From contig PMDS01000031.1 of assembly GCA_003155655.1 (NCBI GenBank), positions 1 through 42,972 on the forward strand: a DNA stretch of 42,972 nucleotides. The letters run 5' to 3'. The position numbers were made by a program, and so were the translations under genes. Origin of the DNA: Melioribacter sp. GTDB taxonomy: Bacteria; Bacteroidota; Ignavibacteria; Ignavibacteriales; Melioribacteraceae. Positions 1 through 42,972 of the stretch are shown in pieces. The notes under the pieces were generated by a model. That model made no database searches. It was given only the letters and a program-made list of their open reading frames with translations, and was not told the origin of the DNA. The stretch's first letter is position 1; each line of letters begins with the position of its first letter.

Positions 1-191
1 TCCATTATACCAGCTATAATCTGAGCAAGACCGCCGTAAAAAATTCCCATTGCAAGTATCATGGAATTGAGTTCGTAAATTCCGGAGTTGTGAAGATTGA
101 GCAGCACGGTTGTCATGCCGAAAGCAAGCAGACCGAGTGGCGCCGGATTTGCTGAATTATCTTTTATATCAAAACGAGTTTCCCCGTTCAT
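1..191 (-). CDS. Acetate transporter family (GPR1/FUN34/YaaH, AceTr) protein, 5' part only
   Basis: The reading frame begins at an ATG at 191 preceded by a perfect Shine-Dalgarno GGAGG and runs off the window edge after 63 codons. Reading the complement gives [20 protein letters not shown] and onward; the NPAPLGL...FGMTT motif just before the first membrane helix is the signature of the AceTr family, inner-membrane carriers of acetate, succinate and related small carboxylates. A second hydrophobic stretch ([20 protein letters not shown]) follows. Only the first of about six expected helices is complete, so substrate cannot be judged. Family assignment is firm; function is from the family. Confidence 0.85.
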
Positions 192-304
192 GTGTCCTCC
201 TTTGTTTGGTGAGTTGTTAATACCGGATTATACCCGGAATTAAATTCTAATTTTTACTCTTGCGGTTAATATTTCAAGTTACCTTATTTAGCAACTGTCA
301 TAGA

Positions 305-691
305 TTATTTAATAGCGGAAGTTTCTTTCTCTTGAGTTTTAAAAAATGCTATAACAAACAGGCAGCCAAGAAGTAAATCAATAATCCCGGAACTCAACAT
401 CATTGCAGGAAGTTTGCCCTGGCTAAAAAGAATTATAATTGCAGCTGCATATAAAAATTTTTCTGCCATACAGAACAACATTATTAATTTATAATGGAGC
501 GGGTCGAATGCAATCAAAAAGAATAAAAACTGCCATACCAAAGCAACTCCAATAAAACCATAATAATATTCAGGATGATTTATTGCCGGAGGAAATGTAA
601 TTCCAATCTGATATTCTGAAAAATACAGCGGTGCTAAAACTATTATGCCGTAAATTCCTGCTATTGCAAAAACCCATCGTGCAAATTTCAT
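305..691 (-). CDS. Small four-helix membrane protein, unknown function
   Basis: 128 residues with about four hydrophobic segments (roughly 5-24, 43-62, 68-90 and 96-116), a short basic N-terminus and a charged C-terminal tail, so it is predicted to lie in the inner membrane. The ATG at 691 is preceded by GAGGATAAA, a good ribosome site. I do not recognise a family signature. It is read in the same direction as the acetate-carrier gene that follows it, about 110 bp away, and may share its transcript; no further role can be inferred. Confidence 0.7.
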   Translation of the reverse strand: MKFARWVFAIAGIYGIIVLAPLYFSEYQIGITFPPAINHPEYYYGFIGVALVWQFLFFLIAFDPLHYKLIMLFCMAEKFLYAAAIIILFSQGKLPAMMLSSGIIDLLLGCLFVIAFFKTQEKETSAIK

Positions 692-842
692 TTTATCCTC
701 TTAAGAAATGCAGCAAAAGAAATAACACAAAAAGAATATTCTTTGTTATGCTTTCTTCAAAATTAAAAATTCTTTTACAAAGAATAACTAAAAGCGATCA
801 ATTGTCAAAAAAATAATTTCAAAACGGCACAATAATATTTTT

Positions 843-1556
843 TTAATTAAAGCTATAACTCTTTTCAATCCAATATTCTATTTGCCTTCCCTCCATTTTA
901 ATTTTTTCCCATCGTGACTTGTATGCCGCCTCGATAGTACCGTTTAAACAAGGCTGGCTGTTGGATGTATTGTAAATTACCTTATGCTCCTTAACCAGTC
1001 CGTCTGTACCTATTTTCAAAACTAAAATAATTGTTCCTTTTATACCCTCAGTATTTTGAGGAACTACTTCAAGAGTCTGCCGCGGCATAAATGGAAGCTG
1101 TTTCAAACCGCTGCCAATACCGTTTCCAAAACCATAACCATCCCCGGTACCATCGCCAATTCCCTTTCCGGTTCCTTTTCCAAATCCGCTTCCCCCGGAT
1201 TGCAACAAAGAATCATTCACGTCTGAAAGTTTTGTTGTCTTTCCGAATTCAATATTTGTTCTCTCATCTGCAGGGACGGGCATTGCATTAATTGTGTTTA
1301 AAGAAGTCCTTGATTTGGTTTGCCCCTCGGTACCATCACCCGTGGAGCCGCCGCCCCCGGGAGCTTCATTATTCAAATTTACCATTGTAAGATTAACAGT
1401 GTAAGTGTCTACATAATAATCATTTTGAATTTCAGTTGTGTTTTTAAATTGTAACAGCAAAAGAAGTATTAATAGAATGCAATGCACCCCAACGCTGATA
1501 ATTATTCCCCGGGTAAAATTAATTTTGTATTCTTCTTGCCAGGTGTTCACATTCAA
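843..1556 (-). CDS. TonB-like energy transducer protein
   Basis: 237 residues: a short cytoplasmic N-terminus, one membrane anchor (about 18-40, rich in I/L/V), a Gly/Ser/Thr-rich periplasmic linker (about 70-150, with GGGGSTGDGTEG and repeated G-x-G-x-G units), and a C-terminal domain of about 75 residues containing GTIILVLKIGTDGLV, the usual strand pattern of TonB C-terminal domains. TonB proteins couple the proton gradient to outer-membrane receptors. The linker is Gly-rich rather than the Pro-rich type of E. coli TonB. It starts 7 bp after the GWxTD gene's stop and ends the operon read from 5939. No ExbB/ExbD is in the window, so it either borrows them or serves another periplasmic role. 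Confidence 0.7.
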   Translation of the reverse strand: MNVNTWQEEYKINFTRGIIISVGVHCILLILLLLLQFKNTTEIQNDYYVDTYTVNLTMVNLNNEAPGGGGSTGDGTEGQTKSRTSLNTINAMPVPADERTNIEFGKTTKLSDVNDSLLQSGGSGFGKGTGKGIGDGTGDGYGFGNGIGSGLKQLPFMPRQTLEVVPQNTEGIKGTIILVLKIGTDGLVKEHKVIYNTSNSQPCLNGTIEAAYKSRWEKIKMEGRQIEYWIEKSYSFN

Positions 1557-1563
1557 GTCTATT

Positions 1564-3747
1564 TTAATTCCAGATTATTTCAGTCTGACTGCCAGCTTCA
1601 TTTCCGGTAAGATTATCTTTAACTGAAATAGTAATGATGTAATTTCCGGAATTATACTTATTCATATCAAGCTGTAAATAAATTTGCGGATCACTTTCAT
1701 TAGTTTGATATTTTGTTGTTAATGTTATTTTCTTCCCTTTGCTGTCTATTCCCACAGCATCCAGAATATCATTTAGAATTCCACCCTCCTCTTTTCTTTG
1801 AATTGTTATTTTTTGTTCAAAGTCGGTTATGTTGTTCTGCCCTTTTTTAAGATTGTATGTTTCATAATAAAGAAATAACGGTGCATTCTTAGAAAAACTT
1901 TTTGTTGGATTTGGCAGAATTGAATAATTGCTTCTTTGGATTGCCCCGGTTAACTGTTTATCTGTTTGTACATCCGAAGCCAAAACAACATCGCTTGTTT
2001 TCAAATTATTACCAAGAAAATTTTTCACTGTAAATTTGCCATGATAAGAAGCAACCCCTTTATCTTTCCTTCTCATTAACTCAAATGCAAAACTTCCTGA
2101 GTCGGGAAAAGTTGTCATTACTAGTGAGTTAGTTACCACCCCGGAATTGTTAAAGGCTTTAAATGTATTTCTGGAATCTATTTTCTTGTTGAAATATTTA
2201 TCAAAGAAGAATATACCTATTTGATATCCATCATCAAAGGCTTCTTTGAGGGTAAAACTATCTGTAGGATTTATTGAAAATGAAATATAAACATCACTGC
2301 TTGATTTTTTCAGTGAACGGAACTGGTAAGTTTGGTAAGGAATATTGAATGCAGGTCCCGCAAATGTTGGGTTATAGTCTTCAGGTTTTGTTTGTCTTAA
2401 ATTAATAACATCATCATGAGTATTCATTGGAACCATAGAGTTCCATGGCTGGGCGAACTGATAATTGTTGTTTGCTATTGGGTCAACAAAGGCAAAGGAT
2501 TTATCACCATAATTCCAAACCTCTGTTCTTGGTGTTCGGCTGTTTAAATTATCAATCTCAAGCATGTACCGCACTTTATTCAACGGCTGTCCGTAGCGGA
2601 TTAAAATTTCACCGCGGTCTGTTTTCCACCCTATTAGATTAATTCTTTCATTTCCGAAGAAAAAATTTGAATATGCTACGCGGTAATAATGTTCAAGGAG
2701 CCGTTCATTTTCCCTTGTTAAGTTTAATGGGTCCCTAATCTTCCAAAATTGTTCAATATACCTTGACTGTTCTTCTTTTGAAAAACTTTCTATTTTACTA
2801 TCGAATATTTTGTCGAATAAAATACGCGCAGAATTGACTGTAAAATCTATTTGTTCCTGTTCTGTCATTAAAGAAATTGCTTCGTCAAATTCCCTGGCAG
2901 CCTTATCAAACTGGATGGTCGAATAATAAAGAATTCCCCTGTAGAGACGGGAATCTTTCTTAAGAGTTGAATTGCTTTTAAATGTATTCCAGGCAGTAAT
3001 ACCTTTTTCATAAAGATTGTTATAAATATATAGCCTGCTTAATTCAATTAAGATGTTTTCTGATTTTGGATTATACTTTAAAGCATCAAGTAAATATTTC
3101 TCGGCATCATCGAAAATTAGTTGTGCTTTACTCTCATAACTTGAAACGGGAAAATTCCCGCGGGTATTATTAAACTCGTTTTGCTTATCATAAGCAAGAG
3201 AACTAGTTCCTCTAAACCTACTTAATGATTGATTAGGGCTAAGAGCGGCGTTCACTGATCCCCCTTTTGCTTCGGCATTGTGAACTATTGAGAAATCTTC
3301 TGAATTTAAACGGCCAAGATTATTTAAGGCGGTTGCATTTGCAGGGTCGATTATTAATATCTCTTTATACTCAATAATAGCTTCTTGTCTTTCTTCTATG
3401 TTTATTTTGCTTAAGTAAAAAAGATTCTCTCTGATTTTTGCCGAAAGAAGTTTGAACTGAATATTATTTGGTTCTTTCTCAATAGCTTTTTCCAAATACT
3501 GGAGTGCATTAGTAAGATTTGTGTGGGTTTGATTTACTGAATAAAGTTCAGCTACTTTAAAATAAGAAGCTGCATCCTTGTTATACTTTGTAGACTCTTT
3601 GAAAAAATCGATTGCTTTAGTAGTATCCTTATTCTTCAAAGCTGCAAGACCCAGCATATACTCCTGCGTTTTGATGGAATCTGTCTGCGCGGTTAAAAAA
3701 GATGCAGATGAAATCAATAAAACAAAAAATATTTTGGAACAATTCAT
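1564..3747 (-). CDS. GWxTD domain protein with TPR repeats, secreted
   Basis: 727 residues from the chosen ATG at 3747. An in-frame ATG at 3771 exists, but it has no ribosome site and overlaps the upstream gene's stop; the 3747 ATG follows AGGG and starts directly with a signal peptide (MNCSKIFFVLLISSASFLTA, cleavage near AQ). TPR-like repeats fill about 20-290. The domain-defining GWKTD lies at 373-377, followed by RGEILIRYG. GWxTD domains occur in large secreted proteins of Bacteroidota, Ignavibacteria and Acidobacteria; their biochemical role is unknown. It is third in an operon between two carboxypeptidase-regulatory-like proteins and the TonB-like gene, suggesting a shared cell-envelope task. 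A 5' fragment of a second copy survives at 9068-9159. Confidence 0.85.
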   Translation of the reverse strand: MNCSKIFFVLLISSASFLTAQTDSIKTQEYMLGLAALKNKDTTKAIDFFKESTKYNKDAASYFKVAELYSVNQTHTNLTNALQYLEKAIEKEPNNIQFKLLSAKIRENLFYLSKINIEERQEAIIEYKEILIIDPANATALNNLGRLNSEDFSIVHNAEAKGGSVNAALSPNQSLSRFRGTSSLAYDKQNEFNNTRGNFPVSSYESKAQLIFDDAEKYLLDALKYNPKSENILIELSRLYIYNNLYEKGITAWNTFKSNSTLKKDSRLYRGILYYSTIQFDKAAREFDEAISLMTEQEQIDFTVNSARILFDKIFDSKIESFSKEEQSRYIEQFWKIRDPLNLTRENERLLEHYYRVAYSNFFFGNERINLIGWKTDRGEILIRYGQPLNKVRYMLEIDNLNSRTPRTEVWNYGDKSFAFVDPIANNNYQFAQPWNSMVPMNTHDDVINLRQTKPEDYNPTFAGPAFNIPYQTYQFRSLKKSSSDVYISFSINPTDSFTLKEAFDDGYQIGIFFFDKYFNKKIDSRNTFKAFNNSGVVTNSLVMTTFPDSGSFAFELMRRKDKGVASYHGKFTVKNFLGNNLKTSDVVLASDVQTDKQLTGAIQRSNYSILPNPTKSFSKNAPLFLYYETYNLKKGQNNITDFEQKITIQRKEEGGILNDILDAVGIDSKGKKITLTTKYQTNESDPQIYLQLDMNKYNSGNYIITISVKDNLTGNEAGSQTEIIWN

Positions 3748-3757
3748 AATTACCCTG

Positions 3758-4816
3758 CTATTTATCTTCATAAAATTTTGGCAATAGATTAGCTATACCC
3801 CTTTTTGCAAAATCTCCATTTATTATTATTGCTAAGGGATCAATTGGAATCCCGGATTCATCTATTTCTACACTTCCAAATGGCAAATAGATAGATGATT
3901 GGTCCCGGGTGTATTGGTTAAGAACTACATATTGAAATGCAGGGAGATGAAGAACATAGCTCTTGGTGTATTCTTGATAATCAATATGGCTTTGCCAGAA
4001 AGGAGCATCAAATGATCTTAATAGATTCGATTTATTCCTATAGTAATTATAAGTCGATAAATAATTCACAAAGTAGTCATTATCAGTATCCTTATATCTA
4101 AGTATTTTAAGTAAAAATCTTTTAAATGATCTCATATATTCATCTTTTCGATTTTCATTCCATTGTTTTAACTGGGACTCGTTTTCGGGTGGAAGCTCTG
4201 TGAATTTAGGAAGGTAAAGGATCTTGATATCGGTTTTTTTCATATCACAATAAAATTGAGTAAGCACACACTCTATTTTATATCCCAGGGCATGATTAAT
4301 AACAACGATAGGCGCCATACATTTTGCATGGAGAACATCATTTGAATCTTTTGTCAGGATGATTTCGTTTTGATTTTCAATTTTACACTCATCGGTTAAA
4401 TCTGTTTGCCCCAGAAAATATTTTTTAAATACTTCCAAATTATCTTTCCATTCGGATGTTTCTTCTTCACTTATTTGGATTGTGTTCATTTCAATTTGTT
4501 TCGGCTCTAGAGAAAAATCTTTGTTGATTTTTAAATTATCAGAAAAATTAATCCCCTGAACAATAGTGTTATAACCAATCATTGAAATTACTAATTGATA
4601 TCTACCAGACGGAATATTTTGTATTTCGAAATAACCTTTTATATTTGCCGCAGTGCCTATAGTGGTTCCAGATAAGTACACGCTAGCATTTTGAAGCGGC
4701 GCCAGAGTGACGGAATCGTATACTTTTCCACTCAGGATATTTTGATTATTTGTTTGTGCCGATGATATTACTTCGGAAAGAATTAATAGAGCTAGTATAT
4801 GTATTACGATTTTCAT
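3758..4816 (-). CDS. Secreted carboxypeptidase-regulatory-like domain protein, paralogue 1
   Basis: 352 residues: signal peptide (about 1-20, ending SSAQ), a CarboxypepD_reg-like beta-sandwich (about 28-105, with SGKVYDSVTLAPLQNASVYL, GTTIG and VISMIGY), and a conserved C-terminal region of unknown function containing FKKYFLGQTDL, a Cys (EC) and NHALGYKIEC, ending LLPKFYEDK. This architecture is common in Bacteroidota secreted proteins; no catalytic peptidase residues are present, so it should not be called a carboxypeptidase. Paralogues lie at 4875-5939 and 9250-10302. It is followed after 10 bp by the GWxTD gene, and the same order is echoed by the third paralogue and the GWxTD remnant at 9068-9159. 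Confidence 0.8.
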   Translation of the reverse strand: MKIVIHILALLILSEVISSAQTNNQNILSGKVYDSVTLAPLQNASVYLSGTTIGTAANIKGYFEIQNIPSGRYQLVISMIGYNTIVQGINFSDNLKINKDFSLEPKQIEMNTIQISEEETSEWKDNLEVFKKYFLGQTDLTDECKIENQNEIILTKDSNDVLHAKCMAPIVVINHALGYKIECVLTQFYCDMKKTDIKILYLPKFTELPPENESQLKQWNENRKDEYMRSFKRFLLKILRYKDTDNDYFVNYLSTYNYYRNKSNLLRSFDAPFWQSHIDYQEYTKSYVLHLPAFQYVVLNQYTRDQSSIYLPFGSVEIDESGIPIDPLAIIINGDFAKRGIANLLPKFYEDK

Positions 4817-4874
4817 TATTGCTTCGAAAGAATATTATTGAAATGTTTAAATGCTATTAAAAGTTGTTTAAAAT

Positions 4875-5939
4875 TCATTCCTTTTGTTCCTCACCGTAAA
4901 ACATTGGCAATGAATTAGCCAGCCCCATTTCGGAGAACTTACCTGAAACATGTATAGAAAAAGGATCAATTGGAAAACCGGTTTGATCTATTTCAGCGCT
5001 CCCATACGGCAATTGAAAAAAGGATTGTTCCCTTGTAAGGAGATTTTGAACTTCATATAGCGACATGCCAAAATTTAATATATAACTTTTAGATAATTCC
5101 TGGTAAAGAATATTTTCCTTAAAGAAAAGAGAATCCAGCGTTTTTGAAGGATCACCATAAAATCTTGAATCGGCGCGCACCCCTGAGAATTTAATGACGT
5201 AGTCATAATCTACATCTTTGTTCTTTATTAGCGCGCGCAAAAATCTATGTAAAGAATTTAAATATTGATCTTCTCTATTCTGCTGCCATTGTTTTAATTC
5301 AATTTCATTTACCGGTTTCAGGTCGGTAAATTTTGGGGCATATGAAACACTCCATTCATTCTTTTTCTCATTGCAATAAAATTGCATCAGCAAACATTCT
5401 ATATTATATCCAAGGGCATGATTTATTATCAATAAAGGAGAATTACATCTTGCCCTCAAGGCATCAATAGAATCTCTTGTTAAAATAATTTCATTCTGGT
5501 TTTCAATTGTACATTCATCCGAGAGATCTGTCTGACCAAGGAAATATTTTTTAAATGTTTTCAAATTACTTTTCCATTCCGATGTGTGCTCGTCATTTAT
5601 CAAAATGGGAGCCATTTCAATGGCTTTCGGCTCAAGAGAATAATCTTTATTTATTTTTTCAGAACCCATCAAAAAATTAATCTGTTGAATCTTTGGAGAG
5701 TAACCAATCATTGAAATAACCAGTTCAAATTTACCGGCAGGAATTTTTTCTATCCTGTATGCCCCATTATTATCTGTTACGGTCCCAATTGTGGTCCCGG
5801 ATAAATAAACGCTTACATTTGAAATTGGTAGTAATGAAGTGGAATCAATTACTTTTCCGGTTAAAGAATTTGTGTTATTTGTCTGTGCAGACAATAATGA
5901 TGTTATTACAATGAAAATAAAAATAACTTTGTAAATCAT
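4875..5939 (-). CDS. Secreted carboxypeptidase-regulatory-like domain protein, paralogue 2
   Basis: 354 residues with the same layout as its neighbour at 3758-4816: signal peptide ending near SAQ, regulatory-like beta-sandwich (LTGKVIDSTSLLPISNVSVY, GTTIG, VISMIGY), then the family-specific region with FKKYFLGQTDLSDEC and NHALGYNIEC and a C-terminus GLANSLPMFYGEEQKE. It is the first gene of the operon that runs through the second paralogue, GWxTD and TonB-like genes; 58 bp separate it from the next gene. The C-terminal thirds differ more between paralogues than the central block, as expected if the outer part binds different partners. Role unknown. Confidence 0.8.
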   Translation of the reverse strand: MIYKVIFIFIVITSLLSAQTNNTNSLTGKVIDSTSLLPISNVSVYLSGTTIGTVTDNNGAYRIEKIPAGKFELVISMIGYSPKIQQINFLMGSEKINKDYSLEPKAIEMAPILINDEHTSEWKSNLKTFKKYFLGQTDLSDECTIENQNEIILTRDSIDALRARCNSPLLIINHALGYNIECLLMQFYCNEKKNEWSVSYAPKFTDLKPVNEIELKQWQQNREDQYLNSLHRFLRALIKNKDVDYDYVIKFSGVRADSRFYGDPSKTLDSLFFKENILYQELSKSYILNFGMSLYEVQNLLTREQSFFQLPYGSAEIDQTGFPIDPFSIHVSGKFSEMGLANSLPMFYGEEQKE

Positions 5940-6298
5940 ATAAAGCCCACAGCAAATTGTTTTACTATAAAAATAAATAATATAAACCGGACATATTCAA
6001 CCTAATATTTATTATCCTTTTTTGTTTCATTAAATGTGGTGAAAGCTTTTTTGCACGTATTCTTCATATCTCCTCAGTTTGTGAGGTTGGGCTTGACGAA
6101 ACTTTAACTTCTCAGGTATAATTTGCGCTTGCTAACATATCACCGTTGATAGAATCAAAAGAAAGAAATTAATAAAACTAATTATTTACTGAAAAAACAG
6201 GCTCTGTTCTTTAACGAAAGACATAATATTTATAAATAAGAATAATTAAAACAATAGTATACGGAAAAACCAATTATCTCATCCTTAGGCAGGTAAAC
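5940..6298. other. Intergenic stretch with a possible 21-codon leader ORF
   Basis: This AT-rich stretch lies upstream of the minus-strand operon. On the minus strand a 21-codon ORF (6067 down to 6002, MKNTCKKAFTTFNETKKDNK then Y and stop) begins at an ATG preceded by GAGGAG at good spacing, 62 bp before the first operon gene; it could be a leader peptide or a chance frame. The sequence ggttgggcttgacgaaac around 6087-6104 resembles a short motif that is widespread between genes in bacteria. No clear promoter was identified. Confidence 0.25.
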
Positions 6299-6448
6299 CA
6301 ATGCTGTCAAGTTAGCAGAATAAACAGAAGGAAAAGAATAAAATAGAACGCAGATTTATTATGATCCATATGATCTTTTATGATTTATCTTAGTCGATCA
6401 TAATAATCATAATAAATCTGTGTGCCATTATTTATCCCGACAACATTG
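6299..6448 (+). repeat. Palindrome-bearing ~150 bp repeat, copy A (MITE/REP-like)
   Basis: This block is repeated in inverse orientation at 12774-12926 with scattered substitutions and a few small indels. Its core is a 70 bp segment (6351-6420) bounded by perfect 15-bp inverted arms: CAGATTTATTATGAT at 6351-6365 and ATCATAATAAATCTG at 6406-6420. Outer flanks also match between copies (CAATGCTGTCA at one end, CAACATTG at the other). It encodes no protein. The size, palindromic core and intergenic location suggest a non-autonomous mobile or REP-type element. The neighbouring sequence to 6566 carries a few degenerate copies of an aGGTAAACC unit and nothing else I can name. Confidence 0.75.
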
Positions 6449-6566
6449 CCCATGGTCCCATCCTTAGACAGATAAACCATGCGCCAACCAGAGGTTGGTA
6501 AACCTGCGGCAGGTAAACCCTCCTGCAGTGTGCAAGCTTGACGGCCGGGAAATTCATTTACACGTT

Positions 6567-8063
6567 CTATTCTGAAAAATTCAGATTTACCGGTTTCTTT
6601 GAAGGCACATAAGGATTTCTCATCAAATTTGTAACCGGAACGCTGTTATCCACCTCTTCAATATTTAAATTAGCAAACCAGGCTTTTCCATTTCTATTAA
6701 GCATCATACCAAAATAAATTTCTTTTGCGTTTTGCGCTACGTCCAGCACAATTTCATATTTTTTCCAATCTGTAGTTCCTTTAGGGGAACGATTAGCCAT
6801 ATTGTCAAACGCAAGTGAAGGGTTATTGTTTGCAGCTTGAGTTCTTTCTCCATCTACACGCATCCAAAGAGAAGCAAAGTTGTCTACATTTTCAGTTTTG
6901 ATCTCACCGCTGAATTTAACTCTTTTACCAATGTAGTCTTCGGCGTTTATAATCTGCATAACGTTTCCGAAATCTCTTTCTCCTGTTGGATTTAAAGATT
7001 TAATCAAAAGGGTTGGCTTTCCATCTCTTTTTAATTCGTTGTCAATTTTTACTTCATATGCATTTGGATTTGCAACCGACTTAATCCATCCTTTAGGTAC
7101 ATTATCGCCTTCTTTATTTTTAAAAGATAATATATCCGTCCCGGAGGATACAACTAAATTTTTAGGAGGGACGATTGTAAAAGCAAGTATTAAAATAGCA
7201 ACCGGGAAAACTAAAAGTTTCTTTGCCTTAGCAAATTTGCCGGAGGTTAATTTTTTCATCATGACAATCCTCTTTTTTATTAGTGATTGATTAAAACAAT
7301 TAGCAAAATTCATAGCTCTGACGCCGACTATTTGATTTAAAAGAAAGGAAGAATAAGAGAAGGAATCAAATCCCCCTGATATTACTTTTTCATCAACAGA
7401 AAATTCATGTGTTTCTTTCAATGATTTTTTAACAAGCCATACAAATGGATTATACCACTGAAAGACTGAAGCGATTTCGATGAATAGTATGTCCAAAGAA
7501 TGGCGGCTTTCTATGTGAACAATTTCATGGTTGATTATTTTAAGGAGAAAATCGCTGTCCTTTAATTTTTCACTTACAAAAATAAATCTTAAAAAAGAAA
7601 AGGGAGAAAATTTGTCTTTAAGGTAAACAAGTGTAAAGTTTGTCTTTTTCTGGACAGGATTTCTTTGCAGGATGATTGATAATTTGATAATTCCAAGTAT
7701 AAACTTTCCAAGAAGAAACGCGGCACCTATTAAATAAAGAATTTCTAAATATGTTTCGAAATGAAACTGCTCCTGGTACTGGGAGGAAATAGAATATGAG
7801 GCTGCAGTAAGATTTTCTGAATTGATAGATGAGGTAATTAAATTAGATTCAGAAAATGTTATTAACGCTTTCGAAATGCTTGTGTTAAAAATATCGGCAA
7901 TTTTTATGAATGGAAAAATGAATGAAAGAACCGTTGCGGTTATCAGGTAATAACGGTTAAAAGAGAATGTTTTTTCATTCCTTAAAAAGAGCCAATAGAG
8001 TGAGTAGAAAACAAAAAGGCTCAGGAAAGAATCAATTACAAAGGACAAAAGTATTTTGTCCAT
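6567..8063 (-). CDS. M56 (BlaR1-like) membrane metalloprotease with C-terminal beta-sandwich-like domain
   Basis: 498 residues. Membrane segments lie near 5-27, 35-55, 105-128 and 280-298; the zinc protease motif HEIVH is at 179-183 in the loop before the last helix, followed by ESRHSLD, as in BlaR1/MecR1. Where BlaR1 has a penicillin-binding sensor, this protein has an extracytoplasmic region of about 170 residues (325 onward) that reads like a carbohydrate-binding or galactose-binding-type beta-sandwich (GKRVKFSGEIKTENVDNFAS, YEIVLDVAQNAKEIYFGMML). In BlaR1 systems the sensor triggers proteolysis that relieves BlaI repression. It is 12 bp downstream of the blaI-like gene, so the two form one operon; the ligand is unlikely to be a beta-lactam. 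Confidence 0.85.
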   Translation of the reverse strand: MDKILLSFVIDSFLSLFVFYSLYWLFLRNEKTFSFNRYYLITATVLSFIFPFIKIADIFNTSISKALITFSESNLITSSINSENLTAASYSISSQYQEQFHFETYLEILYLIGAAFLLGKFILGIIKLSIILQRNPVQKKTNFTLVYLKDKFSPFSFLRFIFVSEKLKDSDFLLKIINHEIVHIESRHSLDILFIEIASVFQWYNPFVWLVKKSLKETHEFSVDEKVISGGFDSFSYSSFLLNQIVGVRAMNFANCFNQSLIKKRIVMMKKLTSGKFAKAKKLLVFPVAILILAFTIVPPKNLVVSSGTDILSFKNKEGDNVPKGWIKSVANPNAYEVKIDNELKRDGKPTLLIKSLNPTGERDFGNVMQIINAEDYIGKRVKFSGEIKTENVDNFASLWMRVDGERTQAANNNPSLAFDNMANRSPKGTTDWKKYEIVLDVAQNAKEIYFGMMLNRNGKAWFANLNIEEVDNSVPVTNLMRNPYVPSKKPVNLNFSE

Positions 8064-8075
8064 AATTAACCCCCA

Positions 8076-8447
8076 TTATTTTTTCTTTGGGTGATTTTCT
8101 TTTATTAAGCTGTAAAGTTCTTCGATTTCTGAATCGCTCAATTTCTCTTCCTTGATAAGGAAAGAGACAACGTTTTTTACTGAATTATCAAAATACTTAT
8201 TAACAAGATTTTTGAATGTAGCCCGGCGGTAATCCGTTTTGGATATGATCGTGAAATACTCATGTGTATTGCCGTATGCTTTGTGCCCAACAAACCCCTT
8301 GTTTTCCAGAATGCGGATAATAGAAGAAATAGTAGTATAAGGAGCTTTAGGCTTCTTCATTCTCTCAATTACATCTTTAACAAACCCTTTTTCCATATCC
8401 CAGAGTATCTGCATAACTTCTTCTTCTTTGTTAGTCAGTTTTTCCAT
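8076..8447 (-). CDS. BlaI/MecI/CopY family transcriptional repressor
   Basis: 123 residues from the ATG at 8447 (MEKLTNKEEEVMQILWDMEK). The frame is open upstream to a TTG at 8477, but the ATG is preceded by AGGTG, matches family starts, and the predicted promoter at 8467-8498 would leave the TTG untranscribed. The N-terminal winged helix (about 1-75: VKDVIERM, APYTTISSIIRILENKGFV, with the family's Y/TTV-type recognition helix) and the C-terminal dimerisation helices (DNSVKNVVSFLIKEEKLSDS) are complete. Such repressors bind dyads over their own promoter and are cleaved on a signal from the adjacent M56 protease, encoded next in the operon. Confidence 0.9.
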   Translation of the reverse strand: MEKLTNKEEEVMQILWDMEKGFVKDVIERMKKPKAPYTTISSIIRILENKGFVGHKAYGNTHEYFTIISKTDYRRATFKNLVNKYFDNSVKNVVSFLIKEEKLSDSEIEELYSLIKENHPKKK

Positions 8448-8466
8448 GCGCACCTGTTTTTTTACC

Positions 8467-8498
8467 CAAAGATACAACGTGAAAATACGTTAGTCAAC
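8467..8498 (-). promoter_or_regulatory. Promoter for blaI-blaR1-like operon, Bacteroidota type
   Basis: Read on the minus strand, TATCTTTG (8474-8467) fits the Bacteroidota -7 consensus TAnnTTTG, and GTTG (8498-8495) lies 20 bp upstream, close to the -33 TTTG. Transcription would start roughly 14 bases before the 8447 ATG, with the AGGTG ribosome site inside the leader. Assignment is by pattern match. Confidence 0.5.
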
Positions 8499-8512
8499 TA
8501 AATAATACGTTA
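8484..8512 (-). promoter_or_regulatory. Candidate BlaI operator (paired TAACGTATT sites)
   Basis: The 9-mer AATACGTTA occurs at 8484-8492 and again at 8504-8512, exactly 20 bp (about two helical turns) apart, flanking the predicted -33 element and a TTAG/CTAA dyad between them. The position over the promoter is what autorepression by the BlaI-like protein would need. The motif is not the TACA/TGTA operator of staphylococcal BlaI. Confidence 0.35.
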
Positions 8513-8668
8513 TACAAATTAAAAACACGATAGTTCCCGGCTTTACGTAATAATATTTAAAATAATAGCGGGAATAAAATGATCACTATTATCTCAACCT
8601 TTCAACAGGCAAACTTGATAATCTTTTTACAGCGGGCAGCTTTACATGTGTCTGTACAAATCCCCTTA

Positions 8669-8805
8669 ACCAATGGATTTATCCATTGGTAATAGAAATG
8701 ATATATAATAATAACGGTTTTAACCGTTTAATAATTTCCTTAAACCGATGAATCGGTTAAGTAATAATCTCTTACTCTCCAGCACCAACGGATAAATCCG
8801 TTGGT
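8669..8805. repeat. Cluster of four short hairpins, three with a GAT-N2-ATC core
   Basis: Four separate palindromes lie within 137 bp: ACCAATGGAT/ATCCATTGGT at 8669-8690 (10-bp arms), AACGGTT/AACCGTT at 8713-8728, AACCGAT/ATCGGTT at 8743-8758 and ACCAACGGAT/ATCCGTTGGT at 8784-8805 (10-bp arms). The first, third and fourth share the core GAT-N2-ATC while their outer arms differ but stay complementary. A further member, with one bulged base, is at 12746-12764. They lie downstream of the mazF fragment and could act as bidirectional terminators or be REP-type elements. The rest of the gap back to 8513 holds nothing I recognise. Confidence 0.6.
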
Positions 8806-8830
8806 TAATAATATCGAAGCCAGTGGTTAA

Positions 8831-9077
8831 TTAACGTAACCCAAAGACCATAGCAAGAGCTTCATCTATTGCTTGAAGTAGCTGGTCAGAAATTATTCCT
8901 CTTATCTGTACTAATCTAAGATTAATATCTATTGGTCTTGTCTGTAAGCAATCTGTAATTGATTTTTTTGTTAATCCGTTTTCTGCTGCGGGTTCTATTT
9001 CAACATTAGTTTTTATTAACGCTTTCTTTTCACTCCACGCTGTAATTGGCACTACCTGTATAACCGGTACTCTTGCG
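8831..9077 (-). pseudogene. mazF 3' fragment (C-terminal about 80 codons)
   Basis: The fragment matches the C-terminal two thirds of the intact toxin gene at 10550-10912 almost codon for codon (PITAWSEKKALI, NVEIEPAAENGLTKKSI, DCLQTRPID, LRLVQIRG), ending VFGLR and stop. The first third, including the GK-IRP motif needed for toxin structure and activity, is missing: at 9068-9077 the sequence switches to the 5' end of a GWxTD gene in a different reading frame. No ribosome site precedes the residual GTG. It is therefore a dead copy, produced by duplication of mazF and a deletion. Confidence 0.8.
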
Positions 9078-9159
9078 ATTTAATCGCATCTGTCTGAGCG
9101 ATGGTTAAAAAAGATGAAGAAAAAAATAAAACAGCAAAAAACAGTTTTGAACAGTTCAC
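9068..9159 (-). pseudogene. GWxTD gene 5' remnant (signal peptide only)
   Basis: Read from a GTG at 9159, the frame gives VNCSKLFFAVLFFSSSFLTI then AQTDAIKSQEY, clearly homologous to the start of the intact GWxTD gene (MNCSKIFFVLLISSASFLTA then QTDSIKTQEY). After about 31 codons it enters mazF sequence out of frame and stops at 9052. The junction falls in CGCAAGAGTA, a word present with one mismatch at the matching point of the intact GWxTD gene (CGCAGGAGTA) and exactly in intact mazF. It lies just downstream of a secreted-family paralogue, as the intact GWxTD gene does, so a whole paralogue-GWxTD unit was once duplicated here. Confidence 0.8.
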
Positions 9160-9249
9160 CTTTACCCCGCTTATGTTTTTCTTAAATTATTATCCGGCTG
9201 AAAGTAATTATTGATAAATATTACCTCATTCATAATAGAATTAATCCCA

Positions 9250-10302
9250 CTAATTATCTTCATAAAATCTTGGCAGCAAATTAGCAACACCTTTATTTGC
9301 AAAGTCCCCCATTACCTGAATTGACAAAGGATCGAACAGAATTCCGTCCGGATCAATCTCGGCATGTTCATAAGGTAAATAGAAAAATGACTTCGTGCGA
9401 GTGGTTCGGTTAATTAAAATGAAAGGAACTGCCGGAAGAATGAGTGTATAGCTTTGCGTACTAGTATTAAAGATAACATGTTTTTGCCAGAAAAGGGAGT
9501 CAAGATTTTTCAATGGAGGATACCAAACATTGGGCTTAATGTACTTAGATGCCTCGTTGACAATATAATTATCTCCAGTATCTTTATCCCTAATAAGTGT
9601 TTGCAGGAATCTTCTTAAGGAACTTTCATATTCCTCTTTTCTGATTTCATTCCATCGTTTTAACCCAGACTCGTTTCCATGCTGCAGGTTAGTAAATTTA
9701 GACACGTAAAGAATCCTGAGATCATTATTTTTCATATCCTTATAAAATTGATTCAGCACACATTCTATTTTATATCCCAGGGCGCGATTAATGACCACAA
9801 TCGGCGCCGGACACGTTGCGTGAAGGACATCATTTGAATCTTTAGTTAAAACAATTTCGTTTTTATTCTCAATTGTGCATTCATCAGACAAATCTGTTTG
9901 GCCAAGAAAATATTTTTTAAATATTTCCAAATTATCTTTCCATTCGGATGTATGTTCTTCGCTTATTTGAATAGTGTTCATTACAATAGGTTTGGGTTCG
10001 AGCGAAAAATCTTTTTTGATATTTGAATTATCAGAAAAATTAATTCCTTGAACTATTGGATTGTATCCAATCATTGAAATAACCAATTGATATCTGCCGG
10101 AAGGAATCTTTTGTATCTGATAAATTCCGTTTTTGTCTGTTGTGGTTCCGATAGTTGTTCCAGATAAATAAACGCTTGCGCCTGGCAGCGGTTCGGAAGT
10201 AACGGCATCAATTAATTTTCCAGATAAAGTGTTTAGGCTGATCGATTGTGCCGGTACTAATAGTGTCGTTAAAACAAATATAAAAAGAATCTTATAGATC
10301 AT
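9250..10302 (-). CDS. Secreted carboxypeptidase-regulatory-like domain protein, paralogue 3
   Basis: 350 residues, same layout as the genes at 3758 and 4875: signal peptide (ending VPAQS), beta-sandwich (LSGKLIDAVTSEPLPGASVY, GTTIG, VISMIGYNPIVQGINFSDNS), then FKKYFLGQTDLSDEC, NRALGYKIEC and the ending NLLPRFYEDN. It resembles paralogue 1 more than paralogue 2 (both share MNTIQISEE and VQGINFSDN), suggesting it arose from that copy. Its former GWxTD partner downstream is reduced to a signal-peptide fragment. It has no TonB or GWxTD neighbour left and may work with the main operon's products; no frame damage is visible. Role unknown. Confidence 0.8.
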   Translation of the reverse strand: MIYKILFIFVLTTLLVPAQSISLNTLSGKLIDAVTSEPLPGASVYLSGTTIGTTTDKNGIYQIQKIPSGRYQLVISMIGYNPIVQGINFSDNSNIKKDFSLEPKPIVMNTIQISEEHTSEWKDNLEIFKKYFLGQTDLSDECTIENKNEIVLTKDSNDVLHATCPAPIVVINRALGYKIECVLNQFYKDMKNNDLRILYVSKFTNLQHGNESGLKRWNEIRKEEYESSLRRFLQTLIRDKDTGDNYIVNEASKYIKPNVWYPPLKNLDSLFWQKHVIFNTSTQSYTLILPAVPFILINRTTRTKSFFYLPYEHAEIDPDGILFDPLSIQVMGDFANKGVANLLPRFYEDN

Positions 10303-10466
10303 AGAAACTCACAATGATGCTTTTTTTTATTTGATTAAAAATGAAATTGTAATAAAATGAACATCCAACTTTTATCTATTACCCCCGAAAGAGGTTGATA
10401 ATAAAATAACATTACTAAAATAATAAAGAAATACAATTAATAATCCACCTAAAAATAAGGCGAATC

Positions 10467-10533
10467 TTATTTCCCCTGTATTTTTTTAGAAAACCCCAAC
10501 TTACCTGTACCGGGTGCATGATAATAATTTACC
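10467..10533 (-). pseudogene. clpB 3' remnant (C-terminal about 17 codons)
   Basis: The minus strand between the mazF stop and 10467 reads ...YYHAPGTGKLGFSKKIQGK and stop. The intact ClpB at 13063 ends ...[15 protein letters not shown] and stop. The two agree over HAPGxGKLxFSKK, and most nucleotide differences are at third codon positions, so the fragment diverged as a coding sequence before it was cut off. Upstream it ends abruptly about 17 bp after the mazF stop. It is best explained as the end of a second clpB gene replaced by the mazEF segment. Confidence 0.6.
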
Positions 10534-10549
10534 TGGCTACCAGGAGGCT

Positions 10550-10912
10550 TCACCGCCGTGGTAACCCAAAAACCTTAATGAGAGATTCATCTATTGCCTC
10601 AAGCAGCCGGTCAGAAATTTTACCTCTTATCTGTACTAATCTAAGAGTATGATCTATTGGCCTTGTCTGCAAACAATCCGCGATTGATTTTTTTGTTAAT
10701 CCGTTTTCTGCTGCGGGTTCTATTTCAACATTAGTTATTATTAACGCTTTCTTTTCACTCCATGCGGTAATTGGCACTACCTGTATAACCGGTACTCTTG
10801 CGTTATAAATATCATTGGTTACAACAATGCAGGGTCTTATTTTACCGGTTTCAGATCCCAATGCCGGATCAAGATTAATAACTATAACCATTCCCCGTTT
10901 CAATTCCGTCAT
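10550..10912 (-). CDS. mazF: MazF/PemK-family toxin (endoribonuclease)
   Basis: 120 residues from the ATG at 10912, which overlaps the antitoxin's stop as ATGA; a GTG nine bases upstream is also in frame but less likely. The fold signature is clear: KRGMVIVINLDPALGSETGK then IRPCIVVTND, the beta-barrel start with the RP motif, then VVPITAW and a C-terminal helix (LEAIDESLIKVFGL). MazF toxins cut single-stranded mRNA at short sequences when the labile antitoxin is lost. Translational coupling to the upstream antitoxin is expected from the overlap. A truncated duplicate lies at 8831-9077 and a clpB tail directly follows. Confidence 0.9.
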   Translation of the reverse strand: MTELKRGMVIVINLDPALGSETGKIRPCIVVTNDIYNARVPVIQVVPITAWSEKKALIITNVEIEPAAENGLTKKSIADCLQTRPIDHTLRLVQIRGKISDRLLEAIDESLIKVFGLPRR

Positions 10913-11142
10913 TCCGGCCACTCCGTTAAAGCTGAGTTGGTTAAATCCTGAAGTTCAGCATCCTTCGCATAAACTTCGTTATAAAGAACAGCGGATTCTT
11001 TTAATTTTTTGATTTCAAGTTCTTTAATAAAATAGTCGATGGCGTTTCTAACCAACGAACTTTTATCTTTAAAACCGTATGAACTATGGTTATTTAAAAG
11101 ATCTGCATGCTTTTCGTCTACGCTTACTTTAACCTGCTGCAT
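10909..11142 (-). CDS. Ribbon-helix-helix antitoxin paired with MazF
   Basis: 77 residues: an N-terminal strand (MQQVKVSVDEKH) for DNA binding, then helices (KDKSSLVRNAIDYFIKELE) of the ribbon-helix-helix type, and an acidic C-terminal tail (YAKDAELQDLTNSALTEWPE) of the kind that wraps the toxin. The ATG follows AAGGAG at ideal spacing. It precedes mazF with a 4-base overlap, the usual order. RHH antitoxins with MazF toxins (rather than AbrB-type MazE) are well known. It should repress its own operon through the dyads at 11162-11189. Confidence 0.85.
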   Translation of the reverse strand: MQQVKVSVDEKHADLLNNHSSYGFKDKSSLVRNAIDYFIKELEIKKLKESAVLYNEVYAKDAELQDLTNSALTEWPE

Positions 11143-11161
11143 CTTTAGCTCCTTAATGCGT

Positions 11162-11189
11162 CCCTAAATTAGGGCTTAATATTAGACCC
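11162..11189 (-). promoter_or_regulatory. Candidate mazEF operator (overlapping dyads)
   Basis: CCCTAA-A-TTAGGG (11162-11174) is a perfect 6-bp dyad. Its right arm GGG also opens a second, imperfect dyad GGGCTTAATATTAGACCC (11172-11189). Both lie 20-47 bp upstream of the antitoxin ATG, where an autorepressing antitoxin would bind; TATATT on the minus strand just beyond could be the -10. Confidence 0.4.
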
Positions 11190-11359
11190 AATATATAGTC
11201 CCCTTGTTTAAAAATCAATAAAAATGAGAAATTTTTGTTTAGAACAAAGCCCAATTGCAGTTGGCAGGCAAGATTGACAGGAAAGAGCAAAGCAAAATGT
11301 GACCGACCCAAATCATAATGCACAGCCTGCGCTGTCTTTCAGCCCCTGCAATTGATATT

Positions 11360-11424
11360 TCTATTTGTAAATAAGGCTTTACAAATAGTATTACTATTTG
11401 TAAGTTACTATTAACAAATAGTAA
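11360..11424. promoter_or_regulatory. Iterated palindromic operator before the DUF4143 ATPase gene
   Basis: The word ACAAATAGTA or its complement TACTATTTGT, in full or nearly so, appears four times in 65 bp. TTACAAATAGTA-T-TACTATTTGTAA (11379-11403) is a perfect 12-bp dyad, TTACTATT-AACA-AATAGTAA (11405-11424) is an 8-bp dyad, and CTATTTGTAA stands at 11361-11370. The last ends 4 bp before the gene's ATG, covering the region where ribosomes and RNA polymerase would bind. A dedicated repressor, a cruciform or an mRNA hairpin hiding the start are all possible. Confidence 0.55.
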
Positions 11425-11428
11425 AGGT

Positions 11429-12619
11429 ATGAAAATGGCGGAGTATAAAGAACGTCATATTTATTCCGGGTTAAAAGAACATCTCTCAAAAAAACACATA
11501 ACCATAATAACGGGACTTAGACGTACTGGAAAAACCACGATTGTCAAAAAACTTATGGATGATTTTGGATCAAAAAATGCAGCATATTTTGATCTGGAAC
11601 GTATTGACAATAGAGAACTATTTTCTGAAAAAAATTACGACAACATTATAACAGCATTATCTTCAAGGGGATTGAATTTTAAGAAAAAAGTCCTGGTTGC
11701 AATTGATGAAGTACAGCTTTTACCCGGCATAGTAAGTGCTGTTAAATATCTTTATGATAATTACTCGATAAAATTCATTGTAACCGGATCAAGTTCCTAT
11801 TACATTAAAAATTTATTCAGTGAGTCATTAGCGGGCAGGAAAAAAGTATTTGAATTAAATACATTAAATTTTAGAGAATACTTAATCTTTAAAGATCTAG
11901 AATACAAAGCAGCAGAAATAACCGGACGAAAATTTATACCTGCAGAATATGAACGGTTAAAAAAACATTATGAAGATTTTATTAGATATGGCTCATTCCC
12001 GGAGGTAGTTTTGTCAAAGAGCATATCAGATAAAAAAGATATTGTTAATGATATTTTAAATTCTTACTTAAATATTGATATAAAAAACATTTCTGATATA
12101 AGAGATCAAAAAAATCTACACATTCTACTTAAAATGCTGGCATCAAGAGCGGGAACAAGGCTGGATTATTCAAAAATAGCTTCATTAACAGGAATATCCA
12201 GACCCTCGGTGTATAATTACATAGATCTGCTTGAAAACACATTTATTATTACCCGCTTGCCGGTACTTGCTAAGAATCCGGATAGAGAAATTGTTAAAGC
12301 CTCAAAAATATTTATTAATGATAATGGTTTATTAAATCAGCTTGCAGAGGTAAGCAGCGGTGTTCAATTTGAAAATGCTGTTTACAACCAGCTAAAGTTT
12401 TATGGTAAGCTAAAATACTACTCATTAAAAACCGGGAAAGAAATCGATTTTATTTTAAATGATAAAACTGCAATAGAAGTAAAAGAAACCGCAGATGTAA
12501 ATGACCAGCACCAATTGAAACATCTTTGCGAAAAAATTGGTATTAAAAAAAGTATTGTTGCAGGACGCTACCCATCTCCAAAATTTAAGGATTTTGTATG
12601 GGGTGGAGATTTAGGGTAA
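11429..12619 (+). CDS. AAA_14/DUF4143 ATPase
   Basis: 396 residues. The P-loop GLRRTGKTT is at 29-37, Walker B VLVAIDEVQLL near 89-99, and VTGSSS follows as sensor 1, all typical of the AAA_14 domain; the C-terminal half is the DUF4143 region with a winged-helix-like part (GISRPSVYNYIDLLENTFII) and an end, EIDFILNDKTAIEVKE, that resembles a PD-(D/E)xK nuclease core. These ATPases are scattered and numerous in Bacteroidota and archaea, are often mobile, and have no established function. The ATG at 11429 follows AAGG; an ATG two codons later is equally usable. It stands alone on the plus strand behind a palindromic operator array. Confidence 0.85.
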   Translation: MKMAEYKERHIYSGLKEHLSKKHITIITGLRRTGKTTIVKKLMDDFGSKNAAYFDLERIDNRELFSEKNYDNIITALSSRGLNFKKKVLVAIDEVQLLPGIVSAVKYLYDNYSIKFIVTGSSSYYIKNLFSESLAGRKKVFELNTLNFREYLIFKDLEYKAAEITGRKFIPAEYERLKKHYEDFIRYGSFPEVVLSKSISDKKDIVNDILNSYLNIDIKNISDIRDQKNLHILLKMLASRAGTRLDYSKIASLTGISRPSVYNYIDLLENTFIITRLPVLAKNPDREIVKASKIFINDNGLLNQLAEVSSGVQFENAVYNQLKFYGKLKYYSLKTGKEIDFILNDKTAIEVKETADVNDQHQLKHLCEKIGIKKSIVAGRYPSPKFKDFVWGGDLG

Positions 12620-12745
12620 GTAATTGCTGCTGACCGGTTTCATTAATACTATTCTAGAAAAACTGTTTAAGCAGAAATAATAATTTATTCATCATTAGAA
12701 TCTATGATAACTGGTGAAATGGTTTTATTTTTGATGTAATGGCAG

Positions 12746-12764
12746 GTCCCTGATAAATCGGGAC
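12746..12764. repeat. Hairpin with GAT-AA-ATC core
   Basis: GTCCC-(T)-GAT-AA-ATC-GGGAC forms an 8-bp stem with one bulged T. Its core matches the hairpins at 8669-8805 but with different outer arms. It lies 127 bp after the ATPase gene and 10 bp before repeat copy B. The rest of the 12620-13062 gap holds the 12774-12926 repeat and the clpB terminator and no gene. Confidence 0.45.
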
Positions 12765-12773
12765 AAGCTAACT

Positions 12774-12926
12774 CAATGTTGGAAGGATAAGAAATAATGG
12801 CACACAGATTTATTATGATTATTATAATCGGTTAAGATAAATCATAAAAAATCATATGTATCATAATAAATCTGCGTTCTATTTTATTCTTTTTCTTCTG
12901 CATATTCTGCTAACCTGACAGCATTG
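12774..12926 (-). repeat. Palindrome-bearing ~150 bp repeat, copy B, inverted relative to copy A
   Basis: It is the reverse complement of 6299-6448 with a few substitutions and small indels. The 15-bp arms are identical to those of copy A (12805-12819 and 12860-12874) and the arm-to-arm length is the same 70 bp, although the sequence between the arms has drifted. Conservation of arms and spacing points to a defined element rather than a chance duplicate. The two copies bracket the segment holding blaI/blaR1-like genes, all the gene ruins, mazEF and the ATPase. Confidence 0.75.
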
Positions 12927-13018
12927 CAAGCCTGATTAGCAAGAGCGGAAAAGATTGTCAATAGGATTGTTTTTGATTGTAAAGCGATTTAACGAACGAG
13001 AAAACCACCTCACCCCGG

Positions 13019-13043
13019 CCCTCTCCTTAAAAAAAGGAGAGGG
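13019..13043 (-). terminator. Hairpin terminator downstream of clpB
   Basis: CCCTCTCCTT-N5-AAGGAGAGGG forms a 10-bp stem 20 bp past the clpB stop. Read on the minus strand the loop is all T and no T-run follows the stem, so it may be an mRNA-stabilising or weak terminator hairpin. A sequence of this kind (cctcaccccggccctctcc) recurs between genes in many unrelated bacteria. Confidence 0.45.
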
Positions 13044-13062
13044 TGTCCCGTTTGCGGTCAAA

Positions 13063-15681
13063 TTATTTTTTTGAAAACGTTAATTTACCTGCACCCGGCG
13101 CGTGAATAATGATTGTATCACCGGAATCAAATTTATTCATAAGCAGTTCTGCAGAAAGAGGATTAATAATAAATTTTTGTATTGTTCTCTTAAGAGGACG
13201 CGCGCCGTATGTCACATCGTAACCATGCTGCAATATAAAATCCCTGACATCGGCATCTAGTTCCAGGTGAATATTTTTATCTTCAAGCATCTTTCCAACT
13301 TTCTGAAGCTGGATATCAATTATTTTGATAAGTTCTTCTTTTAAAAGAGGTTTAAATAAAACAATTTCGTCAATACGATTTAAAAATTCCGGGCGTATAG
13401 TTCTTCTTAATAGTTCAGTTAAATTAACACGCAGCTCACCAATTACATTCTCAAAATTTGTTTCATCCATTGTCATCAATTTTTCCTGGATGAGGTGAGA
13501 GCCAAGATTTGACGTCATGATGATTATCGTATTTTTAAAATCAACTGTTCTTCCCTGGTTGTCGGTTAGTCTTCCATCATCAAGAACCTGCAGTAAAATG
13601 TTAAAAACATCCTGGTGTGCTTTTTCAATTTCATCAAGCAGCACTACAGAATAAGGTTTTCTGCGGACAGCTTCTGTTAATTGCCCGCCCTCATCATAGC
13701 CAACGTATCCGGGAGGCGCTCCAATTAAGCGCGAGACTGAAAATTTTTCCATGTACTCGCTCATATCAATTCTAATCAGTGCATGCTCATCATTAAACAA
13801 AAATTCTGCAAGCGCTCTTGCAAGTTCGGTTTTGCCAACACCCGTAGTGCCAATAAAAATAAAAGAACCAATCGGACGGTGCGCATCCTGAAGACCTGCA
13901 CGAGATCTTCTTATTGCGTTGGCAACAGCGCTTACAGCATCATCCTGCCCGATAACTCTATTATGTAATTCATCTTCAAGGCGTAAAAGTTTGTGCCGCT
14001 CACTCTCAAGCATTCTGTTGACGGGAATACCCGTCCATTTTGCAACCACTTCGGCAACATCTTCAGCTTCAACTTCTTCTTTCAACATTTTGGTGTTTAT
14101 TTGTATGGCGGCAAGATCAAGGCTTTCCTGTTTTAATTTCTTTTCCAGCTCGTTTATTGTACCATATCTAATTTCAGCAACCTTTGCCAAATTTCCATCC
14201 CGTTCAAATCTATCTGCATTTATTTTGGCATCCTCGATCTCACTTTTCATTGAACGGATTTTCTGGATCTTTTCTTTCTCAAGCTGCCAATGACTTTTAA
14301 GCCTGCTGTGTTCTTCAGATAGTTCACTTAATTCTTTTTTCAATTCTTCCAGGCGCGAAGCGGAATCGGAATCTTTCTCTCGCTTCAAAGCCTCGCGTTC
14401 AATTTCAAGTTGTTTAACTTTCCGTTCAACTGCATCCAGTTCTTCAGGCATAGAGTCAATTTCAATCCTTAGTTTAGATGCGGCTTCATCGATAAGATCA
14501 ATTGCTTTATCAGGCAGAAAACGGTCGGTTATATAACGGTTCGACAATTGAACGGCAGCAATAATTGCACCATCGGTAATACGCACGCCATGGTGAACTT
14601 CATATTTATCTTTCAGGCCGCGCAAAATTGAAATAGAATCTTCCTCGTTTGGTTCTTCAACAAGTACAGGCTGAAATCTTCTTTCCAGCGCAGCATCCTT
14701 CTCGATATATTTTCTAAATTCATCCAGCGTTGTAGCGCCAATTGCATGGAGTTCTCCTCTAGCAAGAGCAGGCTTTAAAATATTTGCTGCGTCCATAGAA
14801 CCATCTGTTCTTCCGGCGCCTACAAGAAGATGAAGCTCATCAATAAATAGAATTATTTCTCCCTCTGAGTCCTGAACTTCTTTAACAACAGCTTTCAATC
14901 TTTCTTCAAATTGACCCCTGAATTGAGTGCCCGCAACAAGGGCTCCCATGTCCAATGCTATTATGCGTTTTGTTTTTAAAGTTTCGGGAATATCACCGGA
15001 AACAATTCTATGTGCAATTCCTTCTGCAATTGCAGTTTTACCAACTCCGGGTTCACCTATTAGAACTGGATTATTTTTTGTCCTGCGTGAAAGGACCTGA
15101 AGTACACGTCTTATTTCCTCATCTCTTCCTATAACAGGGTCAAGTTTATTAGAACGCGCCAGAGCGTTTAAATCACGTCCATATTTTTGAAGAGCTTGAT
15201 AAGTGTCCTCGGGATTTTGTGTTGTCACTCTTTGAGTGCCGCGAATATCTTTTAGTGCAGATAGAATAACATTTTTATTTATACCGTTATCATTTAAAAG
15301 TTTTCCGGCTGCATTTTTCTCCTGGCTCAACGCAAGGAGAATATGTTCATTGGAGACATATTCATCTTTCAAATTTTTTGTTTCGTCAGAGGATTCATCA
15401 AAAAGTTTTGCAGTAGTAACAGAGAGCTGCTGGTTTCCAATTCCACTGCCTGAAACTTTTGGCAATTTTTCGAGCAGTTCACCAATCTTAATTTTCATCT
15501 GATTTAAATTAGCGCCGACTTTTTGAATAATTGAATATGCAACGTTTGTTTGATCCTGAAGAATTGCCGCAAGAATATGTTCAGGTTCAATAATTTGGTT
15601 CGTATAATTCTGGGCTATTTCAATTGCATTCTGAACAGTCTCTTGAGCCTTTACAGTGAACTTGCTTAAATTAAACTGCAT
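13063..15681 (-). CDS. clpB: ClpB protein disaggregase (Hsp100)
   Basis: 872 residues, full length for ClpB. Order: N-terminal Clp repeat domain (1-145), first AAA+ domain with Walker A GEPGVGKT at 209-216, coiled-coil middle domain (about 410-530, rich in E/K/L) that distinguishes ClpB from ClpA/ClpC, second AAA+ domain with Walker A GTTGVGKT at 611-618, and the C-terminal D2-small domain ending LTFSKK. It threads aggregated proteins together with DnaK. The ATG follows GGTGG. It is divergent from mnmE with a 207 bp shared upstream region in which I see no CIRCE dyad. A diverged copy of its last codons survives at 10467-10533. Confidence 0.97.
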
Positions 15682-15830
15682 TTTTAACCACCATATTAAT
15701 TCAATAACTAAATTTACTGTTCATACACATAAATAACATAAAGAGTTTCAATTGCCTAACGAGAAACAACTAAATAGTATAATATAAATTAAAAATATAA
15801 TAAATATAACTATTTCTAAAGACGCGATTG

Positions 15831-15862
15831 TTTGAGACTGAACATTGATTAGTATAATTTTG
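15831..15862 (+). promoter_or_regulatory. Promoter for mnmE operon, Bacteroidota type
   Basis: TTTG at 15831-15834 and TAATTTTG at 15855-15862 (consensus TAnnTTTG) are 20 bp apart, matching the -33/-7 arrangement of Bacteroidota primary sigma promoters. The site is 26 bp before the mnmE ATG. A TATAAT overlaps it at 15853-15858. Confidence 0.5.
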
Positions 15863-15888
15863 AATCCATTTTAAATTGTTTTTTTAAT

Positions 15889-17247
15889 ATGCACTTTCAT
15901 GATGAAGATACAATAACTGCATTAGCAACAGCGCCCGGCGTTGGAGCCATTTCTATAATTCGTATAAGCGGCTCAATAAGTTTTGAATCGGTTGATCAGA
16001 TTTTCGTTGGCAAACAAAAAATTGTAAACACGCCGACACATACAATTCACTATGGAAAAATAGTTGACAGAAATAATGAGATTGTTGATGATGTGCTGGT
16101 TTCGGTTTTTAGAAATCCCAATTCATATACCGGTGAAGATTCGGTTGAGATAAGCACTCATGGCAGTTCTTATATAGTTGAAAAAATAATTGCTGCTTTG
16201 GTTGAAACCGGTATTCGTTTGGCAGAACCCGGAGAGTTTAGTAAGAGAGCATTCCTTAATGGGAAATTAGATCTGGCACAAGCAGAGGCAGTTGCCGATG
16301 TAATTAATTCAAGAACGGAAGCATCTCTGCGCGGTGCAAGAAATCAACTTGATGGATTGTTATCAAGCAAGGTAAAATCGCTTAGAAAAATGCTGATAGA
16401 AATTTCATCATTGATTGAACTGGAATTGGATTTTGTTGAGGAGAATATTGAACTGATTCCGTTAAGTGAAATTACAAAAAAGATATCAGCAATTGAAAAT
16501 GAAATTGAATCACTACTTCAAACATATTCTTTTGGAAGGGTGATTAAAGATGGAGTCAATGTTGCGTTAGTGGGAAAAACAAATGTCGGCAAGTCGTCAC
16601 TTCTAAATTATCTTTTAAAAGAAGCGCGCGCGATTGTCAGTCATATTCCCGGAACAACAAGAGATATAATAAGAGAAGAACTTTATATTGATGGAATATT
16701 GTTTAAGATTTATGATACAGCGGGAATAAGACATACGGAAGATGAGGTAGAAAAGGAAGGTGTAGTAAGAAGTAAAGACGCAGTAAAGAATGCCGACATT
16801 ATTCTCTTTATGAATGACATAAAAGAAAAATTTGCAGAGGGACTTTATGGGTATATTACAGGTCAAAGTGGGTCAGAACGGGTGATAATTGTCGCAAATA
16901 AATTAGATCTTGGAGATGAAATTTCATTCAAAGCTGATGTAAAAATATCATGTATAACCGGAGAGGGTATTGAAAATCTTTTTTCATTACTAAAGAAAAA
17001 AGCAATTGGTTCGTATAGTTATACAGAGAAGACAGCAATAGTTTCTAATTTAAGGCATTACAATGCTCTTCGAAAATCAAGACAAAATCTAAAGAATGCT
17101 CAATATTCAATATCTGCCAAATTCTCGAATGAATTCATTGCGGTAGATTTGAGAAATGCAGAGAATTCTCTAGGGGAAATAGTTGGAGAAATAACCTCCG
17201 ATGATATACTAAATAACATTTTTGCAAAATTTTGTATAGGAAAGTGA
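15889..17247 (+). CDS. mnmE: tRNA modification GTPase MnmE
   Basis: 452 residues, the normal length. The N-terminal formyl-tetrahydrofolate-binding domain begins ITALATAPGVGAISIIRISG; GEFSKRAFLNGKLDLAQAEA is the family signature; the inserted G domain has GKTNVGKS at 229-236, DTAG (G3) and NKLD (G4); the protein ends in the invariant FCIGK, whose Cys is characteristic. With MnmG it installs the 5-carboxymethylaminomethyl group on the wobble uridine of certain tRNAs. It is first in a plus-strand run mnmE-mnmG-rsmG. The weak upstream ribosome site is AT-rich, as in many Bacteroidota genes. Confidence 0.98.
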   Translation: MHFHDEDTITALATAPGVGAISIIRISGSISFESVDQIFVGKQKIVNTPTHTIHYGKIVDRNNEIVDDVLVSVFRNPNSYTGEDSVEISTHGSSYIVEKIIAALVETGIRLAEPGEFSKRAFLNGKLDLAQAEAVADVINSRTEASLRGARNQLDGLLSSKVKSLRKMLIEISSLIELELDFVEENIELIPLSEITKKISAIENEIESLLQTYSFGRVIKDGVNVALVGKTNVGKSSLLNYLLKEARAIVSHIPGTTRDIIREELYIDGILFKIYDTAGIRHTEDEVEKEGVVRSKDAVKNADIILFMNDIKEKFAEGLYGYITGQSGSERVIIVANKLDLGDEISFKADVKISCITGEGIENLFSLLKKKAIGSYSYTEKTAIVSNLRHYNALRKSRQNLKNAQYSISAKFSNEFIAVDLRNAENSLGEIVGEITSDDILNNIFAKFCIGK

Positions 17248-17249
17248 TA

Positions 17250-17265
17250 AGTTTCACGTGAAATC
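17250..17265. promoter_or_regulatory. parS-like ParB-binding site 1
   Basis: aGTTTCACGTGAAAtc matches the 16-bp bacterial parS consensus TGTTTCACGTGAAACA at 13 positions, with the central TTTCACGTGAAA dyad intact. It starts 3 bp after the mnmE stop. Confidence 0.75.
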
Positions 17266-17306
17266 TGATGCAGAATTTGGTTTGGTTCGCAGCCTAAATT
17301 TTAATG

Positions 17307-17322
17307 ATTTTCACGTGAAACA
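17307..17322. promoter_or_regulatory. parS-like ParB-binding site 2
   Basis: atTTTCACGTGAAACA matches 14 of 16 consensus positions. It is 57 bp from site 1 and 16 bp before the mnmG ATG. Two such sites in one 90 bp gap are very unlikely by chance in AT-rich DNA and indicate a chromosome-partition locus near the replication origin. Confidence 0.75.
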
Positions 17323-17337
17323 TAAGGTATAAAATAG

Positions 17338-19212
17338 ATGAGAAAGTTTGATTTAATAGTTGTTGGAGGAGGGCATGCAGGTATAGAAGCTGCTTATGTA
17401 GCTTCAAGAATGGGTTGCAGCGTAGCTTTAATTACAATGGATAAAAATGCAATTGGAAGAATGTCATGCAATCCAGCAATTGGTGGAAGTGCTAAAGGGC
17501 ACCTTGTTCATGAGATTGACGCCCTTGGCGGAGCTATGGGGCTTATAGCAGATAGAACCGGGATTCAATTTCGCATACTGAATAAATCTAAAGGACCTGC
17601 TGTTTGGGCTGGAAGGTGTCAGTCTGATAGAAAATTGTATTCTGAATTTGCTTCAATGGTAATTGAGTCGTTGGAGAATGTTGAGATTATAGAAGACTCT
17701 GTACTGGAAGCAGTAGAAGAAAACAAGCAAATAACAGCGATAAAAAGCGCAAAAGGGGAAGAGATCGGATGCAAAGCGCTGGTAGTATGTTCGGGTACAT
17801 TTTTAAATGGATTAATGCATACAGGTCTTTCTTCCAGAACCGGAGGTAGATATGGAGAAAATGCAGCTGTTGGTCTTACACAATCACTAGTTAATATGGG
17901 ATTTGTATCTGGCAGACTAAAAACCGGCACACCGCCAAGATTAAAAAAATCTTCCATTAACTGGGAAGTTCTTGATGAGCAGCCGGGTGATATAGAACCG
18001 GAACCATTTTCTTTGCATACGGACAAAAGTAAATTTCCATTTCTTCCGCAGCTTAGTTGTCATATTACATATACTAATAAAGAAGCACATAAAATTTTAG
18101 AAAAAGGATTTGACCGGTCTCCATTATTTACCGGAGTAATTGAAGGAGTGGGTCCAAGGTATTGTCCATCCATCGAAGATAAGATAGTCAGGTTCGCAGA
18201 TAAAGAACGTCACCAATTATTTCTTGAGCCGGAGGGATTAGATTCGGATCTAATTTATTTAAATGGATTTTCAAGTTCACTTCCTGCAGAGATACAATAT
18301 GAAGCGCTTAAAAAAATAAAAGGTCTTGAGAATGCAGAAATGGTTCGTCCCGGTTATGCAGTTGAGTACGATTATTTTCCTCCATACCAGGTTGATTTAA
18401 CACTTGAAACAAAGTTAATACAGGGGTTATACTTCGCAGGACAAATTAATGGTACCTCAGGTTATGAAGAAGCTGCCGGGCAGGGAATAATTGCCGGAAT
18501 AAATGCAGCGTTAAAAATTCAGAAGAAGCCGGAGTTTATTCTTAAAAGAAGTGAAGCATATATCGGTGTTATGATAGATGATCTTGTTGGAAAATCCACC
18601 AACGAACCTTATAGAATGTTTACATCACGAGCAGAACACAGATTAATTTTAAGACAGGATAATACCGAGAGGCGTTTGTTAAAATTTGGTTATCAATTTG
18701 GATTGATACCAAAAGAAATTTATGATGAGTTTCTCGAAAGAGAAAAGATAATAATTGAGAGTAAACTAATTTTAGAAGAGATAAAAATTCCTGCTAAAAA
18801 GATTAATGAATTCTTTGAGCAAAAAGGAATTGATAAAGTTGATAACTCAGAAACAATTGCCAAATTAGTTAAACGGCCGGAAATAAATTTGTTAGAGATT
18901 ATCAACCTCTATGAAAAAGATAATTCGCTGATAAAGAAACTTATTTCAAATAAAAAAGCTTGTGAAGAAACAGAAGTTGAATTGAAATACTCAGGATACA
19001 TAGAAAGGCAGGAAGATCTTGTAAAAAGAATGGAAAAGTTGGAGAGCACAAATATTCCATTAAATATTAATTATTTTAATTTAAAGTCTCTTTCAACAGA
19101 AGGACTTGAAAAACTCAATAAAGTAAAGCCTAGAACAATAGCCCAGGCCTCAAGAATCTCAGGTGTTACACCGTCTGATATTTCTATATTATTAGTATAT
19201 TTGAAGAGCTAA
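17338..19212 (+). CDS. mnmG: tRNA modification enzyme MnmG (GidA)
   Basis: 624 residues. The FAD-binding motif [12 protein letters not shown] is at 9-20, [17 protein letters not shown] with the conserved Cys follows near 42-58, and [20 protein letters not shown] near 367-386 is the second GidA signature. The C-terminal domain (about 560-624) carries the MnmE-binding helices. It works with MnmE in wobble-uridine modification using FAD and methylene-tetrahydrofolate. It lies 90 bp after mnmE; the gap holds two parS sites, so the two genes may still be co-transcribed through them. Confidence 0.98.
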
Positions 19213-19223
19213 TAATTGAGATT

Positions 19224-19907
19224 TTGTTGGATCTTCAAGAACAATACCTTCGCGAACTAAAAATGCTCTTTTGGGAAAACAGCTTAAACCCGGACGAGTA
19301 CCAATTAGAAAGACTTGCCCATTTTTCTAATCTTATCGCTCAAAAGAATACAAAACTTAATTTAATCTCGCGCAAAGACGTAGTAAAAATTGTTGAGAAT
19401 CATGTTTTTCTCTCATCGCTTATCGCTGAATTTCTTCCACATAAGATTTCTAGATTTTTAGATATTGGAACAGGAGGAGGATTACCGGGAATTCCTTTAG
19501 CAATTACCCGTCCTGTTATGCGGGGCGTACTTGTAGATTCAACTACAAAAAAAATTGATGCTGTCAAAGATTTTATAAATAAATTAAAACTGAATAATGT
19601 TGTTGCCGAGAACAGCCGTGTTGAAAGCGAAGAGTTCAAAGCTAAATATGCCGATAATTTTGATTTGGTTGTAAGCAGGGCAACAGTTCCTTTAATAATA
19701 TTATTCAGATATTCACTTCCTTTACTAAAAGAAAAAGGTTACATCGCAGCAGTAAAAGGGGGTGATTTAATGGATGAATTTAAAACTGCCGAATTGAAAT
19801 ATAAAGCACACATAAAAAAGTCGACTTTATTTGAGTTATCTTACAAGCCAACCAATACACGCAACGAGAAGGGTAAAAAACTGATTCTCATTGAGATCAA
19901 CAAGTAG
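19224..19907 (+). CDS. rsmG: 16S rRNA m7G527 methyltransferase RsmG (GidB)
   Basis: 227 residues. The motifs are FLDIGTGGGLPGIPLAI (SAM-binding motif I, near 79-95), LVDSTTKKIDAVKDF and DLVVSRAT, all typical of GidB, which methylates G527 of 16S rRNA. The frame opens with TTG codons at 19224 and 19227, and the first ATG is 13 codons on (19263); family alignments include the segment before that ATG, so a TTG start is preferred with moderate certainty. It follows mnmG after 11 bp. In many bacteria parA and parB come next; here they do not. Confidence 0.95.
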   Translation: MLDLQEQYLRELKMLFWENSLNPDEYQLERLAHFSNLIAQKNTKLNLISRKDVVKIVENHVFLSSLIAEFLPHKISRFLDIGTGGGLPGIPLAITRPVMRGVLVDSTTKKIDAVKDFINKLKLNNVVAENSRVESEEFKAKYADNFDLVVSRATVPLIILFRYSLPLLKEKGYIAAVKGGDLMDEFKTAELKYKAHIKKSTLFELSYKPTNTRNEKGKKLILIEINK

Positions 19908-19959
19908 ATCTTATCTTTTTAACCTGAATATTTATTCTGAAGGATTTCTTTAATTAAAG

Positions 19960-19967
19960 TATATTTG
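19960..19967 (+). promoter_or_regulatory. Possible -7 promoter element before the SIR2 gene
   Basis: TATATTTG fits TAnnTTTG and lies 48 bp before the ATG of the SIR2-domain gene. I see no good TTTG at the -33 distance, so this is weak. Confidence 0.25.
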
Positions 19968-20015
19968 TAATAATCGTTCAACTATGTACTAAGAAATTAT
20001 ATCTGGTTGTGCTTT

Positions 20016-21137
20016 ATGAATAATACTGCTGAAAAATTTTTACGTTACTTACCAAGCAGGGATATTGTTTTTATTTTTGGGGCAGGAGCATCTCACGCTG
20101 ATGGAGTTCCACTGCAAAAGGATATGCTTCCAATGATTATCTCGGGGAATATTAAAGAGATTGAAAGTTCTGCAATTGGTAAAATTGTAACAGAATTTAT
20201 AAAAGAAAATTTTGAATTCAATCCGTTAACAAATCAGTACCCGCAGCTTGAAGCCGTATTTGGGTTTATTGATTATTTCATTCAGCAAAATGAAAGCCTG
20301 AGTGCAAAGTATACAAATGATATAATTAGGGATATCAAAGAATATCTGATAAAACTTATTCATTATGTTGTGAATCTTAGAACCGACAAGCAAAGCCATT
20401 ATTATCATCTTTTCTGGAAAGCAGTTCAGAAAAGAAGTTCAAACATTTCAATAATTACACTTAACTACGATACTCTTCTTGAACAAGCATTTGATTTCCT
20501 ATTTAAAAATCATGGTTATATTGATTACTGTATACAATTTATGAACTATGAGCGTTCTCCTGAAATGCAGGATTACAATTTTTGGGTGAATCCGCGCGAG
20601 CCTGTTTCTATAATTGAAAATGAAAATCCAATTCCCTATAAAATTATTAAAGTTCATGGCAGCCTTAATTGGAAATATTGCAATTGCTGCAACCAAACAT
20701 TGCTGACGCCGTGGGATAGAAAGATTGACTTAAACCATGGGAAATTTCTTGGTTATACTTATCCGGATAATCAAGAATATGAATTTCACTGCCCGATTGA
20801 TGGAACTGAATTCCAGACATTGATAATGCCCCCTACTTACTTGAAGACAATACATCAGCAAATTATTTCCCAGTTACTTGCAGAGGCGTCACGCGAGATA
20901 AGAATTGCAAAAAAGATTGTCTTTATTGGTTATTCCCTTTCCAGTTCTGATGTTCATATAAAAGCATTACTGAAAAAACAAATCAATCCCGATAAAGAAA
21001 TAATTGTAATCAATCCCAAACAGAAAGAGTCACTAGAGTTGAATTACAAATCCCTGAATAAAAATGTGAAATTTATTTACACGAATTTTGAAGAATTTGT
21101 AAATAATGAACAGGAATTGGATTCTATATTTTTTTAA
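20016..21137 (+). CDS. SIR2-like domain protein, possible defence NADase
   Basis: 373 residues from the ATG at 20016 (a TTG three codons earlier is also in frame). SIR2-fold landmarks are all present: FIFGAGASHADG (GAGxS, 20-31) for NAD binding, TLNYDTLLEQAF with N150 and D152, KVHGSLNW with the catalytic-type H214, a zinc-ribbon-like Cys cluster (C-N-C-C at 222-225 and a later HCP), and FIGYSLSSSDVHIKALL. SIR2-like proteins of this class are common in anti-phage systems such as Thoeris, DSR and SIR2-HerA, where they destroy NAD, and also occur alone. It sits next to a restriction-like operon, which supports a defence role by context only. No effector partner such as HerA or Argonaute is adjacent. 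Confidence 0.75.
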   Translation: MNNTAEKFLRYLPSRDIVFIFGAGASHADGVPLQKDMLPMIISGNIKEIESSAIGKIVTEFIKENFEFNPLTNQYPQLEAVFGFIDYFIQQNESLSAKYTNDIIRDIKEYLIKLIHYVVNLRTDKQSHYYHLFWKAVQKRSSNISIITLNYDTLLEQAFDFLFKNHGYIDYCIQFMNYERSPEMQDYNFWVNPREPVSIIENENPIPYKIIKVHGSLNWKYCNCCNQTLLTPWDRKIDLNHGKFLGYTYPDNQEYEFHCPIDGTEFQTLIMPPTYLKTIHQQIISQLLAEASREIRIAKKIVFIGYSLSSSDVHIKALLKKQINPDKEIIVINPKQKESLELNYKSLNKNVKFIYTNFEEFVNNEQELDSIFF

Positions 21138-22060
21138 TTTTTATTTTTAGTCAGCTCATCATACGTTTTTTCTAAATTCATTTTTTTCAATCCTGCTCTC
21201 ATTTCTTTCAAATCTTTAAATCCCGGAATTTCATCTGCCAGCGCAATTTGTTCTTTTGTTCTGCCCTTTTTAATTTCATTTGAAACAAAATCCACCAATG
21301 CAGAAATGTAATCTTTCATTAAGTTAACATCCTGCATGGAGCCTGTTACAAATTCATTTGTTATGCCATGACCAAAAATAAAGAGCGTTTCCTTTGAATA
21401 ATATTTAATAACCTTTTCTAAAACATTAATCCAGTTTACAACAGAGCCGCCCCCGGCAAGATCTATATATGGAAAAGTTCTGTTGAATACAAGATCGCCA
21501 ACGTGGGCAATGTTTAGGCTTTCGAAATGGATAACAGAATCTCCGCCGGTATGGGCAGGACTAAAATATTTTGCAGTAATTTTCTCTTTACCCAAAATAG
21601 CAGACCACTCATCTTTAAAAGTTGTGTCAGCATATACTTGTGGTTTGCCGGGATCATTTCCATAACTTTTTTTCTGAAGTTCAATACAATTTTCATGTGC
21701 CACTATTTTTGCAGTATAATTTTTTAAATAAACATTTCCGGGAGTATGGTCGCCATGATGATGAGTGTTGAAAAGTAAATCAATTTTGCGGGGTGTAATT
21801 TTTTGCAGGGATGCTGTAAAGTTTTTTGCTGTGTCCGGAAATTGAGAATCAACAACCACCACGGCATCGCTTGAAGCAAGCCAGGCAATAGTTCCTCCGC
21901 GTTCAATGTAAATACCGAAATTATCCCGCAGGGTAATAAAACCTTCTGTCTTTTCTTGCAGCTGTCCCAGGATATTGCTGCTCTTTAAAATAATTCCTCC
22001 TGCAGCAAGGGTACAGGCTTTTAAAAAATCCTTACGTGAAATACTCATATAATTATTCAT
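21134..22060 (-). CDS. Exported metallo-beta-lactamase-fold hydrolase
   Basis: 308 residues. The zinc motif NTHHHGDHTPGN, the later PAHTGGDS and the last GHG are the metal ligands of the MBL fold. The N-terminus SISRKDFLKACTLAAGGIIL resembles a twin-arginine signal but has RK rather than RR, so export route is uncertain (Tat-like or Sec). Proteins of this shape hydrolyse various esters, lactones or lactams; the substrate cannot be told. A start at the fifth codon (MSISRKDF) is possible. The gene ends tail-to-tail with the SIR2 gene, overlapping it by 4 bp, an arrangement that suggests compaction rather than shared expression. Confidence 0.8.
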   Translation of the reverse strand: MNNYMSISRKDFLKACTLAAGGIILKSSNILGQLQEKTEGFITLRDNFGIYIERGGTIAWLASSDAVVVVDSQFPDTAKNFTASLQKITPRKIDLLFNTHHHGDHTPGNVYLKNYTAKIVAHENCIELQKKSYGNDPGKPQVYADTTFKDEWSAILGKEKITAKYFSPAHTGGDSVIHFESLNIAHVGDLVFNRTFPYIDLAGGGSVVNWINVLEKVIKYYSKETLFIFGHGITNEFVTGSMQDVNLMKDYISALVDFVSNEIKKGRTKEQIALADEIPGFKDLKEMRAGLKKMNLEKTYDELTKNKN

Positions 22061-22156
22061 AATTAATGTAAGTTATTAAATTTAGAGTATTTATTCGCCA
22101 AATTATTGGTTGTTTATTTCAATATATTCAAATTATTCAGATAGGTATAAGTTTTA

Positions 22157-22810
22157 TCAAATGAAATTAAACATTAAATGATATAGTCTCAATGGAAACC
22201 CATCTTCAGTTTTATGTACTGAGCTAAAATGAAATTCGAAATTTTGGATAAAATGTTCTTGGGTTAGAAAAGATACAGTTTTAATACTACCAAAATTATT
22301 CTCTAGAAGGTAATTTATATTCCCCACATTTTTGGTAATGTCAATTGATTCAACAATAAAACCAATCATACCATTTACTTTATAAAAGGATGAATAGAAA
22401 CCTGATGTAAATCTTTGAATTCCATTTGCGATATATTTGTAATTTAATCCAGAACTGCCTCTTTGTGCTTTTCTGCCAAGTCGTTTACATTCTATAAGGT
22501 AATATTCATTTTGATTATAAAATGTATTAGGGGAAAATACTCTTATGTCAGTTCTTCCTAATGAAGTAGTTTCTGGAACTTCTGGTAGGATGAAATATTC
22601 TAACTTAATAATTCTTTTGATCTTTGAGTTATTTAAATACTTGTTTACTAAAATATCACGAATACCATTCTCATCATTTAAGGGCACGACAATTTTATCT
22701 TTTCTTAATAAATAATAACATAAAGTAATTTTTTCAAGAATATCTCTAAACTCACTTGAATAAATTGAATCATTATACAAGAAGTTTGATGCATCTAACT
22801 CATTCTCCAA
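22157..22810 (-). CDS. Candidate PD-(D/E)xK nuclease, third gene of a restriction-like operon
   Basis: 217 residues from a TTG at 22810, chosen because GGAAGGAG precedes it at 8 bases and it overlaps the methyltransferase by only 11 bp; in-frame ATGs at 22861 and 22843 would give up to 234 residues. I recognise no named family. The segment GRTDIRVFSPNTF...YYLIECKRLG has the D-(about 18 residues)-ExK spacing of PD-(D/E)xK nucleases, and FYSSFYKVNGMIGFIVESI continues the likely alpha/beta core. Placed last after a regulator and a DNA methyltransferase, it is most simply the restriction endonuclease subunit. The function is inferred from motif and context. Confidence 0.6.
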   Translation of the reverse strand: MENELDASNFLYNDSIYSSEFRDILEKITLCYYLLRKDKIVVPLNDENGIRDILVNKYLNNSKIKRIIKLEYFILPEVPETTSLGRTDIRVFSPNTFYNQNEYYLIECKRLGRKAQRGSSGLNYKYIANGIQRFTSGFYSSFYKVNGMIGFIVESIDITKNVGNINYLLENNFGSIKTVSFLTQEHFIQNFEFHFSSVHKTEDGFPLRLYHLMFNFI

Positions 22811-25800
22811 TGTAATTTCTCCTTCCTGTTTTGAGAATAGCATCCATGAACTCATCAACATCAAGATATCCTATTGCTTTGTGCCATAACCTTTTTTCAT
22901 TCGGTTTAAATATGTAAAAGAAGTCTTTTTCAAAACCACGCAGGTCTTTTTGAACAAAGAGTTTATCTGTAATTTTCTGGGAAGATAGTCTGATTGCAGT
23001 TTTTAATAAATCGTTTTTTGATTTATTAAGCCATGCTATTGAATTCGGTTTTCCTGTTTTGGGAACAACCCTAAAAAACATTCCTATTACTTGTTTAGAA
23101 TACCATATTTCAGAAATAAATTTATTCTTCTTTGTATCTAATGATTTTGAAAAGCGATTTATAAATATATCAGCATAAGCTTTTAATGCCTCGTCTTTAA
23201 AATTGAATTGATTAAATAATTCTGTTGTTGATTGTTGGTCTCTGGTTATTATTGAACGGACAATATTCAAGGCGAAATCAATCAGGGCATATTCTTTATC
23301 ATCTAAATTTAAAGATTTAAATATTTCATTATCAATTTCAGCAAAATTATTTTGTACCTCGTTATTTAAGGTTTCAATCATATACTCATCAACTAGGGTT
23401 TTTTTCATCTCTTGATTAATTTGCTTTTTAAGTTTTTCAATGTTTGAAACAAATGACTCTAATTCGCAATCTATAAAGGGAATTGAAAATTTATTGTAAT
23501 TTTGTGCTTGTTCGCGTTCTATACCGATAGATGCGAATGTGTTTATTGCTAAATATGAATATAAATTAGAATAGAATAATGCAGAAATTTTAGCAAGTAA
23601 ATTTCTATTATTGGTAACTGACTTAATTGAAGTTATCCCATCTTTGAAAATTAAATTTTTATCTGATATTGCAGAAGAAGTTTTTAATAGTTTAGTGTCT
23701 AATCCTTTTTTTACTAGTAGCATTGGAGCCGTATATATTCGCTTATCTTTAACAAGATCAACTTTATCGAACTCAATACTCCCCTTTAAGGAATAGTCGA
23801 TAAACATAACTTGTATGGAATCGGATTTTATTAAGTCCAGATTTTTAATCGAGATTGTATTTTTAGGTGGATCGACTGTAAAACTTCTTGAATGAATACC
23901 TGTACTAACTACAAATTTATTATTATCTATAAGTTCACCAATTGTAATGTATTCATTTCTTAATTTAGTAATAAAATTAAAATCTAAATAAGAACCGTAG
24001 ACGAGCACTTTCCATAACCAATCAAATTCTTTTAATCTTTTTTGCTTTATTTCCTTTATGTCGCTTCTACTTATTGAAAAGATTTTGAATAAACTAAAAA
24101 AACGACTTGGTTGTAAAGTTATATGTTCAATTACAGTATTATCTGTATTTTCTCCATGTGCGTATTTATAGAATATTATTGCTGTTGGAGCAATAGAAGG
24201 ATCATGAGATTTATTGAATACTTCTTTTCTAACAGGCGCAAGCTCAAATACTTTGTTAATATAAAATTCCTCTGTCCAATAATTCCTAAATGGGCTTCTG
24301 ACAGTGTTATAGCCTAAATTATACAGAATACTGCTTCTAACAAGCAATGCAATTTGTGTGTATGGCTTTGTAAAATCACTAACTCTTAAAACAAACCCCT
24401 CAGCAATCTCTCCGTTATTTACGGCTATTGAATATTTTTTGTTCTTTTCTTTTTTCTTTCGATCTTTAAGATATTGTTTACCAAGAGTGTCCATTCCATT
24501 TCCTTTCCATGGTGGATTCCCAATAATGAAACTAAATTCTTTAATTTTTAACAAGTCATTATATTCGTGTTTTATGTCAAAGAAATCGGCTTCAAAAAAA
24601 TTAGTCTTTAATAATTTAGGAAACCGGAATGTTTCTATGCTAGATGGTTTTTGATAATCCAAAAGAGTTAATTGTATCGAAAATATTGCAACTTGAATTG
24701 CAGAAAGATTTTTATCTAAACCAAAAATATTATCTAGAGCTAATTGCCTAAGCATTTCTTTAAAATCTTTAGAATCTTTTTTAACCATGGGATGTAAATA
24801 AATATAGCGTTCAATTATTTTGCGTAAAGTCTCTACCAGAAAAATCCCTGAACCACAAGCAGGGTCAAGTACCTTGCAATTATACTCTTTTGGATTGTCT
24901 AATAAGTATTTCTCAATCGTCTCATTAAGAATATAATCTACTAAAAAAAGTGGCGTATAATAAACACCCTCTTCAGCTTGATTACGTTCTCCAATAAATG
25001 ATTCGTAAACGTTACTTATGAATTCAATCGGAATAATAGAAAAATCATAAAGTTTAAACAAGGATTTTTGTCCGTTCCCTAGATCATCCTCATTGAGCAA
25101 ACTGATAACTGTATTTAATGAATCCTGCTGAATTTTGTGGTAATCAGAATCATCCAAATAAAACATGTCCCCATTGAACTTTTTCTCTAAATATTTAAAA
25201 AACTTAACAGCAAGCTTCTGATTTGACAACACTGAACAAAAATCATCATTTGACCAGTATTTTTCTTTGTCAAATCCGATTTTTACTTTACGGTCGATGA
25301 GATATCTTACAAAGATTACTTTTCCAATTAAGGCATTTGCAATATTTGGTTTAACATTATTTTTTGAGATTAAAATTTTTCTAGCAATCTTTATATTTTC
25401 TAATAAATGAAAATCAACCCTGCTTTCATATTTAAGGCTAGATTGATATTTATCCCATGTTTTACCGCTAACAATTTCAAAATAGTTAAAATCATTTATA
25501 TTATTATTGCTTGCAATTTGTTCTAAAGAACTTTTTTCTTCTAAATAGTGATAACCATTAAAAATTTCAACAATAGCCTTATATGCAAAAATAATAATTG
25601 GAGATTCATTGGAATTCCACAATGCTTTGTGTATTCTCTCTTTTTCTTTTGGTGTATCGTAAAAAAGTATTAATGGTTTGTGGTCAAAGACAAAAAAAGC
25701 ATCAGGTTTAAGCTTGTCTTTTATTAATCTTCCAACTCTGCTGGTGAACTGACATTCCTTTTGCCATAAATTCTCAGAAGTAATAAAAAGACCATTCGCT

Positions 25801-25844
25801 TTATTTATTCCCAAAGTTTTAAATATTCCTAGAAGATTTTTCAT
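22800..25844 (-). CDS. Large N6-adenine-type DNA methyltransferase (Eco57I-like), restriction-modification
   Basis: 1014 residues. The SAM motif DPACGSG is at 327-333 and the catalytic motif NPPW at 443-446, the order of gamma-class N6-adenine methyltransferases. The first 300 residues, with FVFDHKPLILFYD and GERNQAEEGVYYTPLFLVDY just before the methylase core, resemble Eco57I/PglX-type enzymes; the region after about 600 (FVVSTGIHSRSF, later helices) is a plausible target-recognition part. I see no clear nuclease motif in the N-terminus, in line with a separate nuclease encoded next. The ATG overlaps the regulator's stop as ATGA. An individual R-M methylase is likely; BREX or DISARM partners are absent. 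Confidence 0.85.
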   Translation of the reverse strand: MKNLLGIFKTLGINKANGLFITSENLWQKECQFTSRVGRLIKDKLKPDAFFVFDHKPLILFYDTPKEKERIHKALWNSNESPIIIFAYKAIVEIFNGYHYLEEKSSLEQIASNNNINDFNYFEIVSGKTWDKYQSSLKYESRVDFHLLENIKIARKILISKNNVKPNIANALIGKVIFVRYLIDRKVKIGFDKEKYWSNDDFCSVLSNQKLAVKFFKYLEKKFNGDMFYLDDSDYHKIQQDSLNTVISLLNEDDLGNGQKSLFKLYDFSIIPIEFISNVYESFIGERNQAEEGVYYTPLFLVDYILNETIEKYLLDNPKEYNCKVLDPACGSGIFLVETLRKIIERYIYLHPMVKKDSKDFKEMLRQLALDNIFGLDKNLSAIQVAIFSIQLTLLDYQKPSSIETFRFPKLLKTNFFEADFFDIKHEYNDLLKIKEFSFIIGNPPWKGNGMDTLGKQYLKDRKKKEKNKKYSIAVNNGEIAEGFVLRVSDFTKPYTQIALLVRSSILYNLGYNTVRSPFRNYWTEEFYINKVFELAPVRKEVFNKSHDPSIAPTAIIFYKYAHGENTDNTVIEHITLQPSRFFSLFKIFSISRSDIKEIKQKRLKEFDWLWKVLVYGSYLDFNFITKLRNEYITIGELIDNNKFVVSTGIHSRSFTVDPPKNTISIKNLDLIKSDSIQVMFIDYSLKGSIEFDKVDLVKDKRIYTAPMLLVKKGLDTKLLKTSSAISDKNLIFKDGITSIKSVTNNRNLLAKISALFYSNLYSYLAINTFASIGIEREQAQNYNKFSIPFIDCELESFVSNIEKLKKQINQEMKKTLVDEYMIETLNNEVQNNFAEIDNEIFKSLNLDDKEYALIDFALNIVRSIITRDQQSTTELFNQFNFKDEALKAYADIFINRFSKSLDTKKNKFISEIWYSKQVIGMFFRVVPKTGKPNSIAWLNKSKNDLLKTAIRLSSQKITDKLFVQKDLRGFEKDFFYIFKPNEKRLWHKAIGYLDVDEFMDAILKTGRRNYIGE

Positions 25845-26074
25845 TTTGCTTCCTGGAATTCATGTAAAATATTTTTTGGTGCAATAAGATCTCTTACATC
25901 AACATTTAAAATATTTGCAATTTCTCCAAGAGTATCCAATGTTGGTTGAACTTTATTTGTACACCATCTTGAAATGGTTGTCTGATCTCTTCCAATTTTT
26001 TCAGCTAACCATTTATTCGTTTTCTCTTTTTCAGCGAGTATTACTTTTATTCTATTTTTAGTCTTTAAATTCAT
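25841..26074 (-). CDS. XRE-family regulator (controller-like) of the restriction operon
   Basis: 77 residues with one Cro/CI-type helix-turn-helix: NKWLAEKIGRDQTTISRWCT then PTLDTLGEIANILNVDVRDL, the full HTH_3 pattern. It is first in the three-gene unit and overlaps the methyltransferase start by 4 bp. Small XRE proteins in this position act as controller (C) proteins that time methylase before nuclease expression; that role is inferred. The direct repeat AAATGC at 26109-26114 and 26123-26128, next to the predicted -10, is a candidate binding site. Confidence 0.85.
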   Translation of the reverse strand: MNLKTKNRIKVILAEKEKTNKWLAEKIGRDQTTISRWCTNKVQPTLDTLGEIANILNVDVRDLIAPKNILHEFQEAK

Positions 26075-26114
26075 ATTTATTAGCCTATACCTTCAAGTAA
26101 TTAGCACCAAATGC

Positions 26115-26143
26115 AATTTATGAAATGCTCCTTTTTATGTCAA
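26115..26143 (-). promoter_or_regulatory. Sigma70-type promoter for the XRE-methyltransferase operon
   Basis: On the minus strand TTGACA (26143-26138) and TAAATT (26120-26115) are separated by 17 bp, 40 bp before the regulator ATG. AAATGC direct repeats, 14 bp apart, flank the -10 element. Confidence 0.45.
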
Positions 26144-26492
26144 AAAGAAAAATTCCTAAGTAAACATAAAATAGTAAAGACACGACATACTATTCTGACA
26201 GAGAGTGCTTTGTTCCATAAATCATAAGCACCAGAAACAATTATCTATTATCAAATTTCTAATGCTTGATAATCAAGAAGAACTAATATAATTCAGTGAT
26301 GTAAATTGAGATGCCGGATAGAATGTTCTATCATTATCTCCCTTCATTAGAAACTTTTTCTTGATTAAAATTTACAACAGAACGGGATATGGCCGCAATA
26401 AAATATTAAATTATTTCTCAATAAATTTAACTCTACAAACGCAATACTTTCTTTTATGAAAAACAATACAAATATAAATTCAGGACAAAGCA
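26144..26492. other. Intergenic, no recognised feature
   Basis: About 350 bp of AT-rich sequence separates the restriction operon (minus) from the acetyltransferase gene (plus). It must hold the promoter of the latter, but no motif stands out. No repeat or RNA gene was recognised. Confidence 0.3.
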
Positions 26493-26966
26493 ATGCCAAA
26501 ACTTAGACAAGCTACAAACAAAGATCAGGCTGCGGTTACTAAACTAATCTACAGCATACTTGAAGATTACAAACTGAAACATGATCCCCGCACGACCGAT
26601 GCAGATTTAATGGATATTGAAAAGAACTATACCACTCGTAATGGATTGTTTGATTTGCTTGAAGATGAAAATGGAAAAATAATAGCAACAGTTGGACTAT
26701 ATAAAATTGATGACGAAACATGTGAGCTAAGAAAAATGTATTTGGACAAATACCAACGGGGAAAAGGACTTGGGAAATTTTTACTGGAACATGCACTTAG
26801 ACGCGCCCGCGAATTGGGGTATAAGAAAGTTGTACTCGAAACAGCTTCTGTATTGAAAGAAGCGATAGGTTTATACGAGAAATACGGTTTCATAAAGTTT
26901 CAGGCAGATCATCTTTCAAAAAGATGCGATCAATCTTATTTTTTAGAACTAGATTTGAAAGGTTAA
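26493..26966 (+). CDS. GNAT-family N-acetyltransferase
   Basis: 157 residues, whole domain. CoA-binding motif A is LRKMYLDKYQRGKGLGKFLL (R-G-K-G-L-G pyrophosphate loop), followed by ARELGYKKVVLETA and IGLYEKYGF, the usual GNAT ending. The N-terminus (KLRQATNKDQAAVTKLIYSI) is the typical alpha1 region. It transfers acetyl from acetyl-CoA to an amine that cannot be identified here. AGGACAAAGCA before the ATG is the ribosome site. The next gene starts 1 bp after its stop, so the two are co-translated. Confidence 0.85.
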   Translation: MPKLRQATNKDQAAVTKLIYSILEDYKLKHDPRTTDADLMDIEKNYTTRNGLFDLLEDENGKIIATVGLYKIDDETCELRKMYLDKYQRGKGLGKFLLEHALRRARELGYKKVVLETASVLKEAIGLYEKYGFIKFQADHLSKRCDQSYFLELDLKG

Positions 26967-26967
26967 C

Positions 26968-27357
26968 ATGGTAAAGAGAATATCAATTCTTTTTGTAATT
27001 GTTTTAATTTTAACAAATAGTAATTACGCTCAAAAGAAAGAAGGGCAAACAGAAAAGAAACAATTTATTTATGTTCTTCATCTTGTAAAAGCTATGCAGG
27101 ATTCCGCGGCATGGACGCCTGACAAAATGAAAATTGTGGAGGTTCATTTTGCGAACCTGCAAAAATTACTTGCAGAGGGTAAATTAATTCTTGCGGGTAA
27201 AACCTCAACACCTCTTGATAAAACATTTGGTATTGTTGTTTACGAAGCGGATTCATTTGAAGAAGCAAAAATAATAGCCGAAAATGATCCGGCAGTTAAA
27301 GAAAAAATAATGACAGTGGAAGTCTACCCTTATAATGTAGCGTTAATGAGAAAGTAA
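26968..27357 (+). CDS. Secreted YCII-domain protein
   Basis: 129 residues: a signal peptide (about 1-21, ISILFVIVLILTNSNYAQ) followed by a YCII-like ferredoxin fold: FIYVLHLVK, HFANLQKLLAEGKLILAGKT, FGIVVYEADSFEEAKIIAEN then DPAVKEKI. The H...G...G and DP pattern is that of YciI, whose members are dimeric and of uncertain enzymology. An exported version is less usual than the cytoplasmic form. It forms a two-gene unit with the acetyltransferase. Confidence 0.75.
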   Translation: MVKRISILFVIVLILTNSNYAQKKEGQTEKKQFIYVLHLVKAMQDSAAWTPDKMKIVEVHFANLQKLLAEGKLILAGKTSTPLDKTFGIVVYEADSFEEAKIIAENDPAVKEKIMTVEVYPYNVALMRK

Positions 27358-27742
27358 AAAACGAAATTTAAATAAAGCTCTATTTGTAGTTGAGCAAAAA
27401 GTCTATAAAAAAATGGCAGCTTAGGTTTATAAGAAAAATCCTGGTATTGCCCCATGTCGAATTTAGAATTTGCAGGATAATTATTTATTTCATCATCTTA
27501 TCACGCTTTGCTTTGTATGAAGAATTATTCAGCCAGTTTGGGAATTTATCTAATGAGCAAAGTTTATAGCCAACTTCAAATATAAATTTAAAATCATCAA
27601 TCATTAATGCCATTATTATGCTTTATGACGTAATCCTTTCATACCAAATTGTGGGAATTAACACATTGATAATATACAAATAAATAATAATGAAATATTT
27701 TTGTATTGTTTAAAAGCAATTTTTTCCAATTATGGATCCATT
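27358..27742. other. Intergenic with a possible coding remnant on the minus strand
   Basis: On the minus strand an ATG at 27613 opens a 42-codon frame to a stop at 27485 (MALMIDDFKFIFEVGYKLC... ending KAKRDKMMK). Its composition is protein-like, but there is no ribosome site and I do not recognise the family, so it could be a small gene, a gene relic or chance. TATTTTTG at 27695-27702 resembles a -7 promoter element for the NTPase gene. Nothing else was seen. Confidence 0.25.
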
Positions 27743-28303
27743 GTGAAAATTCTTGTAGGCTCAAATAATCCTGTAAAAATAAAATCTGTTGAAGAAGCCT
27801 TTTCAATATATTTTGATAACCTTGAAGTTATTGGAATTGACGTTAATTCAGGTGTTTCAGTACAACCGGTAAATGACGAAACCTTTATTGGTGCCCAAAA
27901 CCGGGCTTTAAGATTGAAAGAGCTGAATGGGAAAGATAAACTTAACGCAGATTTATTCGTTGGGATTGAAGGCGGCATTATTAATATTTTTGAAAAATGG
28001 TTTGCGTTTGGATGTATGTGTGTTGTTGATATAAATGGAAATGTTGGATTTGGTACATCACCTCATTTTGAATTACCCCAAAATATGGTTGAGAAACTCT
28101 TGCAAGGTATAGAGCTTGGAGTAGTAATGGATGAAATAATGAACGAAAGTAATACCAAACAGAAACACGGTGCTATAGGTTTTTTCACTAATGGTGTTAT
28201 AACCAGAAAGGAGTTATATATTGAGGGATTGAAAGTAGCATTAGTGCCGTTCTTACACAAAGAAATGTTTTTTAAATTACATCTTAATCAGGCTAAGATA
28301 TGA
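27743..28303 (+). CDS. yjjX: Inosine/xanthosine triphosphatase, YjjX family
   Basis: 186 residues from a GTG at 27743 (KILVGSNNPVKIKSVEEAF matches the family's usual beginning; an upstream TTG frame extension is not conserved in type). ADLFVGIEGGI and HGAIGFFTNGVITRKELY are the conserved blocks of the DUF84/YjjX NTPases, which hydrolyse ITP and XTP to keep deaminated purines out of nucleic acids. It is a little longer than the E. coli enzyme. It overlaps the next gene by 4 bp (ATGA). Confidence 0.85.
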   Translation: MKILVGSNNPVKIKSVEEAFSIYFDNLEVIGIDVNSGVSVQPVNDETFIGAQNRALRLKELNGKDKLNADLFVGIEGGIINIFEKWFAFGCMCVVDINGNVGFGTSPHFELPQNMVEKLLQGIELGVVMDEIMNESNTKQKHGAIGFFTNGVITRKELYIEGLKVALVPFLHKEMFFKLHLNQAKI

Positions 28304-29088
28304 AATTACCAATTTATCAGGTTGATGCATTTACTTCTGAATTGTTTAGAGGAAATCCTGCTGCCGTGGTACCATTAGAAAAATGGCTTGACGATAAAAC
28401 ACTTCAAAATATAGCCGCAGAAAATAATCTTGCGGAAACAGCTTTCTTTGTAAAGGAAGACGATAATTATAATATCAGATGGATGACACCAACCACCGAG
28501 GTGCCTTTATGCGGTCATGCTACTCTTGCTTCAGGATTTGTCTTTTTTAATTTCATTGAAAAAGAACTGGAAAGTGTTAAATTTATGTCGGCAAGCGGGG
28601 AGCTTATTGTTGAACGGAATGGGGATTTATTTACATTAGATTTTCCATCAAATAAGCCTAAACAAATAGAGATTAGTGATACAATTATAAAATGCTTTGA
28701 TAAAAGACCGCTTGAAGCACTGATAAATGGGTTTTATGTTTTGATTATTTTTGATTCTGAGGAATATGTAAGAAATTTTATTCCCAACTTTGAACTTTTA
28801 AAGTTGGTTCATGATCATGGAGTAATTATTTCTTCAAAAGGCAAAGAGGTCGATTTTGTTTCAAGGATGTTTGCCCCAAATGACGGAATAAATGAGGATC
28901 CCGTTACAGGGTCTTCTCATACAGTGCTTGTGCCTTATTGGTCTGAAAAGCTTGGTAAGAAAAATTTTCGCGCGCACCAGGTCTCAAAGAGAGGTGGTGA
29001 GTTATTCTGCCAGGATGCAGGAGAGAGAATAAAAATATCGGGAAAAGCTGCTCTTTATATGAAAGGAACTATCTTTTTGAGTTTCTAA
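28300..29088 (+). CDS. PhzF-family isomerase-like protein
   Basis: 262 residues, normal for PhzF. IYQVDAFTSELFRGNPAAVV is the family's start, E46 in NNLAETAFF is the catalytic acid position of PhzF, PLCGHATLASG lies near 70-80, and the C-terminal EDPVTGSSHT closes the second half-barrel. PhzF isomerises dihydro-hydroxyanthranilate in phenazine synthesis, but most relatives act in other unknown reactions, and no other phenazine gene is present. Its start overlaps the stop of the NTPase gene. Confidence 0.9.
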   Translation: MKLPIYQVDAFTSELFRGNPAAVVPLEKWLDDKTLQNIAAENNLAETAFFVKEDDNYNIRWMTPTTEVPLCGHATLASGFVFFNFIEKELESVKFMSASGELIVERNGDLFTLDFPSNKPKQIEISDTIIKCFDKRPLEALINGFYVLIIFDSEEYVRNFIPNFELLKLVHDHGVIISSKGKEVDFVSRMFAPNDGINEDPVTGSSHTVLVPYWSEKLGKKNFRAHQVSKRGGELFCQDAGERIKISGKAALYMKGTIFLSF

Positions 29089-29159
29089 TTAAAAAATTTC
29101 TCTGCATATTTGCTTTAATTTTCTTGATTTTTTGTCATTAGTATGGAAATAAGCTCGTT

Positions 29160-30374
29160 ATGAAAATTTTTCGCAGTATAATTGTAGTGCTTTTAGTTGT
29201 CTTTTTGTATTCATGTGAGGCTCCTCATCTGAATCCTTTAGACCCTGATAATCCTGATTACCAATTCTCTACTATTGACGGATATGTAAAAACAGCATCT
29301 TTACCAAGTAAGGCAATTGCAGGGGTTAAAGTTACATGGCGAAATCAAAATATTGTTATTACAACCGATGCAAATGGATACTATAAATTTCCTAATGTAC
29401 CAAAGAAAGATGGGCATATCGTTTTTGAAGCGGATGGTTACTATAAAGATTCGACCACAGTTCAAGTTACAAGCACGCAAAAACATGTTGATGATTTTAC
29501 CTTGAAAGAGGTTACGAGAATTGATGGCTATGTAAAAACTGTTTCTCTGCCAAGTAAACCAATTTCCGGTGTAAAAGTAACTTTGAGAAATCAAAATATA
29601 GTCGTTCAGACCGATGGTAACGGATATTATAAATTTACAAATATTCAAATGACAAACAGTTTTATAACATTTGAAGCAGATGGGTACTATAAAGATTCAG
29701 TTAATGCTCAAGTTTCCGGTCAGCAGACCAAAAGACTTGATGATTTTTTAATGAATACAATTCCAAAACTTAATAACATGTTTCTATATACAACTGTGTT
29801 AAATAGATATCCCGACGTGCAGGACACCTATCTTGATGTTCAAGCACGGATTACAGACACAGAAAGTAATATTGATTCTGTTTTTCTTAGGTGCACACTA
29901 ATTAATTTTAATAAAAAGCTTGTGTACAATTCAAGCACACAAGCTTATGAAGGCGCTTATCTTCCGTCTGATTTTAACATCCTGTCAATCGATGCCCTTA
30001 TAGGAAGAAGTTTTGATATAGTTGTTAAGGAGAAAAATAGAAGCGATGCTATTGGTTCTTCGGATATTAAAAGGGTAATCAGACAGGAGGTTATACCATT
30101 AAGTCCATCTAATAAGCAAACGGTTGGTTCAAGTCCAACTCTAAAATGGTATAGATTTTTACCTGGGTACAATTTTACATATACAATTGAAATTTATAAA
30201 GATACTACTTCTACTATACCGTGGATTTGGCAAAAACAAAATATTTCAGAAGATGCTATACAAATTGTTGCGGATATCCCAATACCGCCGGGAGAATATT
30301 ATTGGGTAATTTGGTGTATTGATGATTATAAAAACGGAACCAGATCTAAACCGGCTTCTTTTATAGTACAATAA
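29160..30374 (+). CDS. Lipoprotein with two carboxypeptidase-regulatory-like repeats
   Basis: 404 residues. The N-terminus has a lipobox, FLYSC with Cys about 19, so it should be lipid-anchored in the envelope. Two near-identical 75-residue repeats follow (DGYVKTASLPSKAIAGVKVT and DGYVKTVSLPSKPISGVKVT, each ending in GYY(K)DS...), each a CarboxypepD_reg-like beta-sandwich. The remainder has an Ig/FN3-like sandwich (LSPSNKQTVGSSPTLKWYRF...YTIEIYKD, YYWVIWCIDDYKNGTRSKPA). No enzyme motif. Ahead of the regulator and kinase genes by 36 bp, it may belong to the same transcript; an adhesive or scaffolding role is a guess. Confidence 0.75.
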   Translation: MKIFRSIIVVLLVVFLYSCEAPHLNPLDPDNPDYQFSTIDGYVKTASLPSKAIAGVKVTWRNQNIVITTDANGYYKFPNVPKKDGHIVFEADGYYKDSTTVQVTSTQKHVDDFTLKEVTRIDGYVKTVSLPSKPISGVKVTLRNQNIVVQTDGNGYYKFTNIQMTNSFITFEADGYYKDSVNAQVSGQQTKRLDDFLMNTIPKLNNMFLYTTVLNRYPDVQDTYLDVQARITDTESNIDSVFLRCTLINFNKKLVYNSSTQAYEGAYLPSDFNILSIDALIGRSFDIVVKEKNRSDAIGSSDIKRVIRQEVIPLSPSNKQTVGSSPTLKWYRFLPGYNFTYTIEIYKDTTSTIPWIWQKQNISEDAIQIVADIPIPPGEYYWVIWCIDDYKNGTRSKPASFIVQ

Positions 30375-30410
30375 AAATTTTTATCACTTATACATTTTTA
30401 ATATTTATAA

Positions 30411-31901
30411 ATGAACAATTTTTTTTCTGAAAATATTAATCACATAAAAAATCTTACTAAAGATGAATTTGAATCACTTTATGAATTTACCGAGATTCTG
30501 AATTCAGCCACACGTCAGGATTCACTTATAGAAGATGCTATTGATATTGTTATCAAGGTAATTAATGCTGAGCGGGGATTGTTTGTTAAATATGATGAAG
30601 CCTATGATACTTTTTCAATTATTAGCGCACGTAAAATATCGAATGAAAGCATTACAGATCTTCACGAGTTCTCATCCGGAATTCTGCAAAAAGTAATTAA
30701 AGAAAGAAAGCCTCTTCTTTATCATGACGTTATGAGCGACCCGCACCTTTCTCAATTTGAAAGTGTACAAATTCAGCGCATCAAGTCTGTGATTGGAGTT
30801 CCTATTGTTCGTGAAGGAAAAGTTTGGGGAGTAATTATTGCCGACAGCCAGTTAGACAGGCGCGAGTTTACAGAAGAGAATCTCCTATTTTTAAGCTTTT
30901 TCTCAAATTTAGTTTCTCTGGCGCTTGATAGAATATTGAAACTGGAAGAGCTTGAAAAAGAAAATCAAATTTTGATTAATAGACTTCAACTCACCGAAGA
31001 AATTCCTGAAATGGTGGGTGATAGTGCTGCAATGAGAACACTTGCACATATAATTCACAAAGTTGCATTAACAGATGCCACTGTTTTAATTACAGGAGAA
31101 AGTGGAACCGGAAAGGAATTGGCAGCAAAAGCAATTCATACATTAAGTAAAAGAAAAGAAAAACCATTCCTTGCACAATTTTGCGGCTCTATACCGGATA
31201 CACTTCTTGAAAGTGAGTTGTTTGGATATAAAAAAGGCGCGTTCACCGGTGCAAATAATGATAAACAGGGTTTGCTTGAAGCTGCCGATACAGGCACATT
31301 TATGCTTGATGAAATTGCTGATATATCAATAGCACTGCAAGCAAAACTATTGCGTGTTTTAGAGAACAGGGAAATAATACGACTGGGTGATGTAAAGGTA
31401 AAAAAAATTGACGTGAGAATTATTACTGCCACCAACAAAGATTTGCTGTCACTTGTGAAGGAAGGAACCTTCAGAGAGGATTTATATTATAGATTAAATA
31501 TTTTTCCAATCCGCATTCCGCCGTTACGTGAACGCCGGACGGATATTTCATTACTTGCAAGTCATTTTATTAAGAAGATTGGCAAACCGGAAATGGTAAT
31601 TGAATCGGAAGCAATAAAAAAAATGGAAAATTATTATTGGCCTGGAAATGTCCGCCAGCTTCTAAACGTTATTCAGCGGGCGCTTATTCTTTGTGATGGA
31701 AACAAGTTACTTGCCGAACATATTATTTTAGAAGATGCAGCTGACTTAGAAAATTTTCAAGGAACATTGCGGGAGTTTGAAAAACTCCTTTTAAAAAAAC
31801 GTCTGGAAGAACTTCACGGCAATAGAACATTAACAGCAAAATCTTTAGATGTTTCAGTACGCTGGATCCAGTTAAAATTGAAAGAGATGGGGGAACAATA
31901 G
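30411..31901 (+). CDS. GAF-domain sigma54-dependent transcriptional activator
   Basis: 496 residues: an N-terminal GAF sensor (about 20-180), a AAA+ domain with Walker A GESGTGKE at 229-236, GAFTGA at 276-281 (the loop that contacts sigma54), Walker B FMLDEIADI and the R-finger region, then a Fis-type HTH at the end (GNRTLTAKSLDVSVRWIQLK). There is no receiver domain, so it senses a ligand or a protein partner through GAF. It is separated by a single base from the Ser/Thr kinase gene. Its target promoters are unknown; a sigma54-like sequence lies at 35789-35803 within the same cluster. Confidence 0.93.
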   Translation: MNNFFSENINHIKNLTKDEFESLYEFTEILNSATRQDSLIEDAIDIVIKVINAERGLFVKYDEAYDTFSIISARKISNESITDLHEFSSGILQKVIKERKPLLYHDVMSDPHLSQFESVQIQRIKSVIGVPIVREGKVWGVIIADSQLDRREFTEENLLFLSFFSNLVSLALDRILKLEELEKENQILINRLQLTEEIPEMVGDSAAMRTLAHIIHKVALTDATVLITGESGTGKELAAKAIHTLSKRKEKPFLAQFCGSIPDTLLESELFGYKKGAFTGANNDKQGLLEAADTGTFMLDEIADISIALQAKLLRVLENREIIRLGDVKVKKIDVRIITATNKDLLSLVKEGTFREDLYYRLNIFPIRIPPLRERRTDISLLASHFIKKIGKPEMVIESEAIKKMENYYWPGNVRQLLNVIQRALILCDGNKLLAEHIILEDAADLENFQGTLREFEKLLLKKRLEELHGNRTLTAKSLDVSVRWIQLKLKEMGEQ

Positions 31902-31902
31902 A

Positions 31903-33507
31903 ATGTCTGCGTTGACTTCAGAAATATTATTCGAAAAATTTCAGATTATTGAGGTTCTGAAGAAAGATGAACACGCTGCGGTTTTTCTTGCAAATCATAT
32001 TTATCTCAGCAAAAAAATAATTCTCAAAGTCCTTAATACCCAAAAAATTTTCGATCAATCTTCGGTAGAGCGTTTTAAAAGAGAAGCAAAAATTCTTGCA
32101 AAACTTGATCATCCCAACATTATTAAAGTACTCGATTTTGGAATGAGCAAGGAGTTCTTCTACATTTCTTTTGAATATATAGAGGGTGAATCATTAAGAG
32201 AAGTTTTTAAAACAAAGACTCTTACGCTCGATCAAAAAGAGCATGTAATGATTCAGCTTCTTAAAGGACTAGACTACGCACACAAGAATCAAATTATTCA
32301 CCGCGATATAAAGCCGGAAAATATTTTTATAGATAAAAATCTTAATGTAAAATTAGGAGATTTTGGATTAGCCCTTTCTGCGGAAGATAATTTTGTTACA
32401 AATCCTTACGCAATTGTTGGAACGCCAAGCTATATGTCTCCTGAACAGGTTCGCGGGGCAAAACTTACAGCCCAAAGTGATTTGTTTTCTCTTGGGGTAG
32501 TTTTGTTTGAATTGTTTACCGGGAAAAATCCATTCCTAAAGGAAAACGTAAGTTTAACCCTGAATGAAATAAACAGCTTTGAAGAAAGTTCGTTAATTGA
32601 AAAAATTGTTGAGGCTCAAGGGGTAAACAATATTTTATTAAGACTTTTGAAAAAAAATGTTAACAATCGTTATAACTCCGCAGAAGAAGTTTTGGATGAG
32701 CTTAATGTTATGATTGACCAGCCGTCAATTGTTGTGAACAGTGTTGATAGGGATGGAAGACAATCAAGATTAGCCTGGCTGTTTCTTCTTGTAATTATTT
32801 TAATAATTGCCGGAATTATTTTTTATCCCAAAGAAAAAAATCAGAAGCAAAACGAGCTATCGGAAAATTCAAGCCCAAGTACACAGCAGCAAGGCATCCA
32901 GACTCAGCAGAAGAATATAATAAATCCATTGCAAAAGGAACCTTTAAAAACTGATGTAAATCAAAACAGTGTCAATCAACCAATTGAAAACAATCAAAAA
33001 CAAAATGAAGTTATAAATCCACAAAAACAGGACACAAATCCAGCTAATAATAATAGTAATCCCGTGGGTATTGGGTCTCTTGACGTTCAATCTATTCCCA
33101 CCAATGCAGAGATATTTATAAATGGCGAGAGTATAGGTAGAACCCCGTTTAACAGGCCATACCCGCTGAAGACAGGTGAATATTCGGTTAAGTTTGTTCA
33201 TCCGGATTGCCCTATTTATTACAAAACGGTTACTGTAAATGCCGATGAAGTAACTAAGTTGCATGTTAATATCGAATTTGAAACTAAAGCGTTTATTTAT
33301 TGCCAGGCTTTTCCGATGGTTGGAGATATTTATATTAACGGAAACTTAAAGGCAGCGCTGCCGATGAAGACAAATGATTTTATTAAAGTTGCGCCGGGAG
33401 CTATAAATCTGATTATCAAAAATCCTAGATTTAAAAACATTGATACTTCATTTGTTCTGCATGCAAGGGATACAGTAAGACTCAGGCTTAAATTTAAAAA
33501 TGAATGA
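31903..33507 (+). CDS. Membrane Ser/Thr protein kinase with PEGA repeats
   Basis: 534 residues. Kinase domain (about 10-275): K42 in IILKVL, HRDIKPENIF with H133, D135 and K137, DFG at 153-155 and GTPSYMSPEQ. The glycine-rich loop is degenerate (KKDEHAAVFL in place of GxGxxG), yet the other catalytic residues stay, so activity is likely but should be tested. A membrane span is at about 290-308, a Q/N-rich linker follows, and two PEGA domains (SLDVQSIPTNAEIFINGESI, then QAFPMVGDIYINGNLKAALP) lie outside the membrane. The start is 2 bp after the activator's stop. It could regulate that activator through GAF or envelope signals; this is inference. Confidence 0.9.
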   Translation: MSALTSEILFEKFQIIEVLKKDEHAAVFLANHIYLSKKIILKVLNTQKIFDQSSVERFKREAKILAKLDHPNIIKVLDFGMSKEFFYISFEYIEGESLREVFKTKTLTLDQKEHVMIQLLKGLDYAHKNQIIHRDIKPENIFIDKNLNVKLGDFGLALSAEDNFVTNPYAIVGTPSYMSPEQVRGAKLTAQSDLFSLGVVLFELFTGKNPFLKENVSLTLNEINSFEESSLIEKIVEAQGVNNILLRLLKKNVNNRYNSAEEVLDELNVMIDQPSIVVNSVDRDGRQSRLAWLFLLVIILIIAGIIFYPKEKNQKQNELSENSSPSTQQQGIQTQQKNIINPLQKEPLKTDVNQNSVNQPIENNQKQNEVINPQKQDTNPANNNSNPVGIGSLDVQSIPTNAEIFINGESIGRTPFNRPYPLKTGEYSVKFVHPDCPIYYKTVTVNADEVTKLHVNIEFETKAFIYCQAFPMVGDIYINGNLKAALPMKTNDFIKVAPGAINLIIKNPRFKNIDTSFVLHARDTVRLRLKFKNE

Positions 33508-33556
33508 ATCTTTTTTATATTGAGATAATATTTTTTAAAAAAAGTGCATTTAAAAG

Positions 33557-34828
33557 ATGAAAAAACTGTGTTTAATATTGTTTGTTTTTGTTACCATTAA
33601 TAGTTATGCGCAATTTCATTGGCAGATATTTTCATATATGCCATACCCGGTTTCAGGAGGGCAAGTTATTTATGCGTCATTTAATGATAAAATATACATA
33701 TTGGGAGGCTACTCAGATTCTCTGCAAAAAGCAGTTGATTGGATTCAGGAATTTGATCCGCAGAAAATCCAATGGAAGATAGTGGGGCATATGCTGCAGG
33801 CAAGAGATCAATTTGTTGCGGGGATATGGAAAAACACTGTAATGTATTTTGGGGGCGCGGTTGATGATAAAAGTTCAATTGAATCATGGGATTATAAGAT
33901 TGTAACCAATCTTGCATCTACTTTTGATAGAAATAAAAATTTTGGCAGGTCATTTTCAACTGGCCATATTATTGGTGATAGTTTATATATTATTGGCGGT
34001 GATCCTTCAACACAGGGTGATTCCCTAGCTTATATTGCAGGATATAACTTAAACTCCAAAAATATTGCGTTTACATATAACTCACCTTCTTCAAGTACAC
34101 TTAGCCAGCGAATGACTTTTATTGTCGGAGATAACATCTACATCTTCGGCGGCGTTATGAATGGTGTTATGAACTCGATACAAAAATTCAATATTTCAAC
34201 CCAAAATTTGTCCGATGTGCTGAATCGTTTGTATGAAGTCCGCGCTGCAGGGTCAGCGGTATATAATCCCCTTAGTCAAAAAGGATTTATAATCGGCGGG
34301 TATAATGAAAAACTAAACGCAATGAATAGTGTTGAACAAATTGAAATTATGCAGGATGGTACTCTGAAGATTACGCAAATACAACCCATGACTTATGCAA
34401 GAACAAATTTGATGGCGGTTGCTTATAGAAACGGACTTGTGGCTGTCTTTGGTGGAAGGACTGATAGAGGGCATTCTGGAAAAACCGTTCCCTATGTAGA
34501 ACTTCTTATTGAAAATTCAAATTCAACGGAAAATGAAAAATATTTTCCTAAGGATTTTGAGCTTTATCAAAATTTTCCGAATCCATTTAATCCTTCTACT
34601 AGCATAGCTTTTGCAATTTCCAAACGTTCTTCAATTTCACTTGATGTTTATTCTCTTTTAGGGGAACACATTATTACTTTAATAAGTGGAGACTATGAAC
34701 CGGGAAAATACTTAAAAGAATGGAACGCAGCAGATAAATTCAACAAAAAAGTCCCCAGCGGGATCTATTTTTTGCAATTACGCACGGGCAATTTTATTCA
34801 AACAAAAAAAATGGTATTGCTTAAATGA
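33557..34828 (+). CDS. T9SS-exported kelch-repeat protein
   Basis: 423 residues: signal peptide (LCLILFVFVTINSYAQ), six kelch motifs forming a beta-propeller (DKIYILGGY, NTVMYFGGA, DSLYIIGGD, DNIYIFGGV, QKGFIIGGY, GLVAVFGGR), then a C-terminal type A sorting domain of the type IX secretion system (LYQNFPNPFNPSTSIAF ... SGIYFLQLRTGNFIQTKKMV). This sorting signal is typical of Ignavibacteria and is cleaved or retained on surface export. The product is a surface or extracellular binding protein of unknown target. It follows the kinase by 49 bp and overlaps the next gene by 4 bp, so it is likely in the same operon. Confidence 0.9.
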   Translation: MKKLCLILFVFVTINSYAQFHWQIFSYMPYPVSGGQVIYASFNDKIYILGGYSDSLQKAVDWIQEFDPQKIQWKIVGHMLQARDQFVAGIWKNTVMYFGGAVDDKSSIESWDYKIVTNLASTFDRNKNFGRSFSTGHIIGDSLYIIGGDPSTQGDSLAYIAGYNLNSKNIAFTYNSPSSSTLSQRMTFIVGDNIYIFGGVMNGVMNSIQKFNISTQNLSDVLNRLYEVRAAGSAVYNPLSQKGFIIGGYNEKLNAMNSVEQIEIMQDGTLKITQIQPMTYARTNLMAVAYRNGLVAVFGGRTDRGHSGKTVPYVELLIENSNSTENEKYFPKDFELYQNFPNPFNPSTSIAFAISKRSSISLDVYSLLGEHIITLISGDYEPGKYLKEWNAADKFNKKVPSGIYFLQLRTGNFIQTKKMVLLK

Positions 34829-35637
34829 TTAAATATTATTGTGTAATAATTATTTTTCTTTTTTGCGCCTCTTTATCTTTTGCTCAAGATGTAACTTATA
34901 ATAATGTGAAAAAACAATATGAAACATTTCAATTTGATAACGTGATTAAACTTTCCGACCAGTTAATTCAAAAAGGAATTTTGAGCGATTCTTTAAAGAT
35001 AGAATTGTACTTGATGCGTGCAAATATTTTCTACCAGAGAAGTGATGATCAATCTACAAGAAATAGTTTTGAAGAGATATTAAAAATACAGAAGAAGTAT
35101 ATACCCGACCCATCGAATATTTCTTCCAAGTTAATTGCTATTTTCAATGAAGTTAAAACTGAATACATGCGGAAAAACCCTGATATTGTTCAACATCCGG
35201 ATTCAACCCAAATTAAAAAGGAAGTTAAATTTGTCGACCCCCTTATTATGTGGAATGCACGAATACTTAGCGTCTTTCCGGGATTGGGACAATTGTACCT
35301 GGGTTATAAAACTAAAGGGTGGATTGAAACAGCGTTTTCAGCAGTTAATCTGGGCGCGTTAATTTATTTTCATTTAGATACAAATAAGAAAGAAAAAGAT
35401 TATTTGAATGAAACTAATAATCTGCTCATTCAACAGAAATATGATGATTATAATAAGTCTTATAAGTTTAGGACAGCATTATTATTATTGTATGCAGTGC
35501 ATTTTGTTTATAGCCAAATAGATTTAACCTTTTTTTCAAATGAGCCACCGCTGGGTGTTTCTCTTCAGGAAAAAACCTCTGTAAATTCGACGGTCTCAAT
35601 GAGCGATCTCCAGTTGAATTTCAGGATTCATTTTTGA
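34825..35637 (+). CDS. DUF5683-like membrane protein with N-terminal signal
   Basis: 270 residues. A signal peptide or anchor comes first (CVIIIFLFCASLSFAQ), then about 95 residues of helical, TPR-like sequence, then MWNARILSVFPGLGQLYLGY with GQLYLGYKTKG and following helices (AFSAVNLGALIYF, ALLLLYAVHFVYSQID), the pattern of the DUF5683/TM2-like region of Bacteroidota proteins. Function unknown. The ATG overlaps the kelch gene stop (ATGA), so it is co-translated with it. It might be part of an envelope system supporting the T9SS protein; this is inference. Confidence 0.6.
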   Translation: MIKYYCVIIIFLFCASLSFAQDVTYNNVKKQYETFQFDNVIKLSDQLIQKGILSDSLKIELYLMRANIFYQRSDDQSTRNSFEEILKIQKKYIPDPSNISSKLIAIFNEVKTEYMRKNPDIVQHPDSTQIKKEVKFVDPLIMWNARILSVFPGLGQLYLGYKTKGWIETAFSAVNLGALIYFHLDTNKKEKDYLNETNNLLIQQKYDDYNKSYKFRTALLLLYAVHFVYSQIDLTFFSNEPPLGVSLQEKTSVNSTVSMSDLQLNFRIHF

Positions 35638-35667
35638 CTTTGAAAGGCTATGTATATAATTCGTTTA

Positions 35668-35686
35668 CCACGAATATTATTCGTGG
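35668..35686. terminator. Hairpin after the kelch-DUF5683 gene cluster
   Basis: CCACGAAT-ATT-ATTCGTGG is an 8-bp stem, 3-base loop, 31 bp past the stop at 35637. No strong T-run follows. It could terminate or stabilise the 3' end, or be another short REP-type hairpin like those at 8669-8805. Confidence 0.4.
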
Positions 35687-35788
35687 CAAGTATATGTCCT
35701 ATTGAAAAACAAGTAGATAAAAATTATAAAATGATGAGAAAACGGGCTATAAACGCATTTTTTATCTGTGCAGGAATTAAATAAAACC

Positions 35789-35803
35789 TGGCACTCCACT
35801 TGT
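35789..35803 (+). promoter_or_regulatory. Sigma54-like promoter (-24/-12)
   Basis: TGGCACTCCACTTGT fits the sigma54 consensus TGGCAC-N5-TTGC at all but the last C: GG and GT are separated by the required 10 bp. A TATAAT also lies at 35804-35809. No annotated gene follows within 300 bp on this strand; the next element is a terminator at 35848. Confidence 0.4.
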
Positions 35804-35814
35804 TATAATATAGG

Positions 35815-35893
35815 CACACACACAAATAAGGCTCCGTCCTTAAGATTGGCGAAGGGTAAAAAGTTTAAGAAGGTCCTTCGCCTTCTTTTTTTT
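35815..35893 (+). ncRNA. Possible small RNA between a sigma54-like promoter and a terminator
   Basis: From the predicted start, about 12 bp after the -12 element, to the T-run of the terminator is about 80 bases with no ORF with a ribosome site. The transcript would contain AAGGCTCCGTCCTT and the terminator hairpin. It matches no RNA family that I recognise. It is supported only by the promoter and terminator around it. Confidence 0.3.
35848..35893 (+). terminator. Rho-independent terminator
   Basis: GGCGAAGG (35848-35855) pairs with CCTTCGCC (35875-35882) over a 19-base loop and is followed by TTCTTTTTTTT. Stem plus T-run is the classic arrangement. It ends transcription on the plus strand, from either the sigma54-like promoter or read-through from the operon. 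Confidence 0.6.
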
Positions 35894-36151
35894 AAACAAA
35901 TCATCATTATCACCATCACTATTAGAGATAGTATCATAAAGTAATCTGCAATCAAAGCTAATTGAAACATACAGGGAAAGGAACAGGTATAAATAATTAA
36001 TGTTAAAAATGTAATTATATATATGGAGTATAGATTTCAAACAGAAGTTAGGGAATCTAACAAGAAATATTGAAACATTTTGCCTGTTTTCTATTATTGC
36101 TGGAATTTTTATATTGGTAGTAAGAATTCAACTAAGAAAGTATATTTAATT

Positions 36152-36517
36152 ATGGACTTTAAGTCGGAAATAGTTGGTGAAGTAGCAATAGTACATGTCT
36201 TTTTGAATAGAGCCACACTTGCAAAAGCAGTAAAATTCAAAGAGTTTGTTGGGGATATAATTACAAGCGGCTCGGCAAAAATTATAATTGATTTAAGCAT
36301 TTGCGAATACGTTGATTCAACATTTCTTGGTGCAATGGTTGCATTACTTAAAAAGGTAAACTCTTTAAATGGTGATTTAAGGTTAGTTTATAATAAAGAT
36401 TTGCCATCACTGGTCTTTGTTCTTACCCGTATGGATAAGGTATTTAAAGTTTTTCCTTCTCTTGATGAAGCTGTTGAAAGTTTTGAGGGCAGTAAACCTA
36501 AACTTACCTGGAAGTAA
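36152..36517 (+). CDS. STAS-domain protein (anti-sigma factor antagonist-like)
   Basis: 121 residues from the ATG at 36152 (MDFKSEIVGEVAIVHVF); the frame is open upstream, but the residues there do not belong to the fold. KIIIDLSICEYVDSTFLGAM has the STAS phosphorylation region with DST, and FKVFPSLDEAVESF closes the domain. STAS antagonists bind serine kinases/anti-sigma factors and are controlled by a phosphatase. It is a close relative of the protein at 41392 (both share IDLS...VDSTFLG and LKKV). It stands 515 bp after its upstream neighbour and ends 4 bp from the U32 gene, convergent. Confidence 0.8.
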   Translation: MDFKSEIVGEVAIVHVFLNRATLAKAVKFKEFVGDIITSGSAKIIIDLSICEYVDSTFLGAMVALLKKVNSLNGDLRLVYNKDLPSLVFVLTRMDKVFKVFPSLDEAVESFEGSKPKLTWK

Positions 36518-36520
36518 TTT

Positions 36521-37738
36521 TCAATTATTTATTTGAACAATTTTATAAACCCTGTCGTTTGCCCTTACAAGATCACCGCATTCAAAAGTAATATCATTCC
36601 CTTTTTCGATTGCATCAAGTTCGGTTTCATCTTTTTTTAATTTGCCTAGTTTCAAGTCAACAACACCGGTAGTACTTCCCATTATATAAATTGAATCACC
36701 GGTACTTAATGATTCTGCTTCTGCACGCACAAAGGCAATTTTACTTTTTTTATAATAGTTTAATACCCTTCCCACATAAACTTTTTTTGTTGTCGCAACA
36801 TTGCCGTATATTTTTGTATAACTCTCAGAGCCTGGCTCTCCAAAATAAAAACCTTGTGAAAACCCACGGTTATATACTTTTTTCAACTCTTCAAGAAATT
36901 CTTTTTTAACATCGATTGTAAGTTTATTTTCATAATAAAAATCAATTGCCTTACGGTAAACCGAAACAGTTTTTGCAATATATTCCGGAGCTCTTTTTCT
37001 TCCTTCTATTTTAAATGCATCAATACCTGCTTCTATAAGTTTATCAATAAATTCGATTGTACATAGATCTTTTGGAGAAAGAACATAATCCTGCCCAAGA
37101 ATAAGAGAAAATTTTTCATCAACATCTTTTATTTCATATTCTCGTCGGCAAGGCTGCAGGCATTCACCGCGGTTTGCGCTTTTATCAAAAACCTCATGGC
37201 TCATAAAGCATCTCCCGCTTACAGCAATGCACATCGCTCCATGAACAAAAGCTTCAATTTCAATATTTGATTTGCTTCTAATTTCTATAATTTTATCCAA
37301 CGTACATTCCCTGGCTAGAACTATTCGTTTAGCGCCAAGTTGTTCATAAAATTTTACTGCATCCGAATTTGATATAGATGCTTGCGTGCTTATACAAAAA
37401 GGCATACTATACTTGATACATTTTTGTATAACAGACATGTCCCAGCAAATAATCATTTCAATACCAGCCGTTTTAGAAGCCTGGACAATTTCATCAAGTT
37501 CATTAAGCTCATCTTCAAAAACAATCGTGTTGAGTGTAAGGTGTGCCTTTACTTCATTATCTTTACAATGATTAACAATATGGGCAAGGTCTTTAATCTC
37601 AAAATTATTTGCTGCTGCACGCATACTTAATTTTTTTAGACCAAAATAAACGGCATTTGCACCGCTGTTGATGGCAACATTAAGCATACTCCAGTCACCG
37701 GCCGGGGCAAGCAATTCCGGCTTTTTAAATTTATTCAT
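36521..37738 (-). CDS. Peptidase U32 family protein (TrhP/YegQ-like)
   Basis: 405 residues. The family core is present: KPELLAPAGDWSMLNVAINS GANAVYFG at the start, HGAMCIAVSGRCFMS then GECLQPCRREYEI with Cys spacing (C-x-I...C...C-x3-C), which in relatives binds an iron-sulfur cluster, and DAFKIEGRKRAPEYIA. U32 members thought to be peptidases are now known to include prephenate- or O2-dependent RNA hydroxylases (TrhP, RlhA) and ubiquinone enzymes; length and Cys pattern fit the TrhP branch, so tRNA wobble uridine hydroxylation is the most likely role. It is read away from the signalling genes downstream. Confidence 0.85.
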   Translation of the reverse strand: MNKFKKPELLAPAGDWSMLNVAINSGANAVYFGLKKLSMRAAANNFEIKDLAHIVNHCKDNEVKAHLTLNTIVFEDELNELDEIVQASKTAGIEMIICWDMSVIQKCIKYSMPFCISTQASISNSDAVKFYEQLGAKRIVLARECTLDKIIEIRSKSNIEIEAFVHGAMCIAVSGRCFMSHEVFDKSANRGECLQPCRREYEIKDVDEKFSLILGQDYVLSPKDLCTIEFIDKLIEAGIDAFKIEGRKRAPEYIAKTVSVYRKAIDFYYENKLTIDVKKEFLEELKKVYNRGFSQGFYFGEPGSESYTKIYGNVATTKKVYVGRVLNYYKKSKIAFVRAEAESLSTGDSIYIMGSTTGVVDLKLGKLKKDETELDAIEKGNDITFECGDLVRANDRVYKIVQINN

Positions 37739-38006
37739 ATAAAGCTTTTCTCTCTTTTATGTAAAATAATAACAAAAGTTGAGTAATAATTATATAAAAG
37801 TGATTTAATGCTGATTTTGATTAATTATTGGCATATAAGAATAGTATTTAAGGTTTGTTTTAACAATTTATTATTTATGCTTCTGGATATACTTTTTACT
37901 TCTTATTGGTATTTTTTGCAAAAAAAAGCATATATATGAACAGCCTCTATATTTAGTAGACTGAATTTATTATCTTGCATCAAAATAATACAGGCTTGAT
38001 TAAGAT

Positions 38007-39971
38007 TTGATGAAAAATGGGACAGAAAGCACTTTAGAAAGGATTTGCTTAAAATATAAATGTGATCTTGGCTTTATATTAAAAAACAGCGGTAAGGAAA
38101 ATATTATTCTTTATCTAAATGGAAATATACCTAAGGATCAAGAAGAGCTTATTGCAATTACTAAACTTATAACAAAAAAAAATGATCCAACTCTTACAGA
38201 AATAAAGTTATCGAAAGCGTACAAACTATTTTGTACTAAGTTTGGGCTCAAATCATTTTATAAAGAAAAATATTTTGAAGATTCAAACACAAAATATTAT
38301 TTGGTACTCTTTTCTAAAAATAAGCTCCCCAATTCTAAAGAGATTCATGAAGATTTAACATCATTATCAGAAGAAGTTAAAAATCAAGCCGGAAAATCAT
38401 CACAGATAATTTTAACAACGCCGGCTGAAACCGTTTTGGATCATCCAGAGGTTAATCAAGAAATAAAAGAAATACTAGCAGGCGTTAATATTGTTTTATT
38501 TTCTACGAATGCTGAAGGTTCTGAATATACCTTTATTTCTGCCGCCGCACGCACTCTTTTTGGTTATTCACCAGATGAGGTTTATCAAAATAAATTTCAG
38601 ATTCGTAATTCCATTAGCGAATCAGATCTTCCCGGCTTTAATGATTTTCTGTTAAAATTAAAGAGCGGAGAGGAATCAGTAATTGAATACAGAATACATG
38701 ACCGGTTTGGAAAAGAACATTGGGTACGGCATTCAGGAATTCCAATAATTAGAAAAAATAATATTGTAAGAATTGTTGGAACAATTCAAGATGTTACAGA
38801 TGAAAAAATAATTCAATTACGGTTAGAGAACTCTGAAGAAAGATTTAGAATGCTGATTGATACGGCAGAAGATTTGATTTTTATTTTAGATGGTTTTGGC
38901 TGCTTTGGAATGGTAAATAAAAACGGCGCAAGCGCACTTGGTTATACTCCCGACGAGATGATTGGGAGACATTTTTTGGAGTTTATTGATAAAGAAGATG
39001 AAGGTAAAGTTGCCGCCGCATTTTCTAAAATTTTAAACTCAGATGGAATAACAAGATTTGAAACTTTATTTTTAGATCGTTTTGATAAAAGGGTAATGTT
39101 TGAAATCAGCGCAAAACCAATGCTGGCAGGTGGTCAAGTTTCTGGAATGCTGAGTATTGGGCGTAATATTACAAGAAGAAAACTCGACGAACAAAAAATA
39201 AGAGATCTCAATACAAAATTAGTAGAAGCTAACAGGATAATTTCGATTGAACGAGAGCGGGCAAGACATAAAATTACAGTACTTGAGGAACTTAATAAAC
39301 TTAAAGGTGAGTTTATATCGAATGTTTCCCACGAATTGCGCACGCCCCTTGCTTCAATTGTTGGATTTGCCGAAACATTAATATCAGATTCCGATCTTCC
39401 TAAGGCAACTGTACAGGAATTCAGTAATATTATTTTGATGGAAGGAAAAAGACTTGGAAAACTAATAAACGATATTCTGGATTTTTCAAAACTTCAAAGC
39501 GGTGATGATGAACTTCACTTAGAAAATATTAATATTGTTTATGTTATTAACGAAGTCATTAGAAATTTTAGTGATCAAATCAAAGAAAAGAATTTTATAA
39601 TATCAAAAGAATATCCGAAGAATGATTTAATAGTGAGCATTGACAAAGAACGCATGTTAAAAGTACTTTCAAATTTGCTTTCAAATGCAATTAAATATAC
39701 AAACCCGGGCGGAAGAATTTCATTTATAGTTCAAGATTTTGGAAAAGAGATCGAAATAGCCGTTACAGATACAGGAATTGGAATTCCCGAAGATGAACTT
39801 CCAAAACTTTTTCAAAAGTTTAGCAAAATTCAGCAGTCTGGTAGTCCGCTGGGAGGTGCCGGATTTGGGCTCGTAAATTCTAAACAAATTATAGAATTAC
39901 ATAAAGGCTTTATAAAAGTTAGAAGCCAGATCAACAAGGGAACAACATTTATTATAAGATTACCAAAGTAG
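38007..39971 (+). CDS. PAS-domain sensor histidine kinase
   Basis: 654 residues with no clear membrane span, so probably cytoplasmic. About 150 unassigned residues come first, then two PAS domains (about 150-270, with FLLKLKSGEESVIEYRIHDR and HWVRHSGIPII; about 275-395 with FRMLIDTAEDLIFILDGFGC), a short coiled coil, the H-box FISNVSHELRTPLASIVGF with His 442, and a complete HATPase domain (N box SNLLSNAIKYTNPGG, DTGIGIPEDELPKLFQKFSK, GFGLVNSKQII). Its output partner is the NtrC-type regulator beginning 18 bp downstream. Confidence 0.92.
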   Translation: MMKNGTESTLERICLKYKCDLGFILKNSGKENIILYLNGNIPKDQEELIAITKLITKKNDPTLTEIKLSKAYKLFCTKFGLKSFYKEKYFEDSNTKYYLVLFSKNKLPNSKEIHEDLTSLSEEVKNQAGKSSQIILTTPAETVLDHPEVNQEIKEILAGVNIVLFSTNAEGSEYTFISAAARTLFGYSPDEVYQNKFQIRNSISESDLPGFNDFLLKLKSGEESVIEYRIHDRFGKEHWVRHSGIPIIRKNNIVRIVGTIQDVTDEKIIQLRLENSEERFRMLIDTAEDLIFILDGFGCFGMVNKNGASALGYTPDEMIGRHFLEFIDKEDEGKVAAAFSKILNSDGITRFETLFLDRFDKRVMFEISAKPMLAGGQVSGMLSIGRNITRRKLDEQKIRDLNTKLVEANRIISIERERARHKITVLEELNKLKGEFISNVSHELRTPLASIVGFAETLISDSDLPKATVQEFSNIILMEGKRLGKLINDILDFSKLQSGDDELHLENINIVYVINEVIRNFSDQIKEKNFIISKEYPKNDLIVSIDKERMLKVLSNLLSNAIKYTNPGGRISFIVQDFGKEIEIAVTDTGIGIPEDELPKLFQKFSKIQQSGSPLGGAGFGLVNSKQIIELHKGFIKVRSQINKGTTFIIRLPK

Positions 39972-39989
39972 TTTTTAGCCGAGGAAATA

Positions 39990-41372
39990 TTGGAAAAATT
40001 AATATTTATTGTTGATGACGAAGACTCAATACAAAAAATGCTTCTGCATTGGGTAAAGAATCAGTGGGGATACGAATGTAAAACTTTTTCAAATGGTTCA
40101 GACGCACTTAATGCAATGGCCGATAATCCGGATTTAGTTCTTTTGGATATAATGCTTCCGGATATTAATGGCAACGAGGTGCTAAGTAGAATAAAACAGA
40201 AATATCCACATCTTCCGGTTATTATGCTTTCTGCGCAAGGCAGCGTGGAAGTTGCATTGGAATCTGTACGGCTTGGTGCATTTGATTATTTTCCCAAACC
40301 AATTGATAAAAACCGCCTTGAGCCAGCGTTAAGAAATGCTATTAAAAACTTTGACCTTGAGCGCGAACTTGAAAATTTAAAAGAGAACCTTGAAAAAGAA
40401 TTCAGTTTTGAAAATATAATTTCTGCAGATAAAAAAATGCAGGACGCCTTCAAAATGGTTTCCAAAGTACTCGATAATGATATAACAGTTTTAATAACCG
40501 GTGAAAGTGGAACAGGGAAGGAATTAATTGCACGCGCAATTCATTATAATGGTAAAAGAAAAGCCGCCCCATTTGTTGTTGTAAATTGTGCATCTATTCC
40601 AAGAGAACTTCTTGAAAGCGAATTATTTGGGCATGAAAAGGGCTCATTTACCGGTGCTCATGTAAGAAAGATCGGAAAGTTTGAACTGGCAAGAGGAGGC
40701 ACAATATTTCTTGATGAAATTGGTGAAATGGAAATGGCTCTTCAGGCTAAAATATTACGCGTAATTCAGCAAAAGGAATTTGAAAGAGTTGGCGGGAATG
40801 AGATTATCAAAACCGATGTTAGAATAATTTCTGCTACAAACCGTGATCTAAAATCGGCTGTAACTAATAAACTTTTCCGTGAGGATCTATATTATCGATT
40901 AGCTTCTTTCCCAATTCATATTCTTCCGCTTCGTGAGAGAAAAGGTGATATAGTTATTTTGATTAACCACTTTCTGAAAGTTTTTAATGAAAAACTTGGA
41001 AAACATGTCAAAACATTTAGTAAACCCGCGCTTAAAATTATGTACGATTACGACTGGCCGGGAAACGTTCGCGAATTGGAAAATACTATTGAAAGATGTA
41101 TGATTTTGAGCGATAATGAACTTATTGAGACAGATACGCTGCCTTCAAACATAACATCACAGTTTAACGTTGGTGTGTCTAATAGCAATGGCGTAATGTT
41201 TGGAGAGGATTCTCCGGTAATTCCATTTGAAAAATTAAAGGAAGAAGCTATACGTCATGCGCTAAAAGTTACTGAGGGCAACATAGTTGAAGCTGCAAGA
41301 AAACTCAAAATAGGAAGAGCAACACTTTATAGATTAATGGATAAATACAAAATTGAATCACCAAAAGAATAA
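39990..41372 (+). CDS. NtrC-family response regulator (receiver-AAA-Fis)
   Basis: 460 residues from a TTG start, with GAGGAAA before it. The receiver has DDE at 10-12 and phosphoacceptor D53 (VLLDIMLPD), the central AAA+ has GESGTGKE at 171-178 and GSFTGA at 218-223 (a common variant of GAFTGA), and the Fis-like HTH ends the protein (GNIVEAARKLKIGRATLYRL). It activates sigma54 promoters on phosphorylation by the preceding kinase. It is followed by the STAS gene, whose start is 19 bp after the stop. A second sigma54 activator lies 8 kb away (30411), so sigma54 should be important in this organism. Confidence 0.93.
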   Translation: MEKLIFIVDDEDSIQKMLLHWVKNQWGYECKTFSNGSDALNAMADNPDLVLLDIMLPDINGNEVLSRIKQKYPHLPVIMLSAQGSVEVALESVRLGAFDYFPKPIDKNRLEPALRNAIKNFDLERELENLKENLEKEFSFENIISADKKMQDAFKMVSKVLDNDITVLITGESGTGKELIARAIHYNGKRKAAPFVVVNCASIPRELLESELFGHEKGSFTGAHVRKIGKFELARGGTIFLDEIGEMEMALQAKILRVIQQKEFERVGGNEIIKTDVRIISATNRDLKSAVTNKLFREDLYYRLASFPIHILPLRERKGDIVILINHFLKVFNEKLGKHVKTFSKPALKIMYDYDWPGNVRELENTIERCMILSDNELIETDTLPSNITSQFNVGVSNSNGVMFGEDSPVIPFEKLKEEAIRHALKVTEGNIVEAARKLKIGRATLYRLMDKYKIESPKE

Positions 41373-41391
41373 TGTTACAGGAAGGTGCCAG

Positions 41392-41733
41392 ATGGGAATA
41401 ATTGAAGAAGAAATTGACGATATAGTTCTCGAAATAGTAAATCTCGACAGGGCTACAATGCGTGAGGCGGAAGAATTGAAAATTCAAGTAAATGAAAAAA
41501 TAAACAGGGGATATAAAAAAGTAATTATTGATTTAAGCTCAGTGGAATTTGTTGATTCTACTTTTTTAGGAGTTATTGTTAACACTCTTAAAAAGGTCGC
41601 TAAACTTGGCGGTGATTTGAAACTTGTTGGATTTCAACCCGCAGTCAGGTCTATGTTTGAACTTACAAGACTATTCAGAGTTTTTGAGTCATACAATGTA
41701 TTGCAAGACGCTATTAAAAGTTTTAATAAATAA
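41392..41733 (+). CDS. STAS-domain protein, second copy
   Basis: 113 residues from the ATG at 41392, which has GGAAGG upstream; the frame upstream overlaps the response regulator's end and is not needed. VNLDRATMREAEELKIQVNE, KVIIDLSSVEFVDSTFLGVI and FELTRLFRVFESYNVL are the STAS landmarks, the DST giving the phosphoserine site. It is very similar to the product of 36152-36517. In partner switching it would bind a serine kinase and be dephosphorylated by a PP2C enzyme, such as the one encoded next. Confidence 0.85.
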   Translation: MGIIEEEIDDIVLEIVNLDRATMREAEELKIQVNEKINRGYKKVIIDLSSVEFVDSTFLGVIVNTLKKVAKLGGDLKLVGFQPAVRSMFELTRLFRVFESYNVLQDAIKSFNK

Positions 41734-41793
41734 ATTCGATTTTACGGCCGACGCTGAATACCTCTGCCGGAAATAATTTTTTTTGAGAAAATA

Positions 41794-42939
41794 GTGATAC
41801 AAGACAATATAAATAAAACCACAGGAACCATTCTTCTTGTAGAAGATGAACCTAATATTGCTAAGCTTTTTAATTTCAATTTATCAAGGGCAGGATTCCA
41901 TTGCGAAATAGCAAACAATGGTAAAGAGGGTTTGAAGCTTGCAGAAAAAATTAAACCGGACCTCATTATTAGTGATGTTATGATGCCTGAAGTTGACGGC
42001 TATGAATTCCGAAGACTGCTTTTAAAAAATCCTGAATTGAAACAAATTCCTTTTGTTTTTCTTACTGCAAAGGGAGAGGATGATGATATTCTGCAGGGAT
42101 TTGATCTTGAAATTGAAGATTATATTATAAAAACGTCTAGTCCAAAAGTTGTAATTGCAAAAGTTTCAGCAATTCTTAAAAGCCTGGAAAAGGAAAGAGT
42201 TAAAGTAGTGGATGAGGTTCAGAAAGCTGCAGATTCAATGGGGGCAAAAGTTGTACCGGATGAGTTTCCTAAAACTGAAGGATTCCAGATTAAACATTGG
42301 CACATGCCATTTAAAAATATTCCCGGAGGAGACTTCATTGATTATTTTCAAATGGATGATGACCATTTAGCGATAATTCTTGGCGACGTGATGGGAAAAA
42401 GATGGGGCGCCTGGTATTTTGCAGTTGCTTATGCAGGATATGTGCGCAGTGCAGCGCGGTTTGTGTTAGAATCTTCAAACGATTATCAGCCAAGCCATAT
42501 TCTTCAGAAAGTAAATGAATCTATTTTTAAAGATGAAAGAATTTCGGAAGTGTTTATAACTCTCTCGGTAATTATTCTTGATACCAAAAATAAAATTGCC
42601 CGCTATTCCGGCGCAGGGGACTTGCCGCTGATTTATAAATCGAAGAATGTTGAAAGAATTTTATCGAAAGGAGTGCTGCTTGGATTTAGCAAAGCCGGTG
42701 AATATGAAGACCATGAGTTGAAACTGAAAAAAGGGGATGAACTGTTTGTTTTTACAGATGGAATTACTGAAGCGAGAAATGTAAAGGGAGAACTCTATTC
42801 AGAAGAACGGTTGATGAAATTCTTACAAAAGCTTGATCCTGATCAGGACACAATTGAACAGATTAAAAAGGAACTTGCTCAATATACAGGCGGTGAATTT
42901 GATGACGATGTTAGCGTAATTACTGTTAAAGTACTTTAA
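41794..42939 (+). CDS. Receiver-PP2C phosphatase (RsbU/SpoIIE-like)
   Basis: 381 residues from a GTG at 41794. The receiver (about 12-130) has VEDE and phosphoacceptor D61 (LIISDVMMPEVDG). A short linker leads to the PP2C/SpoIIE domain (about 170-381: GGDFIDYFQMDDDHLAIILG, ISEVFITLSVIILD, FTDGITEARN, GGEFDDDVSVITVKV). The usual DVSGHGxxAA is changed to DVMGKRWGAWYF, so catalytic geometry may differ, though the metal-binding Asp residues remain. Input is phosphorylation; output would be dephosphorylation of STAS proteins, fitting its place right after one. The serine kinase that completes the switch is not in this window. Confidence 0.85.
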   Translation: MIQDNINKTTGTILLVEDEPNIAKLFNFNLSRAGFHCEIANNGKEGLKLAEKIKPDLIISDVMMPEVDGYEFRRLLLKNPELKQIPFVFLTAKGEDDDILQGFDLEIEDYIIKTSSPKVVIAKVSAILKSLEKERVKVVDEVQKAADSMGAKVVPDEFPKTEGFQIKHWHMPFKNIPGGDFIDYFQMDDDHLAIILGDVMGKRWGAWYFAVAYAGYVRSAARFVLESSNDYQPSHILQKVNESIFKDERISEVFITLSVIILDTKNKIARYSGAGDLPLIYKSKNVERILSKGVLLGFSKAGEYEDHELKLKKGDELFVFTDGITEARNVKGELYSEERLMKFLQKLDPDQDTIEQIKKELAQYTGGEFDDDVSVITVKVL

Positions 42940-42972
42940 ATAATTATTTACTCACGTTACGCATAATTTAAT

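What the first reader, a model, noticed from the sequence alone, without database searches (positions are those of the whole stretch)
22157..26143. Overlapping regulator-methyltransferase-nuclease unit, possible undescribed restriction variant
A 77-residue XRE protein, a 1014-residue N6-adenine-type methyltransferase and a 217-residue protein with a D...ExK core overlap head to tail. Separate small nuclease plus large Eco57I-like methylase is not the usual single-chain type IIG layout, nor BREX or DISARM. Overlaps suggest strict co-expression with C-protein timing.
Basis: partly seen in the sequence, partly recalled or inferred. Interest (0 to 1): 0.6.

Follow-up and report, generated by a model that had tools for sequence, protein, structure and literature searches.

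The report
Restriction enzyme with a detached cutter
This is a DNA-tagging enzyme whose built-in DNA-cutting domain appears to have lost its active site, next to a small separate gene that keeps an intact-looking cutting site, and the same two-gene pairing recurs in distant bacteria where databases mostly label the second gene as having no known function.

Summary
In detail: XRE, 1014-aa adenine methyltransferase (MT) and 217-aa protein overlap head to tail. The small protein is very probably a PD-(D/E)xK nuclease: in 29 aligned partners E47 and D88 are invariant, E107 and K109 kept in 28. The conserved unit is the pair, not the triplet: 14 of 15 strong MT matches in 395 genomes have the small gene next door; the fifteenth ends at a contig edge. 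The MT is IIG-like, but its N-terminal domain, which weakly matches nuclease folds, lacks E-x-K in 27 of 27 such rows. Four relatives with an intact N-terminal D..ExK have no partner match. Nuclease identity follows the MT scaffold, not clearly its recognition region. Best reading: a split IIG-like R-M enzyme; the MT finds the site, a generic nuclease docks and cuts. C-protein timing is not supported. Two of six sister genomes examined carry C5-methyltransferase modules beside the same gene. Ten paper searches found no description; REBASE was not available. No activity is shown.

The parts
25841..26074 (-). XRE/Cro-type regulator, 77 aa; optional part of the unit
   Evidence: HTH_26 4.5e-11, HTH_3 3.3e-9. 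Nearest relatives among the loci searched are XRE leaders of Bacteroidota type III operons, 38.4-43.5 bits; next best found in its own genome 18.7 bits
22800..25844 (-). Gamma-type N6-adenine DNA methyltransferase with its own target-recognition region, 1014 aa
   Evidence: Pfam N6_Mtase and MmeI_Mtase; PADLOC PDLC03603 1109.7 bits; eight relatives 47-56% identical in Bacteroidota contigs
25461..25844 (-). MT residues 1-128: domain with a probable PD-(D/E)xK-like fold but no E-x-K (pseudo-nuclease, possible docking domain)
   Evidence: VIA-align rows confined to residues 1-135: Hjc 4tkd and 1hh1 Z 5.0, 2eo0 Z 4.7, RecU 5fdk Z 4.1, 1rzn Z 3.9 (low-confidence model); no ExK in the third strand of 27 of 27 rows (26 with a partner seen plus L050 at a contig end)
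24846..24866 (-). SAM-binding motif DPACGSG (MT residues 327-333)
   Evidence: read; invariant in 9 of 9
24507..24518 (-). Catalytic motif NPPW (MT residues 443-446)
   Evidence: read; invariant in 9 of 9
23265..23927 (-). Presumed target-recognition region (MT residues 640-860), most variable part
   Evidence: mean pairwise identity per 40-residue window 35-55% here against 60-91% elsewhere, 8 sequences
22845..22964 (-). MT residues 961-1000, most conserved window of the MT; candidate nuclease-contact or scaffold element
   Evidence: 90.5% mean pairwise identity, 8 sequences
22157..22810 (-). Small PD-(D/E)xK-type nuclease, 217 aa, TTG start
   Evidence: E47, D88, E107-C-K109 conserved; AlphaFold pLDDT 79, pTM 0.81; weak Pfam PDDEXK_9 in 6 of 9 family members, best E 2.4e-4, none to the window protein itself; VIA-align top row BglII Z 6.0
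22819..22824 (-). Ribosome-binding site AAGGAG of the nuclease gene, inside the MT gene
   Evidence: read
22484..22492 (-). Codons of E107-C108-K109 in the nuclease; D88 lies at 22547-22549, E47 at 22670-22672

Best explanation
A split type-IIG-like restriction-modification enzyme. The 1014-aa protein recognises a specific DNA sequence with its recognition region and methylates an adenine in it (inferred from its family). Its N-terminal domain appears to keep the fold but not the active site of the nuclease domain that single-chain IIG enzymes carry there. The cutting is supplied in trans by the 217-aa PD-(D/E)xK protein, made from the overlapping gene by probable translational coupling, which docks on the conserved scaffold (N-terminal pseudo-nuclease, helical and C-terminal parts) and cuts when the bound site is unmethylated. 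Because specificity lies in the MT, recognition regions can be exchanged without changing the cutter. Shown here: gene layout, conservation of the pair, nuclease motif, missing E-x-K in the MT, cis-or-trans pattern, co-variation with scaffold. Inferred: docking, cleavage, restriction of phage. The XRE is an optional local regulator.
For: (1) Linkage: 14 of 15 MT matches at E<=1e-30 in 395 phylum genomes have the partner directly downstream, the 15th (L050) reaches a contig end; conversely 11 of 12 genomes with a partner match have the MT next to it (in L048 the partner is broken), the 12th (G271, two stops, by eye a ribosomal-protein region) looks spurious. All 8 true close relatives in genome contigs have it, 7 with a 4-nt overlap. 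14 of 23 plasmid loci fetched have it, 12 of the 14 in Alphaproteobacteria; in L154 one ORF lies between, in L075 the MT frame is broken. (2) Catalytic residues: E47 29/29, D88 29/29, E107 28/29, K109 28/29. (3) No E-x-K in the third strand of the MT N-terminal domain in 27 of 27 rows, although the five fold rows confined to that domain are PD-(D/E)xK resolvases. (4) Cis or trans: four relatives with an intact N-terminal D..ExK (L145 in this same genome, L076, L157, L161) have no match to the partner profile; no locus clearly had both. (5) Nuclease identity follows the MT N-terminus (rho 0.74, Mantel p 0.009) and C-terminus (0.79, p 0.006), not clearly the recognition region (0.31, p 0.12); L031/L037: recognition region 28%, nuclease 70%; L035/L037: 66% and 48%. 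(6) Two of six sister genomes examined carry C5-methyltransferase modules beside the same neighbour gene; in L081 the window's YCII gene follows on the far side.
Against: No activity, complex or methylation motif is shown. Fold matches are weak: nuclease best Z 6.0 (under 8) with unrelated rows close behind, Foldseek alone found nothing at E<=0.001, Pfam hits lie below the curated cut-off; the MT model is poor (pLDDT 49.9), so 'pseudo-nuclease' rests on a low-confidence domain. hhalign found no sequence kinship between the MT N-terminus and the nuclease. A weak residual link between nuclease and recognition region remains (partial rho 0.39, p 0.09 with 9 taxa, 0.04 with 11), and the taxa are few and related. 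Some distant MTs (L159, L160) have neither an N-terminal D..ExK hit nor a partner match; L155, L156, L158 were not resolved (L156 is followed by a 231-aa ORF that the profile does not match); L157 and L161, counted as cis forms, are followed by same-strand ORFs of 256 and 249 aa that the profile does not match. The D..ExK pattern search also hit L147 and L150, at places I judged by eye to be outside the third strand.
Confidence: 0.62

Rival explanations
1. An ordinary type II system: the small protein is an independent, sequence-specific restriction enzyme (type IIP/IIH-like) that recognises the same site as the unusually large methyltransferase.
For: 217 aa is a usual size for such enzymes (general knowledge); top fold rows include BglII, MunI, EcoRV; separate R and M genes are the type II norm.
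Against: The nuclease is one recognisable family from Bacteroidota to Proteobacteria and does not clearly co-vary with the recognition region; type IIP enzymes of different specificity are usually unrelated (general knowledge). It would not explain why relatives with an intact N-terminal nuclease lack a partner match.
Confidence: 0.2
2. Guard or back-up effector: the MT works like BREX PglX in marking self, and the nuclease is an abortive effector released when a phage protein blocks or titrates the MT.
For: The MT model aligns with BrxX/PglX (Z 8.0-10.5, mostly at rmsd 12-15); PD-(D/E)xK back-up effectors are described for BREX loci (PMC12839542, passages).
Against: No PglZ or BrxC among 13 neighbour ORFs scanned; M.BseCI and CamA score higher than BrxX; the pair recurs without those genes being noticed beside it in the loci listed.
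Confidence: 0.1
3. Cargo or dependent module of a type III system: MT and nuclease act with Mod/Res, and the window copy is a remnant.
For: In 6 of 8 close relatives type III genes, by reading, flank the pair on one or both sides (L030, L032, L033, L034, L035, L037; Mod and Res of L030 confirmed by Pfam); L031 keeps an XRE and a 57-aa Mod remnant; the window XRE resembles those leaders.
Against: None of 30 other type III loci shows the pair (L116 had no Mod, L119 and L123 were cut short), while 21 of the 25 with Mod followed by Res hold other genes between; in more distant hosts the pair lies without Mod/Res being seen.
Confidence: 0.05
4. Orphan regulatory methyltransferase beside a modification-dependent (type IV) or housekeeping nuclease.
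For: No biochemical data exclude it.
Against: Overlapping genes and 14 of 15 linkage fit a two-subunit enzyme better; location at a site where two of six sister genomes carry other methylase modules.
Confidence: 0.03

Closest known systems
Single-chain type IIG/IIL enzymes (Eco57I, MmeI; PADLOC REase_MTase_IIG)
   Same: Size, gamma-type N6A methylase with recognition region behind the catalytic motifs; PADLOC IIG model matches nearly the whole MT; the eight distant relatives scanned match Pfam Eco57I
   Different: [quoted passage not shown] here that domain lacks E-x-K and a separate gene carries it
BcgI/BsaXI type IIB enzymes (RM + S subunits)
   Same: Multi-subunit type II R-M enzymes with gamma methylase and PD-(D/E)xK
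   Different: There the split is RM / S; here it is MS / R. One locus, L154, has methylase (annotated 548 aa, longest ORF 606 aa), a 448-aa ORF and the nuclease (221 aa) apart
Type I R-M (HsdR/M/S)
   Same: Separate restriction subunit that relies on another subunit for specificity
   Different: The cutter is 217 aa with no helicase or ATPase domain found
Haloferax HVO_A0006 / HVO_A0237
   Same: A 219-aa PD-(D/E)xK fragment and an MT lacking that domain, discussed as a possible split IIG (PMC4389544, abstract and passages)
   Different: There a rare fragment beside transposition genes at another place of the same plasmid; here an overlapping gene pair in many hosts and an MT that keeps a degenerate domain
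BspD6I / BstNBI two-subunit enzymes
   Same: Small 186-aa nuclease subunit acting with a large recognising subunit (PMC4081073, passage); the BspD6I small subunit is row 8, Z 4.7
   Different: The large subunit there is itself a nuclease, not a methylase

Membership tests
Type IIG (IIC) restriction-modification enzyme | Cleavage and methylation domains in one chain, R domain at the N-terminus | tested here: not met
   No E-x-K in the third strand of the N-terminal domain in 27 of 27 rows; D..ExK sits in a separate ORF
Type IIG (IIC) restriction-modification enzyme | Gamma-class N6A methylase: SAM motif, then NPPY/F/W, then recognition region | tested here: met
   DPACGSG 327-333, NPPW 443-446, variable region 640-860; Pfam and PADLOC
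Type IIG (IIC) restriction-modification enzyme | SAM-stimulated cleavage at a fixed distance from the site | not testable with these tools
   needs purified protein
PD-(D/E)xK nuclease superfamily (small protein) | D and E-x-K with a helix glutamate, conserved | tested here: met
   E47 29/29, D88 29/29, E107 and K109 28/29
PD-(D/E)xK nuclease superfamily (small protein) | Restriction-endonuclease-like fold | tested here: inconclusive
   VIA-align BglII Z 6.0, rmsd 4.7, 135 aligned; MunI, EcoRV, FokI, McrC Z 4.4-4.8 with unrelated rows (NF45/NF90, acetyl-CoA carboxylase) among them; PDDEXK_9 below cut-off
Classical type II with independent REase | REase recognises the site by itself | tested here: inconclusive
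   Nuclease does not clearly co-vary with the MT recognition region, but no assay
Type I R-M | HsdR with SF2 motor, separate HsdS | tested here: not met
   Small protein: no Pfam family, 217 aa; no HsdR/HsdS family among the 13 neighbours scanned
Type III R-M | Mod and Res subunits | tested here: not met
   None among the 13 neighbours scanned; a type III operon of the genome lies on another contig
BREX | PglZ and BrxC with PglX | tested here: not met
   No such family among the 13 neighbouring ORFs scanned; whole-genome presence not tested
DISARM | DrmA/DrmB/DrmC with methylase | tested here: not met
   No such family among the 13 neighbouring ORFs scanned; whole genome not tested
C-protein-controlled R-M | C protein gene with C-box operators upstream | tested here: inconclusive
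   XRE present, but no direct repeats and only weak AT-rich inverted repeats upstream; regulator slot not conserved

The most novel reading that the evidence does not exclude
A widespread, overlooked architecture of restriction enzyme in which a methylase with a dead N-terminal nuclease domain uses that domain (and its conserved C-terminus) as a dock for one generic nuclease family, so that recognition regions change freely while the cutter stays; single-chain IIG enzymes and these pairs are cis and trans forms of one machine.
Probability: 0.5. Interest if true: 0.72.

Novelty: new variant of a known kind. Interest (0 to 1): 0.56.

Why it matters
Type IIG enzymes are described as having the cutting domain fixed at the N-terminus (PMC3874165, passage), and how fused and separate restriction enzymes arise from one another is a matter of models (PMC6158711, passages and section 20 part 1). 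A methylase with what looks like a vestigial nuclease domain plus a separate conserved nuclease is a natural test case. Practically, the partner gene is annotated 'hypothetical protein' in 13 of the 14 partner-bearing plasmid loci fetched and 'Fis family transcriptional regulator' in the other, L150, so such methylases are probably listed as complete IIG enzymes or orphans. A cutter independent of specificity would also suit engineering of new cleavage sites.

Tried and rejected
Rejected: BREX, DISARM, type I and type III as the family of the window unit (no such genes among 13 neighbours scanned; the 872-aa ORF at 13063-15681 and ORFs outside 10.5-31.9 kb were not scanned). Rejected: the XRE as a defining part. 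Rejected: type III dependence (pair in 0 of 30 other type III loci). Rejected for lack of support: origin of the small nuclease by duplication of the MT N-terminus (hhalign probability 0.1%), though fold-level kinship stays open.

Led nowhere: viral-contig scans with the MT and with both alignments gave one weak fragment or nothing; phage records gave two weak MT matches; PDB sequence search gave only MmeI and a type I subunit for the MT and nothing for the nuclease; Foldseek alone gave no match at E<=0.001 for either model; promoter scan found fewer sites (22) than shuffles (mean 28.5); the ResIII family search of the own genome was too general to help; NCBIfam gave no match to the nuclease, PADLOC none to it or to five other partners scanned, Pfam none to 8 of 10 distant partners and only chance-level rows (E 0.08-0.1) to the other two. 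Ten paper searches listed no description of this pair that I recognised; most papers were seen as listings only. REBASE was not available and may hold it.

Rows dropped: L038 (24% over 185 residues) was not examined; G271 judged spurious; L048 left out of the partner profile; L036, L043, L070, L075, L076 left out of the N-terminal profile; L043 and L070 have no N-terminal coverage; of 84 plasmid records 23 loci were fetched; of 35 genomes with type III Mod matches 29 were fetched as 30 loci. Labels given by eye and by no call: Mod/Res in L032-L037, RecU for 1rzn, PD-(D/E)xK membership of PDB rows, absence of a methylase in L077-L079 and L082.


Full report
What is there. On the minus strand of the window lie, in order, an XRE-type regulator (25841-26074, 77 aa), a DNA methyltransferase, MT (22800-25844, 1014 aa) and a small protein (22157-22810, 217 aa, TTG start). 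XRE and MT overlap by ATGA; MT and the small gene by 11 nt, with AAGGAG 8 nt before the TTG.

What the parts are. MT matches N6_Mtase and MmeI_Mtase and, over nearly its full length, a PADLOC model named type IIG (1109.7 bits). It has DPACGSG, then NPPW, then a variable region, the gamma order. The eight more distant members scanned match Pfam Eco57I. The small protein matches nothing by itself in Pfam, PADLOC, NCBIfam or PDB sequence. But 6 of 9 close family members give weak matches to PDDEXK_9, best 2.4e-4; four of seven proteins matched, below the curated cut-off, over the D..ExK stretch. An AlphaFold model (pLDDT 79, pTM 0.81) gives no Foldseek match at E<=0.001; in the VIA-align second look the top row is BglII (Z 6.0, rmsd 4.7, 135 aligned), with MunI, the BspD6I small subunit, EcoRV, FokI, McrC and others at Z 4.4-4.8, mixed with unrelated rows. 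The strongest evidence is conservation: in an alignment of 29 partners E47 and D88 are kept in 29, E107 and K109 in 28, while identities to the window protein in the whole-genome search run from 24 to 45% (spurious hit left out).

The unit is the pair. In 395 genomes of the phylum, 15 MT matches reach E 1e-30 in 14 genomes; 14 have the partner directly downstream and one ends at a contig edge. Starting instead from the small protein, 12 genomes match; 11 have the MT next to it (one, L048, with a broken partner), and the twelfth looks like a spurious hit. All eight true close relatives in genome contigs have it. In plasmids 84 records match the MT; of 23 loci fetched 14 have the partner, in L154 with one ORF between. 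In 13 of these 14 the partner is annotated as a hypothetical protein, in one (L150) as a Fis regulator. None of the other 11 same-genus genomes searched, some of them incomplete, has an MT match at E 1e-30, so the unit is sporadic.

A missing active site in the methylase, and a cis-or-trans pattern. The MT model is poor overall (pLDDT 49.9), but the N-terminal 128 residues are better, and the five listed rows confined to that part are Holliday-junction resolvases Hjc (4tkd, 1hh1 Z 5.0; 2eo0 Z 4.7) and RecU (5fdk Z 4.1; 1rzn Z 3.9), all PD-(D/E)xK enzymes (membership recalled); BsaXI aligns over a longer range. These Z values are below 8 and may mean only a common arrangement. In the strand where E-x-K should lie, 27 of 27 rows (26 with a partner seen, plus L050) have no E-x-K; the one pattern hit (L035, ENK) lies past the strand. 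The 28th covered row, L076 from an E. coli plasmid, has an intact PD..EAK that the alignment puts outside that window and no partner match. Three others also have an intact N-terminal D..ExK and no partner match: a second MT of this same genome (L145; D..EMK), a Thermus plasmid (L157) and a Halorussus plasmid (L161); the last two are followed by ORFs of 256 and 249 aa that the partner profile does not match. The nine further partner-bearing plasmid loci, L146-L154, show no D..ExK at the third strand by eye, though the pattern hits elsewhere in L147 and L150. No locus clearly had both forms. Against this, L159 and L160 show neither, L155, L156 and L158 were not resolved, and L072 is truncated.

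The cutter follows the scaffold, not clearly the recognition region. Among nine close members, nuclease identity correlates with MT residues 1-130 (rho 0.74, Mantel p 0.009), 131-268 (0.78, p 0.008), 269-460 (0.69, p 0.017) and 900-1014 (0.79, p 0.006), but weakly with 460-624 (0.32, p 0.07) and with the recognition region 640-860 (0.31, p 0.12); adding two taxa gives 0.83, 0.80, 0.78, 0.80, 0.61 and 0.30 (L036 lacks the first 46 residues). Telling pairs: L031/L037, recognition region 28% but nuclease 70%; L035/L037, 66% but 48%; L032/L035, N-terminus 90% and C-terminus 89% but recognition region 27%, as after an exchange of that region, with nuclease 53%. A partial correlation with the recognition region remains (0.39; p 0.09 and 0.04), so independence is not complete.

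Setting. Next to the window unit stands a metallo-beta-lactamase-fold gene. Of six same-genus loci around its homologues, two carry methylase modules beside it: C5-methyltransferase, two ATPases and Vsr in L081, followed by the window's YCII gene, and C5-methyltransferase with unassigned ORFs in L080. No methylase was seen by eye in the other four, two of which (L077, L078) have another gene order. This looks like an exchange site for R-M modules. In 6 of 8 close relatives the pair, by reading, sits beside or inside a type III operon: between XRE-Mod and Res in L030 (with one small extra ORF), L032 and L035, with extra genes in L033 and L037, and at a contig edge in L034; L031 keeps an XRE and a 57-aa Mod remnant (L030 Mod and Res confirmed). 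The window XRE is closer to those leaders (38.4-43.5 bits) than to the next best found in its genome (18.7 bits), so the window unit may descend from such a locus. But none of 30 other type III loci shows the pair, and 21 of the 25 with Mod followed by Res carry other genes between them, so that gap is best seen as a slot for cargo. Regulators vary: XRE in the window, L041 and L072, MerR-like in L075 and L149, none assigned in four others scanned.

Mechanism. The best-supported account is a split IIG-like enzyme: MT reads and methylates the site, the nuclease docks on the MT scaffold and cuts unmethylated sites. The layout, conservation, motif loss and co-variation are shown; docking, cleavage and defence are inferred. 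The main rival is an ordinary type II pair with an independent restriction enzyme.

Novelty. Reviews state that IIG (IIC) enzymes carry both activities in one chain (PMC3874165, PMC4081073, PMC12707154: passages). A split IIG was discussed for Haloferax from two separate loci (PMC4389544: abstract and passages). A Flavobacterium psychrophilum study lists four IIG systems in strain CSF259-93 and describes the group as generally single polypeptides (PMC11837570: passages). Archaeal and BREX surveys (PMC10609329: passages; PMC12839542: abstract, outline and passages) did not show this pair in what I read. Ten paper searches listed no description that I recognised. REBASE was not searchable here, and its curators may already list the partner; I therefore call it a new variant of a known kind.

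Noticed in passing
window 20007-21137 (+): SIR2-like gene (PF13289 7.9e-9; PADLOC SIR2 1.7e-17) close to the R-M unit: candidate second defence gene.
   Followed up: partly
L080 and L081 (same-genus genomes) beside homologues of window 21134-22060: The same neighbour gene is followed by C5-methyltransferase modules (one with Vsr) in two of six same-genus loci examined: a probable chromosomal exchange site for R-M modules.
   Followed up: partly
L115-L144: In 21 of 25 Bacteroidota type III loci with Mod followed by Res, other genes lie between them, as if a standard cargo slot; a DUF4276 gene stands after Mod in L037 too.
   Followed up: partly
L154 3431-7322: Burkholderia glumae plasmid: methylase (annotated 548 aa), separate 448-aa ORF and 221-aa nuclease in a row, a three-gene version of the system.
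   Followed up: no
L048 2237-4148: An IS605-type transposase ORF (OrfB_IS605, Cas12f1-like_TNB) stands between MT and a broken nuclease gene.
   Followed up: partly
L145 1014-3764 (-): The same genome also carries a 916-aa single-chain N6-methylase with intact N-terminal D..EMK and no partner match, a natural control.
   Followed up: partly
nuclease residues H199 and H211 (window 22157-22810, -): Two C-terminal histidines are kept in 27 of 29 and 29 of 29 partners; not part of the PD-(D/E)xK motif as I know it, role unknown.
   Followed up: no
window 10550-10921 (-) and 11429-12619 (+): MazF/PemK-type toxin gene and an AAA_14/DUF4143 ATPase gene.
   Followed up: no
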